Source: Streptomyces sp. RKND-216 (GTDB taxonomy: Bacteria > Actinomycetota > Actinomycetes > Streptomycetales > Streptomycetaceae). From it: DNA of 64,000 nt. A program made the translations under genes and the position numbers. Below are positions 1-64,000 of this stretch, piece after piece (the first letter of the stretch is position 1; each line of letters opens with the position of its first letter). The stretch is from contig NZ_SSBQ01000002.1 of the NCBI RefSeq assembly GCF_004795255.1, forward strand, positions 291,001 through 355,000, written 5' to 3'. Below the pieces are notes generated by a model that was given only the letters and a program-made list of their open reading frames with translations, searched no databases and had not been told where the DNA came from.

Positions 1-1052
1 CCGCGGCGGCCGCAGATGCCGAGGGTCACCTCGGTGAGGCCGTAGCCGGGGAACCATGCCTCGGGGCGGAAGCCGTGCGGGCCGAAGGTCTCGGTGAACG
101 CGTCGACGGTGCGTCGCTGGACGCGTTCGGCTGCGTTGAATGCCGAGTGCCAGCGGTCGAGGTCGAGCTGCTCGCGCTGCTCTCGGGTGACGCGCTCGAC
201 GCATCGGTCGTAGGCGAAGTTCGGTCCGCAGCTGAAGACGGGTGCGGTGGCGTCGGAGATCGCCTTGAGCCACCGGAAGGGTTCGGCGACGAAGTCCTCA
301 GGCGCGAGCAGGGTGCAGCGGCCGCCGATGAACTGCGACATGGTCACCGTGCCCGCGATGCCCAGCGCGTGATAGACGGGCATCCAGGTGACGACCTCGG
401 CGCCCTCGGGAAGTTCGGCCAGGTCACGGAAGACGCGGAGCTGTTCCAGCAGGTTGGCGTAGGACACCATGACGCCCTTGGGGTTCCCGGTCGACCCGGA
501 GGTGTACTGCATCAGCGCCAGATCGTCGTCGCGGGTGGCGGGCGGCGTCCACAGCGCCGCGTCGGCGTGCGGCCCGTCCACGGCCAGCCAGGGGACGTCC
601 GGTGCGCCGCCCGCCTGCCAGGCGGCGCGCAGTTCGTCCGTCCGTGAGCCGTGGCAGAGCACGGCCGCCACGTCGGCGTCGAGTCCGACCTGCACGAACC
701 GTTCACCCTGCACCGTGTCCGGCGCGCCCTTGGGCGGGGCGCAGGCGACGACGCAGGAGCCCGCGTAGTAGCAACCGAACTGGCCGGCGACGAAGTCCTC
801 GCCGGGTGGAAGCAGCACGAGGACGCGCTGCCCGCCCGCCCCGTGGTGTTGAAGGGCGGCCGCCGTGGCGCGTGCCCGGGTGTCGAGCCGCACCCGGGTC
901 AGGTCCACGGGCGGCAGCTCGTGCCCGTCCCCCTCGTCGAAAGCGGTGAAACGGAACGCCGCCGCGTCCGGTTCCGCCTCGACGCGCTCACGGAGGATGT
1001 TGAGCAAGCCGTTGGTGCGGAGCCCCGTGTCGTTCGGGAGGCCGACAGTCAT
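1..1052 (-). CDS. Fatty-acyl-AMP ligase (FAAL), C-terminal part beyond left edge
   Basis: Adenylate-forming enzyme that would activate a fatty acid as acyl-AMP and load it on an acyl carrier protein. Reading leftward from ATG at 1052 (upstream TTGGGGATC as possible ribosome site) the frame is open to base 1, about 350 residues. The adenylation P-loop reads YTSGSTGNPKGV near residue 190, followed by MPVYHALGIAG, the FAAL-like GPNFAYDRC and PGYGLTEVTLG. These match the FAAL branch better than acyl-CoA synthetases. It is divergent from the SDR gene at 1344. FAALs commonly start lipopeptides or polyketide-peptide hybrids, so a biosynthetic locus probably continues to the left. The FAAL-versus-CoA-ligase distinction is inferred from motifs only. 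Confidence 0.85.
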   Translation of the reverse strand, partial: MTVGLPNDTGLRTNGLLNILRERVEAEPDAAAFRFTAFDEGDGHELPPVDLTRVRLDTRARATAAALQHHGAGGQRVLVLLPPGEDFVAGQFGCYYAGSCVVACAPPKGAPDTVQGERFVQVGLDADVAAVLCHGSRTDELRAAWQAGGAPDVPWLAVDGPHADAALWTPPATRDDDLALMQYTSGSTGNPKGVMVSYANLLEQLRVFRDLAELPEGAEVVTWMPVYHALGIAGTVTMSQFIGGRCTLLAPEDFVAEPFRWLKAISDATAPVFSCGPNFAYDRCVERVTREQREQLDLDRWHSAFNAAERVQRRTVDAFTETFGPHGFRPEAWFPGYGLTEVTLGICGRR

Positions 1053-1343
1053 GACGCTGATCCCCAATCTCGACGGTCTCGGACGGTCGCGACGTGAGGC
1101 GGCCGTACGCGTCCGAGAGAAGGATGGGCGGGCATGGGACGCCCTCCCAGACCCGAGTGAGGTGACCGAACGGGCACCCGGGAAGGTCGCCCGACTGCCG
1201 CGCAGTTCGAGGCTGCCTGCTGCTCGCCTGCCGGCCGAAGGTGGGCGGGTGCCCGTCTCGCCCCCGTCGGGTGCGGCCGCCCGTCCCGGCGGCGGGACGC
1301 GGCGTCCCCAGCGGGGCCGCAGAGCGGGACCGGAGGGTGAACG

Positions 1344-2345
1344 ATGCGCGTACTGGTCGCGGGAGGAGCCGGATTCGCCGGCTGGCACTACGTCCGCGGG
1401 CTGCTCTCGTGGCCGGGTGCGGAGGCAGGGCCGAGCGGTGGTTCCGGGGCGGGTGAGCGTGGCCCGCGGGTGACGGTGCTGGACACCGCGGCCTCCCACT
1501 CGGGCAAAGTGCGCGCCGAGTCGCTGGCGCGCGACCCGGCCTGCTCGTTCGTCCGCGGCGACGCGCGCGACGCTCGCCTGCTGGCCTCCGTCGTGCCGGG
1601 CCACGATCTGGTCGTGGACTTCACCGCCGGCACGACGGACGGGCACCCCGGGACCCCGGAGCCGACGTCCGTCGACGCCCGCCTGAGCGCGGTCCGCGCC
1701 CTGCTCGACGCCGCTGTGAGGGCCCGGGTGCCACGCTTCGTGCGGGTGTCGCATTCCGGGGTGTACGGCGAGGCCGGCACAGCTCCGTGGCCGGAGAACG
1801 CCCCGCTGCGGCCGGGCACGCCGCACGCCGCCGCCACCGCGGCCGGTGACTTACTGGCTCTCGACCGCCACCGCACGCACGGCCTGCCCGTACTGGTCGC
1901 GCGGGGCCCGGATGCCTACGGCGGCGGGCAGTCGCCCGACGCGTACGTGCCCCGTGTCCTGGGCCACCTGCTCAGCGGCTCGCGGGTGCCCGCTGAGGAG
2001 GGGCAGGACGACGCCCGCGAGTGGCTGCACGTCACCGACCTCTGCGCCGGTGTCCGGACCGCGGCGGAACACGGCCGAGCAGGCCGGGTCCACCACGTCG
2101 GCGGCGGCACGGTACTGACCGGTCGACAGCTCACCGCCCGTCTTCTGGACGTCTGCGGCGCCGGCTGGGACATGGTCGGCCACCGCCCCTCCACCGGGAC
2201 GGGGAGGCGACACCCCGCGTTGGACGACGGACGGCTGCGAGCCCTGGGTCACCGTCCCCGTGTGCCGCTCGACGAGGGCCTGCAGGGCACCGCCCGCTGG
2301 TACGCCGACCACCCGCGCTGGCGGAGGACGGCCCGTGCCGCCTGA
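1344..2345 (+). CDS. NAD-dependent epimerase/dehydratase-like protein with TTA codon
   Basis: Extended SDR, 333 residues, ATG preceded by GGAGGGTGAACG. The N-terminal Rossmann loop is GGAGFAGWH. Where active members carry a YxxxK dyad (like PYSASKAAG), this protein reads TPHAAATAAGD, so the catalytic Tyr and Lys appear to be replaced by His and Thr. It may bind NAD(P) without classic epimerase chemistry. An in-frame TTA leucine codon lies at 1851-1853, which in Streptomyces ties translation to the bldA tRNA and is frequent in antibiotic-cluster genes. It is followed 68 bases later by a methyltransferase on the same strand, probably one operon. Substrate unknown. Confidence 0.8.
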   Translation: MRVLVAGGAGFAGWHYVRGLLSWPGAEAGPSGGSGAGERGPRVTVLDTAASHSGKVRAESLARDPACSFVRGDARDARLLASVVPGHDLVVDFTAGTTDGHPGTPEPTSVDARLSAVRALLDAAVRARVPRFVRVSHSGVYGEAGTAPWPENAPLRPGTPHAAATAAGDLLALDRHRTHGLPVLVARGPDAYGGGQSPDAYVPRVLGHLLSGSRVPAEEGQDDAREWLHVTDLCAGVRTAAEHGRAGRVHHVGGGTVLTGRQLTARLLDVCGAGWDMVGHRPSTGTGRRHPALDDGRLRALGHRPRVPLDEGLQGTARWYADHPRWRRTARAA

Positions 2346-2413
2346 GCCGACCACCGACCCGTTGAGCCGGCCGTACCGGCGGATCAATCCGAACCCCAGA
2401 GAAGGAGAACGTC

Positions 2414-3037
2414 GTGAGTGTCAAACGATGGATGTATCAGGTGCTGTACCGGATCGGCGCGCCCTGGGAGGGCGGCGTACGCGAGAACCTCGTGCAACTG
2501 CTCGAGGTGGAGAAGCGCCTTTCACCCGACGAACAGAAGACCGTGCTGGACATGGGCTGCGGCAGCGGCACCTGCTCGGTCTACCTGGCCGAGCACGGGT
2601 TCGAGGTGACGGGCGTGGACTTCACGCCGATAGCGCTGCGCAAGGCGCGGCAGGCCGCGACAGCGGCCGGCGTGACGGACCGGTGCCGTTTCGTGCGCGG
2701 CGACCTGAGGTCGTCCCGCATCCCCGGCGTCGAGGGCACCTACGACCTGATCGTCGACTTCGGCACACTCGACGACCTCACCGGGCAGGACCGCCTGGAC
2801 ATGGCGGCGAACATCCGGCGCCATTCGCACCCGGGGACGCTGGTGGTGCTGTGGTGTTTCTACAGCAAGGGCGACCAGGACCTGCCCGTGTTCCGCTATT
2901 CCGGGGTCTCCAGGGCACTCAGCGGTCTGCGCCCGGGCGAGGAACAGGAACTGTTCGGCGAGGACTTCACGATCGAGCGGCTCGCCGAACCACCGGTGGA
3001 CTCCAAGATGGCGTGCTTCCTGATGACCCGCAGGTGA
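2414..3037 (+). CDS. Class I SAM-dependent methyltransferase
   Basis: 207 residues from GTG 2414, with GAAGGAGAAC just upstream. Motif I is VLDMGCGSGTCSVYL (about residues 44-58), followed by the acidic strand end VTGVDF. The later strand IVDFGTLDDL is in the position of motif II/IV. Length fits small thiopurine- or UbiE-like methyltransferases. It lies downstream of the TTA-containing SDR and converges on tryptophan 2,3-dioxygenase with only 20 bases between stops. I infer a tailoring role in the left-edge metabolite locus. The acceptor cannot be read from sequence. Confidence 0.85.
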   Translation: MSVKRWMYQVLYRIGAPWEGGVRENLVQLLEVEKRLSPDEQKTVLDMGCGSGTCSVYLAEHGFEVTGVDFTPIALRKARQAATAAGVTDRCRFVRGDLRSSRIPGVEGTYDLIVDFGTLDDLTGQDRLDMAANIRRHSHPGTLVVLWCFYSKGDQDLPVFRYSGVSRALSGLRPGEEQELFGEDFTIERLAEPPVDSKMACFLMTRR

Positions 3038-3057
3038 CTCTCTCGTCTGCCGTGGGA

Positions 3058-3861
3058 TCACAGCCGGGTACGCAGTTCCCACAGCTCGGGGAAGAACCGC
3101 TTCTCCAGGGTCGAGCGCAGATACTGCGCACCGCTGGACCCTCCTGTCCCGGCCTTCGCGCCGATGACGCGTTCCACCATCAGTACGTGCCGGGCTCGCC
3201 ACGTGCTGAAGAGTTCGTCGTGGTCCAGCAGCGCCTCGGCCACGGCGAGCACGTCGGAGGCCGGTGTCTCGGCCCGCAACAGCTCCGTGAGGTCGGGCTC
3301 CCCGCGCTTCTCGCACAGCGTCAGGAATGCCTCGTACAAGGTCGGTTCGGCCATGCGGCGACGGAGCCGGGTGCGCTCGGCGGCGTCGAGGTCGCCTCGC
3401 TCCACGTACCGGCTGTCCTTGAGCCCGGAAAGGAACTCGATCTCCCTGAACTGCACCGACTGGATACCACTCGCCTGGTACAGCGACGGCCGAAGCAACG
3501 CGAAGCTACCCGGGCTGATCGTCCGGAGCACGTCGACCTGCCCCGCGAGCACCCGCTCGATGACGCCGACTCGCCGCAGCGAGTACAGCGCATCTGGAGC
3601 GTCGTCGGCGAACAGCGCGTCGCGGGTGCGCTCCAGCTCGTCCAGCACGATCTTGAACCACAGTTCGTACACCATGTGCGCGACGTAGAAGAGTTCCTCG
3701 TCGTGCAGGTCGGTGTACCTCGGCGGAAGCCCGAGGAGGTCGTCCAGGCGCAGCAGGTCTCCGTAGGACGGGCTGCTCCCGTCCTCAGCCGGGGTCCGGC
3801 CCGCCACCGGGCACCTGCTGGGCGAGTCCACGGTCTCCGGGCCGGCGTTCGAGCCGTTCAT
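3058..3861 (-). CDS. Tryptophan 2,3-dioxygenase
   Basis: Heme dioxygenase converting L-tryptophan to N-formylkynurenine. 267 residues, as usual for the family. YGDLLRLDDLL begins near residue 33. HDEELFYVAHMVYELWFK (53-70) holds the distal His62, in the context HM rather than the common HQ. SGIQSVQFREIE has the carboxylate-binding Arg139. RARHVLMVERVIG gives the likely axial heme His225, and GTGGSSG (238-244) is intact. Kynurenine formamidase and kynureninase are not adjacent. Next to a FAAL and a methyltransferase it more likely supplies kynurenine or an anthranilate-type unit to a metabolite than feeds general catabolism. That pathway role is inference. Confidence 0.93.
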   Translation of the reverse strand: MNGSNAGPETVDSPSRCPVAGRTPAEDGSSPSYGDLLRLDDLLGLPPRYTDLHDEELFYVAHMVYELWFKIVLDELERTRDALFADDAPDALYSLRRVGVIERVLAGQVDVLRTISPGSFALLRPSLYQASGIQSVQFREIEFLSGLKDSRYVERGDLDAAERTRLRRRMAEPTLYEAFLTLCEKRGEPDLTELLRAETPASDVLAVAEALLDHDELFSTWRARHVLMVERVIGAKAGTGGSSGAQYLRSTLEKRFFPELWELRTRL

Positions 3862-4159
3862 CGACGCTCCTTCGCTGGTCTCTCCGAGTTCGGCGAACGG
3901 CTCTCAGCATCGGAGCGCTACCGGCCCGGGGACAACCGCCTCCCGCCCGGTCGGGCGACCTGCCCGGATGACCACCCCGTCCCGCTCCGGCACCCGGGCA
4001 GCGGGGCGCCCCGCACGGCGGGGCCTTCCCAGGTCCGTCGAACGCGAGGGCCGGCGCACGTGCGTTCCTGCGCCCGCAGTTCTCGTCCGACGCCCGCCCG
4101 GCTCTGCCGGGGAACACCGGCGAGCGCAGATTGTCCGGAGCACGAGGGAGAGGATCGTC

Positions 4160-5110
4160 ATGCATGGTTACGACAAGCCTTCACGGGCCGCGTCCCCGGC
4201 GTCGCTCCTGGGAGCGATACCCCGCCCGCGGTCGGAGCCGCCCCGGAAGCCGACGCGGCCGAGGAGCACCTGCGGCTCTGGTGCACGCGGCCTGCGGGTG
4301 TGCGTGGTGCATCCGCACGAGGTGGTGCGGTGCGGGCTCGAGGCGATGCTCACCGATGTCGCCCTTGACGTCACCGTGCTCACGGACACCTTCCGGGCCG
4401 GACACCGGCTCGTCGCGGAGGGGGTCGATGTGCTCATCTGCCCGTGCGCGGCGACCGAGGAGGTCCTGGACTTGGCGTCGGCCTGCCGTGAACGCCGGAC
4501 TCTGGTGCTCGCGCTGCTGGAGAGCTCGGACGAACAGCAGCTGGCGCTCGCGTCGGAGGTGCCGGCCGACGGTTTCCTCCTCGCCGACGAACTGAGCGTC
4601 CCTGCCCTCGGTGACGCGCTGCGTCGCCTCGAAGGTGGTGAGATGCCGCTGCCGGTGACGCTGTCCCGGTGGCTGCTGGGCCGCATGCGAGAGGGTTCGG
4701 TCGCGTCACCCCGCGCGGAGCGCCCGTATTTCCTCACGCCGCGCGAGCGGGAGGCCCTGAACCTTCTCGCCGAGGGGCTCAGCAACAAGCAGATAGCCCG
4801 AGCACTGCGCATCTCGCCGCACGGGGCGAAGCGGCACGTCGCCAACGTCATCGCCAAGCTCAACTGCCCCAATCGGACACTGGCGGTGGCCCTCGCGCTC
4901 CGCGACGGACTGGTCGACGGGCCGGGCTCCAACCGCCGCGGTCCGGAGTCCACCCTCGAGCAGGGGACACGACCTGCGGCTACCTGCTCGGCTCCCTCGC
5001 GTGAAGCGGCTGTCGATCACGGCTCCGGAGCGGCGATCGTGCCGGCCGCGACGCGCGGGTCCCACCCGCGCCCACCACGTTCGGGAAAGCCCTCAGCGAC
5101 GGAGCCCTAG
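4160..5110 (+). CDS. NarL/LuxR-type regulator with degenerate receiver-like domain
   Basis: 316 residues from ATG 4160, chosen because GAGGGAGAGG sits just upstream. Longer in-frame starts back to 3968 give only Arg/Pro-rich sequence. The middle (about residues 50-165) has receiver-like strands such as RVCVVHPHEVVRCGLEAML, but no clear phospho-acceptor Asp pocket, so it may not be phosphorylated. The C-terminal LuxR helix-turn-helix is complete: LTPREREALNLLAEG, LSNKQIARALRISPHGAKRHV, ANVIAKLNC. A Ser/Pro/Arg-rich tail of about 60 residues follows. It is divergent from tryptophan dioxygenase. Likely a cluster-situated activator with no partner kinase nearby. Confidence 0.85.
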   Translation: MHGYDKPSRAASPASLLGAIPRPRSEPPRKPTRPRSTCGSGARGLRVCVVHPHEVVRCGLEAMLTDVALDVTVLTDTFRAGHRLVAEGVDVLICPCAATEEVLDLASACRERRTLVLALLESSDEQQLALASEVPADGFLLADELSVPALGDALRRLEGGEMPLPVTLSRWLLGRMREGSVASPRAERPYFLTPREREALNLLAEGLSNKQIARALRISPHGAKRHVANVIAKLNCPNRTLAVALALRDGLVDGPGSNRRGPESTLEQGTRPAATCSAPSREAAVDHGSGAAIVPAATRGSHPRPPRSGKPSATEP

Positions 5111-5384
5111 CACGCAGAGGGTCGTGAGGGCCCACGTCCGTCCTCGGCGGACTCGAGGGCGGTCAGCAGCGCTGCGTCGACCCGCAGTGCGGACTCCTTC
5201 CCGGCCGCGGCGTGCGGCGAAGGCTCCGCAAGCGTGCCGCGGGACGTGGGCAGGAGCGGATCGCGGCGGCGCCCGGACGCGGCGGGTCGGCCGGTGGGCG
5301 TCACCGAACCGTAAGGGCAGGGCTTCGTCCACGCCCGGGGGATCGATCTAGTCTGGTGTGCATTCCCTCTCCCCAGGAGTCGCC

Positions 5385-5975
5385 ATGCGCGCCCGCACAG
5401 CCCTTCCGGCCTCCGTCGCCGCCGTCCTGCTCGCCCTGACCGGGTGCGGCTCGAGCGGCTCCGGCACCGCCGACGATGCGGGCACGGTCTCCCCGTCGGC
5501 GTCGTCCTCCCCCGCCGGGCAGCCCGCGGACCCCGAGGGGAGCGGCACGGAAACCGGCGGTTCCGAGGTGCCCGAGGTGCTCGACTTCACCGCGACCACC
5601 GTGGACGGCAGGCCCTTCGACGCCACGACGCTCGCCGGCAAGCCGACCGTGCTGTGGTTCTGGGCTCCGTGGTGCCCCAAGTGCAAGGCCCAGGCGGCCG
5701 AGACGGCCGAGGTCGCCGCCGACCACCGGGACGAGGTCAACGTCGTGGGAGTCGCCGGTCTCGACTCCAACACGGCGATGAAGGGCTTCGTCACCGACAC
5801 AGGCACCGGATCGTTCCCGCACCTGTCCGACGAGAAGGGCGAGGTGTGGAAGCGGTTCGGCGTCACCGAGCAGAGCCGTTACGTCCTGCTCGACGAGACC
5901 GGCGAGACCGTCTACGAAGGTGTCCTGCCGGGTGGCGAGGGACTGGCCGGCAAGGTCGCCGGGCTCACCGGCTGA
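5385..5975 (+). CDS. TlpA/ResA-like thioredoxin-fold lipoprotein
   Basis: 196 residues from ATG 5385, with AGGAGT five bases upstream; an in-frame ATG at 5358 lacks a ribosome site. A lipoprotein signal ends at LTGC, so the mature protein is probably anchored outside the membrane. After a Ser/Gly/Pro linker comes a thioredoxin fold with WFWAPWCPKCKAQ, giving the redox CxxC (CPKC). It is 12 bases upstream of a CcdA-like gene, the classic reductant-relay pair: CcdA moves electrons from cytoplasmic thioredoxin to this extracytoplasmic thiol protein, which reduces disulfides in cytochrome c or other exported proteins. No cytochrome genes are adjacent, so the client is unknown. Confidence 0.9.
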   Translation: MRARTALPASVAAVLLALTGCGSSGSGTADDAGTVSPSASSSPAGQPADPEGSGTETGGSEVPEVLDFTATTVDGRPFDATTLAGKPTVLWFWAPWCPKCKAQAAETAEVAADHRDEVNVVGVAGLDSNTAMKGFVTDTGTGSFPHLSDEKGEVWKRFGVTEQSRYVLLDETGETVYEGVLPGGEGLAGKVAGLTG

Positions 5976-5987
5976 GCGGCACCTGCC

Positions 5988-6875
5988 ATGGCCGACCTTC
6001 CCCTCGCGCTCGCGCTCGGCGCCGGCATGCTTGCCGCCGTCAACCCGTGCGGCTTCGCTCTGCTCCCCGCCTACCTCTCCCTGCTCGTCCTCGGTGACGA
6101 CTCGCCCGGCCGATCCGTCGCCGTCGGCCGGGCCCTGACCGCCACCGCCGCGATGACCGTCGGATTCGCCGCACTCTTCGGCGTGTTCGGTCTGGCCGTC
6201 CAGCCCGTCGCCGGGCAGGTCCAACAGCACCTGCCCTGGTTCACCCTCGTCTTCGGTGCGCTGCTGGCCGCCGCCGGAGTCCGGGTGCTCGCCGGCCGGC
6301 GGCTGCCCGGCATGACTCCGCAGCTGAAGCGCGCACCGAAGGTGACGCGCTCCCTTCCCTCGATGGCGCTGTTCGGTGCGGCGTACGCCACCGCCTCCCT
6401 CGGCTGCACCATCGCCCCGTTCCTCGCGATCGTCGTCTCGGCCTTCCGCAGCGGCTCGGCCGCCGGCGGCATGGTGCTGTTCGTCGCCTACGCCGCGGGC
6501 ATGGGCCTGGTGGTCGGCGCCGCGTCGCTGGCCGTCGCTCTCACCCGCAGCACGGCTGTCCCTCGCCTGCGGCGCCTCGGCGCGATCGCCCCGCGCCTCG
6601 GAGGAGCGCTGCTCCTCCTCGTCGGCGCCTACGTCGCCCACTACGGCTGGTACGAGCTCCGTGTTCAGGACGACCCCGCCACCGCGGATCCCGTGATCGA
6701 CACGGCCGGCGCCGTCCAGCGCGCCCTCGCGGACGCCCTGGACGCTGCCGGGCCCGCCGTGATCGCCGCCCTCGTCGCGCTCCTGCTTCTCGTAACGCTG
6801 CTGATCCGCCGCCGTGGGCGCACGGGCCGGCGCGTCCGCGCGGACGAGCCCGGGGCGCCCGAGCGCCCGGTCTGA
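5988..6875 (+). CDS. CcdA/DsbD-type thiol-disulfide membrane transporter
   Basis: Integral membrane protein, 295 residues, six or more hydrophobic segments. The two family cysteines are visible in NPCGFALLPAYL (about residue 22) and LGCTIAPFLAIV (about residue 138), the pair that carries reducing equivalents across the membrane. The Arg-rich C-terminus RRRGRTGRRVR is probably cytoplasmic. It starts 12 bases after the TlpA-like lipoprotein and is almost certainly co-transcribed with it. The family is usually about 230-300 residues, so this is full length. Confidence 0.9.
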   Translation: MADLPLALALGAGMLAAVNPCGFALLPAYLSLLVLGDDSPGRSVAVGRALTATAAMTVGFAALFGVFGLAVQPVAGQVQQHLPWFTLVFGALLAAAGVRVLAGRRLPGMTPQLKRAPKVTRSLPSMALFGAAYATASLGCTIAPFLAIVVSAFRSGSAAGGMVLFVAYAAGMGLVVGAASLAVALTRSTAVPRLRRLGAIAPRLGGALLLLVGAYVAHYGWYELRVQDDPATADPVIDTAGAVQRALADALDAAGPAVIAALVALLLLVTLLIRRRGRTGRRVRADEPGAPERPV

Positions 6876-6983
6876 GCCGGAGCGGGCCGGCCGTCGACGT
6901 CACCCCGGAGCAACGGGGTGGACTGCCGGAACACCCTCGAACTGCGGACCAAATCTGTCCGCGAGGGGTGGCACGGTGGCCGC

Positions 6984-7241
6984 ATGGACACGAACCTACT
7001 CGACTGGAACCTTGCGCTGCGTGAGCAGTGGGAGGGGCACTGGACGCAGCACGTGCGCCCCAGGCTGCAGGGACTCACCGACGAGGAGTACTTCTGGTCG
7101 CCGGTGCCCGACGCCTGGAACGTGCGGCCGCGCGGCACCTCCATGGCACCCGTGCAGGCAGGCGGCCGGGACTTCACCATCGACTTCGCCTTTCCCGAGC
7201 CGGATCCGGCGCCGTTCACGACGAACGGAGCCGACCGATGA
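6984..7241 (+). pseudogene. Truncated DinB-family protein (N-terminal third only)
   Basis: Starts at ATG 6984 and encodes only 85 residues (DTNLLDWNLALREQWEGHW, DEEYFWSPVPDAWNVRP). This matches the beginning of the DinB/mycothiol-dependent four-helix family, which normally runs to about 160-180 residues. The frame ends in PAPFTTNGADR where intact homologues continue into a helix of the type TTIAWRLGH with a metal-ligand His. The stop overlaps the next start codon as ATGA, so a deletion seems to have joined the two genes. Metal-ligand helices are lost and activity is unlikely. It is an N-terminal remnant, not a frameshift, since no continuation is visible in other frames. Confidence 0.65.
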
Positions 7242-7699
7242 GCCGCGACATCCAGGTCGCCTTCGACGCCCACGACCCGCGGGCCCTGTCCACCTTCTGG
7301 CGCGACGCGCTGGGCTACGTCCATCCCGGTCCGCCCGGAGTCGAACTGCCCGAGGGGGCCGACCCGCTGGCGGCGTGGGACGACTTCCTCGCGCGGATCG
7401 GCGTGCCGGAGGACCAGCGCAACACCCGGTCCGCGGTCGAGGCCCCGGACGGGCGCGGGCCGCGGCTGTTCTTCCAGCAGGTGCCGGAGGACAAGGTCGC
7501 CAAGAACCGTGTACACCTCGACGTCCGTGCCGCACCGGGTCTGCAGGGCGAGGAGCGCATGGCCGCGCTGGAGGCGGAGTGCGCGCGGCTCGTGGCGCTG
7601 GGGGCGGCGCGGGTGAGGCGGGATGAACCCGCTCCCCCGATGAGCGAAGGCTTCATCGTGATGACCGACCCGGAGGGCAACGAGTTCTGCCTCGACTGA
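7238..7699 (+). CDS. VOC-family (glyoxalase/bleomycin-resistance-like) protein
   Basis: 153 residues from ATG 7238, overlapping the preceding stop by four bases. The N-terminal beta-alpha unit is IQVAFDAHDPRALSTFWRDA and the C-terminal strand MTDPEGNEFCLD has the family's Glu metal-ligand context. It resembles the Glyoxalase_6 subgroup seen in actinobacteria, whose substrates are mostly unknown. Because the upstream DinB gene is truncated at exactly this junction, the gene may have lost its own promoter and now depends on coupling to the remnant. Confidence 0.8.
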   Translation: MSRDIQVAFDAHDPRALSTFWRDALGYVHPGPPGVELPEGADPLAAWDDFLARIGVPEDQRNTRSAVEAPDGRGPRLFFQQVPEDKVAKNRVHLDVRAAPGLQGEERMAALEAECARLVALGAARVRRDEPAPPMSEGFIVMTDPEGNEFCLD

Positions 7700-7862
7700 C
7701 GGTCCCCCCGCCCGCGGGCCAAGGAAGCGGGGGCGCGGGCACGGCTTGCGACCGGCGCCGTGCGTGCGGACTGCGATCCGCCCGGAGGGGCTACGGCTCC
7801 GAAGCACCGGTGAGAGCCCGGACAGACCGGCGTGCCCGGGCCACCAGTGGGGAGCGCAGGCG

Positions 7863-8255
7863 ATGAGCAGACGGTCGGCCGACGGAGGCGGATCCGCAGT
7901 GGTCCGCGGAGGACGGCGGGTCGCTGAGGCCGCGCCCCACTCCGGCGGGCGGCGGCACGCCGCCGAGGAGGTGCGGCAGGGGCTGGCCGGCGCGGCGCGG
8001 ATGCCGATCACCCGGCGCGAGCTCCAGGCGCTGCGGCACGCCGCCGCCGGCGCACCGGTGGCCGAGACGGCGGCCGCGCTGCACCTGGCGCCCGGGACGA
8101 TCCGCAACTACCTGAACCCCGGCATCCGCAGGCTCGGGGCGCGGAACAAGACCGACGCGGTACGGGCGGCACGGGAGACGGGCTGGCTGCTCGTCCCGCG
8201 CCCGTCCGGGCACGGCTCGGAGGGCGCGGGGAGCCGGGGCCACGACGAGCCGTGA
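7863..8255 (+). CDS. HTH-only LuxR/NarL (DesR-like) protein, probable remnant
   Basis: 130 residues from ATG 7863. The last 65 residues are a complete LuxR-type HTH (PITRRELQALRHAAAG, VAETAAALHLAPGTIRNYL, GIRRLGARNKTDAVRAARE) of the DesR-like response-regulator subfamily. The first 60 residues are low-complexity Ser/Gly/Arg sequence and no receiver domain can be found in any frame back to the VOC gene. It could be a free-standing DNA-binding protein or the tail of a response regulator whose receiver was deleted. It converges with the sugar-binding lipoprotein gene (24 bases apart). A start further upstream adds no recognisable domain. Confidence 0.55.
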   Translation: MSRRSADGGGSAVVRGGRRVAEAAPHSGGRRHAAEEVRQGLAGAARMPITRRELQALRHAAAGAPVAETAAALHLAPGTIRNYLNPGIRRLGARNKTDAVRAARETGWLLVPRPSGHGSEGAGSRGHDEP

Positions 8256-8279
8256 GGCCGCACGCAGCCGGCCGGCGGA

Positions 8280-9695
8280 TCAGTCGTCGAAGGCCTTCGC
8301 GGCGGAGTCCTCCAGTGCCAGCATGGCGCCGGCGACGTCGTCCGGGTTGTCGAGGAAGTCCTGGAGGGCCTTCCATTCGCCTTCGCCCTTGGTGCCGCCG
8401 AAGGCCGCGGGTGCCTGGTCGGACATGTCGAAGCGGAAGGTGCTCCCGGCGTCGAGGAGTGCCTTGGCGATCTCGCGCTGGAGGTCGCTGGGGTAGGTGG
8501 CGGTGTCGAGGCTCTTGTTCGGGGAGAGGAAACCGCCCTGCTCGGCCATGATGCGTGCGGCGTCCTCGGAGGCGAGGAAGGTCATCATGGCGTGCGCCCC
8601 CGGGGAGTGCTTCAGCGCGACGGCGGCGTCGCCGCCGGTCACCACGGGGGGCTGGCCGCCACCGACGGCGGGGAAGGGGAAGAGCTTGGCGTCGGTGCCG
8701 AGTTCGGCGTCGGTGTCGTTCGTGATGTTGACGCCGACGAAGTCGCCCTCGTAGACCATGGCGGCCTCGGGGTCATCCAGGTCGGCGAAGGTCTTGGTGA
8801 CGGACTCGGGGAAGGCGGTGGCCCGTGCGCCGTCGTTGCCGCCGGCCAGCAGCTGCTCCTCCCCGAACAGGTCGCCGAGGGTGGTGAGGGCCTTCTCCAC
8901 CGAGGGGTCCGTCCACGGGATCTCGTGGGCGGCGAGTCTGTCGTACGTGTCGGGGCCGGCTTGCGAGAGGTAGATGTTCTCGAACCAGTCGGTCAGGGTC
9001 CAGCCGTCGGCGCCGCCGACGGAGACGGGATCGACACCGGAGTCGGCGAGGCGCTGCGCGGTGTCCAGGAAGTCCTTCCAGGTCTTCGGTTCGCTCGCGC
9101 CGGCCTTCTCGAAGGCCGCGGTGTTGTACCAGACCAGCGACTTGTTCGCGGCCTTGAAGTAAACGCCGTAGGTGGTGCCTTCGTGCGCGCCGAGGTCGTG
9201 CCAGCCCGTCTCCAGGTTCATCAGCATCTGGCGGTAGGTGGCGTCGTCGACCGGTTTCAGCCAGCCCTTCTCGGCGAACTGCTGGAGGACGCCGACCTGC
9301 GGGAGCATCGCGACGTCCGGCGGGGCACCGTCCTCGATCCGGGAGCTGAGGAAGGAGGAGACGTTGTCGCCGGTCGGCACGAACTCGACCTCGGCGCCGG
9401 TGCGCTCCTCGAACTCCTTCAGCGCCTTCTTGAAGTTCTGCTGCTCAGAGCCGGTCCACACCGCGGCGACCTGAACGGTCTTGCCCGTCAGGTCGGGCAG
9501 CTCGGTGACGGCGTCGCCGTCGCCGCTGTCGCCGCCACCGCAGGCGACGGTGAGGCAGAGGGCGAGCACGGCGGCCGTCCCGGCCCCGGCGTGCCGGAAA
9601 CGGCGCCGACGTGTCCCCCGTGTCCGCCCCCGCCCGGCGCGGGGCGCGGGCGCCGGCGCACGGGTCGTCACGACGGTTACCTCTGATGGCGACAT
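8280..9695 (-). CDS. ABC transporter sugar-binding lipoprotein, no permeases adjacent
   Basis: 471 residues from ATG 9695, with AGGGAGGACGAC upstream; a longer reading to 9800 has no ribosome site. An Arg-rich, twin-arginine-like leader (TRRRRFRHAG) precedes a hydrophobic core and the lipobox LTVACGG. The mature part has the family-1 extracellular solute-binding fold (VQVAAVWTGSEQQNFKKAL; DVAMLPQVGVLQQFAEKGW; YFKAANKSLVWYNTAAFEKAG). Such proteins normally precede two permease genes, but the next gene downstream is the HTH remnant. It is therefore an orphan receptor, possibly sharing a distant transporter, or what is left of a deleted transporter operon. Confidence 0.88.
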   Translation of the reverse strand: MSPSEVTVVTTRAPAPAPRAGRGRTRGTRRRRFRHAGAGTAAVLALCLTVACGGGDSGDGDAVTELPDLTGKTVQVAAVWTGSEQQNFKKALKEFEERTGAEVEFVPTGDNVSSFLSSRIEDGAPPDVAMLPQVGVLQQFAEKGWLKPVDDATYRQMLMNLETGWHDLGAHEGTTYGVYFKAANKSLVWYNTAAFEKAGASEPKTWKDFLDTAQRLADSGVDPVSVGGADGWTLTDWFENIYLSQAGPDTYDRLAAHEIPWTDPSVEKALTTLGDLFGEEQLLAGGNDGARATAFPESVTKTFADLDDPEAAMVYEGDFVGVNITNDTDAELGTDAKLFPFPAVGGGQPPVVTGGDAAVALKHSPGAHAMMTFLASEDAARIMAEQGGFLSPNKSLDTATYPSDLQREIAKALLDAGSTFRFDMSDQAPAAFGGTKGEGEWKALQDFLDNPDDVAGAMLALEDSAAKAFDD

Positions 9696-9899
9696 GTCGT
9701 CCTCCCTGAGCCGACAGGCGTGGCACCCCCTGGACAGGCCGTACACAGCATGCGTGCCGGGGCCTGCCGATGGGGAGGGCGGTGAGGACCGGAATCGCAA
9801 ACCCAGGGGGAATTGCCAGGCTCTCGCATTTCCTGCACACCTGGCGGGCGTACTTCACGGTAAGGGCCGGACCCGGGTGACGGTGGGAGGGTGACCGGA

Positions 9900-10109
9900 C
9901 TACCCGCTGGCCCGGGTGATGCCGTGGGCCAGCTGCCCGACGAGGTCGAGGACCCACTGACCGAAGGACGTAGGGGCGAGCAGGACACCCAGCACCAGCA
10001 CGAGGACCACGCCGAACGTCTCGTCGAACCGGGTCCGGGGCTCGGTGCGGCGGCGCAGCCGCAGAAGGACGACGACGGTGAGCAGGACCGCCACGTTGAT
10101 CGTCAACAC
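9900..10109 (-). CDS. Small two-helix membrane protein
   Basis: 69 residues from GTG 10109, preceded by AGGGAGAACCGGCCAG. Two hydrophobic segments are visible (INVAVLLTVVVLL and VVLVLVLGVLLAP) separated by an Arg-rich loop, then a short tail. I recognise it only as the kind of 60-75-residue double-spanning protein common in Streptomyces genomes; no function is known to me. It is upstream of the sugar-binding protein on the same strand but 205 bases away, so probably independent. Confidence 0.55.
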   Translation of the reverse strand: MLTINVAVLLTVVVLLRLRRRTEPRTRFDETFGVVLVLVLGVLLAPTSFGQWVLDLVGQLAHGITRASG

Positions 10110-10354
10110 CTGGCCGGTTCTCCCTTCACGAGGCAGCGGATGGCTCCGCTTCTCGTTGTAGCGACGACAGGGAGCCGGTCGGGCGCTTATGCCCGGTATT
10201 CACCGGAACGGGGCTGTTCGCCGCCGGGAGCGCAGGGCGCGCGGGGGCTCGGGACGGGCGTACGGCATGGGGAAGGGGGCGTGCCGGTCGACGTGCGCCC
10301 TGCCGGTGCGCGGAGCCGGGCCGGTGACGGCGCACCGCCTCGTCACCGGTTCCC

Positions 10355-10762
10355 TCAAACCCGCGGGGAAGCGCTGACCCGTGGCAGCAGGAGACAGAGG
10401 ACGGCGCCGGTCAGTGCCGACCCGGCTGCCGCGACGGTGACCAGCCGTCGGCCGGCGACGGGCAGGCGCCTGCGGGCCAGCAGGGTGGCGGCCGCGTCGG
10501 CGGTGTCGGCGGCGGCGCAGCCGAGGACCCACGGCCGGGCGTCGCCGCCCTGGGCGAGCATCCACGCCGCGCCCGTGCCCAGCACCAGGTCGCGGCCGCC
10601 GAGGGCCCGCCCGGTCACCTCGGCGGTGGTGCGGAGGACCGAGGGCCCGAGCCAGGGAGCGAGCAGCGGGCGGGGCGCGAGCAGCGCCGTGACCCCCAGG
10701 CCCACCCGGCCGAGCGCCCACAGCAGGGCCGCCTTGCGCACGGGCGCGGCGTCGGCGTCCAT
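10355..10762 (-). CDS. Small integral membrane protein of unknown function
   Basis: 135 residues from ATG 10762, with GAGAGGACCCGGC upstream. Three or four hydrophobic stretches are visible (ALLWALGRVGLGVTALLA; WVLGCAAADTADAAATLLA; VTVAAAGSALTGAVLCLLL). The pattern is that of DUF4267-like proteins, but I would not assign it. Longer in-frame readings add only Arg/Pro-rich sequence. It lies 107 bases downstream of the OsmC gene on the same strand and may be co-transcribed with it. Confidence 0.6.
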   Translation of the reverse strand: MDADAAPVRKAALLWALGRVGLGVTALLAPRPLLAPWLGPSVLRTTAEVTGRALGGRDLVLGTGAAWMLAQGGDARPWVLGCAAADTADAAATLLARRRLPVAGRRLVTVAAAGSALTGAVLCLLLPRVSASPRV

Positions 10763-10869
10763 GCCGGGTCCTCTCTCGTCGGGCGCCGGTCGTCCGGCGC
10801 GGTTCCCTCCCGAGTCTCCGGGCGGTCGCGCACGGCGGCAACGCGACGCCGCACGCGCAGCGGGAGGCC

Positions 10870-11280
10870 TCACGACGAGGCGACGCGGACGTGAGCGGAG
10901 AGGGGGAAGACGCGCATGGCCTCCTCCAGCAGGGTGGTGCGGGTGCCGTCGGCCACGCCCGGGAGGTCCACGGACACGCGGGCGGTGAGGCCGTAGCGCA
11001 GGTTCCCGGAATGCTCCAGGTCGACCTGGACGGACACCTCGCTGCCGGTGAGGTCGGCTCGCAGTTCACCACCGACCACGGTGATCGCCTGATGAAGACA
11101 GGTGGCCACGGCGGCGGCGTACAGGTCCTCCGGCGACCAGCCGTCCGCCGTCCGCGAGCCGGTCGCGGGCGGGGTCACGACGGGCACGGTCTTGTGCCCG
11201 GAGCCGTCGATGCGGACCTGGTCCGGTCCGTGGCTGGAGCGAGCCGTGGTGGTGTAGAGGGTGCGGTCCGGCGAGGGCAT
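10870..11280 (-). CDS. OsmC/Ohr-family protein lacking the second redox cysteine
   Basis: 136 residues from ATG 11280. The peroxidatic-Cys helix WSPEDLYAAAVATCLHQAI corresponds to the Ohr motif with Cys. At the position where Ohr/OsmC enzymes carry the resolving cysteine (context VCPYS) this protein reads VFPLSAHVRV, so only one cysteine is left in the expected site. It may act as a one-Cys peroxidase or bind thiols or organic ligands rather than reduce hydroperoxides by the two-Cys route. Divergent from the DHA2 exporter. Confidence 0.8.
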   Translation of the reverse strand: MPSPDRTLYTTTARSSHGPDQVRIDGSGHKTVPVVTPPATGSRTADGWSPEDLYAAAVATCLHQAITVVGGELRADLTGSEVSVQVDLEHSGNLRYGLTARVSVDLPGVADGTRTTLLEEAMRVFPLSAHVRVASS

Positions 11281-11397
11281 GCCCGCACACTCCCCGTCCC
11301 GGCGGCTTCCGCGCGGGTGCCTCGCGCGTCGGGCCGTCACGTCCACCCGACCGGCGGGAGCCGAGGGGGGCGGCGGGCCGGCGCGGGCGGGAGGGCC

Positions 11398-11422
11398 GCG
11401 TGAAGGTCCGTCCTGCGGGTAC
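11398..11422 (+). promoter_or_regulatory. Sigma-B-like promoter candidate GCGT-N15-GGGTAC
   Basis: GCGT at 11398-11401 and GGGTAC at 11417-11422, spacer 15. The -10 matches the Streptomyces SigB-family consensus (GGGTAC/T) and the -35 fits the loose GNNT form. The DHA2 exporter start is 93 bases downstream. Weaker than the GTTT-type sites elsewhere in the window. Confidence 0.3.
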
Positions 11423-11515
11423 CTCGGTCTCCGCAGCTCCGAGACCCCGCATGCCGGTCGGGGCGGGGAGCGTCGGGGCCGCCGGGGCCGAACGGACGTC
11501 GGGAAGGGACATCTG

Positions 11516-12982
11516 GTGAGCGGATCCGAGACGTCCCCCGGCGCCTACGTGCCCGACCCGCGGCGCTGGAAGGCGCTCGGGGTGTGCCTGCTGGCCGGGT
11601 TCATCACGTTGCTGGACGTGTCGATCGTCAACGTGGCACTGCCGTCGATCCGGCGCGGCCTGGGAGCGACGGCGGGCGACATCCAGTGGGTGGTGGCCGG
11701 TTACGCCCTGTCGTTCGGGCTGCTGCTGGTCCCGGCGGGGCGGCTGGGCGACGCGCGGGGGCGGCGGCTGCTGTTCATGACGGGGCTGTCGCTGTTCGCA
11801 GCGGCCAGCGTGCTGTGCGGCACGGCGCAGAACGCGCTGTGGCTGGTGCTCGCCCGGCTCTTCCAGGGCCTGGCGGGCGGGCTGGTCTCCCCGCAGGTGT
11901 CGGCGCTGATCCAGCAGCTGTTCCGGGGGGCGGAGCGGGGTCGGGCGTTCGGGCTCTTCGGGGCGGTGATCGGCCTGTCGACGGCGGTGGGGCCGGTACT
12001 CGGCGGGGTGATCATCGAGCTGTTCGGCGCCGTGCACGGCTGGCGGTGGATCTTCTTCGTGAACCTGCCGGTGTGCCTGGCGGCACTGCTGCTGGCCGCG
12101 CGGCTGCTGCCCGGTCCCGAGCGCCACATCCGGCCGTGCGCGCGGGACCTGGACCCGGCCGGGGTGGTGCTGCTGGGGACCGGGGTGGCGCTGCTGCTGC
12201 TCCCGCTGGTGCAGGGACGGCAGTGGACGGGGCCCGGCACGTGGCTGATGTTCCCGGCCGCAGGGGTCGTTCTGGCCTGCTTCGTGCTGTGGGAGCGGCG
12301 GCACGCCCGCCGGGCGCAGCCGCTGGTGGACCTGAGGCTGTTCGGGCTGCGTTCCTACGCCTTCGGGTCGGTGCTGATGCTGGCCTACTTCGCGGGCTTC
12401 ACGTCGATCTTCTTCGTCCTCACCCTCTACCTCCAGGCGGGGTTGGGCTACAGCGCGCTGGCGGCCGGCCTGACCACCGTGCCGTTTGCGGTCGGCTCCG
12501 GTGTCGCGGCCGCGGTCAGCGGCCGGCTGGTGGCACGGTACGGCCGGGCGCTGGTCGTGGCGGCGCTGACGGTGGTGGCCGCGGGTCTGGCGCTGGTGAT
12601 CGTCGCGGTGTCGGCTGTACCGGGGCGGGCGGCGGGCTGGGCGCTCGCGGCGCCGCTGCTGCTGGCGGGGCTGGGCGGCGGCGCCGTGATCGCACCGAAC
12701 CAGACGCTCACCCTGTCGGCCGTGCCGCCGGCGCAGGGCGGCAGCGCGGGCGGCGTGCTGCAGACGGGGCAGCGGCTCGGGTCGGCCGCGGGCATCGCGG
12801 CCACCGGCAGCGTGTTCTTCTCCCGGCTCGCCGCTTCCGGGAACGACTGGCCGACGGCGTTCCGGTACAGCGTGGCGGTGTCCCTGGCGTTCGTGCTGTG
12901 CGCCCTGGGAGTCGCGGTGGCGGACCTGCGCGTGCGGCACCGTGCGGCCGCATCCGGCGGCGGGCCGGCGCGCGAAGTGTGA
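11516..12982 (+). CDS. DHA2-type MFS drug exporter (14 TM)
   Basis: 488 residues from GTG 11516 (GGGAAGGGAC upstream; longer readings give only low-complexity sequence). The DHA2 motif D1 appears as LLDVSIVNVALPSI in TM1, motif A as GRLGDARGRRLLF between TM2 and TM3, and motif C as GAVIGLSTAVGPVLGG in TM5, the antiporter signature. About 14 hydrophobic segments fit proton-coupled multidrug efflux (EmrB/QacA type). No TetR or MarR gene is directly adjacent; the nearest MarR, at 14.5 kb, faces a different transporter. Confidence 0.92.
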   Translation: MSGSETSPGAYVPDPRRWKALGVCLLAGFITLLDVSIVNVALPSIRRGLGATAGDIQWVVAGYALSFGLLLVPAGRLGDARGRRLLFMTGLSLFAAASVLCGTAQNALWLVLARLFQGLAGGLVSPQVSALIQQLFRGAERGRAFGLFGAVIGLSTAVGPVLGGVIIELFGAVHGWRWIFFVNLPVCLAALLLAARLLPGPERHIRPCARDLDPAGVVLLGTGVALLLLPLVQGRQWTGPGTWLMFPAAGVVLACFVLWERRHARRAQPLVDLRLFGLRSYAFGSVLMLAYFAGFTSIFFVLTLYLQAGLGYSALAAGLTTVPFAVGSGVAAAVSGRLVARYGRALVVAALTVVAAGLALVIVAVSAVPGRAAGWALAAPLLLAGLGGGAVIAPNQTLTLSAVPPAQGGSAGGVLQTGQRLGSAAGIAATGSVFFSRLAASGNDWPTAFRYSVAVSLAFVLCALGVAVADLRVRHRAAASGGGPAREV

Positions 12983-13017
12983 GGGTGGAGTAGTCACCGT
13001 GGACGGGAGGAGTCAGG

Positions 13018-14559
13018 GTGTCGGAGGAGAACGAGGGGCCGCTGCGCTGCCTGGTCACGGGGGCGGGCGGCTACATCGGCGGGCGGCTGGTGCCGGAGCT
13101 GCTGGAGGCGGGGCACGAGGTGCGCTGCCTGGTCCGGACGCCGGACAAACTGCGCGACCATCCGTGGGCCGGCCGGATCGAGGCGGCGGAGGGCGACGTG
13201 ACCCAGGCGGAGCAGGTGCGCCCGGCGATGCGGGACGTGGACGTCGCCTACTACCTGGTGCACGCGTTGGGCACCGGGCCCGACTTCGAGGAGACCGACC
13301 GGCACGCGGCGCGGGTGTTCGCGGCCGAGGCGCGGCGGGCCGGGGTCCGCCGGATCATCTATCTCGGCGGGCTGACCCCGCGGGGCGTGCCGGAGAGCGA
13401 ACTCTCCCCGCACCTGCGGTCGCGGACGGAGGTGGGACGCATCCTGCTGGAGTCGGGGGTGCCGACGGCCGTGCTGCGGGCGGCCGTGGTGATCGGCTCG
13501 GGGTCGGCGTCGTTCGAAATGCTGCGGTACCTCACCGAACGGCTGCCCGCGATGGTCACCCCGAGCTGGGTGCGGACGCCGATCCAGCCCATCGCCGTAC
13601 GGGACGTGCTGCGGTGCCTGGTCGGCTGCGCGCGGCTGCCGGCCGACGTCAGCCGCGGGTTCGACGTGGGCGGCCCGGACGTGCTCACCTACCGGGACAT
13701 GATGCGGCGTTACGCGGAGGTGGCCGGGCTGCCGCGGCGGGTCATCGTGCCGGTGCCCGTGCTGACGCCGCGGCTGTCCAGCCACTGGGTCGGCCTGGTC
13801 ACGCCGGTGCCGGCGCAGATCGCCCGCCCGCTGGCGGAGTCGCTGCGGCACGAAGTGGTGTGCCGGGAGGACGACCTCAGCCGGTACGTGCCGGACCCGC
13901 CCGGCGGGCGCCTCGGCTTCGATCGGGCCTTGCGTCTGGCGCTGCAGCGCATCAAGGACGCCGAGGTCGCCACCCGCTGGTCCTCGGCATCGGTGCCCGG
14001 GGCGCCCAGCGATCCGCTGCCCACCGACCCGGACTGGGCGGGCGGAAGCCTTTACACCGACCGGCGGGCCCGGCGGGTGGAGGCTTCGCCGGAGGCGCTG
14101 TGGCGGGTGATCGAGGGCATCGGCGGAGACAACGGCTGGTACTCGTTCCCGCTCGCGTGGGCGGTGCGCGGCCGGCTGGACCGGTTCCTGGGCGGCGTCG
14201 GACTGCGCCGCGGAAGGCGCGACCCGCACCGGCTGCGCGTCGGCGACTCGTTGGACTTCTGGCGGGTGGAGGAGGTCGAGCCGGGCCGGCTGCTGCGACT
14301 GCGCGCGGAGATGCGGCTGCCGGGCCTGGCGTGGCTGGAGCTGCGGGTGGCGCGGGACCGGGAGGGCCGGACGGTGTACGCGCAGCGCGCGGTGTTCCAT
14401 CCGCGCGGGCTGGCCGGGCACGCGTACTGGTGGGCGATCGCGCCGTTCCACGGGCCGGTGTTCGGCGGCATGACGCGCAACATCGCGCGGGCGGCCAAGG
14501 ACGCTCCGCCGGGGGCGGGGCCGCCGCTAGGGGTCGGAGGGGGTGCTCCGTACCGCTGA
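13018..14559 (+). CDS. NAD(P)-binding SDR-like protein with C-terminal DUF2867 domain
   Basis: 513 residues from GTG 13018, preceded by GGGAGGAGTCAGG. N-terminal NmrA-like Rossmann fold with TGAGGYIGGRLVPELL; no obvious YxxxK dyad. Residues about 355-500 form a START-like DUF2867 module (LYTDRRARRVEASPEALW; GGDNGWYSFPLAWAVRG; FWRVEEVEPGRLLRLRAEM). Proteins of this architecture often occur in light- or UV-responsive gene groups with photolyases, consistent with the photolyase genes that follow. Its 3' end overlaps the convergent marR gene by 33 bases. Substrate unknown. Confidence 0.85.
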   Translation: MSEENEGPLRCLVTGAGGYIGGRLVPELLEAGHEVRCLVRTPDKLRDHPWAGRIEAAEGDVTQAEQVRPAMRDVDVAYYLVHALGTGPDFEETDRHAARVFAAEARRAGVRRIIYLGGLTPRGVPESELSPHLRSRTEVGRILLESGVPTAVLRAAVVIGSGSASFEMLRYLTERLPAMVTPSWVRTPIQPIAVRDVLRCLVGCARLPADVSRGFDVGGPDVLTYRDMMRRYAEVAGLPRRVIVPVPVLTPRLSSHWVGLVTPVPAQIARPLAESLRHEVVCREDDLSRYVPDPPGGRLGFDRALRLALQRIKDAEVATRWSSASVPGAPSDPLPTDPDWAGGSLYTDRRARRVEASPEALWRVIEGIGGDNGWYSFPLAWAVRGRLDRFLGGVGLRRGRRDPHRLRVGDSLDFWRVEEVEPGRLLRLRAEMRLPGLAWLELRVARDREGRTVYAQRAVFHPRGLAGHAYWWAIAPFHGPVFGGMTRNIARAAKDAPPGAGPPLGVGGGAPYR

Positions 14560-15015
14560 CAGCTCGTCGCTCATGGCGTCCAGGAAACGCAGCACGGTAC
14601 GCAGTTCGTCGTCGGTGAAGTGGCGTCGGGCGGCGTCGGTGCCCTCGGCGAGGGGGCGGAAGTACGCGCGGGCGACGGCGCGTCCGGCGGCGGCGTAGTG
14701 GAGGTGGACCACGCGGCCGTCGTCGGGGTCGCGGACGCGCTGGATGTGGCCCGCGGCCTCCAGCCGGTTGAGGCACGCGCTGACCGCGCCGGAGGTGAGG
14801 TTGAGGTGTTCCCGCAGCCGTCCGGGGGTGAGGGCCCCGCCCTCACCGTCGCCGTCCAGGACGGCCACCAGTGCCTGCACGTCGGTGTGGTGCAGGCCGT
14901 GGGCGCGGGCGAACTCCTGCGCGATGCGGTTGAACTCGGCGTTCATCCGGCGCAGCCGGACCGCGAACGCCTGCAGGTCGGGTGGCGGGGAACCGGGGGC
15001 TGAGGGTGCTGGCAC
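14527..15015 (-). CDS. MarR-family transcriptional regulator
   Basis: 162 residues from GTG 15015. Winged helix: LTPGRLREHLNLTSGAVSAC (recognition helix), then NRLEAAGHIQRVRDPDDGRVVHLHY (wing with the MarR DPDDGR signature). Divergent from an MMPL transporter with about 100 bases between starts, and that gap contains a palindrome at 15032-15050. I infer local repression of both genes, released by a small ligand probably exported by the transporter. The 3' end overlaps the SDR/DUF2867 gene by 33 bases on the opposite strand. Confidence 0.92.
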   Translation of the reverse strand: MPAPSAPGSPPPDLQAFAVRLRRMNAEFNRIAQEFARAHGLHHTDVQALVAVLDGDGEGGALTPGRLREHLNLTSGAVSACLNRLEAAGHIQRVRDPDDGRVVHLHYAAAGRAVARAYFRPLAEGTDAARRHFTDDELRTVLRFLDAMSDELSAVRSTPSDP

Positions 15016-15031
15016 ACCCCCAGGATAAAAT

Positions 15032-15050
15032 TAACTCAATAATTGAGATA
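15032..15050. promoter_or_regulatory. MarR operator palindrome
   Basis: Nearly perfect 9-1-9 inverted repeat built on CTCAAT-A-ATTGAG (15035-15047), extended by TA on both sides with one mismatched pair. The patch is very A/T-rich within about 70% G+C DNA and lies between the divergent marR and MMPL starts. Size and symmetry fit a MarR dimer site. Confidence 0.75.
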
Positions 15051-15115
15051 CTTTGGCGCTCGCGGGCTCGTTCCGGCGGCCCGGGCACCGTTCGACGAAC
15101 CACCGAGGACCTGTG

Positions 15116-17197
15116 ATGCCCCCTGCCCCCCGAGCCCTGCGATGGCTCGTTCCCGCCCTGCTACTCGTCGCCTGGCTCGGCCTCGGCGGCGTCGTCGGCC
15201 CGTACGCGGGAAAGCTGGGCGAGGTCTCCACCAACGACCAGTCCACGTTCCTGCCGCAGAGCGCCGAGTCGACGAAGGTGCTGAACGCCCAGGACGCCTT
15301 CCGCGACGAGCAGACGATCCCCGCGGTCGTGGTCTGGACGTCCGACGACGGCTCCGTCTCCGGCGAGCAGCGGGCCGCGGCCGCCGAGTCGCTGCGGTCG
15401 CTCGCCGACGTTCCCGGCGTCACCGGGCAGGCGTCGCCGGTCATCCCGGCCGAGGACGGCGCCGCGCTCCAGGGCGTCGTGCAGCTGCGCTCCGATCTGG
15501 GCGAGCAGCTCGGGGAGACCGTCGACCGAATCCACGAGGCGGCGGCCGACGTGCCCGGCACCGCCTCACACATCGCCGGGCCGGCCGCGACGCAGGCCGA
15601 CCTCTCGGACGCGTTCGCCGGCATCGACAGCCTGCTGGTCCTGGTCGCACTCGGCGTGGTGCTGCTGATCCTGCTGCTGGTCTACCGCAGCGTGCTGCTG
15701 CCGCTCGTGGTCATCATCAGCTCCGTGCTGGCGCTGTCCCTCGCCTCCGCGCTCGTGTACCAGCTCGCGGAACGGGATCTGGTGCGCGTGGACGGCCAGG
15801 TGCAGGGCATCCTCTCCATCCTGGTCATCGGCGCGGCCACCGACTACGCCCTGCTGCTGGCCGCCCGCTACAAGGAGGAACTGTCCGCCCGCGCCGACCG
15901 CGACCGGCTGGCCGCGATGCGTACCGCGGTACGCCGGTCGGCGGGCGCGATCGTCGCCAGCGCCGCCACCGTGGGGCTCGGTCTGCTCGCGCTGCTGCTC
16001 AGCGACCTGGCCAACACCAGCGCGCTGGGCCCGGTCGGTGCGATCGGCATCGTGTGCGCGGTGGTCAGCACCATGACGTTCCTGCCCGCCGTGCTGGCCC
16101 TGCTGGGACGGGCCGCCTACTGGCCGGCGCGGCCGAAGGCGGCCGCGGCGGGCACCCGTTCGGAAGGGGTGTGGGGCCGGGTGGCCGCGGCCGTCGAGCG
16201 CGCGCCGCGTCGCATCTGGGCCGGCACGGGCGTCCTGCTGCTGGTCTGCGCCGCGTTCGCGCCGCAGCTGAAGTCGGACGGAGTGCCGCTGAGCGAGATC
16301 TTCGTGAACGACGCGCCCTCGGTCGAGGCGCAGGAGGTGCTGAGCGAGCACTACCCCGGCGGCTCCGGCAACCCGGCGGTGATCATCGCCGACGCCGGGG
16401 CGGCCCGCGAGGTCGCCGGTGCGGCCACCCGCACCGAGGGCGTCTCCGCGGCGGCCCCGGTCACGCAGTCCGGCCGGCCCGGCGGCGGGCAGCCGCAGGT
16501 GGTCGACGGCCGGGTGATGATCGACGCGACGCTCACGGACTCCGCGGACAGCGACGCCGCGAAGGAGACGGTGCAGCGGCTCCGGGAGAACGTGCACGGG
16601 GTCGACGGCGCGGACGCGCTGGTCGGCGGGTACACCGCGCAGCAGTACGACACCCAGCAGACCGCGCAGCGGGACCGGGTGGTGATCACGCCCGTGGTGC
16701 TGGCGATCATCCTGGTGATCCTGGCGCTGCTGCTGCGGTCCCTGCTGATGCCGCTGCTGCTGGTGGGCACGGTGGCGCTGAACTACTTCGCCACCATCGG
16801 CGTCGCCGCGCTGGTCTTCCAGCATCTGCTGGGCTTCACCGGCACCGACGCGTCCGTGCCGCTGTACGGGTTCGTTTTCCTGGTGGCGCTGGGTGTGGAC
16901 TACAACATCTTCCTGATGACGCGGGTGCGGGAGGAGGCGCTGCGCGACGGCACCCGACGAGGGGTGCTGACGGGGCTCACCGCGACCGGCGGCGTCATCA
17001 CCTCGGCCGGTGTGGTGCTGGCCGCCACCTTCGCCGCGCTGGTGGTGATCCCGCTGGCGTTCCTGGTGCAGATCGCGTTCATCGTGGCTTTCGGCGTCCT
17101 GCTGGACACCCTCGTCGTGCGGTCGCTACTGGTTCCCGCGCTGGTGCGGGACATCGGCCGGGTGCTGTGGTGGCCCAGCGCCCTGCACCGCCGCTGA
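15116..17197 (+). CDS. MMPL/RND-family transporter
   Basis: 693 residues from ATG 15116 with GAGGA upstream. Twelve predicted membrane spans in two similar halves. The TM4 proton-relay motif reads GAATDYALLLAARYKEEL in the first half and VALGVDYNIFLMTRVREEA in the second, as in MmpL/YdfJ proteins. Large extracytoplasmic loops follow TM1 (STNDQSTFLPQSAES) and TM7. Likely exports lipids, a lipophilic compound or a drug. The divergent MarR and shared operator point to ligand-induced expression. Confidence 0.93.
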   Translation: MPPAPRALRWLVPALLLVAWLGLGGVVGPYAGKLGEVSTNDQSTFLPQSAESTKVLNAQDAFRDEQTIPAVVVWTSDDGSVSGEQRAAAAESLRSLADVPGVTGQASPVIPAEDGAALQGVVQLRSDLGEQLGETVDRIHEAAADVPGTASHIAGPAATQADLSDAFAGIDSLLVLVALGVVLLILLLVYRSVLLPLVVIISSVLALSLASALVYQLAERDLVRVDGQVQGILSILVIGAATDYALLLAARYKEELSARADRDRLAAMRTAVRRSAGAIVASAATVGLGLLALLLSDLANTSALGPVGAIGIVCAVVSTMTFLPAVLALLGRAAYWPARPKAAAAGTRSEGVWGRVAAAVERAPRRIWAGTGVLLLVCAAFAPQLKSDGVPLSEIFVNDAPSVEAQEVLSEHYPGGSGNPAVIIADAGAAREVAGAATRTEGVSAAAPVTQSGRPGGGQPQVVDGRVMIDATLTDSADSDAAKETVQRLRENVHGVDGADALVGGYTAQQYDTQQTAQRDRVVITPVVLAIILVILALLLRSLLMPLLLVGTVALNYFATIGVAALVFQHLLGFTGTDASVPLYGFVFLVALGVDYNIFLMTRVREEALRDGTRRGVLTGLTATGGVITSAGVVLAATFAALVVIPLAFLVQIAFIVAFGVLLDTLVVRSLLVPALVRDIGRVLWWPSALHRR

Positions 17198-17246
17198 CAC
17201 GGAACGGGACCGCCGAGGCGACACGGGCGGCGGTGTGCCGGTAGGC

Positions 17247-17290
17247 GCGGATGCGCCCGTCCGGGGGATTCCCCGGACGGGCGCATCCGC
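17247..17290. terminator. Perfect 20-bp hairpin, terminator after MMPL gene
   Basis: Left arm 17247-17266 and right arm 17271-17290 are exact reverse complements with a GATT loop. It starts 49 bases after the MMPL stop. No U-tract, as is usual for actinobacterial terminators. Confidence 0.85.
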
Positions 17291-17394
17291 GTCCGGCTCC
17301 GGGCGGGAAAGGGCGATAGCGGCCGTGCCCGCCCCCGTACACCGGACCCGTACCGCCCGCCCCAGGCCAGCAGCCGCACCGGAGTGATGCCCCC

Positions 17395-18759
17395 GTGACC
17401 GTGTCGATCGCCCTGTTCACCGCCGATCTCCGGGTCCACGACAACCCCGCGCTGCGGGCCGCCCTGGACGGCGCCGACGAGACGGTGCCCCTGTTCGTGC
17501 TCGACGATGCCGTGCGCGCGGCCGGGTTCGACGCCCCCAACCGCCGGGCGTTCCTCGCCGACTGCCTCGCCTCCCTCGACGAGGCCCTGAGGAAACGCGG
17601 CGGCCGCCTGGTGGTGCGCCGGGGCGACGTGGTCGGCGAGGTGTGCCGGCTCGCGCGGCAGACGGAGGCCCGGGACGTACACGTGGCAGCGGACGTGAGC
17701 GGCTTCGCGCACCGGAGGGAGGACCGGCTGCGCGCGGAGCTGGAGTCCGACGGACGCCGCCTGCACGTGCACGACGCGGTGACCACGGTCCTGGCACCCG
17801 GCGAGGTGGTCCCGGCGGACCGCGACCACTTCGCGGTCTTCACGCCCTACTTCCGCCGCTGGGAGACCGTCACGCCGCGCAGACCGCTGGGCGCGCCGCG
17901 CCGAGTGCGGGTCCCGGACGGCGCGCCGGAAGGGGAGCTCCCGGCCCGGTCCGCGGTCTCCGGTGTCTCGCCGGGGCTGGCCCGCGGCGGTGAGCAGGAG
18001 GGCCGGCGACGGTTCGCGACGTGGCTCTCCGACGGCGTCGACGCGTACGAGGACCGGCACGACGACCTGGTCGGCGACGCCACCTCACGGCTCTCCCCGC
18101 ACCTGCACTTCGGCACCCTCTCCCCCACCGAACTGGTGCACCGGGCCAGGGAACGCGGCGGTGCGGGCGCGGACGCGTTCGTGCGGCAGATCTGCTGGCG
18201 GGACTTCCACCACCAGGTGCTCGCCGCCCGGCCGCAGGCGGCCCGCCAGGACTACCGCACCCGTCACGACGGGTGGCGCCGGGACGACCAAGCCGCCGAC
18301 GCCTGGCGGGAGGGCCGCACCGGCTACCCCGTGGTGGACGCGGCGATGCGGCAGCTCGCCCACGAGGGCTGGATGCACAACCGCGGGCGGCTGCTGGCCG
18401 GCAGCTTCCTCACCAAGACGCTGTACGTCGACTGGCGGGTCGGCGCCCGCCACTTCCTGGAGCTGCTGGTGGACGGTGACATGGCCAACAACCAGCTCAA
18501 CTGGCAGTGGGTGGCCGGCACCGGCACGGACACCCGGCCCAACCGGGTGCTCAACCCGCTGACGCAGGCCAAACGGTTCGACCCCGACGGCGCGTACGTG
18601 CGGCGCTGGGTGCCGGAGCTGGCGGACGTGGACGGCGGCGCCGTGCACACGCCGTGGAAGCTGGCCGCCCTCGATCGGGCCGGGATCGACTACCCGGACC
18701 CGGTCGTCGATCTCGGCGAGGGCCTGGACCGCTTCCTGCGGGCACGCGGAGTCCGGTGA
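17395..18759 (+). CDS. Deoxyribodipyrimidine photolyase (class I CPD-type)
   Basis: 454 residues from GTG 17395 (GGAGTG upstream). Repairs cyclobutane pyrimidine dimers with blue light. The N-terminal antenna domain has LFTADLRVHDNPALRAAL. The C-terminal FAD domain has LSPHLHFGTLSPTEL, FVRQICWRDFHHQ, GRTGYPVVDAAMRQL, MHNRGRLLAGSFLTK and NQLNWQWVAGTGTDT, which form the FAD pocket and DNA-binding surface. Electron-transfer Trp residues are in the expected places. First of three same-strand genes with an FAD oxidoreductase and a second, FeS-type photolyase, suggesting a light-protection group. No LitR/LitS-type light regulator is seen in the window. Confidence 0.95.
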   Translation: MTVSIALFTADLRVHDNPALRAALDGADETVPLFVLDDAVRAAGFDAPNRRAFLADCLASLDEALRKRGGRLVVRRGDVVGEVCRLARQTEARDVHVAADVSGFAHRREDRLRAELESDGRRLHVHDAVTTVLAPGEVVPADRDHFAVFTPYFRRWETVTPRRPLGAPRRVRVPDGAPEGELPARSAVSGVSPGLARGGEQEGRRRFATWLSDGVDAYEDRHDDLVGDATSRLSPHLHFGTLSPTELVHRARERGGAGADAFVRQICWRDFHHQVLAARPQAARQDYRTRHDGWRRDDQAADAWREGRTGYPVVDAAMRQLAHEGWMHNRGRLLAGSFLTKTLYVDWRVGARHFLELLVDGDMANNQLNWQWVAGTGTDTRPNRVLNPLTQAKRFDPDGAYVRRWVPELADVDGGAVHTPWKLAALDRAGIDYPDPVVDLGEGLDRFLRARGVR

Positions 18760-18880
18760 CCACGCGCAGCCGGGCGGCGCTGCCGCCGCCCAGGGCGCGT
18801 CGTCGCGCGGCGACGGGCCGCCGGGGCGACCATGACCCCACCGACGGCTTCACCCTCGTGAGAGAGGCGGCGCGATCCCC

Positions 18881-20170
18881 ATGCCGACATCCCGCAGCAG
18901 CCGGACCGACGTGATCGTGGTCGGCGCCGGAGTCGCCGGACTGGCCTGCGCAGCGGACCTGACGGCCGTGGGCCTGTCGGTGCTGGTCCTGGAGGCCGCC
19001 GACCGGGTCGGCGGCCGGATGCGCACCGACCGGGTGGACGGCTTCCTCGTCGACCACGGCTTCCAGGTCTTCAACACCTCCTACCCTCAGGTGCGGCGGC
19101 GCCTCCGGCTCGCCGACCTCCAGCTGTGCCCCTTCACGCCCGGGGCGCTGATCCGCACCGCGGACGGCGCACTGCGCCGCTTCGCCGACCCCACCCGGCG
19201 GCCGCGGGACGCCGCCGACCTGCTGCCGGGCCGGCTGATGTCGGCTCGCGACCTGCTCGCCGTCGCCGCGCTCAGCGCGGGCGACGCCGTCCTCCCGGCC
19301 GGGCTGCTGCGCACCGCCCCGGAACGCACCACCGTCACCGCGCTCGCCCAGGCCGGCGTCTCCGCCGAACTCGTGGAGACGTTCTTCCGGCCCTTCCTCT
19401 CCGGGGTGTTCCTGGAGGACGAACTGGAGACCAGCAGCCGGTTCTTCCACCTGGTGTGGCGCAGCATGCTGCGGGGCTCGCTGTGCCTGCCGCGGAGCGG
19501 CATCGGCGCCGTGCCCGCGCAGCTGGCGAGCCGGCTGCCCGAGGAGTGCCTGCGGCTGGACACCCCGGTGTCGGGGCTGACGGACGACGGGGTGCTGCTC
19601 GGCGACGGCGGTGAACTCGCCGCGGACGCGGTGGTGGTGGCCACCGGTGGGGAGGTCGCCGCACACCTGCTGCCCGGCCTCGACACCCCGCCGGTCCGCA
19701 CCGTGACCACCCATTACCACGTGGCGCCCGTCCCGCCGCTGCGCGAGCCCACCCTCCTGGTCGACGGCCGCCGCCGGTTCCTCAACTCCTGCGTGGTGAG
19801 CGAGGTGGCGGCCGGCTATGCCCCGGAGGGGCGGGCGCTGATCGCCACCTCGGTGCTGGGCGGCGAACGGCCGGGCCGGGAGGCGGAGGTGCGTGCCGAC
19901 CTCGCCGACGCGTACGACACCGACACTTCCGCCTGGGAGCACCTGGCGGACCGTACGGTGCCGGGGGCGCTGCCCGCGATGGTGCCGCCGTGGCCGCTGA
20001 GCCGCCCGAGCCGGGTGGGGCCGGGACGCTACGTGTGCGGCGACCACCGCGCCACGGGGTCGGTGCAGGGCGCCATGGCGTCCGGCGCCCGGGCGGCGCG
20101 GGAGGTCGTCGCGGACGCCCGGACCGCCGGTGCCGGGCGGGCCGCGGGTGCCGGGCAGGACGGACGGTGA
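18881..20170 (+). CDS. FAD-dependent oxidoreductase (amine-oxidase/phytoene-desaturase fold)
   Basis: 429 residues. N-terminal dinucleotide site [18 protein letters not shown] followed by [20 protein letters not shown], the double signature of the NAD(P)/FAD-binding-8 or amine-oxidase superfamily. The C-terminal FAD segment [20 protein letters not shown] is intact. Its stop overlaps the start of the FeS-type photolyase (GTGA at 20167), so the two are translationally coupled. Homologues beside cryptochromes are thought to act on isoprenoid or tetrapyrrole-like substrates, but none is established here. Confidence 0.88.
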
Positions 20171-21675
20171 GCCCGCGCCCGCACTGGCTGTTCGGCGACC
20201 AGCTCGGCCCGCACTTCCTGCGCTCCGGCGCCGACGGACCGGACCCGGACGCCCCGCTGGTGATGATCGAGGCCCGGTCGGTCTTCCGCCGCCGCCGCTT
20301 CCACCGCGCCAAGGCGCACCTGGTGCTGTCCGCGATGCGTCACCGGGCGGCCGAGCTCGGCGACCGGGTGCGCTACGTGCGGGCGGAGACCTACCGGGAC
20401 GGGCTGCGGGAGGCCGTCGGCACCGGCGGCGAGGTGACCGTGTGCCATCCCACCTCGCACGCCGCCCTCGCGTTCGTGCAGCGGCTGCGCGGGGTGCGGG
20501 TGCTGGAGCCGCGCGGGTTCCTGGTGCCGCCCGGGGAGTTCGCCGGCTGGGCGGACGGCCGCGGGGGACGCGCGCTGCGCATGGAGGACTTCTACCGCCG
20601 TGTCCGCCGCAGCCACGACCTGCTGATGGACGGCGGGGAGCCGGCGGGCGGGCGGTGGAACCTGGACCACGACAACCGGGAACCACCGCCGAAGGGCGCC
20701 GCGACCCTGGACGTGCCGCGCCCGTACCGGCCGCGCGAGGACGGGATCGACGCAGAGGTGCGGCAGGACCTGGACCGCTGGGAACGGGACGGGGAAGTCG
20801 CGTTCGTGGGCCGCGACGGGCCGCGCCGTTTCCCCGCGACGCGGCGGGAGGCGCTGGCGGCGCTGCGGCGCTTCGTCACGCACCGGCTGCCCGCGTTCGG
20901 CGCGCACGAGGACGCGATGCTCGCCGCCGACCCGGTGATGAGCCACAGTCTGCTCTCGGCGTCGCTCAATCTGGGGCTGCTGGACCCCGCCGAGTGCGTC
21001 GAACGCGCCGAACGGGCCTGGCGCGAGGGCGACGCGCCGCTGAACAGCGTCGAGGGATACGTCCGCCAGGTGGCGGGCTGGCGCGAGTACATGTGGCACC
21101 TGTACTGGCACTTCGGACCCGGTTACCGGCGCAGCAATGCGCTGCGCCACCGCCGCGGGCTGCCGGAGTGGTTCCGGGAACTGGACGCGGACGCGGTCAC
21201 CGCACGCTGCCTGTCGACCGTGCTCGCCCAGGTGCGGGACACCGGCTGGACGCACCACATCCCGCGCCTGATGGTGCTGGGCAGCCATGCCCTGCAGCGC
21301 GGCTGGCACCCCGCCGAGGTCACCGACTGGTTCCACCGCTGCTTCGTCGACGGCTACGACTGGGTGATGCTCCCCAACGTGGTCGGCATGTCCCAGTACG
21401 CCGACGGCGGGCGGATGACGACCAAGCCGTACACGACGGGCGGCGCCTACATCGACCGGATGAGCGACCTGTGCGGGCCGTGCGCCTACCGGCCGGGCGA
21501 CCGCACCGGGGAACACGCCTGCCCGTACACCGCCGGCTACTGGCGCTTCCTGCACCGCCACCGCGACCGCCTGGCCCGCAACCACCGCACCGCGCAGCCG
21601 GTGCGCGGGCTCGAACGCCTCCCGGACCTGGAGGAGCTTCTCCGCTCCGACGACGGCGGCGACGGCCCGCCCTGA
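20167..21675 (+). CDS. FeS-type cryptochrome/photolyase (FeS-BCP, PhrB-like)
   Basis: 502 residues from GTG 20167. N-terminal lumazine/antenna domain ([13 protein letters not shown]). The central and C-terminal FAD-binding part has [25 protein letters not shown] and [19 protein letters not shown]. Four cysteines fit the iron-sulfur site of PhrB-type (6-4) photolyases: CGPC near the C-terminus, a Cys 13 residues after the second of these, and a Cys (TARCLSTVL) exactly 88 residues before the first. Probably repairs (6-4) photoproducts, complementing the CPD photolyase two genes upstream, or acts as a light sensor. Confidence 0.92.
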
Positions 21676-21765
21676 CGCCGGTCTCACGCTCTCCGGCGTG
21701 CGCGCGGCCACGGCGGGGACGGGGCCTCCGGCTCGCGGGGACGTATGATGCTGCGACATCCGTCC

Positions 21766-21996
21766 GTGGGTCCCGTCGAGGAGGCGGCCCTCGCACGGCC
21801 CAGGAACCAGACGGTCCGGCGGGCCCACCTGGTGACGGCTGCGCGCCCGGCCGAGGAGACGGCGTGCAACCCGGTGGCGCTGGAGGACGCGTACGGGTAC
21901 CACGTCGTCACCGGCACCTCCGTCACGCGGGAGCGTGCCGAGCGTCAACTGACCGGCTACGCGGCGACGGCGACCGGGACGGTCCTGGACGTCTGA
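21766..21996 (+). CDS. Hypothetical 76-residue protein (doubtful)
   Basis: Possible coding region from GTG 21766; an ATG pair at 21745 overlaps the hexamer TATGAT (21744-21749), a good -10 sequence, which favours the later start. The product (LVTAARPAEETACNPVALE; SVTRERAERQLTGYAATATG) is not one I recognise; the second half is faintly like an ANTAR helix. It lies between the photolyase and an IS110 remnant and could be a decayed fragment. Confidence 0.25.
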   Translation: MGPVEEAALARPRNQTVRRAHLVTAARPAEETACNPVALEDAYGYHVVTGTSVTRERAERQLTGYAATATGTVLDV

Positions 21997-22221
21997 CTGT
22001 GGTGGTGGCTTCTCCGACGGGTCTGACTCACCGTCCGACCGACGCCTCGCGGTTGTCTCTTAAGCGATTCGTCGGCTCGTGCGGAGGAGCCACCGCACGC
22101 GGCCGGACGGGCGCTTGTGACCTTATAGGAGCTGGTCAAGAAGCCCCGCCACAGTCTTGTCCGCCCGCCCGCCCGCCCGGCCAGCGCGTGCCGCCCCGAA
22201 CGGTTCAGCGGAAGGACGGCA
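21997..22221. mobile_element. Non-coding DNA including likely IS110 left end
   Basis: No gene seen. The A/T-rich stretch around 22116-22140 (CCTTATAGGAGCTGGTCAAG) followed by C-rich repeats immediately upstream of an IS110-type transposase start is where IS110-group elements keep their left end and encode the bridge RNA. Boundaries cannot be fixed because the right end is missing. Confidence 0.35.
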
Positions 22222-22473
22222 GTGACCAGCATGACGGACCAGGACCTGGAAGTCACAGGCGGTGTGGACACTCACGGTGAGACCCACCATGCGGCGGTGG
22301 TCGACCGGATCGGCCGACACCTGGCCGACCCGGGGTTTCCCGCTACGGGTCGGGGATATCGGCAGCTGACGGCATGACTGTCCTCCTTCGGCACCGTGGC
22401 CGCGGTCGGGGTGGAGGGGACCGGCGCCTACGGCGCCGACCTCGCTCGTGTCCTGCGCCGGGCCGGGCTGGCG
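22222..22473 (+). pseudogene. IS110-family transposase remnant (DEDD N-terminus)
   Basis: From GTG 22222/ATG 22231, with GGAAGGA upstream. It encodes VTGGVDTHGETHHAAVVDRI, the RuvC-like DEDD N-terminus of IS110/IS117 transposases with its first Asp. The frame is broken by TGA at 22375, where homologues have Trp (TGG) in AWLRSFG. Homology resumes in frame as SFGTVAAVGVEGTGAYGADL (second catalytic Glu region), then stops abruptly near 22473. The catalytic middle and the serine-containing C-terminal domain are absent. The element is dead: at least one nonsense mutation plus a large deletion. Confidence 0.8.
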
Positions 22474-22678
22474 CGGCCCGCCCGTGACGGAACCGGGCGT
22501 GCGGTGCCTGTGACGCTTCCCGTGAGCGACGTCCATGGCTGGTCCCCTCGGTCTCCGTCGATCGTCCGCCGAACAGGACGGGACGGCCGGGTGCGCCTAC
22601 GTTGGAAGCGGACCGGCCGACGGCGGCCGGGCGAGCGCGCCGGACGACGGACGAGCCGGCGGGAGAGGTGAGGCCGAG

Positions 22679-23902
22679 GTGCGGGTGCTGCTCGTGGGGG
22701 CCGGGGGCGTGGGTACGGCGATCACCCGTATCGCCGCCCGGCGGGACTTCTTCGACCACATGGTGGTGGCGGACTACGACCCGGCGCGGGCCGACGCGGC
22801 CGTGGAGGCGCTGGGCGAGGCCCGGGGGCGGTTCACCGCGGAGCGCGTGGACGCCTCGGACGAGGCGGCCGTGCGGGCGCTGCTGGAGCGGCACCGGTGC
22901 GACGTGCTGCTCAACGCGACCGACCCGCGATTCGTCATGCCGCTCTTCGGGGCGGCACTGGACGCGGGGGCGCACTACCTGGACATGGCGATGTCGCTGT
23001 CCCGGCCGCACCCGGAGCGTCCGCACGAGGAGTGCGGGGTGAAGCTGGGCGACGCGCAGTTCGAACGGGCCGGCGCGTGGGAGCGGGCGGGGCGGCTGGC
23101 GCTGGTCGGGATGGGGGTGGAACCGGGCCTGTCGGACGTCTTCGCCCGTTACGCCGCGGATGAGCTGTTCGACGAGATCGAGGAGATCGGCGTGCGGGAC
23201 GGCGCGAACCTCGCCGTCGACGGATACGACTTCGCCCCGTCGTTCAGCATCTGGACCACGATCGAGGAGTGCCTGAATCCGCCGGTGGTCTACGAGGACG
23301 GGCGCGGCTGGTTCACCACCCCGCCGTTCAGCGATCCGGAGGTGTTCGACTTCCCCGAGGGGATCGGTGAAGTCGAATGCGTCAACGTGGAGCACGAGGA
23401 AGTGCTGCTGGTGCCCCGGTGGGTGAAGGCCCGGCGGGTCACCTTCAAGTACGGGCTGGGCCGGGAGTTCATCGACACCCTCAGGACGCTGCACCTGATC
23501 GGCCTGGACCGCACCGAGCCGGTGACGGTCGCGGCGGAGGGCGGCGGGACGGCCCGGGTCTCGCCGCGCGACGTGGTGGCGGCCTGCCTCCCCGACCCCG
23601 CGACGCTGGGTGACCGCATGCACGGCAAGACGTGCGCGGGCACCTGGGTGAAGGGTGTCCGGGACGGCCGCCCGCGCGAGGTGTACCTCTACCACGTGGT
23701 CGACAACCAGTGGTCGATGAGCGCCTACGGCTCGCAGGCCGTCGTCTGGCAGACCGCCGTCAACCCCGTGGTGGCTCTGGAGCTGATGGCCGAGGGGGTG
23801 TGGACGGGAGCGGGCGTCCTGGGACCCGAGGCACTGCCCGCGCGCCCCTTCCTGGACAAGCTCACCGCGTACGGCTCCCCCTGGGGCATGCGGGAGCAGT
23901 GA
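22679..23902 (+). CDS. Saccharopine dehydrogenase-family NAD(P)-dependent enzyme
   Basis: 407 residues from GTG 22679 (GGGAGAGGTGAGG upstream); an in-frame ATG at 22535 adds only low-complexity residues overlapping the IS remnant. Rossmann start VRVLLVGAGGVGTAITRIA, then LLNATDPRFVMPLF and DMAMSL. The central catalytic-domain segment is GMGVEPGLSDVFARYAADELF. The family includes saccharopine and carboxy(nor)spermidine dehydrogenases, which join or split amino acids and alpha-keto acids or aldehydes. It is followed 76 bases later by an amino-acid permease and a universal stress protein, so an amino-acid or polyamine substrate is likely. Which one is unknown. Confidence 0.85.
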   Translation: MRVLLVGAGGVGTAITRIAARRDFFDHMVVADYDPARADAAVEALGEARGRFTAERVDASDEAAVRALLERHRCDVLLNATDPRFVMPLFGAALDAGAHYLDMAMSLSRPHPERPHEECGVKLGDAQFERAGAWERAGRLALVGMGVEPGLSDVFARYAADELFDEIEEIGVRDGANLAVDGYDFAPSFSIWTTIEECLNPPVVYEDGRGWFTTPPFSDPEVFDFPEGIGEVECVNVEHEEVLLVPRWVKARRVTFKYGLGREFIDTLRTLHLIGLDRTEPVTVAAEGGGTARVSPRDVVAACLPDPATLGDRMHGKTCAGTWVKGVRDGRPREVYLYHVVDNQWSMSAYGSQAVVWQTAVNPVVALELMAEGVWTGAGVLGPEALPARPFLDKLTAYGSPWGMREQ

Positions 23903-23978
23903 GGTTCACGGGGCACGCGGGAGGGCAGAATTCCTCCGGGACAGGCGACCGCCCCGCCGCACGACAGAGCGAGGGACC

Positions 23979-25538
23979 ATGGCCGACAGGATCGCGGACG
24001 AACGGACCGGGCCCGGGCGTGGCGAGGGTGGCGGTCCGAGCCTGAAACCCAACGCGATCGGCTTCGTCGACGCGCTGGTCATCGGGCTGAACTCGACCTC
24101 CCCGGCCTATTCGATCGCGGCGGTGATCGGTCCGGTCGTGGCGCTGGTGGGCATCTACGCGCCGGGTGTGATGCTGGCGTCGTTCGTGCCGATGCTGCTC
24201 ATCGCGTCGGCGTTCTACTTCCTCAACCGCATCGACCAGGACTGCGGCACCACGTTCTCCTGGGTGACCCGCGCCATGGGCCCGTGGGCGGGCTGGCTGG
24301 GCGGCTGGGCGATCATGATGACCGGCGTGCTGGTCGTCGGATCGCTGGCGGACGTGGCGGTGTCGTTCGGGTTGCTCGCCTTCGGCCTGGACAGCCTGGC
24401 CGAGAGCGATCTGTGGCGGCAGCTGCTGGCCGTGCTGCTGATCCTGGTGATGACGGCGGTGTGTGTGATCGGCACCGAGGCCTCCGCACGGGTGCAGAAC
24501 GTGCTGATCCTCGCGCAGGTCGCGTTCCTGCTGGTGTTCGCCGTCGTCGCGATCTACCGGGTGTATGCCGACACCGGCACGCTGGGCTCGACGACACCGG
24601 ATGTCGAGTGGCTCAACCCGTTCGGTGAGGGCGGTGCGGCACTGACCGGCGGGCTGCTGCTGGGGGTGTTCATCTACTGGGGCTGGGAGTCGGCGGTCAA
24701 TCTCACCGAGGAAACCGAGGACTCCGTCAGCGCGCCCGGCAAGGCGGGCGTCTGGTCGACGATCGTGCTGCTGGTGACGTATGTGTCGGTGGGCTTCGCG
24801 GTGGTCGCCTACTCGGGCGTGGCGTTCCTGTCGGAGAACGCAGCCGAGGAGGAGTTCCTCTTCGCTCTGCTGGCCGGCGAGGTGCTCGGCGGCTGGGACT
24901 GGGTGCTGCTGCTGGCCGTGTCGACGTCCGCGATCGCCTCCACCCAGACGACGATCATCCCGGCGTCGCGCACCGCGCTGTCGATGGCCCGCCGGCAGGC
25001 CGTCCCCCGGCACTACGGACACATCAGCCCCCGCTTCCGCACCCCCGACGTGAGCACCTGGTGGGTCGCCGGGATCGCGATCGTCTGGTACCTGGTGCTC
25101 AACCAGATCAGCGCCAACGCCCTGTTCGACTCGCTCACCGCGCTGTCGCTGCTGATCGCCTTCTACTACGCGCTGACCGGCGTGGCCTGCGCGGTGTACT
25201 ACCGGCGCGAGCTGACGCGCAGCGTCCGCAATCTGCTGCTGATCGGCGTCGGGCCGCTGGTCGGCGCCGCGCTGCTCGCGTGGCTGCTGGTGGAATCGGT
25301 GAGGGACATGTCCGACCCGGCGAACTCCTACAGCGGCGAGTCCTGGTTCGGTCTCGGACCGCCGCTGGTCATCGGCATCGCCATCGCCCTGGCGGGCGTG
25401 GTGCTGATGCTGGTGTGGCGGCTGCAGGCGACACGGTTCTGGGCGGAGCGCCCGGGCGTGGTGGACCCGGCGCTGGTGCCGCACCGCGAAACCGGCCACG
25501 GCCATCGGGCCGGACGGGGAAAGGAGCCGCCGCGATGA
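23979..25538 (+). CDS. APC-superfamily amino-acid permease
   Basis: 519 residues, 12 predicted membrane spans. The TM1 substrate-site motif reads GLNSTSPAYSIAAVIGP, then CGTTFSWVTRAMGPWAGWLGGW, typical of actinobacterial APC amino-acid or polyamine permeases. RBS GAGCGAGGGACC before ATG 23979. Its stop overlaps the universal stress protein start (ATGA at 25535), so the two are translationally coupled. The upstream saccharopine-dehydrogenase-like enzyme probably acts on the imported compound. Confidence 0.92.
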   Translation: MADRIADERTGPGRGEGGGPSLKPNAIGFVDALVIGLNSTSPAYSIAAVIGPVVALVGIYAPGVMLASFVPMLLIASAFYFLNRIDQDCGTTFSWVTRAMGPWAGWLGGWAIMMTGVLVVGSLADVAVSFGLLAFGLDSLAESDLWRQLLAVLLILVMTAVCVIGTEASARVQNVLILAQVAFLLVFAVVAIYRVYADTGTLGSTTPDVEWLNPFGEGGAALTGGLLLGVFIYWGWESAVNLTEETEDSVSAPGKAGVWSTIVLLVTYVSVGFAVVAYSGVAFLSENAAEEEFLFALLAGEVLGGWDWVLLLAVSTSAIASTQTTIIPASRTALSMARRQAVPRHYGHISPRFRTPDVSTWWVAGIAIVWYLVLNQISANALFDSLTALSLLIAFYYALTGVACAVYYRRELTRSVRNLLLIGVGPLVGAALLAWLLVESVRDMSDPANSYSGESWFGLGPPLVIGIAIALAGVVLMLVWRLQATRFWAERPGVVDPALVPHRETGHGHRAGRGKEPPR

Positions 25539-25948
25539 CGGTGGTGCTGGGATACGACGAGTCGCCCGGTGCGGAACGGGCACTGCGGGTCGCCATCGAG
25601 GTGTCGGCCGCCTTCGGGGAGCTGCTGGTGCTGGTGTACGGCGCCGCCGCACCGGGCGGCACCGGCGAGGAGTACCGCACCCACCACGAGGCGCTCCGGC
25701 AGGCGGGCCGCACCGCGCTGAACCACGCGGTGCAGACCGCGGCGACGGCAGGCGTGCCCACGGCCGTCGAAATCATCGACGAGAAGCCCGCGCAGGCGCT
25801 GATCGAAGCGGCGAACCGGCACGGGGCACGCGTCATCGTGGTGGGGAGCTGGGGCGAGAGCCCGATCCGCGGCGCGCTGCTCGGCTCCACCCCGCACAAG
25901 CTGCTGCACCTGTCGGACGTGCCGGTGCTCTGCGTGCCGACGGGCTGA
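25535..25948 (+). CDS. Universal stress protein (UspA family)
   Basis: 137 residues from ATG 25535 with AAAGGAG upstream. Usp fold: starts TVVLGYDESPGAERALRVAIE. The ATP-binding loop reads VVGSWGESPIRGALLGSTPHKLLH, fitting the G-x2-G-x9-G(S/T) pattern of nucleotide-binding Usps. Coupled to the amino-acid permease; Usp domains are commonly linked to transporters and may sense ATP or cAMP to modulate them. Confidence 0.92.
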   Translation: MTVVLGYDESPGAERALRVAIEVSAAFGELLVLVYGAAAPGGTGEEYRTHHEALRQAGRTALNHAVQTAATAGVPTAVEIIDEKPAQALIEAANRHGARVIVVGSWGESPIRGALLGSTPHKLLHLSDVPVLCVPTG

Positions 25949-26018
25949 CGAGGGGACGAGCGGACGGCCGACGCAGGGCGGGCAGCCGAGGGGCGGGCCC
26001 GCGCACCCGGTCCGGAGG

Positions 26019-26168
26019 TCAGTCCGGAGGTTCGCCGGTGCCGGTGTCGTCGCCGGGCCCGTGCTCCGGGTCCGGCGGCCTGGTGCCCGTCTCCTCCTCG
26101 TCGTCGTCCCCGCCCTGCGGGCGCCACAGCTCGGGCGCTTCGACGGGCGGGGGCAGGTCGGGGGTCAT
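26019..26168 (-). CDS. Small acidic hypothetical protein
   Basis: 49 residues from ATG 26168 (a GTG eight codons upstream is also possible). Composition is Pro/Asp/Glu-rich (PPPVEAPELWRPQGGDDDEE), probably disordered. Ribosome site is weak. The reading is unbroken and has the acidic bias of small Streptomyces proteins, but no family is recognised. Confidence 0.3.
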   Translation of the reverse strand: MTPDLPPPVEAPELWRPQGGDDDEEETGTRPPDPEHGPGDDTGTGEPPD

Positions 26169-26311
26169 CTGCTGATCTTCGTCGTGGCTCACGGCGGGGC
26201 GAGTACCCAGGTGCCGGTGCGCGACTCCGTGCCTCCGGGTGATCCTCGTCTCCCCCGACTCCCGCCCCCGTCCCACGGATGAGCGTGGGGGCGCCGGAAC
26301 AGCGCCCGGCC

Positions 26312-26336
26312 GTTTGAGGCGCGGCCAGGTGCGTAC
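26312..26336 (+). promoter_or_regulatory. Sigma-B-like promoter GTTT-N15-GCGTAC
   Basis: GTTT 26312-26315, GCGTAC 26331-26336, spacer 15; one mismatch to GGGTAC. ATG 26346 lies nine bases past the -10, so the transcript would start at or next to the start codon, matching the absence of a ribosome site. Confidence 0.45.
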
Positions 26337-26345
26337 CCGACCCCC

Positions 26346-26438
26346 ATGAGCGAGCAGAACCCGGACCCCGGTCCGCGCCGCGCGCCGGGCCCGTCCGCCG
26401 TCGCAGCCGACTCCCTGGCTCGGGCGATCCTCCAGTGA
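26346..26438 (+). CDS. Short leader-like ORF coupled to pyruvyltransferase-like gene
   Basis: 30 residues (starts MSEQNPDPGPRRAPGP, ends LARAILQ). Its stop overlaps the next gene's GTG as GTGA at 26435-26438. No Shine-Dalgarno, but a sigma-B-like promoter ends nine bases upstream, implying leaderless translation. The downstream gene also lacks a ribosome site, so this ORF probably delivers ribosomes to it. The peptide itself may have no function. Confidence 0.4.
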   Translation: MSEQNPDPGPRRAPGPSAVAADSLARAILQ

Positions 26439-27313
26439 GCGGCGGAAGGACGCTGGTCACCGGATGGTTCAGCTTCCCCCGGGGCGAGGCCACCGCGGGT
26501 GACGTATTGGCACTGCGTCACGTGGAGGCGCGGCTGAAACTGGCGGGCGCCTCCTACGACGTGGCGTGGAGCCCCGGCCTCCGCTCGCAGGCGGTGTCAC
26601 TGGACGACGCCGACCCGCAGCGCTACAGCCGCCTGCTGTTCGTGTGCGGACCGGTGGCCGGGGAGCAGATCGCCGCCCTGCACGAGCGGTTCGCGCACTG
26701 CTTCCGGGTCGCGCTGGGCGTCTCCACCGTGGACCCGGCCGATCCGGCGCTGAGCGGCTTCCACCGGGTGATGAGCCGGGACGGGCCGGGGACCCTCCGC
26801 GGCCGCGTCGACCTGGCCGCGTCCGCACCGGCGGAGAAGCCGGTGCCGGTGGCCGGGGTGGTCCTCTCCGGAGGGCGCCGGGAGTGCGGCACGGGGGTGC
26901 GGGACGACGCGGTGGCGGAGGCGCTCACCTCGTGGATGTGCGGCAAGAACTGCGCACGCCTGGAACTCGACACGCGGCTGGACGCCCGCGACTGGCGGCG
27001 CAGCGCGACCTGCGGGCAGTACCTGTCGGTGCTGGAACGCCTCGACGTGGTGGTCACGGATCGGCTGCACGGCCTGGTGCTCGCCCTGCGGTCCGGCGTG
27101 CCCGCGCTGGCCGTCGACCCGGTCGACGGCGGCGGGACAGTGTCGGCCCAGGCCCGCGTGTGCCGATGGCCGGCGGTGCTGCACCCGGAGGACGTCACAC
27201 CGCGGCTACTGGACCACTGGTGGGCGTGGTGCCTGGGGCGGGGCCGGGAGCTGGCCGCCGAACGCGGCCGCGACTTCCGCGCCCGGCGGCCGGCGCGGTA
27301 TCCATCCCCGTGA
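26435..27313 (+). CDS. Polysaccharide pyruvyltransferase-like protein
   Basis: 292 residues from GTG 26435. The start region TLVTGWFSFPRGEATAGDVLA resembles the GxxGxxN-type opening of CsaB/WcaK proteins. VVTDRLHGLVLALRSGVPALAVDP is the diagnostic C-terminal motif of the polysaccharide pyruvyltransferase fold. The enzymes transfer pyruvyl ketals from phosphoenolpyruvate to wall or capsule sugars. Several Cys residues (CGKNCAR) are unusual. No glycosyltransferases are adjacent. The only visible start is coupled to the preceding short ORF. Confidence 0.8.
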   Translation: MSGGRTLVTGWFSFPRGEATAGDVLALRHVEARLKLAGASYDVAWSPGLRSQAVSLDDADPQRYSRLLFVCGPVAGEQIAALHERFAHCFRVALGVSTVDPADPALSGFHRVMSRDGPGTLRGRVDLAASAPAEKPVPVAGVVLSGGRRECGTGVRDDAVAEALTSWMCGKNCARLELDTRLDARDWRRSATCGQYLSVLERLDVVVTDRLHGLVLALRSGVPALAVDPVDGGGTVSAQARVCRWPAVLHPEDVTPRLLDHWWAWCLGRGRELAAERGRDFRARRPARYPSP

Positions 27314-27364
27314 CCGGCCCGAATCGTCGCGCGTAAGGCGCCGCACTCGTGGAACCCGGTCGCC

Positions 27365-27742
27365 ATGTACGCACAGGGCATGGACGCGCAGCTGGCGGAG
27401 CTGGGACGCGATCACCTCATCGGCATCGCACCGCTGGTGATCGGGCTGCTCGTGGTGGGCGCCCTGATCCTGCTGGTGGGCATCGGCATGCGGCAGCGCC
27501 GACGCGGCGACTCGCGTGCCTCCGAGGCCGGCACCCCCGCCCCCGGCGCCCCGAAGGGATACCAGGAGGGGCGCACCAGCCCGTCGGAGATGCCGCGCGA
27601 CGGACGGCGCAGGTACCCGTACGAGGTCTCCGACAGCGGCTACACGGTGTCGGAGTCCGAGGAGGAGGGCGAGGTCAAGCGCAGGCGCTGGGACCCCGGG
27701 AGCAGCGGAGGCTTCCACAGCGGCGGCCCCGGACACACCTGA
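27365..27742 (+). CDS. DUF6479 single-span membrane protein
   Basis: 125 residues from ATG 27365, or 120 from ATG 27380. One N-terminal membrane span (IAPLVIGLLVVGALILLVGI), a basic stop-transfer GMRQRRRGDSR, then a hydrophilic tail ending in SGGFHSGGPGHT, the Gly-rich ending typical of the actinobacterial DUF6479 family. Function unknown. Followed by a bidirectional terminator. Confidence 0.75.
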   Translation: MYAQGMDAQLAELGRDHLIGIAPLVIGLLVVGALILLVGIGMRQRRRGDSRASEAGTPAPGAPKGYQEGRTSPSEMPRDGRRRYPYEVSDSGYTVSESEEEGEVKRRRWDPGSSGGFHSGGPGHT

Positions 27743-27780
27743 GGTCGCCCCGCCCCGGCTCGCCGCCTGCGCCCGGCCTT

Positions 27781-27811
27781 CCGCACGCTGCCGCCCGGCG
27801 GCAGCGTGCGG
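27781..27811. terminator. Bidirectional terminator hairpin
   Basis: Perfect 14-bp stem (27781-27794 with 27798-27811) and CCG loop, between the convergent ends of the DUF6479 gene (27742) and the PGPGW-type gene (27820). Confidence 0.8.
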
Positions 27812-27819
27812 CCACAGCA

Positions 27820-28278
27820 CTAGGCTCCTGCGGGCGGCTGGGTTCCCGGTGCGCTGCCGACGGCCGCCGCCTCGCGTTCGGCGCGCAGTCGGCGGTGGCT
27901 CCAGATCAGCAGCACGAAGAGCACGATGCCGGAGACGATCAGGCTTCCCCCGGTGCTCCAGCCGCTGAACGGCAGGCGTTCCAGCAGGCCCCACGCCACG
28001 CCGCCGCCGAGGAGACCGAGCCCCACCACGACCGAGCCGGCGATCCGCCACTTCGAGGAGACGCTGTCCTCGGCCGCCTGCATGGCGCGGGCGCGCACCG
28101 GCGCCACGTGCCGGTGCAGAGACGGGACGGCGCGCGCCAGCAGCACCATGCCGGCGAAGACCAGCAGGAGACCGGGTCCCGGCAGCACCAGCAGCGCGAT
28201 GCCCACCGCGACAAGCAGTCCGCCCAGGAGGGCCAGTATCCCGCGCATCAGCGGGTGCGGGTTGTCGTCTTTCGCCAC
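27820..28278 (-). CDS. PGPGW-type transmembrane protein
   Basis: 152 residues from GTG 28278, chosen for the GGAG 11 bases upstream. A GTG at 28341 lies inside the apparent -10 (TACGGT on the minus strand). Four hydrophobic segments. The first hairpin LLVLPGPGLLLVFAGMVLLA carries the PGPG turn of the TMPGW/TIGR02611 family of actinobacterial membrane proteins of unknown role, here with Leu where Trp is usual. C-terminus is basic then Ala/Pro-rich. Converges on DUF6479. Confidence 0.75.
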   Translation of the reverse strand: MAKDDNPHPLMRGILALLGGLLVAVGIALLVLPGPGLLLVFAGMVLLARAVPSLHRHVAPVRARAMQAAEDSVSSKWRIAGSVVVGLGLLGGGVAWGLLERLPFSGWSTGGSLIVSGIVLFVLLIWSHRRLRAEREAAAVGSAPGTQPPAGA

Positions 28279-28488
28279 GTTCTCGTTCGCTCCATCGTCG
28301 CCCCGTGCGACGGCCGTCTGCCGTCGTGTTCGGCTGTACACCGTAGCCGCTGCCGCATCGTGCGCCCGACGCGGCGTCGCACATGATCACCGCCCGCAGT
28401 TGCGCAGGTGGCCGCCCCGGCCCGGCGCGGCCGTGTGCGGGCCGACCGGCCCCGGGGCACAGTGGAGGGGCACACCGGGAGGTGGACG

Positions 28489-29511
28489 ATGGGCCGTACC
28501 GGCCTGCTGGAGTTGCTGCCGGCCGACCAGCGGCGGCTGCTGGCGCCGCTGGCGGACGGCGTACCGCCCGCCGCTCCCATGCTGGCGCGGCCGAGCGATC
28601 GCCGCGACTTCGGCGCGGGATGGATCTTCGAGCGGAAGCTGGACGGAGTGCGGGCCCTCGCGGTGCGCGAGCGCGGCCGTGTGCGGCTGCTGTCCCGCAC
28701 CGGCCAGGTGATGAACCGTACGTACCCGGAGCTGGTGGACGTCCTGGAAGAGCAGGACTGCGAGGACTTCAGCGTCGACGGCGAGATCGTCGCGTTCACC
28801 GGTCGGCGAACGGACTTCGCTCGGCTGCAGCGGCGCATGCAGATCAGCGACCCACGGCGTGCCCGTGCGACCGGTGTCGAGGTGACGTACTGCCTGTTCG
28901 ACCTTCTGGCGCTGGACGGCGTGCGCACCACCGGGCTGCCGCTGCGCGCGCGGAAGGCGCTGCTGCGACGGGCTTTCGTCTTCGGGCCGCCGCTGCGGCA
29001 GACACCGCACCGCAACGCGGGCGGGCAGGAGCTGCTGGACCGGGCGTGCGGCTGGGGCTGGGAAGGGCTTGTCGCCAAGCGCGCGCAGGGCCGCTACCAG
29101 ACGGGTCGACGGTCGCCGGACTGGCTGAAGCTGAAGTGCAGCAGGGGCCAGGAGTTCGTGGTGGGCGGATTCACCGAGCCGTCGGGCGGTCGTGTCGGCT
29201 TCGGCGCGCTGCTGCTGGGCTACCACGCGGACGGACGGCTGCGCTACGCCGGGAAGGTCGGCACCGGCTGGGACCGGGCGGCACTGGCATCGCTGCGGGC
29301 GCGGCTGGACGGTCTGACTCGTTCGCGTTCGCCGTTCGCCGACGCGGTGGGCGAGCGCGGGGCGCACTGGGTGGAGCCGGAGCTGGTCGCTCAGGTGGCG
29401 TTCACGGAGTGGACACGGGACGGGATGCTGCGGCACCCGCGGTTCGTCGGTCTGCGCGCCGACAAGAACCCGTCCGAGGTGGTGCGCGAGGAGCCGGGCC
29501 CCTCCCGCTGA
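28489..29511 (+). CDS. ATP-dependent DNA ligase (LigD/LigC type)
   Basis: 340 residues from ATG 28489 (GGGAGGTGG upstream). The nucleotidyl-lysine motif I is FERKLDGVRALAV, with Lys50 the adenylation site. Later motifs: VDGEIVAF (III), CLFDLLALDG (IIIa), GLVAKRAQGRYQTG (IV), SPDWLKLKC (V). A C-terminal OB fold has VGGFTEPSGGRVGFGALLLG. Size and motifs match the ligase module of bacterial non-homologous end joining or LigC. A second, distinct ligase lies at 41.5 kb. No Ku gene is in the window. Confidence 0.92.
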   Translation: MGRTGLLELLPADQRRLLAPLADGVPPAAPMLARPSDRRDFGAGWIFERKLDGVRALAVRERGRVRLLSRTGQVMNRTYPELVDVLEEQDCEDFSVDGEIVAFTGRRTDFARLQRRMQISDPRRARATGVEVTYCLFDLLALDGVRTTGLPLRARKALLRRAFVFGPPLRQTPHRNAGGQELLDRACGWGWEGLVAKRAQGRYQTGRRSPDWLKLKCSRGQEFVVGGFTEPSGGRVGFGALLLGYHADGRLRYAGKVGTGWDRAALASLRARLDGLTRSRSPFADAVGERGAHWVEPELVAQVAFTEWTRDGMLRHPRFVGLRADKNPSEVVREEPGPSR

Positions 29512-29550
29512 AGACGGACGGCCGCGGCGCGACCGGCGGCCGACCGGGCG

Positions 29551-29575
29551 GTTTCGGCCCACCGCCGTCGGTGAC
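29551..29575 (+). promoter_or_regulatory. Weak sigma-B-like element GTTT-N15-GGTGAC
   Basis: GTTT 29551-29554, GGTGAC 29570-29575. Two mismatches in the -10, but the same spacing and the same nine-base distance to the ATG (29585) as the stronger sites in this island. Confidence 0.25.
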
Positions 29576-29584
29576 CCGGCAGGC

Positions 29585-29863
29585 ATGACCGACCAGACCT
29601 CGTCCGGTCGTCCTCCCACGCCGGACTACCCCGCCCTCTCCCTCGGCGACATCGCGCACCGCGCCCGGTCGCTCTCCGCCGCGGACCTCGAGCGGCTGCT
29701 GGCGTACGAACGCGGACACGCGTCGCGTGCGCCCGTACTGGACCTCCTGACGGCACGGCTGGCGCAGCTGGAGGCAGGGCGTGAGCCCTCCTCCGGTGGC
29801 GCTGCGCCGCCGCGCGGGACGCCGAGGGAGTCCGGCCGGCCCGAGGGTGACGGGCGGTCCTGA
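29585..29863 (+). CDS. Small protein of the lipid-droplet-associated/DUF8129-like type
   Basis: 92 residues. Core YPALSLGDIAHRARSLSAAD followed by LERLLAYERGHASRAPVLDLL and a LTARLAQLEAG helix. This helical L-AYE-x-x-R-x-P-V pattern recurs in short actinobacterial proteins, some annotated lipid-droplet-associated. The tail is Ser/Gly/Arg-rich and disordered. It follows the DNA ligase by 74 bases and precedes a strong hairpin. Role unknown. Confidence 0.6.
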   Translation: MTDQTSSGRPPTPDYPALSLGDIAHRARSLSAADLERLLAYERGHASRAPVLDLLTARLAQLEAGREPSSGGAAPPRGTPRESGRPEGDGRS

Positions 29864-30030
29864 CGCCGCCGGGCCGAGCCCCCAGCCGGGCATTTCGCAC
29901 CGGGCCGGTCCTGCGCAGCCCCTGCCTCTGCCCGACGACCGCAGCGGCTCTCCGCCCCCTCGGCGGGCGGGGCCGCGGACTGTCCCCGCACGGCCGGGTG
30001 GAGCCGACCGGCTGACGGCGGCCCGACGTC

Positions 30031-30068
30031 CCGTGGGCGGGAGCCGGTTTTCCGGCTCCCGCCCACGG
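30031..30068. terminator. Perfect 17-bp hairpin overlapping a promoter
   Basis: Arms 30031-30047 and 30052-30068 are exact reverse complements with a TTTT loop. It should terminate the upstream transcript. It ends 13 bases before the F420-oxidoreductase ATG, and its loop and right arm form most of a sigma-B-like promoter. Confidence 0.8.
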
Positions 30069-30072
30069 TTAC
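30047..30072 (+). promoter_or_regulatory. Sigma-B-like promoter GTTT-N16-GGTTAC
   Basis: GTTT 30047-30050 spans the hairpin loop; GGTTAC 30067-30072 follows after 16 bases, one mismatch to GGGTAC. Nine bases separate it from ATG 30082, implying a leaderless message for the operon that follows, which has no ribosome site. Confidence 0.45.
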
Positions 30073-30081
30073 CCGGCTGCC

Positions 30082-31071
30082 ATGAGTGAGGCGAGCGCGC
30101 CGGCGCGCGACATGACGTACGGCTACTTCCTTGCCTGCGAGGACCACGGGCCGCGGGAGCTGCTGGAACAGGCCAGAATGGCCGAGCAGGCCGGGTTCAC
30201 CTCACTGTGGATCTCCGACCACTTCCACCCGTGGACCGACGTGCAGGGCCACTCCCCCTTCGTCTGGTCGGTGATCGGCGCACTGGCCGAGGTCACCTCG
30301 CTGCCCGTGCAGACGGCAGTCACCTGCCCCACCGTGCGCACCCATCCGGTGGTGGTGGCGCAGGCGGCGGCCACGTCGGCCGTGCTGCTGGGAGAGCACC
30401 GCTTCCGGCTCGGCGTCGGCAGCGGTGAGGCGCTGAACGAGCACGTGCTGGGAACGGTGTGGCCGGAGGCGTCGGTCCGACTGGAGATGCTGGAGGAGGC
30501 CGTCGGCGTCATCCGGCAGCTCATGACCGGCACGCAGGTCAGCCACTACGGCAAGCACTACACGGTGGAGAACGCCCGTCTGTACGACGTGCCGGAGCAG
30601 GCCGTACCGATCGACGTGTCCGCGTTCGGGCCGGCGGCGGAGGAGCTGGCAATGCGGATCGGCGACGGCTTCATCACCATGGAGCCCGACGCGGAGGCCG
30701 TGGCACGCTTCCGCCGGGGCGGCGGCGGACAGAAGACGGCCGTCGGCGGCACCAAGGTCTGCTACGACACCGACCGCGACCGTGCCGCCGCCACCGTGCG
30801 GGAACGGTGGGCGAACATGTTCCTGCCCGGCGAACTGGGGCAGGTGCTGCCCACCCCGGCACACTTCGCGCAGGCCGGGCAGCTCGTCACCGAGGCACAG
30901 GTACGCGATTCGGGAATGCCACTCGGCGACGACCCGGACGAGCACGTGCGGGCGCTCGCCGCCTACCGGGACGCCGGCTTCGGGGCGGTGCACGTGAACC
31001 AGATCGGTCACGACCTGCGCGGCTTCTTCGACTTCTACCGCACCAAGGTGCTCCCGCGGCTCGCGGAGTAG
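30082..31071 (+). CDS. F420-dependent LLM-class oxidoreductase (G6PD-like subfamily)
   Basis: 329 residues. TIM-barrel of the luciferase-like family: YGYFLACEDHGPRELLEQAR at strand 1, then TSLWISDHFHPW with the F420-pocket His, VQTAVTCPTVRTHPVVVAQ and LGVGSGEALNEHVLG. Length and motifs fit the TIGR03557-like branch related to F420-dependent glucose-6-phosphate dehydrogenase; hydride exchange with coenzyme F420 is expected. It is first of three tightly packed genes, with the YbdK-type ligase three bases downstream. Substrate unknown. Confidence 0.9.
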   Translation: MSEASAPARDMTYGYFLACEDHGPRELLEQARMAEQAGFTSLWISDHFHPWTDVQGHSPFVWSVIGALAEVTSLPVQTAVTCPTVRTHPVVVAQAAATSAVLLGEHRFRLGVGSGEALNEHVLGTVWPEASVRLEMLEEAVGVIRQLMTGTQVSHYGKHYTVENARLYDVPEQAVPIDVSAFGPAAEELAMRIGDGFITMEPDAEAVARFRRGGGGQKTAVGGTKVCYDTDRDRAAATVRERWANMFLPGELGQVLPTPAHFAQAGQLVTEAQVRDSGMPLGDDPDEHVRALAAYRDAGFGAVHVNQIGHDLRGFFDFYRTKVLPRLAE

Positions 31072-31074
31072 GCC

Positions 31075-32301
31075 GTGACGGCGACCCCGACCCCCGTGCG
31101 CACCCTCGGCGTGGAAGAGGAGTTCCTCCTCGTCCACCCCGCCGACGGAACGCCCGTGCCGTACGCCGGCCGGGTGCTGGAGCGCGCGGAGCAGGACCGC
31201 GCGGCGGACGACCGCACCGTCTACAAGCCGGAACTGCTGACCAGCCAGGTCGAGGGGGCGTCCGGGGTCTGCACCGGACTCGCCGAACTGGGCGTCCAGT
31301 TGGCCAACGGGCGCCGGGCGCTGGCCGGAGCGGCGCACGCCAGCGGTGCGCTGCTGCTGCCGTCGGCCACTCCACCGCTCTCCACCGGCCGGGTGCCGAC
31401 GACGCGGGGCGAGCGTTTCGAACAGATCACCGCGCTCTACGCCGACGTGGTGGCCGACTACCAGGTGTGCGGCTGCCACGTGCACGTGGGAATCCCGGAC
31501 CGCGACACGGCGGTGGCCGTGGTGAACCACCTGCGTCCCTGGCTGCCCACCCTGCTCGCGCTATCCGTGAACTCCCCCTACCGCTACGGGCGGGACACCG
31601 GCTACGCGAGTCGGCGCATGCTGGAGCAGCGGGCCTTCCCCGGCTCCGGGGTGCCGCCGGTGTTCCCGTCGGCGGCCGCGCAGGAGGCGGAGGTCGCGCG
31701 CCTGGTCGACTGCGGAGTGCTGGCCGACCCGCAGATGACTTTCTGGCTCGCCCGGCCCTCGCTGCGATTCCCCACCGTCGAGTTCCGCACGGCCGACGCG
31801 GCGGCCACCGTCGACGAGGCGCTGCTCCAGGCCGCGTTGTCGCGCGCACTGGTGCACACCGCGCTGGACGACCTCACGGCGGGCCGCGAAGCCGGCCGGC
31901 CGACGGCCGGCGAACACGCGGTCGGTGAGCAGGTCGCGGCGGCCGCGGTGTGGTCGGCGGCCCGGTACGGCCTGCGCGGCCCGGCCGTGGACCCGTGGCG
32001 GGGGATCCCGGTGCCCGCCACGTCGATGGTGCGGACGCTGCTGCGCCGGACACGGCCCGCCCTGGAGGCGGCCGGCGATCTGGGCCTCGTGCAGGAGGTC
32101 CTGGCCCGGCTGGCGGCCGTCGGTACGGGAGCCGAGCGGCAGCGGGCGGCTGGCCCGGACGACCCGGCCGCGGCCGTGCGCGCGCTGGCCGCGGACGCTC
32201 TGCGTCCGGCCGCGGGCGCGCCGTCACCCGCAGACGACCAGGACACCGACCCGTCCGCGCCCGCCCCGGTGGGTGCACGGGGAGAGGAGCACCCGCCATG
32301 A
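31075..32301 (+). CDS. YbdK-type carboxylate-amine ligase (GCS2 family)
   Basis: 408 residues from GTG 31075. Glutamate-cysteine-ligase-2 fold: RTLGVEEEFLLVHP opens the ATP/Mg site, CGCHVHVGIPD holds metal ligands, LSVNSPYRYGRDTGYASRR binds the acid substrate. YbdK proteins join a carboxylate to an amine using ATP; E. coli YbdK has weak gamma-glutamylcysteine activity. The C-terminal 30 residues are Asp/Pro-rich. Three bases after the F420 oxidoreductase and overlapping the next gene by ATGA. This packing suggests the three enzymes act on one molecule, possibly a glutamyl or cysteinyl amide. Confidence 0.9.
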   Translation: MTATPTPVRTLGVEEEFLLVHPADGTPVPYAGRVLERAEQDRAADDRTVYKPELLTSQVEGASGVCTGLAELGVQLANGRRALAGAAHASGALLLPSATPPLSTGRVPTTRGERFEQITALYADVVADYQVCGCHVHVGIPDRDTAVAVVNHLRPWLPTLLALSVNSPYRYGRDTGYASRRMLEQRAFPGSGVPPVFPSAAAQEAEVARLVDCGVLADPQMTFWLARPSLRFPTVEFRTADAAATVDEALLQAALSRALVHTALDDLTAGREAGRPTAGEHAVGEQVAAAAVWSAARYGLRGPAVDPWRGIPVPATSMVRTLLRRTRPALEAAGDLGLVQEVLARLAAVGTGAERQRAAGPDDPAAAVRALAADALRPAAGAPSPADDQDTDPSAPAPVGARGEEHPP

Positions 32302-33362
32302 CGGCCACCTCGAGGACGGGAGCGAGCACCGCGAACGGCACGGCAGGAGCGCGGAGCCGGCGGGACGGCCCGGCCGGTCTGCCGGACCCGCGCGGCCCGC
32401 TGTCGGACGCCGTCCTGGCGGCGCTGCGGCAGCCACCGGGCACGGTGCGCCACTGGCCCTCTCCCACCGGCGCGGACACCGACCCGTTCGGCGAAGACCT
32501 GCACCTGGCCCTGCAGACGGCGTACGAACTGCACTACCGCGGTTGGCGGGGTGTGGACGACGGCTGGGAATGGGACGCCGGCCTGCTGGGCTTCCGGGCC
32601 CGCCTGGAGCGCCTCTTCCTGGACGCGCTGCGCGGTCGCGCCGCGGGCGGCGAGGACGCGGCCGCGATCGATGCCGAGCTGGACGCCCTGCTGGTGGAGC
32701 CGCTGCACGGCTCCGGCGTCTCGCACCACCTCGCGGAGCACGGCACCTGGACGCAGATGCGGGAGTTCTTGGTGCACCGCTCCATCTACCATCTGAAGGA
32801 AGCCGACCCGCACGCCTGGGCCGTGCCTCGGCTGGAGGGCCGTGCCAAAGCCGGCCTGGTCGCCGTGGAGTTCGACGAGTTCGGCGGCGGGCGCGGCGAC
32901 CGGATGCACTCCCGCCTCTACGCGGACCTGATGGCCGGTGCCGGGCTGGACGACGGCTACCTGCACTATCTGCACGCGGTGCCCGCGCAGGCACTCGCGG
33001 TGGTCAACATGATGTCGCTGTTCGGGCTGCACCGCGGTCTGCGCGGTGCCCTGGTGGGGCACTTCGCCACGGCCGAGATCACCACGGCGCCGAGCGCCCG
33101 CCGCATGGTGCGGGCCCTGGATCGGATGGGTGCCGCGCCCGCCTGCGTGCACTTCTACGCCGAGCACATCGAGGCGGACGCGGTGCACGAGCAGGTGATG
33201 CGACACGAGGTGGTGGCGGACCTGCTGGCCCGTGAGCCGTCGCTGGCCGGTGGCCTGGTACTCGGCATGCAGGCGACGGCGCTGGTGGAGGACGACCTGG
33301 CGGCGCATCTGCTGTGCGCGTGGGAACGCGGCGCGTCGTCGCTGCGCCGGCCTCCGGGGTGA
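32298..33362 (+). CDS. Iron-containing redox enzyme (heme-oxygenase-like diiron oxidase)
   Basis: 354 residues from ATG 32298, overlapping the YbdK stop. All-helical HDO fold. Iron-ligand motifs are clear: EFDEFGGGRGDRMHSRLY matches the E-x-YGxG-x5-H-x2-L pattern, and HFYAEHIEADAVHEQVM matches the downstream HIExDxxH pattern. REFLVHRSIYHLKEADPHAW precedes them. Characterised HDOs (UndA, SznF, FlcE) perform oxidative C-C or N-oxygenation chemistry on amino acids or fatty acids. Here it ends an operon with a ligase and an F420 enzyme, and converges 11 bases away on a CDGSH gene. Confidence 0.88.
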   Translation: MTATSRTGASTANGTAGARSRRDGPAGLPDPRGPLSDAVLAALRQPPGTVRHWPSPTGADTDPFGEDLHLALQTAYELHYRGWRGVDDGWEWDAGLLGFRARLERLFLDALRGRAAGGEDAAAIDAELDALLVEPLHGSGVSHHLAEHGTWTQMREFLVHRSIYHLKEADPHAWAVPRLEGRAKAGLVAVEFDEFGGGRGDRMHSRLYADLMAGAGLDDGYLHYLHAVPAQALAVVNMMSLFGLHRGLRGALVGHFATAEITTAPSARRMVRALDRMGAAPACVHFYAEHIEADAVHEQVMRHEVVADLLAREPSLAGGLVLGMQATALVEDDLAAHLLCAWERGASSLRRPPG

Positions 33363-33372
33363 GACGACGCGG

Positions 33373-33702
33373 TCAGCCCCCTCCGTCCCGGCCATGCCGG
33401 GGCGCCGCCCCGCCGCGGCTGCTGCGGGCCTCCGAGGTACGCCTACGGTGGCTGGTGTCGCACCAGGGGTAGGAGCGGCTGCGGCGGCAGGCGCACACGG
33501 CGACCATGAACCGGTCGGAGCGAGCGATGCGACCGTCCGGCAGCTCGATCTCCACGGGGCCTTCGACCAGCACCGGCCCGCCGGGGTCGACGACGACCCG
33601 GCGGGCGTCCCTCCGCGAAGGCGGCGGACCGTTCTCCGGTTGCGCGGCGCCCACCCGCCGGCCGTCGGTCCCTGCCGGCTCATCCGGCGACGCGCCGGGC
33701 AC
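33373..33702 (-). CDS. CDGSH-type iron-sulfur protein
   Basis: 109 residues from GTG 33702, overlapping the upstream methyltransferase by 23 bases. The 2Fe-2S motif is CACRRSRSYPWCDTSH: three Cys and one His in mitoNEET spacing, with Thr replacing Gly in CDGSH. N-terminal 45 residues are Pro/Arg-rich; DPGGPVLVEGPVEIELPDG is the beta cap. Probably a small electron-transfer or iron-sulfur donor, here likely for the diiron oxidase encoded head-on next to it. Confidence 0.85.
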   Translation of the reverse strand: MPGASPDEPAGTDGRRVGAAQPENGPPPSRRDARRVVVDPGGPVLVEGPVEIELPDGRIARSDRFMVAVCACRRSRSYPWCDTSHRRRTSEARSSRGGAAPRHGRDGGG

Positions 33703-34336
33703 GGATCACCACCAGTTCCTCCTGCGTCTGGCCGGGGGCGATGAGGCCGCGTTCCTCCAGCCAGGAGGCACGGGAGCCGAGCACCGGGCCGAAGGGCTGC
33801 CGTCGCCGGGCGACCACCGAGGCCCCCAGACCGCCCTCGCGGAGCAGGCGCACCGTCGTCGGCAGGCTGCACAGCACGGAGTGCACCAGCAGCAGACTGC
33901 CGCCCGGGGCCAGCAACGCGGGCGCCCGGCGGCACAGCGGGTCCAGGTAGCGCCTGCCGTCGAGCCCCGCGTCCCACGCCCGCGCCCGGCCGCACGCCTC
34001 GCCCGCGTCGGCGCAGGGCACGTACGGCGGGTTCGCCGTCACCAGGTCGAACGGCCCTGCCGGAAGGCGGCGGCGCAGGTCGCCGCGTGTGACGCGGACC
34101 CGCAGACCCCGCAGAAGGGCGTTGCACCGGGCGGTCAGCACCGCGCGGTAGGAACTGTCCACCGCCCACACCCGCGACGCTCCCGTTCCGGCCGCCGCCA
34201 GCGCGAGCATGCCGGTACCCGTGCCCAGGTCCAGCACGCGCCCGCCGGCCGGTGGCGGCGCGGCGAGCAGCGCCTCTCGCAGGAGGAAGGAGTCGCCTTG
34301 GGGCCGGTAGACCCCGGGAGGCTTCAGCAAGAACAC
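33680..34336 (-). CDS. HemK2/MTQ2-like protein methyltransferase
   Basis: 218 residues from GTG 34336. Motif I is VLDLGTGTGMLALAAAG, and the catalytic NPPY motif appears in FDLVTANPPYVP, the signature of amide-N methyltransferases (HemK/PrmC) that modify glutamine in GGQ or similar sites. It lacks the N-terminal helical domain of PrmC, resembling short eukaryote/archaea-like HemK2. No ribosome site, but a sigma-B-like promoter ends nine bases before the GTG. Overlaps the CDGSH gene, so the two are co-expressed. A small-molecule amide is an alternative substrate. Confidence 0.85.
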   Translation of the reverse strand: MFLLKPPGVYRPQGDSFLLREALLAAPPPAGGRVLDLGTGTGMLALAAAGTGASRVWAVDSSYRAVLTARCNALLRGLRVRVTRGDLRRRLPAGPFDLVTANPPYVPCADAGEACGRARAWDAGLDGRRYLDPLCRRAPALLAPGGSLLLVHSVLCSLPTTVRLLREGGLGASVVARRRQPFGPVLGSRASWLEERGLIAPGQTQEELVVIRARRVAG

Positions 34337-34345
34337 CGGGATCGG

Positions 34346-34370
34346 GTACCTCCGGCTTCCCCGCCGAAAC
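34346..34370 (-). promoter_or_regulatory. Sigma-B-like promoter GTTT-N15-AGGTAC
   Basis: On the minus strand GTTT (34370-34367), 15-base spacer, AGGTAC (34351-34346), then nine bases to GTG 34336. One mismatch to GGGTAC. It sits in the 39-base gap between the epimerase and the methyltransferase. Confidence 0.5.
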
Positions 34371-34375
34371 GGTGT

Positions 34376-35479
34376 TCAGGGCCTGGCCGCGAGGCGGGTG
34401 GCCAGCTCGCGGGCCCGGCCCCCGCGCGGCAGCCGCGACGTCAGGGGCGGGGTGTTCATGCCGCTGCTGGTGCGCAGGCCCAGGAGGAACTCCTGCAGCG
34501 CCTCCGTGCTGGTGCGCCGCGGGGTCCAGCCGAAGTCCTCGTGGGCCCGGCCCCAGTCCATCAGCGGCAGTTGCAGGGCGGCGTCGAAGAGCTGTGGGGA
34601 GGCGGGGAGCAGGCGGGTGAGCCAGGCCGCGCGGATCGCCGTCCGCACGGCGCCGGCGGGGATCCGCACGATGCGCCCGTTCAGCGTCCGGGCCAATACC
34701 TTCGCGTCGATGACCGGCTCGGAGGCGAGGTTGTACGGTCCGCGCACGGTGCTGGTGACGGCGTCCAGGAACGCTTCGGCGGCGTCGTCGGTGTGCAGGA
34801 ACTGCATGCTGAGCCCGCTGACGTCCGGTATCACCGGCACGTTCCCGCTGCGCACCAGGAGGTTCGGCAGCAGCGGTCCGGCGAACAGGCGGCGCTGCTC
34901 GGAGGCGGACTCCTGCTTGAAGAGGAACGCGGGCCGCATCCGCACCACGCGGATCCACGGGAACTTCTGCTCGTAGGCGTCCAGGTAGCGCTCCAGGTAG
35001 GCCTTCTCGCGGGTGTACGCGGCCTCGGGCCAGCCGTGCGTGGGCCACGACTCGTCCACCCGGCGCAGCGGATCGTGCGCGGGCCGCGGCGAGTACGCGC
35101 CCACGGACGAGGCGTACACCAGCCCGGACACACCGACCTCGGCGGCTGCGCGGAAGACGCGCATCGCGCCCAGGACGTTGGTGCGCCACGTCAGGGCGGG
35201 TCGGTGGGTCGGCTGGAAGAGCCAGGCGAGGTGGACCACGACGTCCGCGGAGCGGAACACCTCGGCCAGTTCCGGCTCGGCGTCCTCGCGGGTGATGTCG
35301 CAGCTCAGCCACCGTGTCCTGGGCGGGCTCCAGTTCGGGAGCCGGCGGGCGACGCCGATCACCTGCGCCACCCGCTCGTCCTCCGCTGCGGCGCGAACGA
35401 TGCTGGTGCCCAGGTTGCCCGTCGCGCCGACGATGACGACCGTATGCCCCTCGCTGGGACGGGCTGGGACCGCGTTCAT
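34376..35479 (-). CDS. NAD-dependent epimerase/dehydratase (extended SDR)
   Basis: 367 residues from ATG 35479 with GAGGGAGAGCG upstream. Cofactor loop VVIVGATGNLGTSIVRAA. Catalytic dyad intact as AYTREKAYLERYL (Tyr and Lys four apart), with VYASSVGAYSP supplying the Ser. Resembles UDP-glucose 4-epimerase-like actinobacterial proteins. Same strand as, and 39 bases upstream of, the HemK2-like/CDGSH pair. That pair also has its own promoter. Confidence 0.88.
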   Translation of the reverse strand: MNAVPARPSEGHTVVIVGATGNLGTSIVRAAAEDERVAQVIGVARRLPNWSPPRTRWLSCDITREDAEPELAEVFRSADVVVHLAWLFQPTHRPALTWRTNVLGAMRVFRAAAEVGVSGLVYASSVGAYSPRPAHDPLRRVDESWPTHGWPEAAYTREKAYLERYLDAYEQKFPWIRVVRMRPAFLFKQESASEQRRLFAGPLLPNLLVRSGNVPVIPDVSGLSMQFLHTDDAAEAFLDAVTSTVRGPYNLASEPVIDAKVLARTLNGRIVRIPAGAVRTAIRAAWLTRLLPASPQLFDAALQLPLMDWGRAHEDFGWTPRRTSTEALQEFLLGLRTSSGMNTPPLTSRLPRGGRARELATRLAARP

Positions 35480-35531
35480 GAGGCGCTCTCCCTCGCTTTC
35501 CGTCTCGGTTCCACCCCCGGCCGGACACCGG

Positions 35532-36365
35532 TCAGCCCGCGGACGCGGGGGTGCGCTCCCTCCGGCGTTCGGCGTCGACCTTCTGGTGTATGCGTTCGCA
35601 GGTGCGGTGGATGAGCCGGGAGACGTGCATCTGGGAGATGCCCAGTTCCTCGGCGATGCGGCTCTGCGTCATGTCGCAGAAGAACCGCAGGTAGAGGATG
35701 CGGCGTTCGCGTTCCGGCAGCAGGGAGAGCTGCGGTTTCACCGCCTCGCGGTACACCACCAGGTCGAAACCCGCCTCGAAGACGCCGAGGGTGTCCTGGA
35801 GCGAGTAGCCGTCCTCCGCGGCCGACAGCTCCGCGTCCAGGGACAGGGCGCTGTAGGAGTCCAGCGCCTCCATGCCGAGGAGCACGTCCTCCTCGCTCAG
35901 CCGGCTGTGCTCGGCGATCTCGGCGACCGTCGGAGAGCGACCACCGAGAGTGAGGTTCAGCTCGCGGCGGCTGGCCCGCACCTGGGTGCGCAGCTGCTGG
36001 ACCCGCCGTGGCACGTGCAGGTCCCAGGTGTGGTCGCGGAAGTGACGCTTGATCTCGCCCACGATGGTGGGCACGGCGTAGCTCTCGAAGGCGGTGCCGC
36101 GGGCCGGGTCGTAGCCGGCGACGGCCTTGACGAGTCCCAGGGCGGCGATCTGCTGGAGGTCCTCCAGCGCCTCGCCCCGGTTGCGGTAGCGCCCGGCGAG
36201 GCGGTGGGCCATGGGGATCCAGACCTGGACGACGTCCTGCCGGAGCTCCTCCTTCTCCGGTCCGTCCGGCAGCGCGGCGATACGGACGAACGCGTCCCGG
36301 GTGTCCGGGGCGTCGTCGTGCGGGTGGCGGGCACGCTTGGTGCGGAAGGGGGTGGTGGTGCTCAT
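35532..36365 (-). CDS. SigB/SigF-subfamily RNA polymerase sigma factor
   Basis: 277 residues. Region 2 (RYRNRGEALEDLQQIAALGL; FESYAVPTIVGEIKRHFRD) and the sigma-B-type RVQQLRTQVRASR are present. Region 4 (LPERERRILYLRFF; MTQSRIAEELGISQMHVSRL) is complete. Group 3 sigma factors of this kind direct stress and differentiation genes from GTTT/GGGTA promoters and are normally held by an anti-sigma factor, but no RsbW/RsbV-like gene is adjacent. At least five GTTT-N15/16-GGGTAC-like sites lie within this window, so it may serve its own neighbourhood. Confidence 0.93.
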   Translation of the reverse strand: MSTTTPFRTKRARHPHDDAPDTRDAFVRIAALPDGPEKEELRQDVVQVWIPMAHRLAGRYRNRGEALEDLQQIAALGLVKAVAGYDPARGTAFESYAVPTIVGEIKRHFRDHTWDLHVPRRVQQLRTQVRASRRELNLTLGGRSPTVAEIAEHSRLSEEDVLLGMEALDSYSALSLDAELSAAEDGYSLQDTLGVFEAGFDLVVYREAVKPQLSLLPERERRILYLRFFCDMTQSRIAEELGISQMHVSRLIHRTCERIHQKVDAERRRERTPASAG

Positions 36366-36611
36366 GGCGGCGCTCTCCCGGTTCGCTGCTGCGTGTTCGA
36401 GCGGTCACCGCGGGAGCCGGACCAGATGCGTCCGGGGTGTTCACGGCCCTCGGCCGTGCCCTCCCGCGGATGTGCCTTCAGGTCCGAAGCACGCGTTTCA
36501 CGCTACCCGCACACCACGACCTTCGCGATCCGGACGTCGCGGGCGGAGCCGGCACGGTTCCGAGCGCCTCCCGGGGGCCCGCCTGGCCCAACACCTGCAC
36601 ACCTGGCCCCT

Positions 36612-36944
36612 TCACCTGCCGAGCGCCTGCTTGAGCTCCTGCTTGTTCATGCTGGAACGGCCCTCCACGTTGCGGCGCCTGGCCTCCTCGTAGAGCTGCT
36701 CCTTGGTGAAGTCCCCGGGCCCCTGACGCCTGCCGGAACGCCTACCGCCACGCTCCGGAGCGGACAGCCGGTCCTGCGTGGAGACGCGGCTCTTCTGCTC
36801 GGCCTCACCACTGCGGGCCCGCTCCTTGTTGACGGTGCGCGCCGCGATCTCCTTGGCGCGCTTCTCGCTGGTGCCGCGCTTCTCGGCCCCCTCCTTGATG
36901 TGCTCGTACTGGCGCTCCCGCCTGCGGCTGGATCCACTGGGCAT
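36612..36944 (-). CDS. Small basic 'plasmid-stabilization' type protein with Rho-N/SAP-like end
   Basis: 110 residues from ATG 36944, with AGAAGGGGG upstream. Highly charged: RRRERQYEHIKEGAEKRGT, then KRAKEIAARTVNKERARSG, then a C-terminal FTKEQLYEEARRRNVEGRS that resembles a SAP/Rho-N nucleic-acid-binding hairpin. Often annotated 'plasmid stabilization protein' in Streptomyces without experimental basis. A GTTT-N15-AGGTAC promoter lies 35 bases upstream. Likely a DNA- or RNA-binding stress protein. Confidence 0.8.
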   Translation of the reverse strand: MPSGSSRRRERQYEHIKEGAEKRGTSEKRAKEIAARTVNKERARSGEAEQKSRVSTQDRLSAPERGGRRSGRRQGPGDFTKEQLYEEARRRNVEGRSSMNKQELKQALGR

Positions 36945-36979
36945 GATGACCCCCTTCTGGTGTGACGTTCCGTGCCCGG

Positions 36980-37004
36980 GTACCTCCGCCGGGAAGGGTG
37001 AAAC
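36980..37004 (-). promoter_or_regulatory. Sigma-B-like promoter GTTT-N15-AGGTAC
   Basis: Minus strand GTTT (37004-37001), spacer 15, AGGTAC (36985-36980); start codon 35 bases downstream with a ribosome site. The overlapping plus-strand sequence GTGT-N14-GGGTAC (36960-36983) could also fire toward the S4 gene. Confidence 0.5.
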
Positions 37005-37058
37005 CGCGCCCGGCGGCAGGCTGGGCCGATCGGGTGCCGTACGGGCGGCGGGGCTGAC

Positions 37059-37064
37059 TAGAGT
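37059..37064 (+). promoter_or_regulatory. -10 hexamer TAGAGT for leaderless S4 gene
   Basis: TAGAGT ends six bases before ATG 37071 and there is no Shine-Dalgarno, so transcription would begin at the start codon. The -35 is not clear. Confidence 0.4.
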
Positions 37065-37070
37065 CGGGCC

Positions 37071-37457
37071 ATGGCTGCTGACGAGGCGACAGTGCGGGTG
37101 GACAGCTGGATCTGGTCCGTACGGCTCACCAAGACGCGTTCGCTGGCCGCGTCCGCGTGCAAGGCCGGACACGTGCGCGTCAACGGCGACCGGGCCAAGC
37201 CGGCACAGGTCGTGCGGCCCGGCGACGAGGTGCGCCTCCGCCACGCCGGGCGCGAGCGCATCGTCGTGGTCAAACAGCTCGTCCGCAAACGGGTCGGCGC
37301 TCCGGTGGCCGCCGAGTGCTACGTCGACAAGAGTCCGCCCCCGCCGCCCCGCGCCGACGCGCTCGCCGCGGGTGTCCGCGACCGGGGCGCGGGGCGCCCC
37401 ACCAAGCGGGACCGCCGCGAACTCGAACGTCTCCGCGGCCTCCGCGACGCGCCCTGA
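37071..37457 (+). CDS. S4-domain RNA-binding protein (Hsp15-like)
   Basis: 128 residues. S4 domain at the N-terminus: VRVDSWIWSVRLTKTRSLAA, ACKAGHVRVNGDRAKPAQVV, RPGDEVRLRHAGRERIVVV. The basic tail (GRPTKRDRRELERLRG) fits the Hsp15 family, which binds stalled 50S subunits carrying peptidyl-tRNA in E. coli. Probably ribosome rescue or heat-shock related. Divergent from the small basic protein at 36944. Confidence 0.88.
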   Translation: MAADEATVRVDSWIWSVRLTKTRSLAASACKAGHVRVNGDRAKPAQVVRPGDEVRLRHAGRERIVVVKQLVRKRVGAPVAAECYVDKSPPPPPRADALAAGVRDRGAGRPTKRDRRELERLRGLRDAP

Positions 37458-37689
37458 CCGACCGCCCAACCGCCCGGCGCCGGGTCGGCGGCTGCCCCCG
37501 CCGCCGAAGGCGGGCCGGCACCCCCGCACACCGTCCCGCCGCGACAGCACCAGGCCGCCCCGGCCGGGTCCGACCACCCTCGCCGGATGCCCCGGCCCCG
37601 ACGACGGGCGCCTGGGGAGGAGGCGAGTCCGGACGCCGAGCCGCTGGTCGCCACGCCTCGACGCGGGCTGCGGGATCGGCCGCCGCGGG

Positions 37690-37839
37690 TCAGGTGGGGG
37701 CGTAGGCGGCGATGAGCAGGTCGGCGGCCAGTTCTGCCAAGAACACCCGGTGCGCCTCCACGGCGGCGCCCGCACGCGCCGCTACGTCGAGGCCGAGGCG
37801 CGCAGCGTCAAGGAACGCGCCGAGGAGACCCCGCCGCAC
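37690..37839 (-). CDS. Possible 49-residue protein after alkB
   Basis: Starts at GTG 37839, one base after the alkB stop. Reads RRGLLGAFLDAARLGLDVAA then AHRVFLAELAADLLIAAYAPT, an amphipathic helical sequence with natural-looking composition. It could be a coupled small protein or the tail of a truncated gene. No family recognised. The 230 bases between it and the S4 gene hold nothing I can identify. Confidence 0.3.
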   Translation of the reverse strand: MRRGLLGAFLDAARLGLDVAARAGAAVEAHRVFLAELAADLLIAAYAPT

Positions 37840-37840
37840 G

Positions 37841-38500
37841 TCAGCCGGGGAGACCGGTCACCCGGAGGGTCAGGTTGAGCCGACCGCGCTTCAGGCCCGT
37901 CGCCGGGTCCGCCGTGCCGGGCCGCACGCGGGGCACACCGTGGTACGCGAACCGCGCGGGCCCCCCGAAAACGAAGAGGTCACCCGACCCGAGTTCCACG
38001 TCGGTGTAGGGCCGCGTGCGCGTCTCCGTATTGCCGAACCGGAAGACGCAGGCGTCGCCGATGCTCAGGGAGACGACCGGGGCGTCGGAGCGTTCGTCCT
38101 TGTCCTGGTGCATGCCCATGGTGGCGCGCGCGTCGTAGAAGTTGACCAGGGCGGTGTCGGGCGCGTACGCGGCGGCCTCCTCCGGGTCGCCGTAGGCGTC
38201 GGCGAGGGCGCGGCGCCCCAGGTCGCCCAACCAGTCCGGGAAGGCCGCGACACGGCGCCCGTTCACGTCGTCGGCGGTGCGGCTGTACCGGTACGGCTGC
38301 CAGTGCCAGCCCAGGCAGACGGTCTGCACGGACATCGTGCCGCCGCGCGGCAGCCGGGTGTGGCGGAACGGCACCGGGCCGCGCGCCCAGCCCCGGCAGG
38401 CGGCGACCAGCTCCCGCTGCGCCGGCACGTCCAGCCAGCCGGGTACGTGCACCGCACCCGGCGCCACGACGGCCCGCGACCGCGGGAACAGGCTGTCCAT
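37841..38500 (-). CDS. alkB: AlkB-like 2-oxoglutarate/Fe(II) dioxygenase
   Basis: 219 residues. Removes alkyl lesions from DNA bases by oxidative demethylation. The iron triad is visible in MGMHQDKDE (HxD) and a downstream His in FAYHGVPRV. The 2-oxoglutarate Arg motif is GRLNLTLRVTG, with the AlkB RxNxTxR pattern (RLNLTLR). ALVNFYDARATMGMHQDKDE matches the canonical N-x-Y-x8-H-x-D block. Stands alone, without ada or alkA nearby. Confidence 0.93.
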   Translation of the reverse strand: MDSLFPRSRAVVAPGAVHVPGWLDVPAQRELVAACRGWARGPVPFRHTRLPRGGTMSVQTVCLGWHWQPYRYSRTADDVNGRRVAAFPDWLGDLGRRALADAYGDPEEAAAYAPDTALVNFYDARATMGMHQDKDERSDAPVVSLSIGDACVFRFGNTETRTRPYTDVELGSGDLFVFGGPARFAYHGVPRVRPGTADPATGLKRGRLNLTLRVTGLPG

Positions 38501-38542
38501 CCGGCCATGGTGCCCCGCCGGGCCCGGCGGGGCACGCAGCGG

Positions 38543-40699
38543 TCAGGCGCGGACGACGAAGGGCCGGGTGGTGCCGCTGAAGGCGCGCGGCGAGCCGATC
38601 AGCGGTTTGGCGTCGCCGTGGTAGCGGATGCGGTACGTGCCGGGCTCGGTCCCCGGCGGGACGTCCCAGGTGACGGTGACAGTCGACGCGGAGACGCCCT
38701 GCCGCCGCCAGCGCAGCGTGGTCGACCAGTCGCCGTCGTCCGCGACGGCGGTCCATGCGTCGCCCGAGCGCCGTTCGACGCGCAGGTAGGTGCTGCCACG
38801 GTGCAGGTCGTTGCCCGGGTGGGCGCCCGCGAAGACCGCCTCGGCCCGCTCCCCCGGGCGCACGCCGTCGGCCGGCTCGGTGAGCACGTCGCCGAAGGCG
38901 TGGCCGAGCGGCGGGGTGTCGAGGACTACACCGGGTTGGAGGGAGAGCGCCGTGTCGGAGATGTCGGGGGCCACCGGCCCGAGCGGGAGGTCGCGGCCGT
39001 CGCGCATCGCCGTGGCCAGTGCGGCGGCGACCTGCTGGAGGGCGGGGAGCTGCCAGCGGCCGAAGAGGGTGCTGCCGCCTTCGTACTGCTGGGCGTCGTA
39101 TTCCTCGGGGGTGGTGACGTAGTGGAGGTAGGAGTTGGCGTACCCGGCGACCAGGACGTCGTCGAGCCGGGCGCCGGTGATGCCGGCGACGGTCCGGCGC
39201 AGGCGGAGACCCGCACCGATGGTGACCTCGCCGGGGATACCGATCAGGTACAGCGCGCCGACGCGCACCAGCTGCACCGGGACGCGTTCCTGCACCCATG
39301 GCAGCAGCCCGTTCATCGCGCCGACGGGCACCACGACGTCCTTCGGCGCCTGCGCCTGCCGCAGTTCGGGCGAGACCTCGTAGAGCACGGTGTTGGAGAC
39401 GAGGTCCCAGAACGGGTTCTCGCCCTCCTCGAAGCCGGGGAAGGCGGGGCCGTCCTCGGTGCTCCCGGCCATCATGGCGGCGCCGATCGCGGGTTTCGAC
39501 GTCCGGTGGGTGCGGCCGTCGCCGGTGAACTCGGGGCGCACCTCGACGTCGGAGAGGTCCACGTAGACCAGCCGGGAGTCCACACCGCCGGTGAGCCGGG
39601 TGCCCGCGCGCCCGGCCTGCCCGGCGGCGGCCTCGTACTGGCGCAGCCCGTTCTCGCGGGTACGGGCGAAGTCCTCGGGCGTCGTCGGGGGCGTGAGGTC
39701 GAGGTTCGGCGACATGTCGCCGGCATTGGACTGGGCGAAAGCGGTGACCAGGCCGGGGCCGTCGTCGGCGAGGTAGTCGCCGCCGCCGGCCTCCCGCTCC
39801 CAGCGGTAGGCGGCGTAGCCCTTGTTGTCGGCGCTGATCAGGCGGTTGTCGCCGGACATGCTCGTGCAGTGGGTGGGGAACCAGTTGAGCGCGCCGGTGA
39901 GGCGCCCGTCGCGCTCGACCCGCAGCAGGGTGCTCCGGGTGTCGACGGCGTCGGGGAAGTATCCGGTGATGTCGGCGCCGTTGCGATCGAAAGCCTCCCG
40001 CGAGCGGTTGACGTTCGCGCCGCGCAACTCGTCGTGGGTGAGGACGAGTGCGGACGGCTGGAGGTCCTGGTGGGCCCGCCTCACGGCCTCGACGATGCCA
40101 TCGGTGACCGCGGCGAAGGTCTTCTCGTGGAAGCCGAGGGTGGTGAGGTTGTAGAGCGTGTGGTGCGAGTGGCCCCCGGGGCCGGCGTGCGTGTGGGTGG
40201 CGGTGAGGAGCACGTTGCGGTGCGTGTAGAGGTCGCCGTAGTCGGCGGCGAGTCGGCGCAGCACGGCCTGGTGCACGCTCTCGAAGATCATCGGCGCGTC
40301 CACGACCACCAGCGCGGTCCGCTCACCGCCGTCTGCGCCGTCGGCGTCGGCGACCACGAAGGCGCGGGCGCGCAGCCGGGTGTGCAGACCCTCGGCCTGC
40401 TGGTCGATGCGGCCGTAGCCCATCATGCCGACCTCGGCGATCTCACCGGTGGCGTCGGCGACGCCGCGGCCCACGAGAAAGCCCCCGCCGGAGGGCGGGG
40501 GCGCGGCGGGGGTTCCGGTGGCCCGGGCTCGTGCGGGAGCGGCCGTGCCGGTTGAGGCGAGCCCGGCGAGCGCGGTGGAGGCGAGGAGCAAGGCTCTGCG
40601 GCTGCTGCCCGGACTCGCGGTCTCCGGACCGGGTTCGTTCTGCGGCGCGGCCGCTCCGGAGGGCTGCGGTGCGTACCGGTGGGGGGCTGCGTCGGTCAC
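38543..40699 (-). CDS. Secreted neutral/alkaline ceramidase (Tat exported)
   Basis: 718 residues from GTG 40699 (GAGGAGCATCC upstream). A twin-arginine signal SSRRALLLASTALAGLAS and Ala-rich cleavage region predict Tat export. Mature N-terminus has FLVGRGVADATGEIAEVGMMGY (zinc-amidase fold). The catalytic and metal region LLTATHTHAGPGGHSHHTLY and SNAGDMSPNLD are diagnostic of neutral ceramidase, with NxGDxSPN holding the nucleophilic Ser. The C-terminal Ig-like domain has TVTVTWDVPPGTEPGTYRIRY. Would release sphingosine or a related base from ceramides in the environment. Next to an SRPBCC lipid-binding-fold gene. Confidence 0.93.
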   Translation of the reverse strand: MTDAAPHRYAPQPSGAAAPQNEPGPETASPGSSRRALLLASTALAGLASTGTAAPARARATGTPAAPPPSGGGFLVGRGVADATGEIAEVGMMGYGRIDQQAEGLHTRLRARAFVVADADGADGGERTALVVVDAPMIFESVHQAVLRRLAADYGDLYTHRNVLLTATHTHAGPGGHSHHTLYNLTTLGFHEKTFAAVTDGIVEAVRRAHQDLQPSALVLTHDELRGANVNRSREAFDRNGADITGYFPDAVDTRSTLLRVERDGRLTGALNWFPTHCTSMSGDNRLISADNKGYAAYRWEREAGGGDYLADDGPGLVTAFAQSNAGDMSPNLDLTPPTTPEDFARTRENGLRQYEAAAGQAGRAGTRLTGGVDSRLVYVDLSDVEVRPEFTGDGRTHRTSKPAIGAAMMAGSTEDGPAFPGFEEGENPFWDLVSNTVLYEVSPELRQAQAPKDVVVPVGAMNGLLPWVQERVPVQLVRVGALYLIGIPGEVTIGAGLRLRRTVAGITGARLDDVLVAGYANSYLHYVTTPEEYDAQQYEGGSTLFGRWQLPALQQVAAALATAMRDGRDLPLGPVAPDISDTALSLQPGVVLDTPPLGHAFGDVLTEPADGVRPGERAEAVFAGAHPGNDLHRGSTYLRVERRSGDAWTAVADDGDWSTTLRWRRQGVSASTVTVTWDVPPGTEPGTYRIRYHGDAKPLIGSPRAFSGTTRPFVVRA

Positions 40700-40800
40700 G
40701 GATGCTCCTCGGATCGCCCGGTCCACTTGCCGGTAAGGGCGAGGAGAGCATGCCAGCCGTCGACGCCGGTGACAACAAGTCCCGCGCGCCCGCGCACGGT

Positions 40801-41289
40801 TCACCAGGTCAGCGGCTCGTGGTCGCGCTCGGCGACGGCGGGCTCCAGCATGCCGCGCAGCCGTTCCATGTCCTCGGGGAGATCCCGTCGCCAGCCCAGC
40901 GCGACGATGGGCACCAACAGCAGCATGCCGCCGTACAGGTGCACGTCGACCTTCATCTCCAGGGTGCTGCCGTCCTCGGAGTCCTCCTCGCCGGGCCGCA
41001 CCCGGAAGGTGTAGCCGACGGACTGGATGCCCAGCGGCGTCCACATCCGCTGGCCGCGGAAGCCGATGAGGGACGGCGCCCGGTAGGCGCTGCATTCGAG
41101 CTGGTGGAAGCGGTGCCTGCCCGGAAACCGGTACCGGTACCGCGCGCCCTTGCGCGCGGGCGAGACCTCGTCGTCGTCCACCTCGGCGACGCCCGAGTTC
41201 CAACGGGCCATGTTGCGTGCGTCGGCGAGAAAGGCGAAGACCTCAGGTGGATTTGTCGACAAGCTCTGCGTCACCGAGAACGTCGGCAT
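40801..41289 (-). CDS. SRPBCC (START-like) protein
   Basis: 162 residues from ATG 41289 with GGAGGTGAG immediately upstream. Opens FSVTQSLSTNPPEVFAFLAD and ARNMARWNSGVAEV, the Polyketide_cyc2/COQ10-like ligand-binding fold. C-terminal helix LPEDMERLRGMLEPAVAE. Binds a hydrophobic ligand; identity unknown. Lies 101 bases upstream of the ceramidase on the same strand. Confidence 0.85.
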   Translation of the reverse strand: MPTFSVTQSLSTNPPEVFAFLADARNMARWNSGVAEVDDDEVSPARKGARYRYRFPGRHRFHQLECSAYRAPSLIGFRGQRMWTPLGIQSVGYTFRVRPGEEDSEDGSTLEMKVDVHLYGGMLLLVPIVALGWRRDLPEDMERLRGMLEPAVAERDHEPLTW

Positions 41290-41494
41290 CGTCTCACCTC
41301 CGGCTGCGCTGGTCAGGGTCACCGGCTGCGGGCTGACGGCCTACTCGCTCCAGCATGTTCGCCCGAACGCCGTAGCTCACGCCGACCAGAGCCGTTCGAG
41401 TGAGGTACGGGCCCTGCGCTGCGGTTTCTCCCTGTAGTACGCATACCCCGTCAGGCGCCATCGGCACCTGTTCGAGCCACACTTCGTACCGCGG

Positions 41495-42577
41495 TCACCC
41501 GCCGGAGGGCGGCCCGGAGGGCGTCAGCACCTCCGCGAGGTCGTAGTTCACGGGTTCCTCGAGTTGCGCGTACGTGCACGAAGCGGGATCGCGGTCCTCG
41601 CGCCACCGGCGGAACCGCGCGGTGTGCCGGAAGCGGTCGCCCTGCATGTGGTCGTAGGCGACCTCCAGGACACGTTCCGGCCGCAACGGCACCCAGGAGA
41701 GGTCCTTCGTGCCGGTCCAGCGGCTCGGCCCGCCCGGCATCCGGCTGCTCGCGTGCGCCTCCTCGCGTTCCCACTCGGCCCACGGGTGCCCGGCGGCCGA
41801 CTCCATGCGCAGCGGCTCGAGTTCGGCGACCAGCTCCTGACGCCGGCGCATCGGGAAGGACGCGCTGACGCCGACGTGCTGGAGCGTGCCGGAGGAGTCG
41901 TACAGGCCCAGCAGCAGCGAGCCGACGACCGGCCCGCTCTTGTGGTAGCGGAATCCGGCCAGCACGCAGTCGGCCGTCCGCTCGTGCTTCACCTTCACCA
42001 TCAGGCGTTCGTCCGGCCGGTAGGGCAGGGTGGGCCGCTTGGCGACGACCCCGTCCAGGCCCGCCCCCTCGAACTGTTCGAACCACCGCCGGGCCACGTC
42101 CACGTCCCGGGTCGCCGGGGCGATGTGCACCGGGTCCGCGGCGTCGCGCAGCGCGTGCACCAGCCGTTCCCGCCGCGTGGCCAGCTCGGTCTCCAGCAGG
42201 GCGTCGTCGCCGAGCGCGAGCAGGTCGAAGGCGACGAACGAGGCCGGGGTGCGCTCGGCCAGCATGCGCACCCGGGAGTCGGCCGGGTGGATGCGTTCCA
42301 GCAGCGCGTCGAAGTCGAGGCGCCCTCCGCGGGCGATGACGATCTCGCCGTCCAGCACACAGCGGCGGGGAAGGTGGGTGCGCAGCGCGTCGAGGAGTTC
42401 GGGGAAGTAGCGGGTCAGCGGCTTGGCGGTGCGGCTGCCGATCTCCACCTCGTCGCCGTCGCGGTAGACGATCGCACGGAATCCGTCCCATTTGGCCTCG
42501 TAGTGCATCCCTTCGGGGATACGGGCGGCCGTCTTGGCGAGCATCGGTTTGACGGGCGGCATCACCGGAAGGTCCAT
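41495..42577 (-). CDS. ATP-dependent DNA ligase (LigD ligase-domain type)
   Basis: 360 residues from ATG 42577 (an ATG at 42562 is possible). Starts MPPVKPMLAKTAARIPEG; motif I is YEAKWDGFRAIVYRDG with adenylated Lys29; CVLDGEIVIARGG (III), SFVAFDLLALG (IIIa), LDGVVAKRPTLPYRP (IV), MVKVKHERTADCVLAGF (V). The C-terminal OB fold includes SLLLGLYDSSGTLQHVGVSAS. Divergent from the LigD-type polymerase (78 bases between starts), so the LigD functions are on two separate proteins here. Confidence 0.93.
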   Translation of the reverse strand: MDLPVMPPVKPMLAKTAARIPEGMHYEAKWDGFRAIVYRDGDEVEIGSRTAKPLTRYFPELLDALRTHLPRRCVLDGEIVIARGGRLDFDALLERIHPADSRVRMLAERTPASFVAFDLLALGDDALLETELATRRERLVHALRDAADPVHIAPATRDVDVARRWFEQFEGAGLDGVVAKRPTLPYRPDERLMVKVKHERTADCVLAGFRYHKSGPVVGSLLLGLYDSSGTLQHVGVSASFPMRRRQELVAELEPLRMESAAGHPWAEWEREEAHASSRMPGGPSRWTGTKDLSWVPLRPERVLEVAYDHMQGDRFRHTARFRRWREDRDPASCTYAQLEEPVNYDLAEVLTPSGPPSGG

Positions 42578-42643
42578 GCTGTCCGATTGTGTCGCGCCGG
42601 GCCCGGATGTGCGCGTCGGCAGGCGCCGACGCGCCGGGGGTTC

Positions 42644-42649
42644 TAGCGT
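42644..42649 (+). promoter_or_regulatory. -10 hexamer TAGCGT for leaderless LigD-polymerase gene
   Basis: TAGCGT ends six bases before ATG 42656; no Shine-Dalgarno is present, consistent with leaderless transcription. The -35 is poorly defined. Confidence 0.35.
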
Positions 42650-42655
42650 GCTGTC

Positions 42656-43672
42656 ATGGGCGAGGCACAGGAACTGGACGTCGGCGGACGCACGGTGCGG
42701 ATCACCAACCCGGGCAAGGTGTACTTCCCCGAACGCGGCTTCACGAAGCTGGACGTGGCGACGTACTACCGGACCGTCGGAGCCGGGGCGCTGCGCGCGC
42801 TGCGGGACCGGCCCACCACGCTGCAGCGGCACCCCGACGGCGTCACGGGCGAGTCGTTCTTCCAGAAACGGGCGCCCAAGGGCATGCCCGACTGGATTCC
42901 CACCGCGCGCATCTCCTTCCCCTCCGGGCGGCACGCGGACGAGATCTGCCCGGCCGAGGAGGCCGCCGTGGTGTGGGCGGCGAACCTGGGCTGCCTGACG
43001 TTCCACCCCTGGCCGGTGCGGCGCGGCGACACCGACCGTCCCGACGAGCTGCGCATCGACCTCGACCCGCAGCCCGGCACGGACTACCGGGACGCGGTGT
43101 GGGCGGCCGGCGAGCTGCGTCCGCTGCTGGAGGAGCTGGGCCTGCACGGCTGGCCCAAGACCTCCGGCGGTCGCGGGCTGCACGTCTTCGTACCCATCGA
43201 GCCCGAGTGGACCTTCACCGCAGTGCGGCGGGCGGCGATCGCGATCGGCCGCGAGCTGTCCTGGAGGAACCCGGAGCGGATCACGATGAACTGGTGGAAG
43301 GAGGAGCGCGGCGAGCGGATCTTCGTCGACTACAACCAGACGGCGCGGGACCGCACCATCGCCAGCGCCTACTCCGTACGGCCCCACCCGCGCGCCCAGG
43401 TCTCCGCCCCGCTTCAGTGGGACGAGGTCGCCGACGCGCGGCCCGAGGACTTCGACCTGGCGACCATGCCGGAACGGTACGCGCGGGTCGGCGACGTGCA
43501 CGCGGACATGGAACGGCACGTGTGCCGACTGGACGCGGTGCTGGAGCTGGCCGACCGGCACGAGCGGGACCGGGGCGCGGGCGACATGCCGTACCCGCCG
43601 GACCACCCGAAGGCACCGGGCGAGCCGAAACGGGTGCAGCCCAGCCGGGCACGGAGCGATCCCGACGGCTGA
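42656..43672 (+). CDS. LigD-type NHEJ polymerase/primase domain protein
   Basis: 338 residues. Stand-alone PolDom of bacterial end joining: VRITNPGKVYFPERGFTKLD at the N-terminus, FFQKRAPKGMPDWI, the metal-binding DELRIDLDPQPGTDY (DxD), then TSGGRGLHVFVPIEP and WWKEERGERIFVDYNQ. Adds ribonucleotides at broken DNA ends with its partner ligase, encoded divergently. Ku, expected to recruit both, is not in the window. The phosphoesterase module of LigD is absent. Confidence 0.93.
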   Translation: MGEAQELDVGGRTVRITNPGKVYFPERGFTKLDVATYYRTVGAGALRALRDRPTTLQRHPDGVTGESFFQKRAPKGMPDWIPTARISFPSGRHADEICPAEEAAVVWAANLGCLTFHPWPVRRGDTDRPDELRIDLDPQPGTDYRDAVWAAGELRPLLEELGLHGWPKTSGGRGLHVFVPIEPEWTFTAVRRAAIAIGRELSWRNPERITMNWWKEERGERIFVDYNQTARDRTIASAYSVRPHPRAQVSAPLQWDEVADARPEDFDLATMPERYARVGDVHADMERHVCRLDAVLELADRHERDRGAGDMPYPPDHPKAPGEPKRVQPSRARSDPDG

Positions 43673-43697
43673 GGGCCGACGCGGCGGGTCGCCCGGC

Positions 43698-43907
43698 TCA
43701 GCGGCCCTTCACCACGAGGGAACCGAGCAGCTCACGCGTCGCGTCGGTCACTTTGTCCACTGCTGCGTCGAATGCGTCGCTGTTGTGCGAGGCGGGCGCG
43801 CGGAAGCCGGAGATCTTCCGGACGTACTGCAAAGCGGCTGCACGCATCTCGTCCTCGGTTACGGACTCGGCGTACGGGGGACGGAGTGTCTTGATAGATC
43901 GGCACAT
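43698..43907 (-). CDS. DUF2277 family protein
   Basis: 69 residues, starts MCRSIKTLRPPYAESVTEDE, then RAAALQYVRKISGFRAPASH, the conserved pattern of DUF2277, a small actinobacterial family of unknown function with a Cys at position 2. No ribosome site; a palindromic -10 (CCGTATACGG) ends eight bases before its ATG, suggesting a leaderless message. Only 29 bases separate its start from psuG. Confidence 0.88.
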   Translation of the reverse strand: MCRSIKTLRPPYAESVTEDEMRAAALQYVRKISGFRAPASHNSDAFDAAVDKVTDATRELLGSLVVKGR

Positions 43908-43914
43908 AGGACGA

Positions 43915-43924
43915 CCGTATACGG
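43915..43924. promoter_or_regulatory. Palindromic -10 shared by divergent genes
   Basis: CCGTATACGG contains TATACG on both strands. On the minus strand it sits eight bases before the DUF2277 ATG; on the plus strand it precedes the psuG ribosome site. The 29-base gap leaves little room for separate promoters. Confidence 0.35.
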
Positions 43925-43936
43925 ATGGAGGCCGGA

Positions 43937-44854
43937 ATGACCCTGCTGCTGGCGGACGAGGTGCGGGACGCGATGGCGCACGGGCGCCCCGTGGTCGCTC
44001 TGGAGTCGACGATCATCGCGCACGGCCTGCCGCGCCCGCGCAATCTCGAGGTGGCCAGGGAGCTGGAGCAGCTCGTGCGCGACGGCGGAGCCGTGCCCGC
44101 GACCGTCGCGGTGCTCGACGGGCGCGTGCACGTCGGGCTGGACGAGGCGGAACTGGAACGCGTCGCGGGCGACGAGAAGATGCGCAAACTGGGCCACCGC
44201 GACCTGGCGCCGGCGATCGCCGAGGGCGCGAGCGGCGCCACGACCGTCTCCGGCACCGGGTTCCTCGCCTCCAAGGTCGGCATCCGGGTCTTCGCGACCG
44301 GTGGCCTGGGCGGCGTGCACCGCGGGTGGACGCAGACCCAGGACGAGTCGGCGGACCTGCGGATGCTCGCCTCGACACGGATCACGGTGGTGTGCGCGGG
44401 CGCGAAGTCCGTCCTCGACGTGCCGACGACGCTGCAACGGCTGGAGACCCTGGGCATCACGGTCATCGGCTACGGCACAGACACGTTCCCGGGCTTCTAC
44501 CTGACCAGTTCCGGCGAGCCGGTGGACTGGACGGCGCACGACGCGCGCACGGTCGTCGGCGCCATGCGGGCGCAGGAGTCGCTCGGCGGGCCCTGCACGG
44601 CACTGGTCGTCGCCAACCCGGTGCCGCAGGAGCAGCAGCTCGACCCGGAACTGCACGACCGGGTGCTGGCGGAGGCGCTCTCGGCGTGCGAGCGGGACCG
44701 GGTGACCGGACAGGACGTCACGCCGTACCTGCTGGACCACCTGGTCCGGCACACGGACGGCGCGGCGCTGGAGGCCAATGTCGCCGCCGTCCGCGGCAAC
44801 GCGCGGCTCGCGGCGCGCATCGCGGCCGTGTGGACGGCGACGGCCCACACCTGA
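43937..44854 (+). CDS. psuG: Pseudouridine-5'-phosphate glycosidase
   Basis: 305 residues from ATG 43937, preferred because GGAGG is spaced correctly; ATG 43925 overlaps the promoter. Cleaves the C-glycosidic bond of pseudouridine 5'-phosphate to uracil and ribose 5-phosphate. Signature blocks: ALESTIIAHGLPRPRN, VSGTGFLASKVGIRVFATGG, CAGAKSVLDVPTTLQRLE (catalytic Lys region) and GYGTDTFPGFY. The partner pseudouridine kinase PsuK, usually adjacent, is missing; the next gene faces the other way. Confidence 0.95.
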   Translation: MTLLLADEVRDAMAHGRPVVALESTIIAHGLPRPRNLEVARELEQLVRDGGAVPATVAVLDGRVHVGLDEAELERVAGDEKMRKLGHRDLAPAIAEGASGATTVSGTGFLASKVGIRVFATGGLGGVHRGWTQTQDESADLRMLASTRITVVCAGAKSVLDVPTTLQRLETLGITVIGYGTDTFPGFYLTSSGEPVDWTAHDARTVVGAMRAQESLGGPCTALVVANPVPQEQQLDPELHDRVLAEALSACERDRVTGQDVTPYLLDHLVRHTDGAALEANVAAVRGNARLAARIAAVWTATAHT

Positions 44855-44893
44855 CCCTCCCGGGCCTTCATACACCGCACCCCACCGCCGGGG

Positions 44894-45478
44894 CTAAGGC
44901 GTGCGGGGGCGCCACTGGGGTTCGACGCGGGCCCACTCGCGTTCCCACTGGCGGGCGCGCCGTCGGTCCAGGCCGCCGCGGACCGTGGCCTGTGCGACGC
45001 AGACGAGGGCGACGACCGCGCCGCCGGCGAGCGCCGCGCAGATGCCGGACTGGAGGGCGGCCATGGCCGCACCCGCGGGTGGCGTGGTCTGGCTGCCGTC
45101 GGGCGCCACCCACAGCGGCACCGAGGTCCCGGCCCTGCTGCCGTCCGGCACCTCCGCCGAACCGCTGCGCACCGTACCGTCAGGCGCGGTCCAGCGGACC
45201 GGTACCCGCGAGGTGTCGGCCCCCGGAGCCTTGTAGAAGGTCTCGCGGCTCTGCGGGTCCGCGTCCTTCATGACCACCGCGGAGACCCGGAGCCGCTCGG
45301 TGCGCTGCTCCTCGGCCGTGCCGCGCGCGACGCCCCAGGTGACGAGGGTGGCCAGCGCCGCGCCGACGACTCCGGCCACGAGGGCGAGCAGCAGCACCCA
45401 CGCCTCGACCTGGTCGGAGCGGCGCCGGAGCGGGTTCGCGCGCCAGCGCCACAGGCGGATCCGGGTCGTTGGGGCCAT
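44894..45478 (-). CDS. Rv1733c-like two-span membrane protein
   Basis: 194 residues from ATG 45478 (GGGGTGGGAGCC upstream). N-terminal basic segment RIRLWRWRANPLRRRSD and a first span LLLALVAGVVGAALATLV. An extracytoplasmic domain of about 80 residues has VRWTAPDGTVRSGSAEV, then a second span AALAGGAVVALVCVA and a basic tail. This is the layout of the Mycobacterium Rv1733c family, common in Streptomyces. Function unknown. Same strand as the LCP gene upstream (94-base gap). Confidence 0.8.
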   Translation of the reverse strand: MAPTTRIRLWRWRANPLRRRSDQVEAWVLLLALVAGVVGAALATLVTWGVARGTAEEQRTERLRVSAVVMKDADPQSRETFYKAPGADTSRVPVRWTAPDGTVRSGSAEVPDGSRAGTSVPLWVAPDGSQTTPPAGAAMAALQSGICAALAGGAVVALVCVAQATVRGGLDRRRARQWEREWARVEPQWRPRTP

Positions 45479-45572
45479 GGCTCCCACCCCTTCCGGTCGC
45501 CGGTTCGGGGAGCGGTCGCGACCTGCCGGGTCCCACGATCGGCGCCTCGCATGCCTGCCGTGTTCCCGGAAG

Positions 45573-47021
45573 TCAGCCGTTGCCGTCACAGTCCAGGGTG
45601 TCACCCTTCGCCGGGGCGCCCTGGACGCTGCTGCGGTCGTGCACGACGGGCACTACGCGGGTTCCGGCCCGGCCCACGCGCACCTCCAGCACGCGGCCCC
45701 ATCCGCGCACGGGGCGGAGTACGGCGTCCGGCAGGGCCGCCGCCAGCGAAGCGGCCCGGCGCCGGTCGGCCGGCCGGAAGCGGATCTCGGTCGTCCCGGG
45801 AACGCCGGCCGAGGCGTCGGCCGGCGCCGGGGCCTCCGCGGCGGCGGAGGCACGCGCGCGGACGTCGAACCCGTTGCCGCGCAGGGCCCGCGCGACCCGC
45901 CGGGCCTCCCCCTCCACCGCCGGCCCGCCCTGGACACGCACGGGGACGCCGGAGGGCGCCCAGGCCACGGGGACGCCGGGGGCGGGCAGGGCATACGCCT
46001 TCTCGTCCGTGAGGGGCCGGTCCTCGCGGACGGCGTCGAAGAGCCGGCGCGCGCGGTCCTCGTCCCAGACGAGCGTCGAGCCCCAGCCCGGCACGCGGTG
46101 GTCGAAATCGGCGAGGGGCACAGTCGCGAACGCGGTGTCCCCGCTGTCCAGGTCGCGCAGCGCGCGGCCGAGGACGAGCAGGCGTGCGGTGGTCAGCTCC
46201 GCGTCGGCCCGGAGCGTGGTCAGCAGCGTCCCGGCGGTGCGGGCGAGAGCAACGGGGTCGTCGAGCACGCCCCGGTCGGCGAAGGTGTCGACCAGTTCGG
46301 CGAGGAAGTGCTGCTGGCGGCGCATCCTGCCCAGGTCCCCGGACGGCGGGATGTGGCGGGCGCGCACGTACTGGAGCGAGCGCCGCCCGTCGAGGTGGTG
46401 GGTGCCCGGCCGCAGATCGAGACCGGAGTTGATGTCACGCATCGGCTCGTCCGTGCACACGGTGGCGCCGCCGAGGCCGTCGACGGCCTCGACGAAGCTG
46501 CGGAAGTCGGCCTCCAGGTAGTGGTCGACACGGACGCCGGTCGCCTCCTCGACGGTGCGGACCGTCAGTTCGGGGCCGCCCAGCTTGTACGCGCCGTTGA
46601 TCTTTCCGGCCGCCGGCACCGGCGTACCGGTGAGCGGAGGGGCGTCGTCGAGACGCGCGAAGGAGACGTAGGAGTCGCGGGGAATGCTGATCACGCTGAC
46701 GCGTTCGCGGTCCTCCGAGACGTGTACCAGCATCATGACGTCGGTGCAGTCGCAGGGCTCGCCCCCGACGTGGAGGCGACGCTTCTCGGCCTTGCTCAGT
46801 CCGGCGCGCTTGTCGAGGCCGACCAGAAGGAAGGTGAGGCCGGGGCCGTCGGCGGGCCGGGACGCGGCGGCGGCGAACACGTCGGTGCGCGGGACGGCCA
46901 GGGCGACGGGCAGGCGGTTGCCGCCGTCGGCCACCACCGCCCCGGCACCGGCCAGCAGTCCGCCGCAGAGGACGGCGCTCAGCACGGCGCGACGTACACG
47001 GATACGCGTCAGCAGGGACAC
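45573..47021 (-). CDS. LCP (LytR-CpsA-Psr) family cell-wall glycopolymer ligase
   Basis: 482 residues from GTG 47021; the GTG at 47027 directly abuts GGAGGT, which better serves the codon six bases later. One N-terminal membrane span (AVLSAVLCGGLLAGAGAVVA). LCP domain with LTFLLVGLDKRAGL, VSVISIPRDSYV, AAGKINGAYKLGG, LDLRPGTHHLDGRRSLQYVRARH and DLGRMRRQQHFL, including the Arg and Asp residues that bind the pyrophosphate-lipid substrate. A C-terminal LytR_C domain follows (about 370-470). Transfers teichoic-acid-like polymers to peptidoglycan. Confidence 0.93.
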   Translation of the reverse strand: MSLLTRIRVRRAVLSAVLCGGLLAGAGAVVADGGNRLPVALAVPRTDVFAAAASRPADGPGLTFLLVGLDKRAGLSKAEKRRLHVGGEPCDCTDVMMLVHVSEDRERVSVISIPRDSYVSFARLDDAPPLTGTPVPAAGKINGAYKLGGPELTVRTVEEATGVRVDHYLEADFRSFVEAVDGLGGATVCTDEPMRDINSGLDLRPGTHHLDGRRSLQYVRARHIPPSGDLGRMRRQQHFLAELVDTFADRGVLDDPVALARTAGTLLTTLRADAELTTARLLVLGRALRDLDSGDTAFATVPLADFDHRVPGWGSTLVWDEDRARRLFDAVREDRPLTDEKAYALPAPGVPVAWAPSGVPVRVQGGPAVEGEARRVARALRGNGFDVRARASAAAEAPAPADASAGVPGTTEIRFRPADRRRAASLAAALPDAVLRPVRGWGRVLEVRVGRAGTRVVPVVHDRSSVQGAPAKGDTLDCDGNG

Positions 47022-47275
47022 GGGCACACCTCCGCGGGACGACGACGCCCGCAGGCTAGGCGCACGCCGAGCGGCCGGCCGGGCGCGGCGCGGCGTGGCG
47101 CCCCCACCCTCACCCGGTCAGATCATCTGCCTGCACGGCACGGGCCGGATTCTCCTCGGAGGACGCCGGTTTCCGGCGAATCACACCCCCGGAACGCGTT
47201 CGGGACGCTACGGTGAGTGCCCGCGGGAAGCGGACGTGGGCCGGGAGCGGCCTTCGGACAGGAGAGGTTCCGCAC

Positions 47276-48252
47276 ATGGGCGAGACACTGGACGCGCCGC
47301 CCGAAGGGCATCTGCGGATGCTGCTGGCGCGCGCACAGAACCCCTTCGACGTCTCGGACGAGGTCCTCGAACGGCTGTCCGGTGCCGTGTTGTGCCGGAT
47401 CGACACGCCGCACGCCGGCCGCGGGGACGAGACCGGCCGGGCCGCTGCGACCGGTGCGGCCGCCGGAGCCGGTGAGCCGGACACGGAAACCGCGCCCCCT
47501 GCGGGGCTGCGGTGCGGCCGGGCCCGGCACACCTTCCTGCTGGCGGACGGCGGCGTCCAGACCCTGTGGGAGCTGTGGCAGGTGGGCGCACCCCACCAGG
47601 AGGACCCCGCCGACGACGGGCCACAGGGCCCGCGGTTCGAAATATACGAGACCGAGGACGCCCTGCACCGCTCCGAGCGGCGCGTGCACGGCGGCGGGCC
47701 GGTTCCCGGCCCGCGCTCGGCCGGGACCGGGGACGACCGCCCCTCCCCACTCGGCACGGACGCCCTCCGCCCGCACTCCACAGGGCCCGAGTCCTTCGAC
47801 GAGCTGGACGACCCCGACCCCCTCGACACCCTCGACCTTCTGGACGCCCCGGGCTCCCTCGGCTCCCCCGGCGACATCGAGGACCTGCTCCTGGAGGAGG
47901 TCACCCGGTCCCGACCCTGGTGGCTGGAGGACTCCCCAGGACACGCGCGCCGCCTGTTACGCAGGGCTGAGAACCCCGACCGGCCGGGTGAGGAGACGCT
48001 CCGGCTGCTGGCCGACGCCCGCGGCCACGACATCGTGCACGTGCCACGGCCGCGCGCCTGCCCTCCCGGCCTGCGCCTGTGGTGCTCGCTGTACGAACAC
48101 GCCTTCCTGCTGGCGGACGGCACCGAACTCCGCCTGTACGAACTGGAACACAACCTGACCGGAGGCGAAGGGCTCGTGTGCGAGGTCTATCCCGACGAGG
48201 CGGACGCCGAGCGGGCGGCCCGCCGGTACGCACGGGCACGGGGCATCGAACT

Positions 48253-48256
<4 letters not shown>
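47276..48256 (+). CDS. DUF6227 protein with two internal repeats and a TTA codon
   Basis: 326 residues from ATG 47276 with GGAGAGG upstream. First repeat: HLRMLLARAQNPFDVSDEVL ... RHTFLLADGGVQTLWELWQ ... EIYETEDALHRSE. Second: HARRLLRRAENPDRPGEETL ... EHAFLLADGTELRLYELEH ... EVYPDEADAERAA. An acidic spacer (DELDDPDPLDTLDLLD) separates them. This two-copy form fits the Streptomyces DUF6227 family of unknown role. A TTA codon at 47957-47959 predicts bldA-dependent translation. Its stop overlaps a sulfatase start. Confidence 0.8.
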
Positions 48257-51010
<2,754 letters not shown>

Positions 51011-51046
51011 GGGGGGACGCCGGGCGGGCAGGGGTCTCCCGGCGGG

Positions 51047-51628
51047 TCAGCCACGCGGCGGCGGGCCGCCGCCGGGCTCGTCCTCGTCGAAGCGCAGCCC
51101 CAGGTCGTCCGCGTCGTCGCCGGAGACGTGGACCGCTGACTCCTCGCCCGACAGTCCCTCGGCGTCCGACTCGGTGGCGAAGCTGTCCTGGTTGGCGAGC
51201 CGTGTGCCGGGCAGCGGGTCGTCGCTGAGCTGACCGGCCTCGGGGGTGGTGGAGTCCTCGGGCGCGGCGGGCCGGTCGGCTCCGCCGACACCCACGTCGG
51301 GTTCCTCCTCGGCGAGGCGGTCGTCCAGGGGCTCTCCCTCCAGTTGCTCGGCGGGAGTGGTGCCGAAGCTCTCGGCGGCGACCGGGCGTTCACCGGGCAC
51401 GGGCATCTGCTGCGGGTCCTCGGCCCGCTGCGCCTCCGGAGTGCCGTCCTGGAGGTCGGGGATGCCCTCGTCCTCGGGGGCCGCACCGGGATCGGTCGGC
51501 TCGTCCACGACGCGCTGCTCCCGGTATTCGGGCGACTCGGCCCTCTCCCCGGACTCCGTCGCCCGGCCCTCCGGAGGGGTCCGGCCGCCAGCAGGGGCAC
51601 CGTTCTCGGTCGTTTCGGGGTCGTTCAT
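51047..51628 (-). CDS. DUF5709 acidic protein
   Basis: 193 residues from ATG 51628. Strongly acidic and disordered-looking, but with the DUF5709 core: ESFGTTPAEQLEGEPLDDRL, AEEEPDVGVGG and a C-terminal EESAVHVSGDDADDLG. Function unknown; such proteins are often stress-induced. No Shine-Dalgarno. A consensus sigma-B-like promoter (GTTT-N15-GGGTAC) ends ten bases before the ATG, so the message is probably leaderless. Confidence 0.8.
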   Translation of the reverse strand: MNDPETTENGAPAGGRTPPEGRATESGERAESPEYREQRVVDEPTDPGAAPEDEGIPDLQDGTPEAQRAEDPQQMPVPGERPVAAESFGTTPAEQLEGEPLDDRLAEEEPDVGVGGADRPAAPEDSTTPEAGQLSDDPLPGTRLANQDSFATESDAEGLSGEESAVHVSGDDADDLGLRFDEDEPGGGPPPRG

Positions 51629-51638
51629 GCCGTCCGCG

Positions 51639-51663
51639 GTACCCGTGCCCGCCGGGCGGAAAC
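51639..51663 (-). promoter_or_regulatory. Consensus sigma-B-like promoter GTTT-N15-GGGTAC
   Basis: Minus strand GTTT (51663-51660), spacer 15, GGGTAC (51644-51639), exact match to the SigB-family consensus; ten bases to ATG 51628. The best site of this kind in the window. Confidence 0.65.
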
Positions 51664-51737
51664 GCCGCGGGAGGGGCACCGGTGGTGAGGCCGCGTCCGG
51701 CTGGTGGCCCCCGGTGGTGGGACCGGTGCGGCGCAGG

Positions 51738-52112
51738 TCAGCGGGGTGGCGGCAGACGCGGATGCTCGCGGCGGCGGCGCCGCAGGACGGCCGCCAGATC
51801 CACCAGCGCCAGCACGGACAGCACCGCGCAGGCGACGGCCAGCACGCGCAGCGATCCGCTGTCGGGGACGTCCTGTGGGCCGCTGACCGCGGTCCAGTAC
51901 CAGAACAGGGCGGTGGCGGCGAGGAACACGGGGAGGAACACCGCGGACAGCAGCAGGCGCAGCCCGAGGGCGCTGCGCGCGGTGACGGGCTCCGTCCCGG
52001 TGCGCTCCCGGCGACGCCCCACCGCGCCGGAGCGCGAGCGGGGCACGGCCGCCCGGGTGGCATGCCGGGAGGGGTCCCGCCTGCGCCGCTCACCGTGCCG
52101 CACCGTCCTCAC
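51738..52112 (-). CDS. DUF6343 two-span membrane protein
   Basis: 124 residues from GTG 52112. Basic N-terminus, then RTGTEPVTARSALGLRLLLS, the conserved entry of DUF6343, followed by two membrane spans (VFLPVFLAATALFWYW; VLAVACAVLSVLALVDLAAVL) and a basic tail. The N-terminal 38 residues exceed the usual family start, and translation may begin later. Function unknown. Confidence 0.75.
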   Translation of the reverse strand: MRTVRHGERRRRDPSRHATRAAVPRSRSGAVGRRRERTGTEPVTARSALGLRLLLSAVFLPVFLAATALFWYWTAVSGPQDVPDSGSLRVLAVACAVLSVLALVDLAAVLRRRRREHPRLPPPR

Positions 52113-52268
52113 CGCCTCGCGTCCGCGTCGCGTCGTTCACTCCTGAGACCAGTGTCCACCCGCGCGCCCGAACGGTGAGGGCACACACGGGTGCGGCCCC
52201 AGCGGAGCGCCGCACCCACGGAGTGTCACAGCACGGGGACCGCTGGGCGAGGCGCCCGGGAGCGCCCG

Positions 52269-52293
52269 GTTTCATCCGACCGCGCCGAGGTAC
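52269..52293 (+). promoter_or_regulatory. Sigma-B-like promoter GTTT-N15-AGGTAC
   Basis: GTTT 52269-52272, AGGTAC 52288-52293, spacer 15, one mismatch to consensus; 44 bases upstream of the glucose-dehydrogenase-like ATG. Confidence 0.5.
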
Positions 52294-52296
52294 CAC

Positions 52297-52310
52297 GCTG
52301 TCGTGACAGC
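52297..52310. promoter_or_regulatory. Inverted repeat GCTGTC-GT-GACAGC at predicted start site
   Basis: A 6-2-6 inverted repeat beginning four bases after the sigma-B-like -10, overlapping the expected transcription start. Possible operator; could also be chance. Confidence 0.3.
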
Positions 52311-52337
52311 ACCTGCCGACGCCGTCGTGGAGCCGCC

Positions 52338-53393
52338 ATGCGGGCACTGACCGTCATACCCGGCCAGGAGGGCTCCCTCCGCGTCGAGGAACGGCCGGAC
52401 CCCGAACCGGCGCCCGGCGAGCTGCTGGTGGAGGGGGTCGCTATCGGCGTGTGCGGCACCGACCGGGAGATCGTCTCCGGCACGCACGGCAGCGCCCCGC
52501 CGGGTGGGGACCGGCTGCTCATCGGGCACGAGTCACTCGGCAAGGTCCGCAGGGCGCCCGAGGGCTCGGGCTTCGTGCCCGGCGAGCTGGTGGTGGGTAT
52601 GGTGCGCCGGCCGGACCCGGTGCCCTGCGGGGCGTGCGCACACGGCTTCGTGGACATGTGCCGCAACGGCCGGTACGGCGAACGCGGCATCAAGGACCTG
52701 GACGGCTACGCCTCCACGCTCTGGACGGTCGACCCGGCCTACGCGGTGCGGCTGTCGCCGGGGCTGGAGCGGGTCGGAGCACTGCTGGAGCCGACGACGG
52801 TGGTGGCCAAGGCATGGGACCAGGTGCAGCGCATCGGGGACCGCTCGTGGTTCGCCCCGGAGTCGGTGCTGGTGACGGGCGCCGGGCCGGTCGGGCTGCT
52901 GGCGGCGCTGCTGGGCCGGCAGCGGGGGCTGGCCGTGCACGTGCTGGACCGCGCCGAGGAGGGGCGGAAGCCCGAGCTGGCCCGGGAGCTGGGGGCGACG
53001 TACCACACCGACGACGTGACAGCGGTGATGGAGCGGGTACGGCCGGACGTGGTGATCGAGGCGACGGGCGCTCCCCCGGTGGCGTTCGGGGCGATGCGGT
53101 CGCTGGGCCCGTACGGCGTGCTCTGCCTGACGGGGCTGTCCCCCTCCGGCCGCGCGCTGCGCATCGACGCCGGTGAGCTGAACACCGAACTGGTGCTGGA
53201 CAACGCGGTGGTGGTCGGTTCGGTGAACGCGCACCGCGACCACTTCCGGCAGGCGGCGGCCGCGCTCGCCGGGGGCGACCGGGACTGGCTGGAGCGCCTC
53301 ATCACGCGGCGGGTGCCGCTGGACTCCTTCGCCGACGCCTTCGCCGAGCGGGAGCCCGGGGGCGTGAAGACGGTGCTCGAACTCGGCTGCTGA
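52338..53393 (+). CDS. Zinc-type alcohol dehydrogenase, glucose 1-dehydrogenase-like
   Basis: 351 residues. MDR fold: catalytic-zinc segment IGVCGTDREIVSGTHG (Cys, Asp) and LLIGHESLGKV (His-Glu). A partial structural-zinc loop PVPCGACAHGFVDMCRNGRY has only three Cys. NAD(P) site is SVLVTGAGPVGLLAALLG. The order and the NTELVLDNAVVVGSVNAHRDHF segment match archaeal/actinobacterial glucose 1-dehydrogenases, which oxidise D-glucose to gluconolactone. A sigma-B-like promoter upstream suggests stress-induced NAD(P)H supply. Confidence 0.85.
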   Translation: MRALTVIPGQEGSLRVEERPDPEPAPGELLVEGVAIGVCGTDREIVSGTHGSAPPGGDRLLIGHESLGKVRRAPEGSGFVPGELVVGMVRRPDPVPCGACAHGFVDMCRNGRYGERGIKDLDGYASTLWTVDPAYAVRLSPGLERVGALLEPTTVVAKAWDQVQRIGDRSWFAPESVLVTGAGPVGLLAALLGRQRGLAVHVLDRAEEGRKPELARELGATYHTDDVTAVMERVRPDVVIEATGAPPVAFGAMRSLGPYGVLCLTGLSPSGRALRIDAGELNTELVLDNAVVVGSVNAHRDHFRQAAAALAGGDRDWLERLITRRVPLDSFADAFAEREPGGVKTVLELGC

Positions 53394-53401
53394 TCCCCGC
53401 A

Positions 53402-53432
53402 GATGCCGCGTCGGTGTGACCGACGCGGCGTC
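53402..53432. terminator. Terminator hairpin after dehydrogenase gene
   Basis: 14-bp stem (53402-53415 with 53419-53432, one G-T pair) and GTG loop, starting nine bases after the dehydrogenase stop. Confidence 0.75.
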
Positions 53433-53667
53433 AGAGAGCCGCGCCTCCCCGCAACCTGGGCTTCCGCGGCGCGCGTGGCCGCGCGCTCCAGTGGGGAGAA
53501 CGGAACACAAGGGGCAAGCCTCGCACGGAGTTTCCTCCACAGGGGATCCGGTCTGCTCGACTTCGTGACAAGATCCAGCCTTTGAGGCGTCGATTCCTCG
53601 CCCCCGCCCCGCGCGGTCAGTAGCCTGAAGTTCGGACCGCCGAGCCGAAGAAGAGCTGGAGACCTTG

Positions 53668-54492
53668 ATGGAACGTCCCGCGTGGGCCCCGCAGGGGATA
53701 GACCTGACCGTACCGAGCGTTTCCCGCATCTACGACTACTACCTGGGCGGTTCGCACAACTTCGAGGTCGACCGGGAGGCGGGCCGCAAGGCCATCGAGG
53801 CCTGGCCGGGGCTGCCGAAGGTGATGCAGGCCAACCGGGCGTTCATGCGCCGCGCCATCCGGTACGCCGTCAGCCAGGGCCTGACACAGTTCCTCGACAT
53901 CGGCTCCGGCATCCCCACCTTCGGCAACGTGCACGAGGTCGCCCAGCAGGCGGACCCCGAGGCGCGGGTGGTGTACGTGGACAACGACCCGGTCGCGGTA
54001 GCGCACAGCCGGGCGGTGCTCCAGGACAACGACCGTACGGACGTGGTGTCCGCCGACTTCCGTGCGCCGCGCGACATCCTGCGCAGCCCCGAGGTGGAGC
54101 GGCTACTCGACCTGGACAGACCGGTGATGTTGCTGCTGGTCGCGGTGCTGCACTTCATCGAGGACCGGGACGAGCCGTGGAAGGCGGTCGCGGAACTGCG
54201 GGACGCGCTTCCGCCGGGCAGCATGCTGGCGGTCACCCACGCGTCCGGCGACGGCGAGTACAAGGTCGCGGACCGCGGGGAGGGCGCGTCGAACGTCTAC
54301 CGCCGTATCGGTTCCCCCCTGCTGATGCGCTCCGAGGCGGACGTGGCGCGATTCTTCGAGGGCTGGGACCTGGTGGAGCCGGGCCTGGTGGCGATGCCCC
54401 GCTGGCGCCCGGACTCCCCCACGGACCAGGAGGACCCGGTGATGTTCAGCGGATTCGCCGGGGTGGGCCGCAAGCCGGAGCACGCCGGGTGA
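53668..54492 (+). CDS. DUF574-type SAM-dependent methyltransferase
   Basis: 274 residues from ATG 53668 (GGAG upstream; TTG 53665 also possible). Characteristic opening VSRIYDYYLGGSHNFEVDRE of the Streptomyces Methyltransf_19/DUF574 family, SAM motif QFLDIGSGIPTFGNVHEVAQ and VVYVDNDPVAVAHSRAVL. The family is greatly expanded in Streptomyces and substrates are unknown. Its stop overlaps the GTG of a c-di-GMP enzyme, so the two are translationally coupled. Confidence 0.9.
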   Translation: MERPAWAPQGIDLTVPSVSRIYDYYLGGSHNFEVDREAGRKAIEAWPGLPKVMQANRAFMRRAIRYAVSQGLTQFLDIGSGIPTFGNVHEVAQQADPEARVVYVDNDPVAVAHSRAVLQDNDRTDVVSADFRAPRDILRSPEVERLLDLDRPVMLLLVAVLHFIEDRDEPWKAVAELRDALPPGSMLAVTHASGDGEYKVADRGEGASNVYRRIGSPLLMRSEADVARFFEGWDLVEPGLVAMPRWRPDSPTDQEDPVMFSGFAGVGRKPEHAG

Positions 54493-56675
54493 ATCCCGCG
54501 CCGCAGCTGAAGGGGACCGCGGCCGACGGGCTGCGGCGCTTCGCGACCATCTGGAGCCGTGCTGTCTACCCCGCGACGGCGACCTCGATGACGCGCGCGG
54601 AGTTCGAGGACTACCTCCATCCGCTCGCCGTCCGGCTCGGCGATGCGCTGCACGCGCATCCCTTCACCCCCTCACCCGGCCGGGAGGTCGGGGAGGCGCT
54701 GGTGGCGGCGCACTGCACCGCCCCGGACGCACTGCCGCAGATCCTCGGCGTGGTGGAGTCGTACCTGGTACTCTACAGCGCCGCGGACACCCCGCTGCCG
54801 GTGGAGGAGGGCCGTGCCCGCTGCTCCCGCCTGCAGCACGCGGTCGCCGCCGGGTTCGCCAAGGCGCTCCGCGAGCGGACGCGTTCGGAGCAGGAGGCGC
54901 TGTCCCGGGCGGCGCTGGCCGCTCAGGCAGCCGTCGAAGAGGCGCTGCACACCAGCGAAACCCGGTTCCGCACGGTCTTCAAGGACGCCACCATCGGTAT
55001 CGGCATCGCCGACATGGACGGGCGGATCCGCGACGTCAACGGCGCGCTGGCCCGCATGTTCAACTGCTCCGAGGAGGAGCTGCGGCGGCGGAACGTCAGC
55101 GAGTGGGTGCATCCCAGCGACGCGCCCGAGGTGTGGCGCATGCACCGGGAGCTGGTGCGCGGCGAGCGGGACCACTTCCGGGTGGAGAAGCCGTACCACC
55201 GGCCGGACGGCACGGTGCTGTGGACGAACCTCACCGTCTCGCTGCTGCGCGGCGCCGAGGGCGAGCCCCGCTACCAGCTCGCCCTGATGGAGGACATCAC
55301 CGAACGGCGCCTGCTGCACCTGCGGCTGCGGTACGAGGCGACGCACGACGAGCTGACCGGCCTGCCCAACCGGACGCTGTTCGCGGAGCGGCTGGAGCGC
55401 GTGCTGGCCGGCACGGGACCGACGGGGCGTGGCAACGAGAGCCGCAGCGGCAGATTCGGCCTGCTCTACCTGGACATCGACGGGTTCAAGGCCGTCAACG
55501 ACAGCCTGGGACACGCGGTCGGCGACCAGTTGCTGGTGTCGGTGGCCGAGCGCCTCCAGTCCTGTGCGGCGGCGCCCAACCATCTGGTGGGGCGGATCGG
55601 CGGGGACGAGTTCGTCGCCCTGATCTCCAACCCCTCCGGCCGCGAGGAGGTCACCGAGCTGGCCCGGCAGGCGCTGGCCGCGCTGGCCACGCCGATCACC
55701 GTTGACGGCCGCGACCTGTCGGTCCGGGCCAGCATCGGCATCGTGGAGGGCAGCAGCGGCGAACTGGGCCCCGCGGAGGTGCTGCGCAGCGCGGACATCA
55801 CCATGTACCGGGCCAAGGACTCGGGCGGCAATCGGTACGAGATCGCCGACCCGGTCTCTGACGCCCGCGCGATCGACCGGCACAGCCTCACCAACCACCT
55901 GCCCGGTGCGCTGGAGCGCGGCGAGTTCTTCCTCGAGTACCAGCCGCTGATACGGATGAGCGACAGTCGGCTGACCGGTGCCGAGGCGCTGGTGCGCTGG
56001 CGGCACCCGGTCCACGGCCTGCTGGGACCGGACCGTTTCATCCCGCTGGCCGAACACACGGGACTGATCGTGCCGTTGGGCCGCTGGGTGCTGGAGCAGG
56101 CGGTGCGGCAGGCGTGCGACTGGTGTGCCCACCCGGTGTTGGGCGGCCGGGCGGCGGACGGCGAACCGATCCGGGTCAACGTGAACCTCTCGCCCCGGCA
56201 GCTGCATCATCCCGACCTGGTGCAGGACACCGTGGCCGTGCTGGAGCGGGCCGGTCTCACCCCCGCGTCGCTCTGCCTGGAGGTCACGGAGAGCGCTCTG
56301 ATCGGCGCCGACGAGGACGAACTCAAGCCGTTGCGGCAGCTCGCCGAGATGGGCGTCGACATCGCTCTGGACGACTTCGGCACCGGCTACTCCAACCTGG
56401 CCAACCTGCGGCGGCTGCCGGCGACGACGCTGAAACTGGACCGCTCCTTCACCCAGGGACTCCAGCAGCATCCGGCGGACCCGGTCGACGTGACCTTCGT
56501 CGGCGGCATCGTGTCGCTGGCGCACGCGCTGGGGCTGCGCGTCACCGTGGAGGGCGTGGAGACCGAAGCGCAGGCGGCGCAGCTGCGCGAGCTGGGCTGC
56601 GACACCGCGCAGGGCTGGTACTACGCGCGCCCGGCACCCGCGGAGGAGATCGTGGCGCACTGGGCGACTGCCTGA
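54489..56675 (+). CDS. PAS-GGDEF-EAL c-di-GMP enzyme (CdgA/RmdA-like)
   Basis: 728 residues from GTG 54489. N-terminal helical region (1-150), PAS/PAC (about 160-280: SETRFRTVFKDATIGIGIAD), GGDEF domain (about 285-450: ATHDELTGLPNRTLF; RIGGDEF at 370) and EAL domain (about 465-728). The GGDEF signature is intact but the RxxD inhibitory site five residues upstream is absent (APNH). EAL catalytic residues are all present: EALVRW, NVNLSPRQ, EVTESALIG, LDDFGTGYSNL, KLDRSF, VEGVETEAQ. Both synthesis and breakdown of c-di-GMP are possible. In Streptomyces this controls BldD and development. Confidence 0.93.
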   Translation: MNPAPQLKGTAADGLRRFATIWSRAVYPATATSMTRAEFEDYLHPLAVRLGDALHAHPFTPSPGREVGEALVAAHCTAPDALPQILGVVESYLVLYSAADTPLPVEEGRARCSRLQHAVAAGFAKALRERTRSEQEALSRAALAAQAAVEEALHTSETRFRTVFKDATIGIGIADMDGRIRDVNGALARMFNCSEEELRRRNVSEWVHPSDAPEVWRMHRELVRGERDHFRVEKPYHRPDGTVLWTNLTVSLLRGAEGEPRYQLALMEDITERRLLHLRLRYEATHDELTGLPNRTLFAERLERVLAGTGPTGRGNESRSGRFGLLYLDIDGFKAVNDSLGHAVGDQLLVSVAERLQSCAAAPNHLVGRIGGDEFVALISNPSGREEVTELARQALAALATPITVDGRDLSVRASIGIVEGSSGELGPAEVLRSADITMYRAKDSGGNRYEIADPVSDARAIDRHSLTNHLPGALERGEFFLEYQPLIRMSDSRLTGAEALVRWRHPVHGLLGPDRFIPLAEHTGLIVPLGRWVLEQAVRQACDWCAHPVLGGRAADGEPIRVNVNLSPRQLHHPDLVQDTVAVLERAGLTPASLCLEVTESALIGADEDELKPLRQLAEMGVDIALDDFGTGYSNLANLRRLPATTLKLDRSFTQGLQQHPADPVDVTFVGGIVSLAHALGLRVTVEGVETEAQAAQLRELGCDTAQGWYYARPAPAEEIVAHWATA

Positions 56676-56706
56676 GCGGTGTTCCCGGTCCGGCGGGGGT
56701 TTCCCC

Positions 56707-56732
56707 GGCCGGCGCGGGTGTGCGCGCCGGCC
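56707..56732. terminator. Bidirectional terminator
   Basis: Perfect 10-bp G/C stem (56707-56716 with 56723-56732), loop GGTGTG, between the convergent GGDEF-EAL and alpha/beta-hydrolase genes. Confidence 0.75.
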
Positions 56733-56739
56733 GAGCGGT

Positions 56740-57669
56740 TCAGCGGGCGGTGTGCACGTCCAGCCAGGCCAGCAGGTCGGCCTGCACCTCGTCGCGGTGG
56801 GTCTCGTTGAGGATCTCGTGCCGCGCCTGTGGGTACGCCCGCCAGGTCAGGTCCCGTGTACCCAGGTAGCGGAAGTCCTCCAGCAGTTCGTACACCAGCG
56901 TCATGCCGCCGTGGCACGGGTCGCGGTCACCGACGGCGACGTGCACGGGGAGGTCGCGGGGGATGCGGGCGAGGCGTGCGGGATCGTTGATCCGGCGCAC
57001 GGCCAGGACCCAGTCCAGGGACAGTCCGGCGCTGAACGGGAAGCCGCACCGCGCGTCGGCGACGTACGCGTCGACCTCGGCCTCGTCCCGGGTGAGCCAT
57101 TCGAAGCCGGTGCGGTGCGGGTAGGGGTCGTTGAAGGAGCCGAACAGCGACGGGACGAAGTCCGACAGGGCGTCCCGCCCCCGCTCCTCGACTTCACCGC
57201 GCAGCCGTTCGGCCGCGTTCTGCGTTTCGCAACCGGGCAGGGAGCGGAAGGTGCCGGACAGCATCAGTCCGTCCAGGTCGGCGCCGTACTCCTGGGCGAA
57301 GTCGCGGGCCAGCTGGGAGCCCATGCTGTGCCCGAGCAGCACGTACGGCAGGTCCGGCGGCAGCGCGGACCGCGCGCGCCGCCCGACGGTGTGCAGGTCG
57401 TCGACGACCGCGCGCCAGCCGCCAGGCCCGGCGACGCCCAGGCCGCCGGTGTGGTCGGCGGTGCGGCCGTGTCCGCGGTGGTCGGAGGCGACCACCGCGT
57501 AGCCGTGGTCGGTCAGGTGGCGGGCGAACCGGTCGTAGCGGGCCGCGTGTTCGGCCGCGCCGTGCGCGATCTGCACGAGTGCGCGGGGGCTCCCGGCCGA
57601 CGGCAGCCAGGTGTACGTGGCCACGGGCGTGTCGTCCGTGGCGGGGGTGAAGTCCACGGTGGCGTCCAT
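56740..57669 (-). CDS. Alpha/beta hydrolase (monoacylglycerol lipase-like)
   Basis: 309 residues from ATG 57669 (GAAGGAGAACGC upstream). VQIAHGAAEHAARYDRFARH precedes VVASDHRGHGRT. The nucleophile elbow is VLLGHSMGSQLARDF (GHSMG). A late Asp (AVGDRDPCHGG) and His (YPQARHEILNE) complete the triad. This is the serine aminopeptidase S33 / lysophospholipase subgroup. No export signal. Substrate probably a monoacylglycerol or lysolipid. Confidence 0.92.
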   Translation of the reverse strand: MDATVDFTPATDDTPVATYTWLPSAGSPRALVQIAHGAAEHAARYDRFARHLTDHGYAVVASDHRGHGRTADHTGGLGVAGPGGWRAVVDDLHTVGRRARSALPPDLPYVLLGHSMGSQLARDFAQEYGADLDGLMLSGTFRSLPGCETQNAAERLRGEVEERGRDALSDFVPSLFGSFNDPYPHRTGFEWLTRDEAEVDAYVADARCGFPFSAGLSLDWVLAVRRINDPARLARIPRDLPVHVAVGDRDPCHGGMTLVYELLEDFRYLGTRDLTWRAYPQARHEILNETHRDEVQADLLAWLDVHTAR

Positions 57670-57736
57670 GCGTTCTCCTTCCTGCGCGGTGACGGCCGGC
57701 TCCTGGACGCGACGGTACGCGATCACGCCCACGCGG

Positions 57737-58993
57737 TCATCGGGGCGTGACGTTGGGGGATCTGCGGGGAGCGGTGCCGGGGAAGACGACGGGGAGCGTG
57801 GCGAGGCTGCGGTGGAACGGCCCGGGACGCCAGGTGAGCCGGTCGGGCGGGAGCGCCAGCTCCATCTCGGGCAGCAGGTCGAGCAGCGTCTCGATCGCGG
57901 CCTCGGCGATGACGCCGGCGATGTCCTTCGCGGGACACAGGTGCGGGCCGGCGCTGAAGGCCAGGTGGGAGTGGTTGGCGGCGAGCGCGCCGTGCGCGGC
58001 GACCGCCGGGTCGGTGTTGGCGGCGGCGTGCGAGACCAGCACCGGCACGCCGGGCGGCACCGCGAACTCGCGGCCGCGGACGTCCCGGAGGACCTGCTCG
58101 GCGACGGCGTAGTGGAAGCAGTAGTTGGACATCGGCGGCCGGGTCCACAGCACCTCGTTCAGCGCGTCGACGACGGTGAGGCTGCCGCCGGTGAGGTCGT
58201 GGCCGAACCGGTCGTCGGTGAGGAGCAGCAGCACGGAGGTGGAGATCCACGCGGACTGCGGGGCGGTACCGGCGCCCAGCAGCGCCACCAGCTGGTGGAT
58301 GGTCTCCTCGTCGCTCAGCGCCGCGGAGTGGTTGAGCAGCCAGGACGTCACGTCGGCGCCCGGGGTGCGGCGTTTGGCGGCCACCAGGTCGCCGAGGCAG
58401 TTGGCGAGGTCGGCGCTGCCCTGCTGGGCGGCGGCCGGTTCGGCGTCGATCATGCTGCCGAAGGCGGCGGCCATCCGGGTCGCGATCTCGTCGGGGCAGC
58501 CGAAGAGCTGGGCGAGGACGAGAACGGGAATCCGGTCCGCGTAACCGCCGACCAGGTCGGCGCCGCCGTCCGGGCCGAAGGAGTCGATGAGCGCGACGGC
58601 GCTGCGCTGCACGTAGCGACGCAGCCGGTGGGGGTTGACGCGGGCCAGGGTGTCGTCGACGGAGGTGCGCAGCCGCAGATGGCGTTCCCCGTCGGCGAAG
58701 AGCAGGCTGGGCCGCCAACCCATCATTGGGACCACCTGGTTGTCGAAGGGCACCCGTCCCTCGGCCATGGCGGCCCAGCGGCGGGCGTCCCGGCTGAACC
58801 AGGGGCTGCGCAGCACATACAGGGCGACGTCGTAGTCGGTGACCAGCACGGCTTCGACACCGGGGGCGAGTTCGACCCAGTGGGCCGGGCCGCGGTCGCG
58901 GAGCGCCGCGTAGGCGGCGTCGGGGTCGGCGGCGAAGCGGGGGCCGTGCAGGGCCGGGACTGCCACCGGACAGCGGCCGCCGGTCCGCGGCAC
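57737..58993 (-). CDS. Conservon cytochrome P450 (CYP157-like, CvnE), ExxR altered
   Basis: 418 residues from GTG 58993. Starts CPVAVPALHGPRFAADPDAA. Heme loop LAFSAGPHLCPAKDIAG has the Cys thiolate, in the conservon-type FSxGPHxCPA form. The K-helix reads NEVLWTRPP, so Arg of the ExxR motif is Trp, as reported for CYP157 members. The I-helix GAGTAPQSAWI also lacks AG-x-DT. GTG 58993 has no ribosome site. The well-placed GTG at 59019 (GGAG upstream) is one base out of frame across a run of six C (59000-59005), so the N-terminus may carry a one-base deletion. Redox partner unknown. Confidence 0.85.
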   Translation of the reverse strand: MPRTGGRCPVAVPALHGPRFAADPDAAYAALRDRGPAHWVELAPGVEAVLVTDYDVALYVLRSPWFSRDARRWAAMAEGRVPFDNQVVPMMGWRPSLLFADGERHLRLRTSVDDTLARVNPHRLRRYVQRSAVALIDSFGPDGGADLVGGYADRIPVLVLAQLFGCPDEIATRMAAAFGSMIDAEPAAAQQGSADLANCLGDLVAAKRRTPGADVTSWLLNHSAALSDEETIHQLVALLGAGTAPQSAWISTSVLLLLTDDRFGHDLTGGSLTVVDALNEVLWTRPPMSNYCFHYAVAEQVLRDVRGREFAVPPGVPVLVSHAAANTDPAVAAHGALAANHSHLAFSAGPHLCPAKDIAGVIAEAAIETLLDLLPEMELALPPDRLTWRPGPFHRSLATLPVVFPGTAPRRSPNVTPR

Positions 58994-59091
58994 GGCCGCG
59001 GGGGGTGTGAGGTCGTCACGGAGGCTCCAGGTGCGGCGTGCGGTGGGGCTGGTGGGGCGGCGGACGCGGGGAGGCGCGGCCTGTCGGCGGC

Positions 59092-59457
59092 TCAGAGGGC
59101 GTGGAGGCCGGCCAGGACGCGTTCCAGGATCTGCACCTCGCTGAGGGGTTCCGGTGTCCGGGCCTCGGGCAGCCGGGTGACCAGGTGGCCGGTGTCCAGC
59201 AGGTCGGCGAGCAGGACGCGGGTCACGGTGAGCGGCTGCCCGAGGTGGCTGGCGAGTTCGACGACCGAGAGGAAGCCGCCGCGCACCATGTCCACGGCCG
59301 CCCGCTGCTCGGGCGCCAGCCCGGCGGTGGTGCGGTCGGGCGTCGCCGTCACCAGGGTGACCACGTCCAGCACGTGCGTGTTGCGGGTGGGCCGGGCCCG
59401 GCCGCCGGTGATGACGTAGGCGCGGACCAGATCCGCACGGCGGCGCGGGCGGCTCAC
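59092..59457 (-). CDS. cvnC: Conservon DUF742 protein (CvnC)
   Basis: 121 residues from GTG 59457, overlapping the cvnB stop. Core YVITGGRARPTRNTHVLDVV, LAPEQRAAVDMVRGGFLSVV and LLADLLDTGHLVTR form the winged-helix-like DUF742 domain found in conservons, GPCR-like signalling sets of actinobacteria. CvnC interacts with CvnA/B in S. coelicolor. In all standard conservons a GTPase gene, cvnD, comes next; here it is absent and the P450 follows after about 75-100 bases. Confidence 0.92.
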   Translation of the reverse strand: MSRPRRRADLVRAYVITGGRARPTRNTHVLDVVTLVTATPDRTTAGLAPEQRAAVDMVRGGFLSVVELASHLGQPLTVTRVLLADLLDTGHLVTRLPEARTPEPLSEVQILERVLAGLHAL

Positions 59458-59858
59458 CGTGGACTGCCCACGCTCTGCCGGGGCGGGCTGACCAGCTCCC
59501 GGCCCATCTGCCCGACGACCTGGTGCATGCGGTAGGCGACCGCCTCGATGTCGGCGTCGGCGCCGGTGGCGACGGACATGAACATCCCTTCCCCGGCCCG
59601 GACGGTGAGCACGAAGCCGCCGCCGAACTGCACCAGGGACTGCTCCCAGGAGTCTTCTTTGGCCCGGCAGAACCGCGCGGTGGCCCGGCTGGTCGCCTGC
59701 ACGCCGGCCAGGGCGGCGGCGACGGTCTCGGCGTCGTCCCGGTCCAGGCCGGGCGAGAAGGCCCGCAGGAGGCCGTCCGCGGACACGAGGATCGCATCGA
59801 GCACACCGGGCTGGTCCAGTACCTGGCGGAGCATCCAGGCGTCACGGTTGTCGGTCAT
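59454..59858 (-). CDS. cvnB: Conservon roadblock/LC7 protein (CvnB)
   Basis: 134 residues from ATG 59858, overlapping cvnA by ATGA. Starts DNRDAWMLRQVLDQPGVLDA; ILVSADGLLRAFSPGLDRDD and GGGFVLTVRAGEGMFMSVAT are typical roadblock strands. In other conservons CvnB acts as a GTPase-activating partner of CvnD. With cvnD missing here its partner is unclear. Translationally coupled on both sides. Confidence 0.93.
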   Translation of the reverse strand: MTDNRDAWMLRQVLDQPGVLDAILVSADGLLRAFSPGLDRDDAETVAAALAGVQATSRATARFCRAKEDSWEQSLVQFGGGFVLTVRAGEGMFMSVATGADADIEAVAYRMHQVVGQMGRELVSPPRQSVGSPR

Positions 59859-61060
59859 GGCTCTGGGTTCCCTTCGGTGGTCGGTCGTGCGTGGCGGGCG
59901 GCGCGGCTGCCGCGGAGGAAGCCGCCGAGCGGCGCCGGGGACAGGTCGGGGTCCGCCGTGGCGGGCGGCCCGGGCGGGGGTGCGGGAGGCCCCTCGCCGT
60001 CGGTGCGGGGGACGCGCCGGGGCAGTCCGACGGCGGTGACGGGTGGGTCCGCGGGGGCGGTGCGCTGCCGGGGCGGTGCGGGTGCCGCGGGGGCGGTGCA
60101 CCGCGGCGGCGGTGCGGGTACCGCAGGGGCCACCGCGGGGACGGCCGCGTCGTCGTGGCCGGGCGGCGGGACGGCGTCGGTGAGCAGGTCGCTGGGCAGG
60201 TTCACCACGGCCCGGACGCCGCCGAAGGCGGAGCTCCCGTCGACGTGCACGGTGAAGCCGTAGCGGCGGGCCAGCAGGGCGCACACGACCAGTCCGAAGT
60301 GCGGCGGGTTGCCGAGTCCGGTCAGGTCCGGCGCAGGCCCGTCGGGAGCGAGGACGCGGGCGACGCGTTCCCGCTCGGCCGGGTTGAGCCCGATGCCGGC
60401 GTCCTCGATGACGACGGCCAGTCCGTGGTGGGTGAGCTGGAGGTGCACCTGCACCAGCGTGCTGGGGTTGGAGTAACGGGTGGCGTTCTCCAGCAGTTCG
60501 GCGAGCGTGAGGACGAGTCCCTCGACCACGCGGCCGACGACCCCCCTGCCGTCCTCCACCCGTACGAGCCGGACGCGCCGGTAGTCCAGGATGCGGCCCA
60601 CCGCACCGCGCACCACGTCGACCAGCGGGGTGGCGTCGTGCTGGCGCCCGGGCCAGGAGCCGCAGACCACCGTGATCCCGGCGGACCGGCGGAGGATCTG
60701 GGCGTTGGTGTGGTCGACGACGAGCAGGTCCTCGACGAAGTCGGGGTCGTCGTGGCGCCGCAGCATGTCGGTGATCTTCTTCTGCTGGCTGTTGGCGAGC
60801 CCCTGCACCGTGCGGGCCACCGAGCGCAGCAGGCCCTGTGTCGCCTCTTCCGCCTGCTGGTGGGCCTCGGCGAGCGCTTCGGGCAGCACACGGGCCCGGT
60901 GCCGGGCCAGTTCGTCCTGCCCGGCTCGTACCTCCGCGCGGGACTCCGCCAGTTCGCGGCGCAGTCGGCGCAGGGTCCGCAGCCGCAGGGACAGTAAGAC
61001 CAGCGCACACACCAGCGCCGCCTCCACGAGGGGGCGCAAGGCGTCGGCGAGGTCAGGCAT
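59855..61060 (-). CDS. cvnA: Conservon sensor histidine-kinase-like ATPase (CvnA)
   Basis: 401 residues from ATG 61060 (GAGGA upstream; TTG 61066 possible). One N-terminal membrane span (ALVCALVLLSLRL), a coiled-coil segment RRELAESRAEVRAGQDELAR, then LANSQQKKITDMLRRHDDPD in the dimerisation region, without a canonical phospho-His. HATPase: TLAELLENATRYSNPST (N box), VIEDAGIGL (G1), PPHFGLVVCALLARRYG (G2). C-terminal 110 residues are Pro/Ala repeats (APPPR type). A minus-strand TATAGC (61118-61113) may be the -10. First gene of the conservon. Confidence 0.92.
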   Translation of the reverse strand: MPDLADALRPLVEAALVCALVLLSLRLRTLRRLRRELAESRAEVRAGQDELARHRARVLPEALAEAHQQAEEATQGLLRSVARTVQGLANSQQKKITDMLRRHDDPDFVEDLLVVDHTNAQILRRSAGITVVCGSWPGRQHDATPLVDVVRGAVGRILDYRRVRLVRVEDGRGVVGRVVEGLVLTLAELLENATRYSNPSTLVQVHLQLTHHGLAVVIEDAGIGLNPAERERVARVLAPDGPAPDLTGLGNPPHFGLVVCALLARRYGFTVHVDGSSAFGGVRAVVNLPSDLLTDAVPPPGHDDAAVPAVAPAVPAPPPRCTAPAAPAPPRQRTAPADPPVTAVGLPRRVPRTDGEGPPAPPPGPPATADPDLSPAPLGGFLRGSRAARHARPTTEGNPEP

Positions 61061-61469
61061 GGGCAACGTCCTCGGGGGCTCGGGGGAAGGCCGGACAGCG
61101 GAGAACCGTCACGCTATACGCCCCCGCGACCACACAGAGTCGTCTCCGCGCCGTTCGCCACCCTCGCCAGACCCGATCGAGTGACGCCCGACACCCTGAA
61201 AGGGGAAGCATGCGGAGCGTAACCCCGGTGTGGTGTACACGAGTTGACCCAGCGAAGGACAGCGGCCGCCGGGCGGCGGAGAGACACCGAGGAGTCGTCC
61301 GGAGCGCAGCGGCCCAAGCCCGGGACGTCTGAGTCGGCACGCATGCTCGTACGGTATATGCCTCGCCACGGAACGTGAACCCCTGTGCGAGTGCCGTATC
61401 GTCGGGAGGGCCGGAATCGAGCCATCGCCGACCGCCCACCGGGCCGGGGCATACCCTCAAGGAGCGCAT
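61061..61469. other. 409-base divergent intergenic region
   Basis: No gene seen. It should hold promoters for cvnA (minus; TATAGC at 61118-61113) and the phosphatase (plus). A/T-containing hexamers on the plus strand include the TATAT at 61355-61359. A convincing -35/-10 pair could not be chosen by eye, and no large hairpin is evident. Confidence 0.5.
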
Positions 61470-62264
61470 GTGACGCAGCAGTCCGCCGAGCCGAAGCTGA
61501 CCGGGGTGCGCAACTTCCGCGACGTGGGCGGACTGCCGGCCGCCGAGGGGCGTCGGGTGCGTCCGGGCGTCCTGTTCCGCAGCGGCCATCTCGCGCACGC
61601 GACCGCGGAGGACGTGGAGTTCCTCGGCGGCCTGGGGCTGCACACGGTCTTCGACTTCCGCAACGCGGCCGACCAGGCCCTGGAGGGGCCGGACGCCCGG
61701 CTGCCGGGCGTCCGCAACGTCAACATTCCGCTGACGGACCCGGCGGAGGGCGCGGAGTTCTGGCGGATGGTGCGGGACGGGGACATGGCGCAGCTGCGCC
61801 GGGCGCTCTCGGACGGGCAGGCGGCCGGCCGGATGACCGCCTCGTACCGGTCGATCATCCGGCACCGGACGGGCGAGCACAGCAGAGTGCTGCACGCCAT
61901 GGCCGAGGACAGCCTGCCCGCCCTGATGCACTGCGCCGCGGGCAAGGACCGTGCGGGCCTCTCCGTCGCCGTGACGCTGCTCGCGGTAGGCGTGGACCGG
62001 GAGGCGATAGAGGCGGACTACCTCACGTCGAACTCCCCGCACCGCCGCTACAAGGTGCACCGCTCCGAAGGCGCGGAGGGCGGGCTGTCGCCCGAGGTGA
62101 TGGAGCTGCTGGCGCCGCTCTTCGACGCCCGCCCCGCCTACCTCGCGGCGGCGTACGACGCCATCGAGGAGACGTGGGGCGGGGTCGAGAGCTACCTCGG
62201 GCAGGGTCTGAAGCTGTCGGACGGGACGCGCGAACGGCTCCGGGCCCGCCTGCTCGAGGACTGA
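61470..62264 (+). CDS. Tyrosine-protein phosphatase (Y_phosphatase3/PtpB-like)
   Basis: 264 residues from GTG 61470 with AAGGAGCG upstream. LTGVRNFRDVGGLP and VRPGVLFRSGHLAHATAEDV mark the PtpB/IphP fold. The catalytic loop ALMHCAAGKDRAGLSVAVTL has the C-x5-R signature (HCAAGKDR), with the Lys/Asp variant typical of dual-specificity or lipid phosphatases such as M. tuberculosis PtpB. C-terminal helices complete the lid. Converges on hpnH. Confidence 0.93.
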   Translation: MTQQSAEPKLTGVRNFRDVGGLPAAEGRRVRPGVLFRSGHLAHATAEDVEFLGGLGLHTVFDFRNAADQALEGPDARLPGVRNVNIPLTDPAEGAEFWRMVRDGDMAQLRRALSDGQAAGRMTASYRSIIRHRTGEHSRVLHAMAEDSLPALMHCAAGKDRAGLSVAVTLLAVGVDREAIEADYLTSNSPHRRYKVHRSEGAEGGLSPEVMELLAPLFDARPAYLAAAYDAIEETWGGVESYLGQGLKLSDGTRERLRARLLED

Positions 62265-62285
62265 GCGCGACGGGCGGCGAGCCTC

Positions 62286-63308
62286 TCACGCCTTCGAGCC
62301 GCCCACGGTCTCGCGCACGGCCCGCAGCGACTCCCTGAGCGAGCCCATCGTCGCCAGCACGGCTGTGGGCTCGTACCCGCAGTGCGCCATGCAGTTGGCG
62401 CACCGCGCGTCGCGGCCGCGGCCGTACGCCTCCCAGTCGGTCTCCTCCACCAGCTCGCGGTAGGTGGCCACATAGCCGTCGCTCATCAGGTAGCAGGGGC
62501 GCTGCCAGCCGAAGAGGGAGTAGTTGGGGATCGCCCACGCGGTGCAGGGGAAGTCGGCCCGGCCTTCCAGGAAGTCGAGGAAGAGCGGGCTGTGGTTGAG
62601 CCGCCAGCGGCGGCGGTTGCCGCCCGCGAAGGCCTTCCGGAAGAGCGCGCGGGTCTGCTCAACGCCCAGGAAGTGGTCCTGATCGGGTGCCTTCTCGTAG
62701 GCATAGGCGGGCGAGATCATCATCTCGTCGACCCGCAGCTCGTCGTTGAGGTAGTCGAGCACGTCCACGACGGTCTGCGGGGTGTCGGTGTTGAAGAACG
62801 TCGAGTTGGTGGTGACTCGGAAGCCGCGCCGCTGGGCCTCCCTGATCGCGGCCACCGCCTCGTCGAAGACGCCCTCCTTGGCCACCGAGGCGTCGTGGCG
62901 CTCACGGAGCCCGTCGATGTGCACCGCGAACGCGAAGTACGGCGACGGCGTGAAGAGGTCCATCTTCTTGCGCAGCAGCATCGCGTTGGTGCACAGGAAG
63001 ACGTACTTGCGGCGGGCGACGAGCTGCCGCACGATCTCGCCGATCTGCGGGTGCATCAGCGGCTCGCCGCCCGCGATCGACACCATCGGCGCGCCCGACT
63101 CCAGGACCGCACCGACCGCCTGCGCGACCGGCATGCGCTGCTTGAGCACGCCCGCCGGATGCTGGATCTTGCCGCAGCCCTCGCAGGCCAGGTTGCAGGC
63201 GTAGAGCGGCTCCAGTTCGACGATCAGCGGGAACTTGTCCCGCCTGCGGAGCTTCTGTTGGGCCAGGTAGGTGCCGATGCGGACGGTCTGACGGAGCGGC
63301 ATGGCCAT
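62286..63308 (-). CDS. hpnH: Adenosyl-hopene transferase HpnH (radical SAM)
   Basis: 340 residues from ATG 63308 (GGAGGTGAG upstream). Radical-SAM motif ACNLACEGCGKIQHP (Cys38, Cys42, Cys45) and SAM-binding VSIAGGEPLMHPQI. Adds a 5'-deoxyadenosyl group to diploptene to make adenosylhopane, the first step to C35 hopanoids. A C-terminal cysteine-rich region (RDARCANCMAHCGYEP) belongs to the family. Six bases downstream of hpnG in the same operon. Confidence 0.96.
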   Translation of the reverse strand: MAMPLRQTVRIGTYLAQQKLRRRDKFPLIVELEPLYACNLACEGCGKIQHPAGVLKQRMPVAQAVGAVLESGAPMVSIAGGEPLMHPQIGEIVRQLVARRKYVFLCTNAMLLRKKMDLFTPSPYFAFAVHIDGLRERHDASVAKEGVFDEAVAAIREAQRRGFRVTTNSTFFNTDTPQTVVDVLDYLNDELRVDEMMISPAYAYEKAPDQDHFLGVEQTRALFRKAFAGGNRRRWRLNHSPLFLDFLEGRADFPCTAWAIPNYSLFGWQRPCYLMSDGYVATYRELVEETDWEAYGRGRDARCANCMAHCGYEPTAVLATMGSLRESLRAVRETVGGSKA

Positions 63309-63314
63309 GGCGGC

Positions 63315-64000
63315 TCACCTCCGGGAGAGCGGCAGGGATCGGTGCCAGGCGAGGAGCGCCGGCAGCAGGGTGCACAGGACACGGAATGCCGATATTCCTC
63401 CCCGCAGCGTCCCGATCCGCAGCAGCTCGTGCCCGGGAGCGTCCACCACCACCCGTACGGCGGTCACCGGGCGGTCCCGGGCGCCACGGACGGCGGCGCC
63501 CAGGGACGCGGCGGACTCCATGTCCACGGCGACCGCTCCGGTACGGCGCAGCGCGGCGCGCCGCCCCCCGCGCACGACGTGGTCGGATCCGGCGATCGGG
63601 CCGGTGTGGACGGTGCCGAGCTCCGCCAGGGCCCGGGCGAGCGGCGTGTTTCCGGTGCACGGGGTGCGGCCGGCGGCGTCGCGGGTCTCGTCGGCGAGGA
63701 CCAGGTCGCCGGGGCGCATCCCGGGCAGCAGCCCGGCGCAGAACCCCGCGGCGACCACGGCGGTGCCGCCCGGTACCGGCTCGTCCCGCAGGGCCCGCGC
63801 CAGGGCACCGCGGGCGGCCGCGGGGCCCATGCCGGTGCGGAGCACCGTCACGGGACCCGGGCCGACAGCGGTGCCGGTGCGGCGGGTCAGCGCGAACCGT
63901 TCGACGCCGAGCGCGCAGGCGACCAGCAGGGGCGCGGCGGCAGGCAGCCGGGTGCCCGCCCCGGGCGGCGGGGCGGGCACGGGACCGGGCCGCCCGTTCA
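63315..64000 (-). CDS. hpnG: Adenosylhopane nucleosidase HpnG, start at right edge
   Basis: About 228 residues visible. Phosphorylase superfamily: LLVACALGVERFAL, TVLRTGMGPAAARGAL, VVAAGFCAGLLPGMRPGDLV and the purine/ribose site VAVDMESAASLGAAVRG (MES). Removes adenine from adenosylhopane to give phosphoribohopane or ribosylhopane. The frame is open to the last base and the end reads (a)TGAACGGG, so the true start is probably ATG one base beyond the window, overlapping the stop of the preceding gene (expected to be squalene-hopene cyclase) as ATGA. GTG 63980 is the first start inside. Confidence 0.9.
   Translation of the reverse strand, partial: NGRPGPVPAPPPGAGTRLPAAAPLLVACALGVERFALTRRTGTAVGPGPVTVLRTGMGPAAARGALARALRDEPVPGGTAVVAAGFCAGLLPGMRPGDLVLADETRDAAGRTPCTGNTPLARALAELGTVHTGPIAGSDHVVRGGRRAALRRTGAVAVDMESAASLGAAVRGARDRPVTAVRVVVDAPGHELLRIGTLRGGISAFRVLCTLLPALLAWHRSLPLSRR

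Follow-up and report, generated by a model that had tools for sequence, protein, structure and literature searches.

In the available part of a review, heme-oxygenase-like diiron proteins (HDOs) are presented as known chiefly from small-molecule biosynthesis, and, as stated in the accessible text of PMC13108848, the reactions of HDOs can differ even where the ligands are identical. DtpC of Acinetobacter is called the first HDO tied to desiccation or oxidative stress in the accessible portion of PMC13232832, where it is described as limiting H2O2 in dried cells and where alanine at its predicted ligands E143, H153, and H232 is reported to abolish desiccation protection. The available part of PMC4694148 places MSMEG_1771-1773 of Mycobacterium smegmatis, a unit headed by a methylase gene and a neighbour with its own promoter, in the SigF regulon, and a cluster with these genes is reported in PMC5445863, likewise available in part, to be upregulated in bacteria cycled through spray drying. 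Among the open-licence PMC papers searched, we found none in which an HDO and a CDGSH protein are paired and none on the full gene set of the present locus, which agrees with the preliminary description of this DNA, where the set was thought to be new.

The window, i.e., the whole 64,000-nucleotide stretch of Streptomyces sp. RKND-216 DNA analysed here, carries two convergent groups of genes, whose families were assigned by profile searches. On the forward strand, a gene for an F420-dependent LLM-class oxidoreductase (FGD-like; 30082..31071; TIGR03557, 451 bits, cutoff 210) ends, by ORF coordinates, 3 bases before a gene for a YbdK/GCS2 carboxylate-amine ligase (31075..32301; TIGR02050, 224.5 against 176.4, and also above the cutoff for NF010041, named glutamate--cysteine ligase, 342 against 332), whose stop overlaps the start of the HDO gene by 4 bases (32298..33362; PF14518, 187.5 bits against 28.9). 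On the reverse strand, the gene for a CDGSH protein (33373..33702; PF09360 zf-CDGSH, 58 bits against 30) overlaps by 23 bases the gene for a HemK2/MTQ2-like SAM methyltransferase with GVYxPQ and NPPY motifs (33680..34336; TIGR00537, 94.6 bits against 87). The junctions of 3 and -4 bases and the overlap of the latter two genes are as described previously, and the two operons are indeed convergent and close, with 10 bases between the HDO and CDGSH stops instead of the 11 originally given. A gene for a SigB/SigF/SigG-family sigma factor (35532..36365, reverse strand; TIGR02980, 271 bits against 234) lies 1.2 kb from the module, and its product is a possible regulator of it. Genes for an NHEJ ligase and a photolyase also adjoin the module.

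The core of the module is HDO, CDGSH protein, and HemK2-like methyltransferase. Of 101 genomes sampled from the family of the window, the window's own among them, 81 had a strong HDO match. Leaving aside the window's genome, weak rows, and the second pieces of genes that were split, 85 HDO loci from this sample were scored for linkage within 3 kb: CDGSH was found near HDO in 83 and the methyltransferase in 76. When the best 80 of at least 536 confirmed HDO loci were examined within 6 kb, CDGSH was present in 79, the methyltransferase in 75, and YbdK in 40; these loci are the top scorers and are thus biased towards the window's kin, and since loci are related to each other, the counts are not independent. 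The triad is kept in several orientations among these best 80 loci and was found on plasmid records too. In the phylum sample, 12 of 35 HDO loci had no CDGSH within 3 kb, and in 7 of 23 loci of distant lineages the gene after HDO, overlapping or abutting it, is glycosyltransferase-like and not the methyltransferase, so that the pathway may differ there.

YbdK is a real fourth member, restricted to some lineages. It lies upstream of HDO on the same strand in 37 of the 40 loci carrying it among the best 80 of at least 536, and the copies from modules group in a clade of their own within the 52 actinobacterial copies compared, in a tree built without E. coli YbdK and without copies having a stop or fewer than 750 bases; the YbdK copies of loci L071 and L086 fall outside this clade. 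In the family sample, where YbdK (21 rows) and F420 (15 rows) homologues were counted from same-contig rows of apparently close position and the figures are therefore lower bounds, at least 13 loci had YbdK within 3 kb of HDO, 7 of these 13 with 53-61% identity and the module position. The proposed YbdK step cannot be universal, because half of the best 80 loci have no YbdK within 6 kb. In the conserved-neighbourhood search suggested in the preliminary description, HDO, CDGSH and the methyltransferase co-occurred across actinobacteria, in many cases together with YbdK, but the F420 oxidoreductase that had been counted in the set did not.

The original five-gene pathway, in which F420 reduction was integral, could point to the F420 gene leading the operon and bearing a promoter in the window, and to two mycobacterial or mycobacteria-like loci (L090 and L123) with a TIGR03557 gene 2-4 kb from HDO and an exact SigF-type promoter. 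However, an F420 homologue is near HDO in 3 of the best 80 of at least 536 loci and in at least 8 of the 85 family-sample loci; on this linkage we rejected the F420 oxidoreductase as a module member and regard it as a local neighbour in the window, and a five-gene pathway is highly improbable.

Further partners were sought by clustering 1570 called genes from 90 loci and by searching the best 80 of at least 536 loci, up to 4.5 kb from HDO, with representative proteins. No additional constant partner appeared among the neighbours tested there, the maximum being 12 of 80: NADPH-dependent FMN reductase and short-chain dehydrogenase (12 each), FAD-Rieske protein and hemerythrin (11 each), DUF4383 (10), a family without Pfam match (9), an ATP-grasp protein (8), zinc alcohol dehydrogenase (7), and a 958-residue family (6), with SigB-family sigma factors in 9 of the 80 locus stretches. 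These minor neighbours look lineage-bound, FMN reductase being mostly from Nocardia and DUF4383 mostly from Lentzea, and in the loci that carry an FMN reductase, this enzyme is a candidate for the missing electron source. Two large clusters without annotation, of 46 and 30 members, were considered as antisense shadows and rejected as such, for only 20 members of the first and 16 of the second overlap an opposite-strand module gene and the rest are real genes. Lineage-specific stress-type neighbours of this kind, together with the sigma factor, NHEJ ligase, and photolyase genes near the present module, would be expected if the genes were unrelated, co-regulated stress genes whose adjacency reflects a stress island only. 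We regard this as very unlikely, because among the best 80 of at least 536 loci no other tested neighbour occurs in more than 12, while CDGSH occurs in 79 and the methyltransferase in 75, and because the triad stays intact in the aforementioned orientations and plasmid records.

In the HDO protein, the six predicted metal ligands E168, E194, H204, H290, D294, and H297, a 3-His/3-carboxylate set on core helices, are invariant in 26 aligned rows and align with E/E/H/H/D/H of SznF, which we take to be the metal ligands of that enzyme. An AlphaFold2 model (pLDDT 89, pTM 0.87) is predicted to have the heme-oxygenase-like fold, as judged by VIA-align structure matches; this comparison covers chains ranked high by Foldseek, and families missing from it are not thereby excluded. 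The closest solved HDOs by sequence and predicted fold are, among the matches listed, the N-oxygenases HrmI, SznF, and RohS, at 16-21% identity. N-oxygenation is therefore the default chemistry for this HDO, and the oxidative rearrangement suggested at first has been revised in this direction.

CDGSH proteins of the single-motif type 4 share the motif C-x-C-x2-S/T-x3-P-x-C-D-x-S/T-H, and iron and cluster-transfer roles are known for CDGSH proteins too. The present protein matches this pattern with a single C-x-C-x2-S-x3-P-x-C-D-T-S-H, and its C70, C72, S75, P79, C81, D82, S84, and H85 are invariant in the 25 rows left after one was dropped. The NPPY motif of the methyltransferase is invariant in 27 aligned rows. 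Its nearest solved relatives, N6AMT1/HemK2 and HemK, both modify proteins, which, along with the TIGR00537 score above cutoff, would suit a protein or peptide modification in which the HemK2-like methyltransferase and HDO act successively on a Gln, Lys, or Arg side chain; but the recurring neighbours that we tested included no conserved target gene, short peptides lying outside that search, and we consider this reading rather unlikely.

Leaderless-type promoters resembling those of SigB/SigF are recognizable before both operons of the window, at 30047..30081 on the forward strand (GTTT-N16-GGTTAC-N9-ATG, a putative site at the F420 gene) and at 34337..34370 on the reverse strand (GTTT-N15-AGGTAC-N9-GTG, at the methyltransferase gene, whose orthologues keep its type and position). 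With one mismatch or fewer, such a site occurs in 2 of 61 window genes found with a simple caller, i.e., only in the FGD-like and methyltransferase genes. Each site has its single mismatch in the -10 element, at a G almost invariant in mapped SigB-family promoters of S. coelicolor, and the exact pattern GTTT-N14-17-GGGTAY-N9-RTG has one match genome-wide and none at the module. The earlier statement that both operons have the same promoter thus stands as to the presence of both sites and the conservation on the methyltransferase side, and is qualified by the mismatch in each. A perfect inverted repeat (30031..30068; 17-base arms, 4-base loop) overlaps the promoter of the F420 gene and is predicted to form an RNA hairpin of -42.9 kcal/mol (z -7.6); it would be a terminator or an operator.

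Among orthologous methyltransferase starts, 21 of 58 have the site 9-10 nt before the start with one mismatch or fewer, against 38 of 1184 in the background, 1-3 of 58 in wrong-distance controls and 0 of 58 with the reversed motif (1 of 45 at HDO), while a methyltransferase following HDO has it at the fixed position in 1 of 21. When two mismatches are allowed, the figures are 32 of 58, 9 of 21 after HDO, and 4-7 of 58 for controls. Enrichment at YbdK starts is weak (5 of 43; p 0.015 at one mismatch or fewer, p 0.08 at two or fewer). A strict GGGTAY plus GNNT within 150 bases is enriched at YbdK (12 of 43) and at HDO without YbdK (9 of 45) relative to a background of 110 of 1474 that counts module genes too; HDO after YbdK has 3 of 44, and the methyltransferase, with 3 of 82, is not enriched. 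From these sequence patterns, SigB/SigF-type leaderless promoters appear to be conserved at methyltransferase starts, the signal at HDO starts being weaker, and the promoter signatures suggest that the module is switched on under stress.

The best explanation in our judgement, though we hold it with a little less than even confidence, is a general-stress N-oxygenation module with CDGSH as electron donor to HDO. It builds on the observed genes, families, metal-ligand residues, predicted fold class, conserved linkage, and conserved promoter pattern. The enzymes would belong to the SigB/SigF-class general-stress response; HDO would build a diiron centre and, with O2, N-oxygenate a small substrate, probably derived from an amino acid, at an amine or guanidine group, with the adjacent CDGSH [2Fe-2S] protein as its dedicated electron-transfer partner. 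The HemK2-like enzyme would put a methyl group on a nitrogen of the substrate or product, the module-specific YbdK, where present, would make an amide with a carboxylate as the first or the last step, and the product may protect or signal in osmotically stressed, oxidised, or dried cells. Put more specifically, and quite tentatively, a SigB/SigF-controlled pathway of HDO, CDGSH, N-methyltransferase, and often YbdK in many soil actinobacteria may yield an as yet undiscovered amino-acid conjugate, N-oxygenated and N-methylated, that protects cells from drying and oxidative stress. If so, a CDGSH protein would for the first time have a defined oxygenase client, and an HDO would for the first time have been shown to belong to an actinobacterial general-stress regulon; bacterial CDGSH proteins would gain a testable job and HDOs a physiological role, and a common, so far unseen stress metabolite would be predicted.

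A possible but clearly less probable alternative is protection of the DtpC kind, in which HDO would keep peroxide or free iron low when cells are dry or oxidised, CDGSH would be the redox or iron-sulfur partner of HDO, no metabolite would be made for export or storage, and the methyltransferase and YbdK would be auxiliary in thiol or protein maintenance. The aforementioned DtpC experiments and the spray-drying response of the M. smegmatis cluster are consistent with it, as are the E194/H204 spacing, which equals that of E143/H153 in DtpC, the stress-type promoters, and the loci with hemerythrin, FAD-Rieske protein, or SigB-family sigma factors. The nearest solved relatives among the matches listed are, however, N-oxygenases, and a module-specific amide ligase and NPPY methyltransferase suggest the building of a substrate.

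Comparison with known systems places the N-oxygenation module as follows. HrmI, SznF, and RohS belong to natural-product pathways, whereas the present HDO occurs in most sampled genomes of the family with stress-type promoters and a CDGSH neighbour, and lacks the SznF-type cupin domain. The YbdK protein is of the same family as E. coli YbdK (PDB 1r8g; overall sequence similarity E 6e-22). The methyltransferase shares the NPPY motif and family model with N6AMT1/HemK2, but is bacterial and linked with HDO and a CDGSH protein. MSMEG_1771-1773, for which the available part of PMC4694148 gives no description beyond methylase and conserved hypothetical, resemble the module in their methylase-led unit, separately promoted neighbour, and SigF-type promoters, and judging from this layout the M. 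smegmatis SigF data probably cover the HDO/CDGSH/methyltransferase trio; the published promoter 32-mer had no match in 396 sampled genomes of a mycobacteria-like genus, and M. smegmatis was not seen among the protein-search matches listed. DtpC, as described in the accessible portion of PMC13232832, is like the present HDO in the spacing of two predicted ligands and in stress context, and differs in being co-transcribed with katE. In MboA/MboB, according to the available text of PMC13185094, an HDO is likewise encoded with its own Fe2S2-containing partner, but MboB is an NAD(P)H-flavin-Fe2S2 reductase, whereas the small CDGSH protein, the candidate partner here, would depend on a reductase of its own.

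Pfam and NCBIfam profile searches bore out the family calls of all five genes: those for an F420-dependent LLM oxidoreductase (TIGR03557), a YbdK ligase (TIGR02050) and a heme-oxygenase-like diiron protein (HDO; PF14518) on the forward strand face those for a CDGSH protein (PF09360) and a HemK2/MTQ2-like methyltransferase (TIGR00537) on the reverse strand. The open reading frames and junctions of the preliminary description were confirmed, except that 10 bases, not 11, separate the two units. The ligand residues and the predicted fold class of the HDO are established, and its best named relative is from Streptomyces sp. DSM 42041 (97%). The surroundings (window 13018-38500) are of a DNA-repair or stress-like kind, with a photolyase (17395-18759), an NHEJ-type DNA ligase (28408-29511), a SigB/F/G sigma factor (35532-36365), a 2OG-Fe(II) oxygenase (37841-38500) and NAD-epimerase-type proteins.

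HDO matches (E up to 1e-3, part of them weak) were found in 85 of the 101 sampled genomes of the same family, and strong matches in 81, the window's own genome counted. At the 85 strong places in the other 80 genomes, a CDGSH gene lay within 3 kb at 83, the methyltransferase at 76, YbdK at at least 13 (seven of these occupying the module position at 53-61% identity) and the F420 gene at at least eight. Within 6 kb of the HDO in 80 named loci, the best of 536, the corresponding counts were 79, 75, 40 and three; 51 of the 75 methyltransferase genes converge on the HDO and 20 follow it on its own strand, many of these 20 from Nocardia. Across the phylum, the HDO (E up to 1e-10) occurred in 34 of 198 sampled genomes; the 35 loci include 23 with CDGSH inside 3 kb and nine with the methyltransferase inside that distance, and beyond the window's class the CDGSH figure is 10 of 22. 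By these counts, HDO and CDGSH are kept together most widely; the methyltransferase forms a second layer and YbdK a third, and the F420 gene is a local addition. The proposed neighbourhood held for the first three and often for YbdK, while the F420 oxidoreductase drops out as a part of the pathway. In two family genomes (G009 and G052) the methyltransferase lies about 200 kb off while CDGSH still adjoins the HDO, showing that the CDGSH link is the tighter one.

Split HDO matches, reflecting either decay or assembly error, were seen at G074:C4:158401-159356 and G082:C2:8017088-8018112 with CDGSH and methyltransferase matches still alongside, and another genome paired the latter two genes (G049:C19:72801-73536) and had no HDO match. 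The trio is also carried by a Streptomyces plasmid record (NZ_CP108735.1, locus L120), annotated as iron-containing redox enzyme, CDGSH and HemK2/MTQ2 proteins; at 3095-6876 of this locus a VOC-family gene overlaps the HDO, and a Rieske protein and gas-vesicle genes adjoin. Further recurring neighbours (FMN reductase, short-chain dehydrogenase, FAD-Rieske protein, hemerythrin and others) are lineage-bound, in at most 12 of the best 80 of 536 loci. The NADPH-dependent FMN reductase (PF03358), a possible upstream electron source, lies within 4.5 kb in 12 of these 80, mostly from Nocardia (e.g., L073 9228-9842 and L050 7662-8327). At seven of 23 loci from distant actinobacterial lineages (L093, L095, L096, L099, L105, L108 and L110), the next gene after the HDO, overlapping or abutting it, is glycosyltransferase-like; the copies compared are pairwise 55-56% identical, with an N-terminal SYVLPLRW-type motif and weak Pfam GT2-type matches.

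A tree of 52 YbdK proteins placed the 41 HDO-adjacent copies and that of L054, 4 kb away, in one clade (99/100) and the remaining 10 outside it, so the HDO-adjacent YbdK is a module-specific subfamily rather than a random paralogue. The CDGSH family motif C-x-C-x2-S-x3-P-x-C-D-x-S-H is kept (alignment of 25 rows), as are the GVYxPQxDT region and NPPY of the methyltransferase (27 rows). Among solved structures, the closest to the methyltransferase are N6AMT1/HemK2, followed by HemK.

Sites of the form GTTT...GGTTAC and GTTT...AGGTAC stand at the heads of both window units, with 9 bases between site and start codon, and at up to one mismatch only these two of 61 called window genes have one. The published Streptomyces SigB consensus is GNNTN-N14-16-GGGTAY (PMC5402319), and in the -10 of S. 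coelicolor the three leading G and the fifth-position A are described as almost invariant (PMC8346170). The site at each unit resembles the SigB-like, leaderless-type promoter proposed for both, but each -10 departs from one almost invariant G; the S. coelicolor table includes such departures, e.g., TGGCAT and GGTAAG (PMC8346170). The exact consensus, searched for in the own genome, occurred once, elsewhere than at the window units. Across the loci, with sites 9-10 bases ahead of an in-frame start at up to one mismatch, counts that are not independent since the loci are related were 21 of 58 for methyltransferase starts, seven of 45 for HDO starts with no YbdK nearby, five of 43 for YbdK and 38 of 1184 for other genes; the methyltransferase controls gave 1-3 of 58 at wrong distances and 0 with the reversed motif. 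A perfect 17-base inverted repeat over the F420-gene promoter (window 30031-30068; hairpin z-score -7.6) is either a terminator of the upstream genes or an operator.

Matching sites precede mycobacteria-like HDO genes, one exactly (L124), and TIGR03557 F420 genes near an HDO with exact SigF-type leaderless promoters occur at two mycobacterial or mycobacteria-like loci (L090 12966-13952; L123 10135-11121). At L125, a PAS-domain gene (3627-5843) ends 43 bases ahead of the HDO frame and scores 49.5 bits against the RsbA anti-sigma regulator model, below its cutoff of 210. MSMEG_1771-1773 of M. smegmatis have the layout of the module, methyltransferase-CDGSH facing HDO, which suggests that they are its equivalents. 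As reported in PMC4694148, a sigF mutant has the 'methylase' MSMEG_1771, 1772 and 1773 lowered by log2 4.1 to 6.4, the MSMEG_1772 promoter lies 696 bp upstream and MSMEG_1773 has its own; the surrounding cluster is raised in bacteria put through spray-drying cycles (PMC5445863). The strongest rival to a biosynthetic pathway is that the module works like DtpC, an Acinetobacter HDO tied to desiccation and oxidative stress (PMC13232832), and would keep peroxide or iron from harming dry cells.

For the pathway, we infer the sigma dependence, chemistry, substrate, step order and benefit as follows. A stress signal would free a SigB/SigF-type sigma factor, which would transcribe both units, probably leaderless; CDGSH would reduce the HDO, which would N-oxygenate a small amine-bearing substrate; the methyltransferase would place a methyl on a nitrogen, and YbdK, in loci having one, would contribute an amide bond. 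The CDGSH protein would be the redox partner of the HDO by analogy with MboB for MboA, one stated precedent of an HDO with a dedicated Fe-S partner (PMC13185094). Searches of one open-licence library of papers turned up nothing describing the set of HDO, CDGSH, HemK2-like methyltransferase and YbdK, in line with the preliminary statement that no such system is known. HDO pathways as such are an already known kind; an HDO that acts in general stress with CDGSH as its partner, and is kept in 81 of the 101 genomes sampled from one family, would add a variant.
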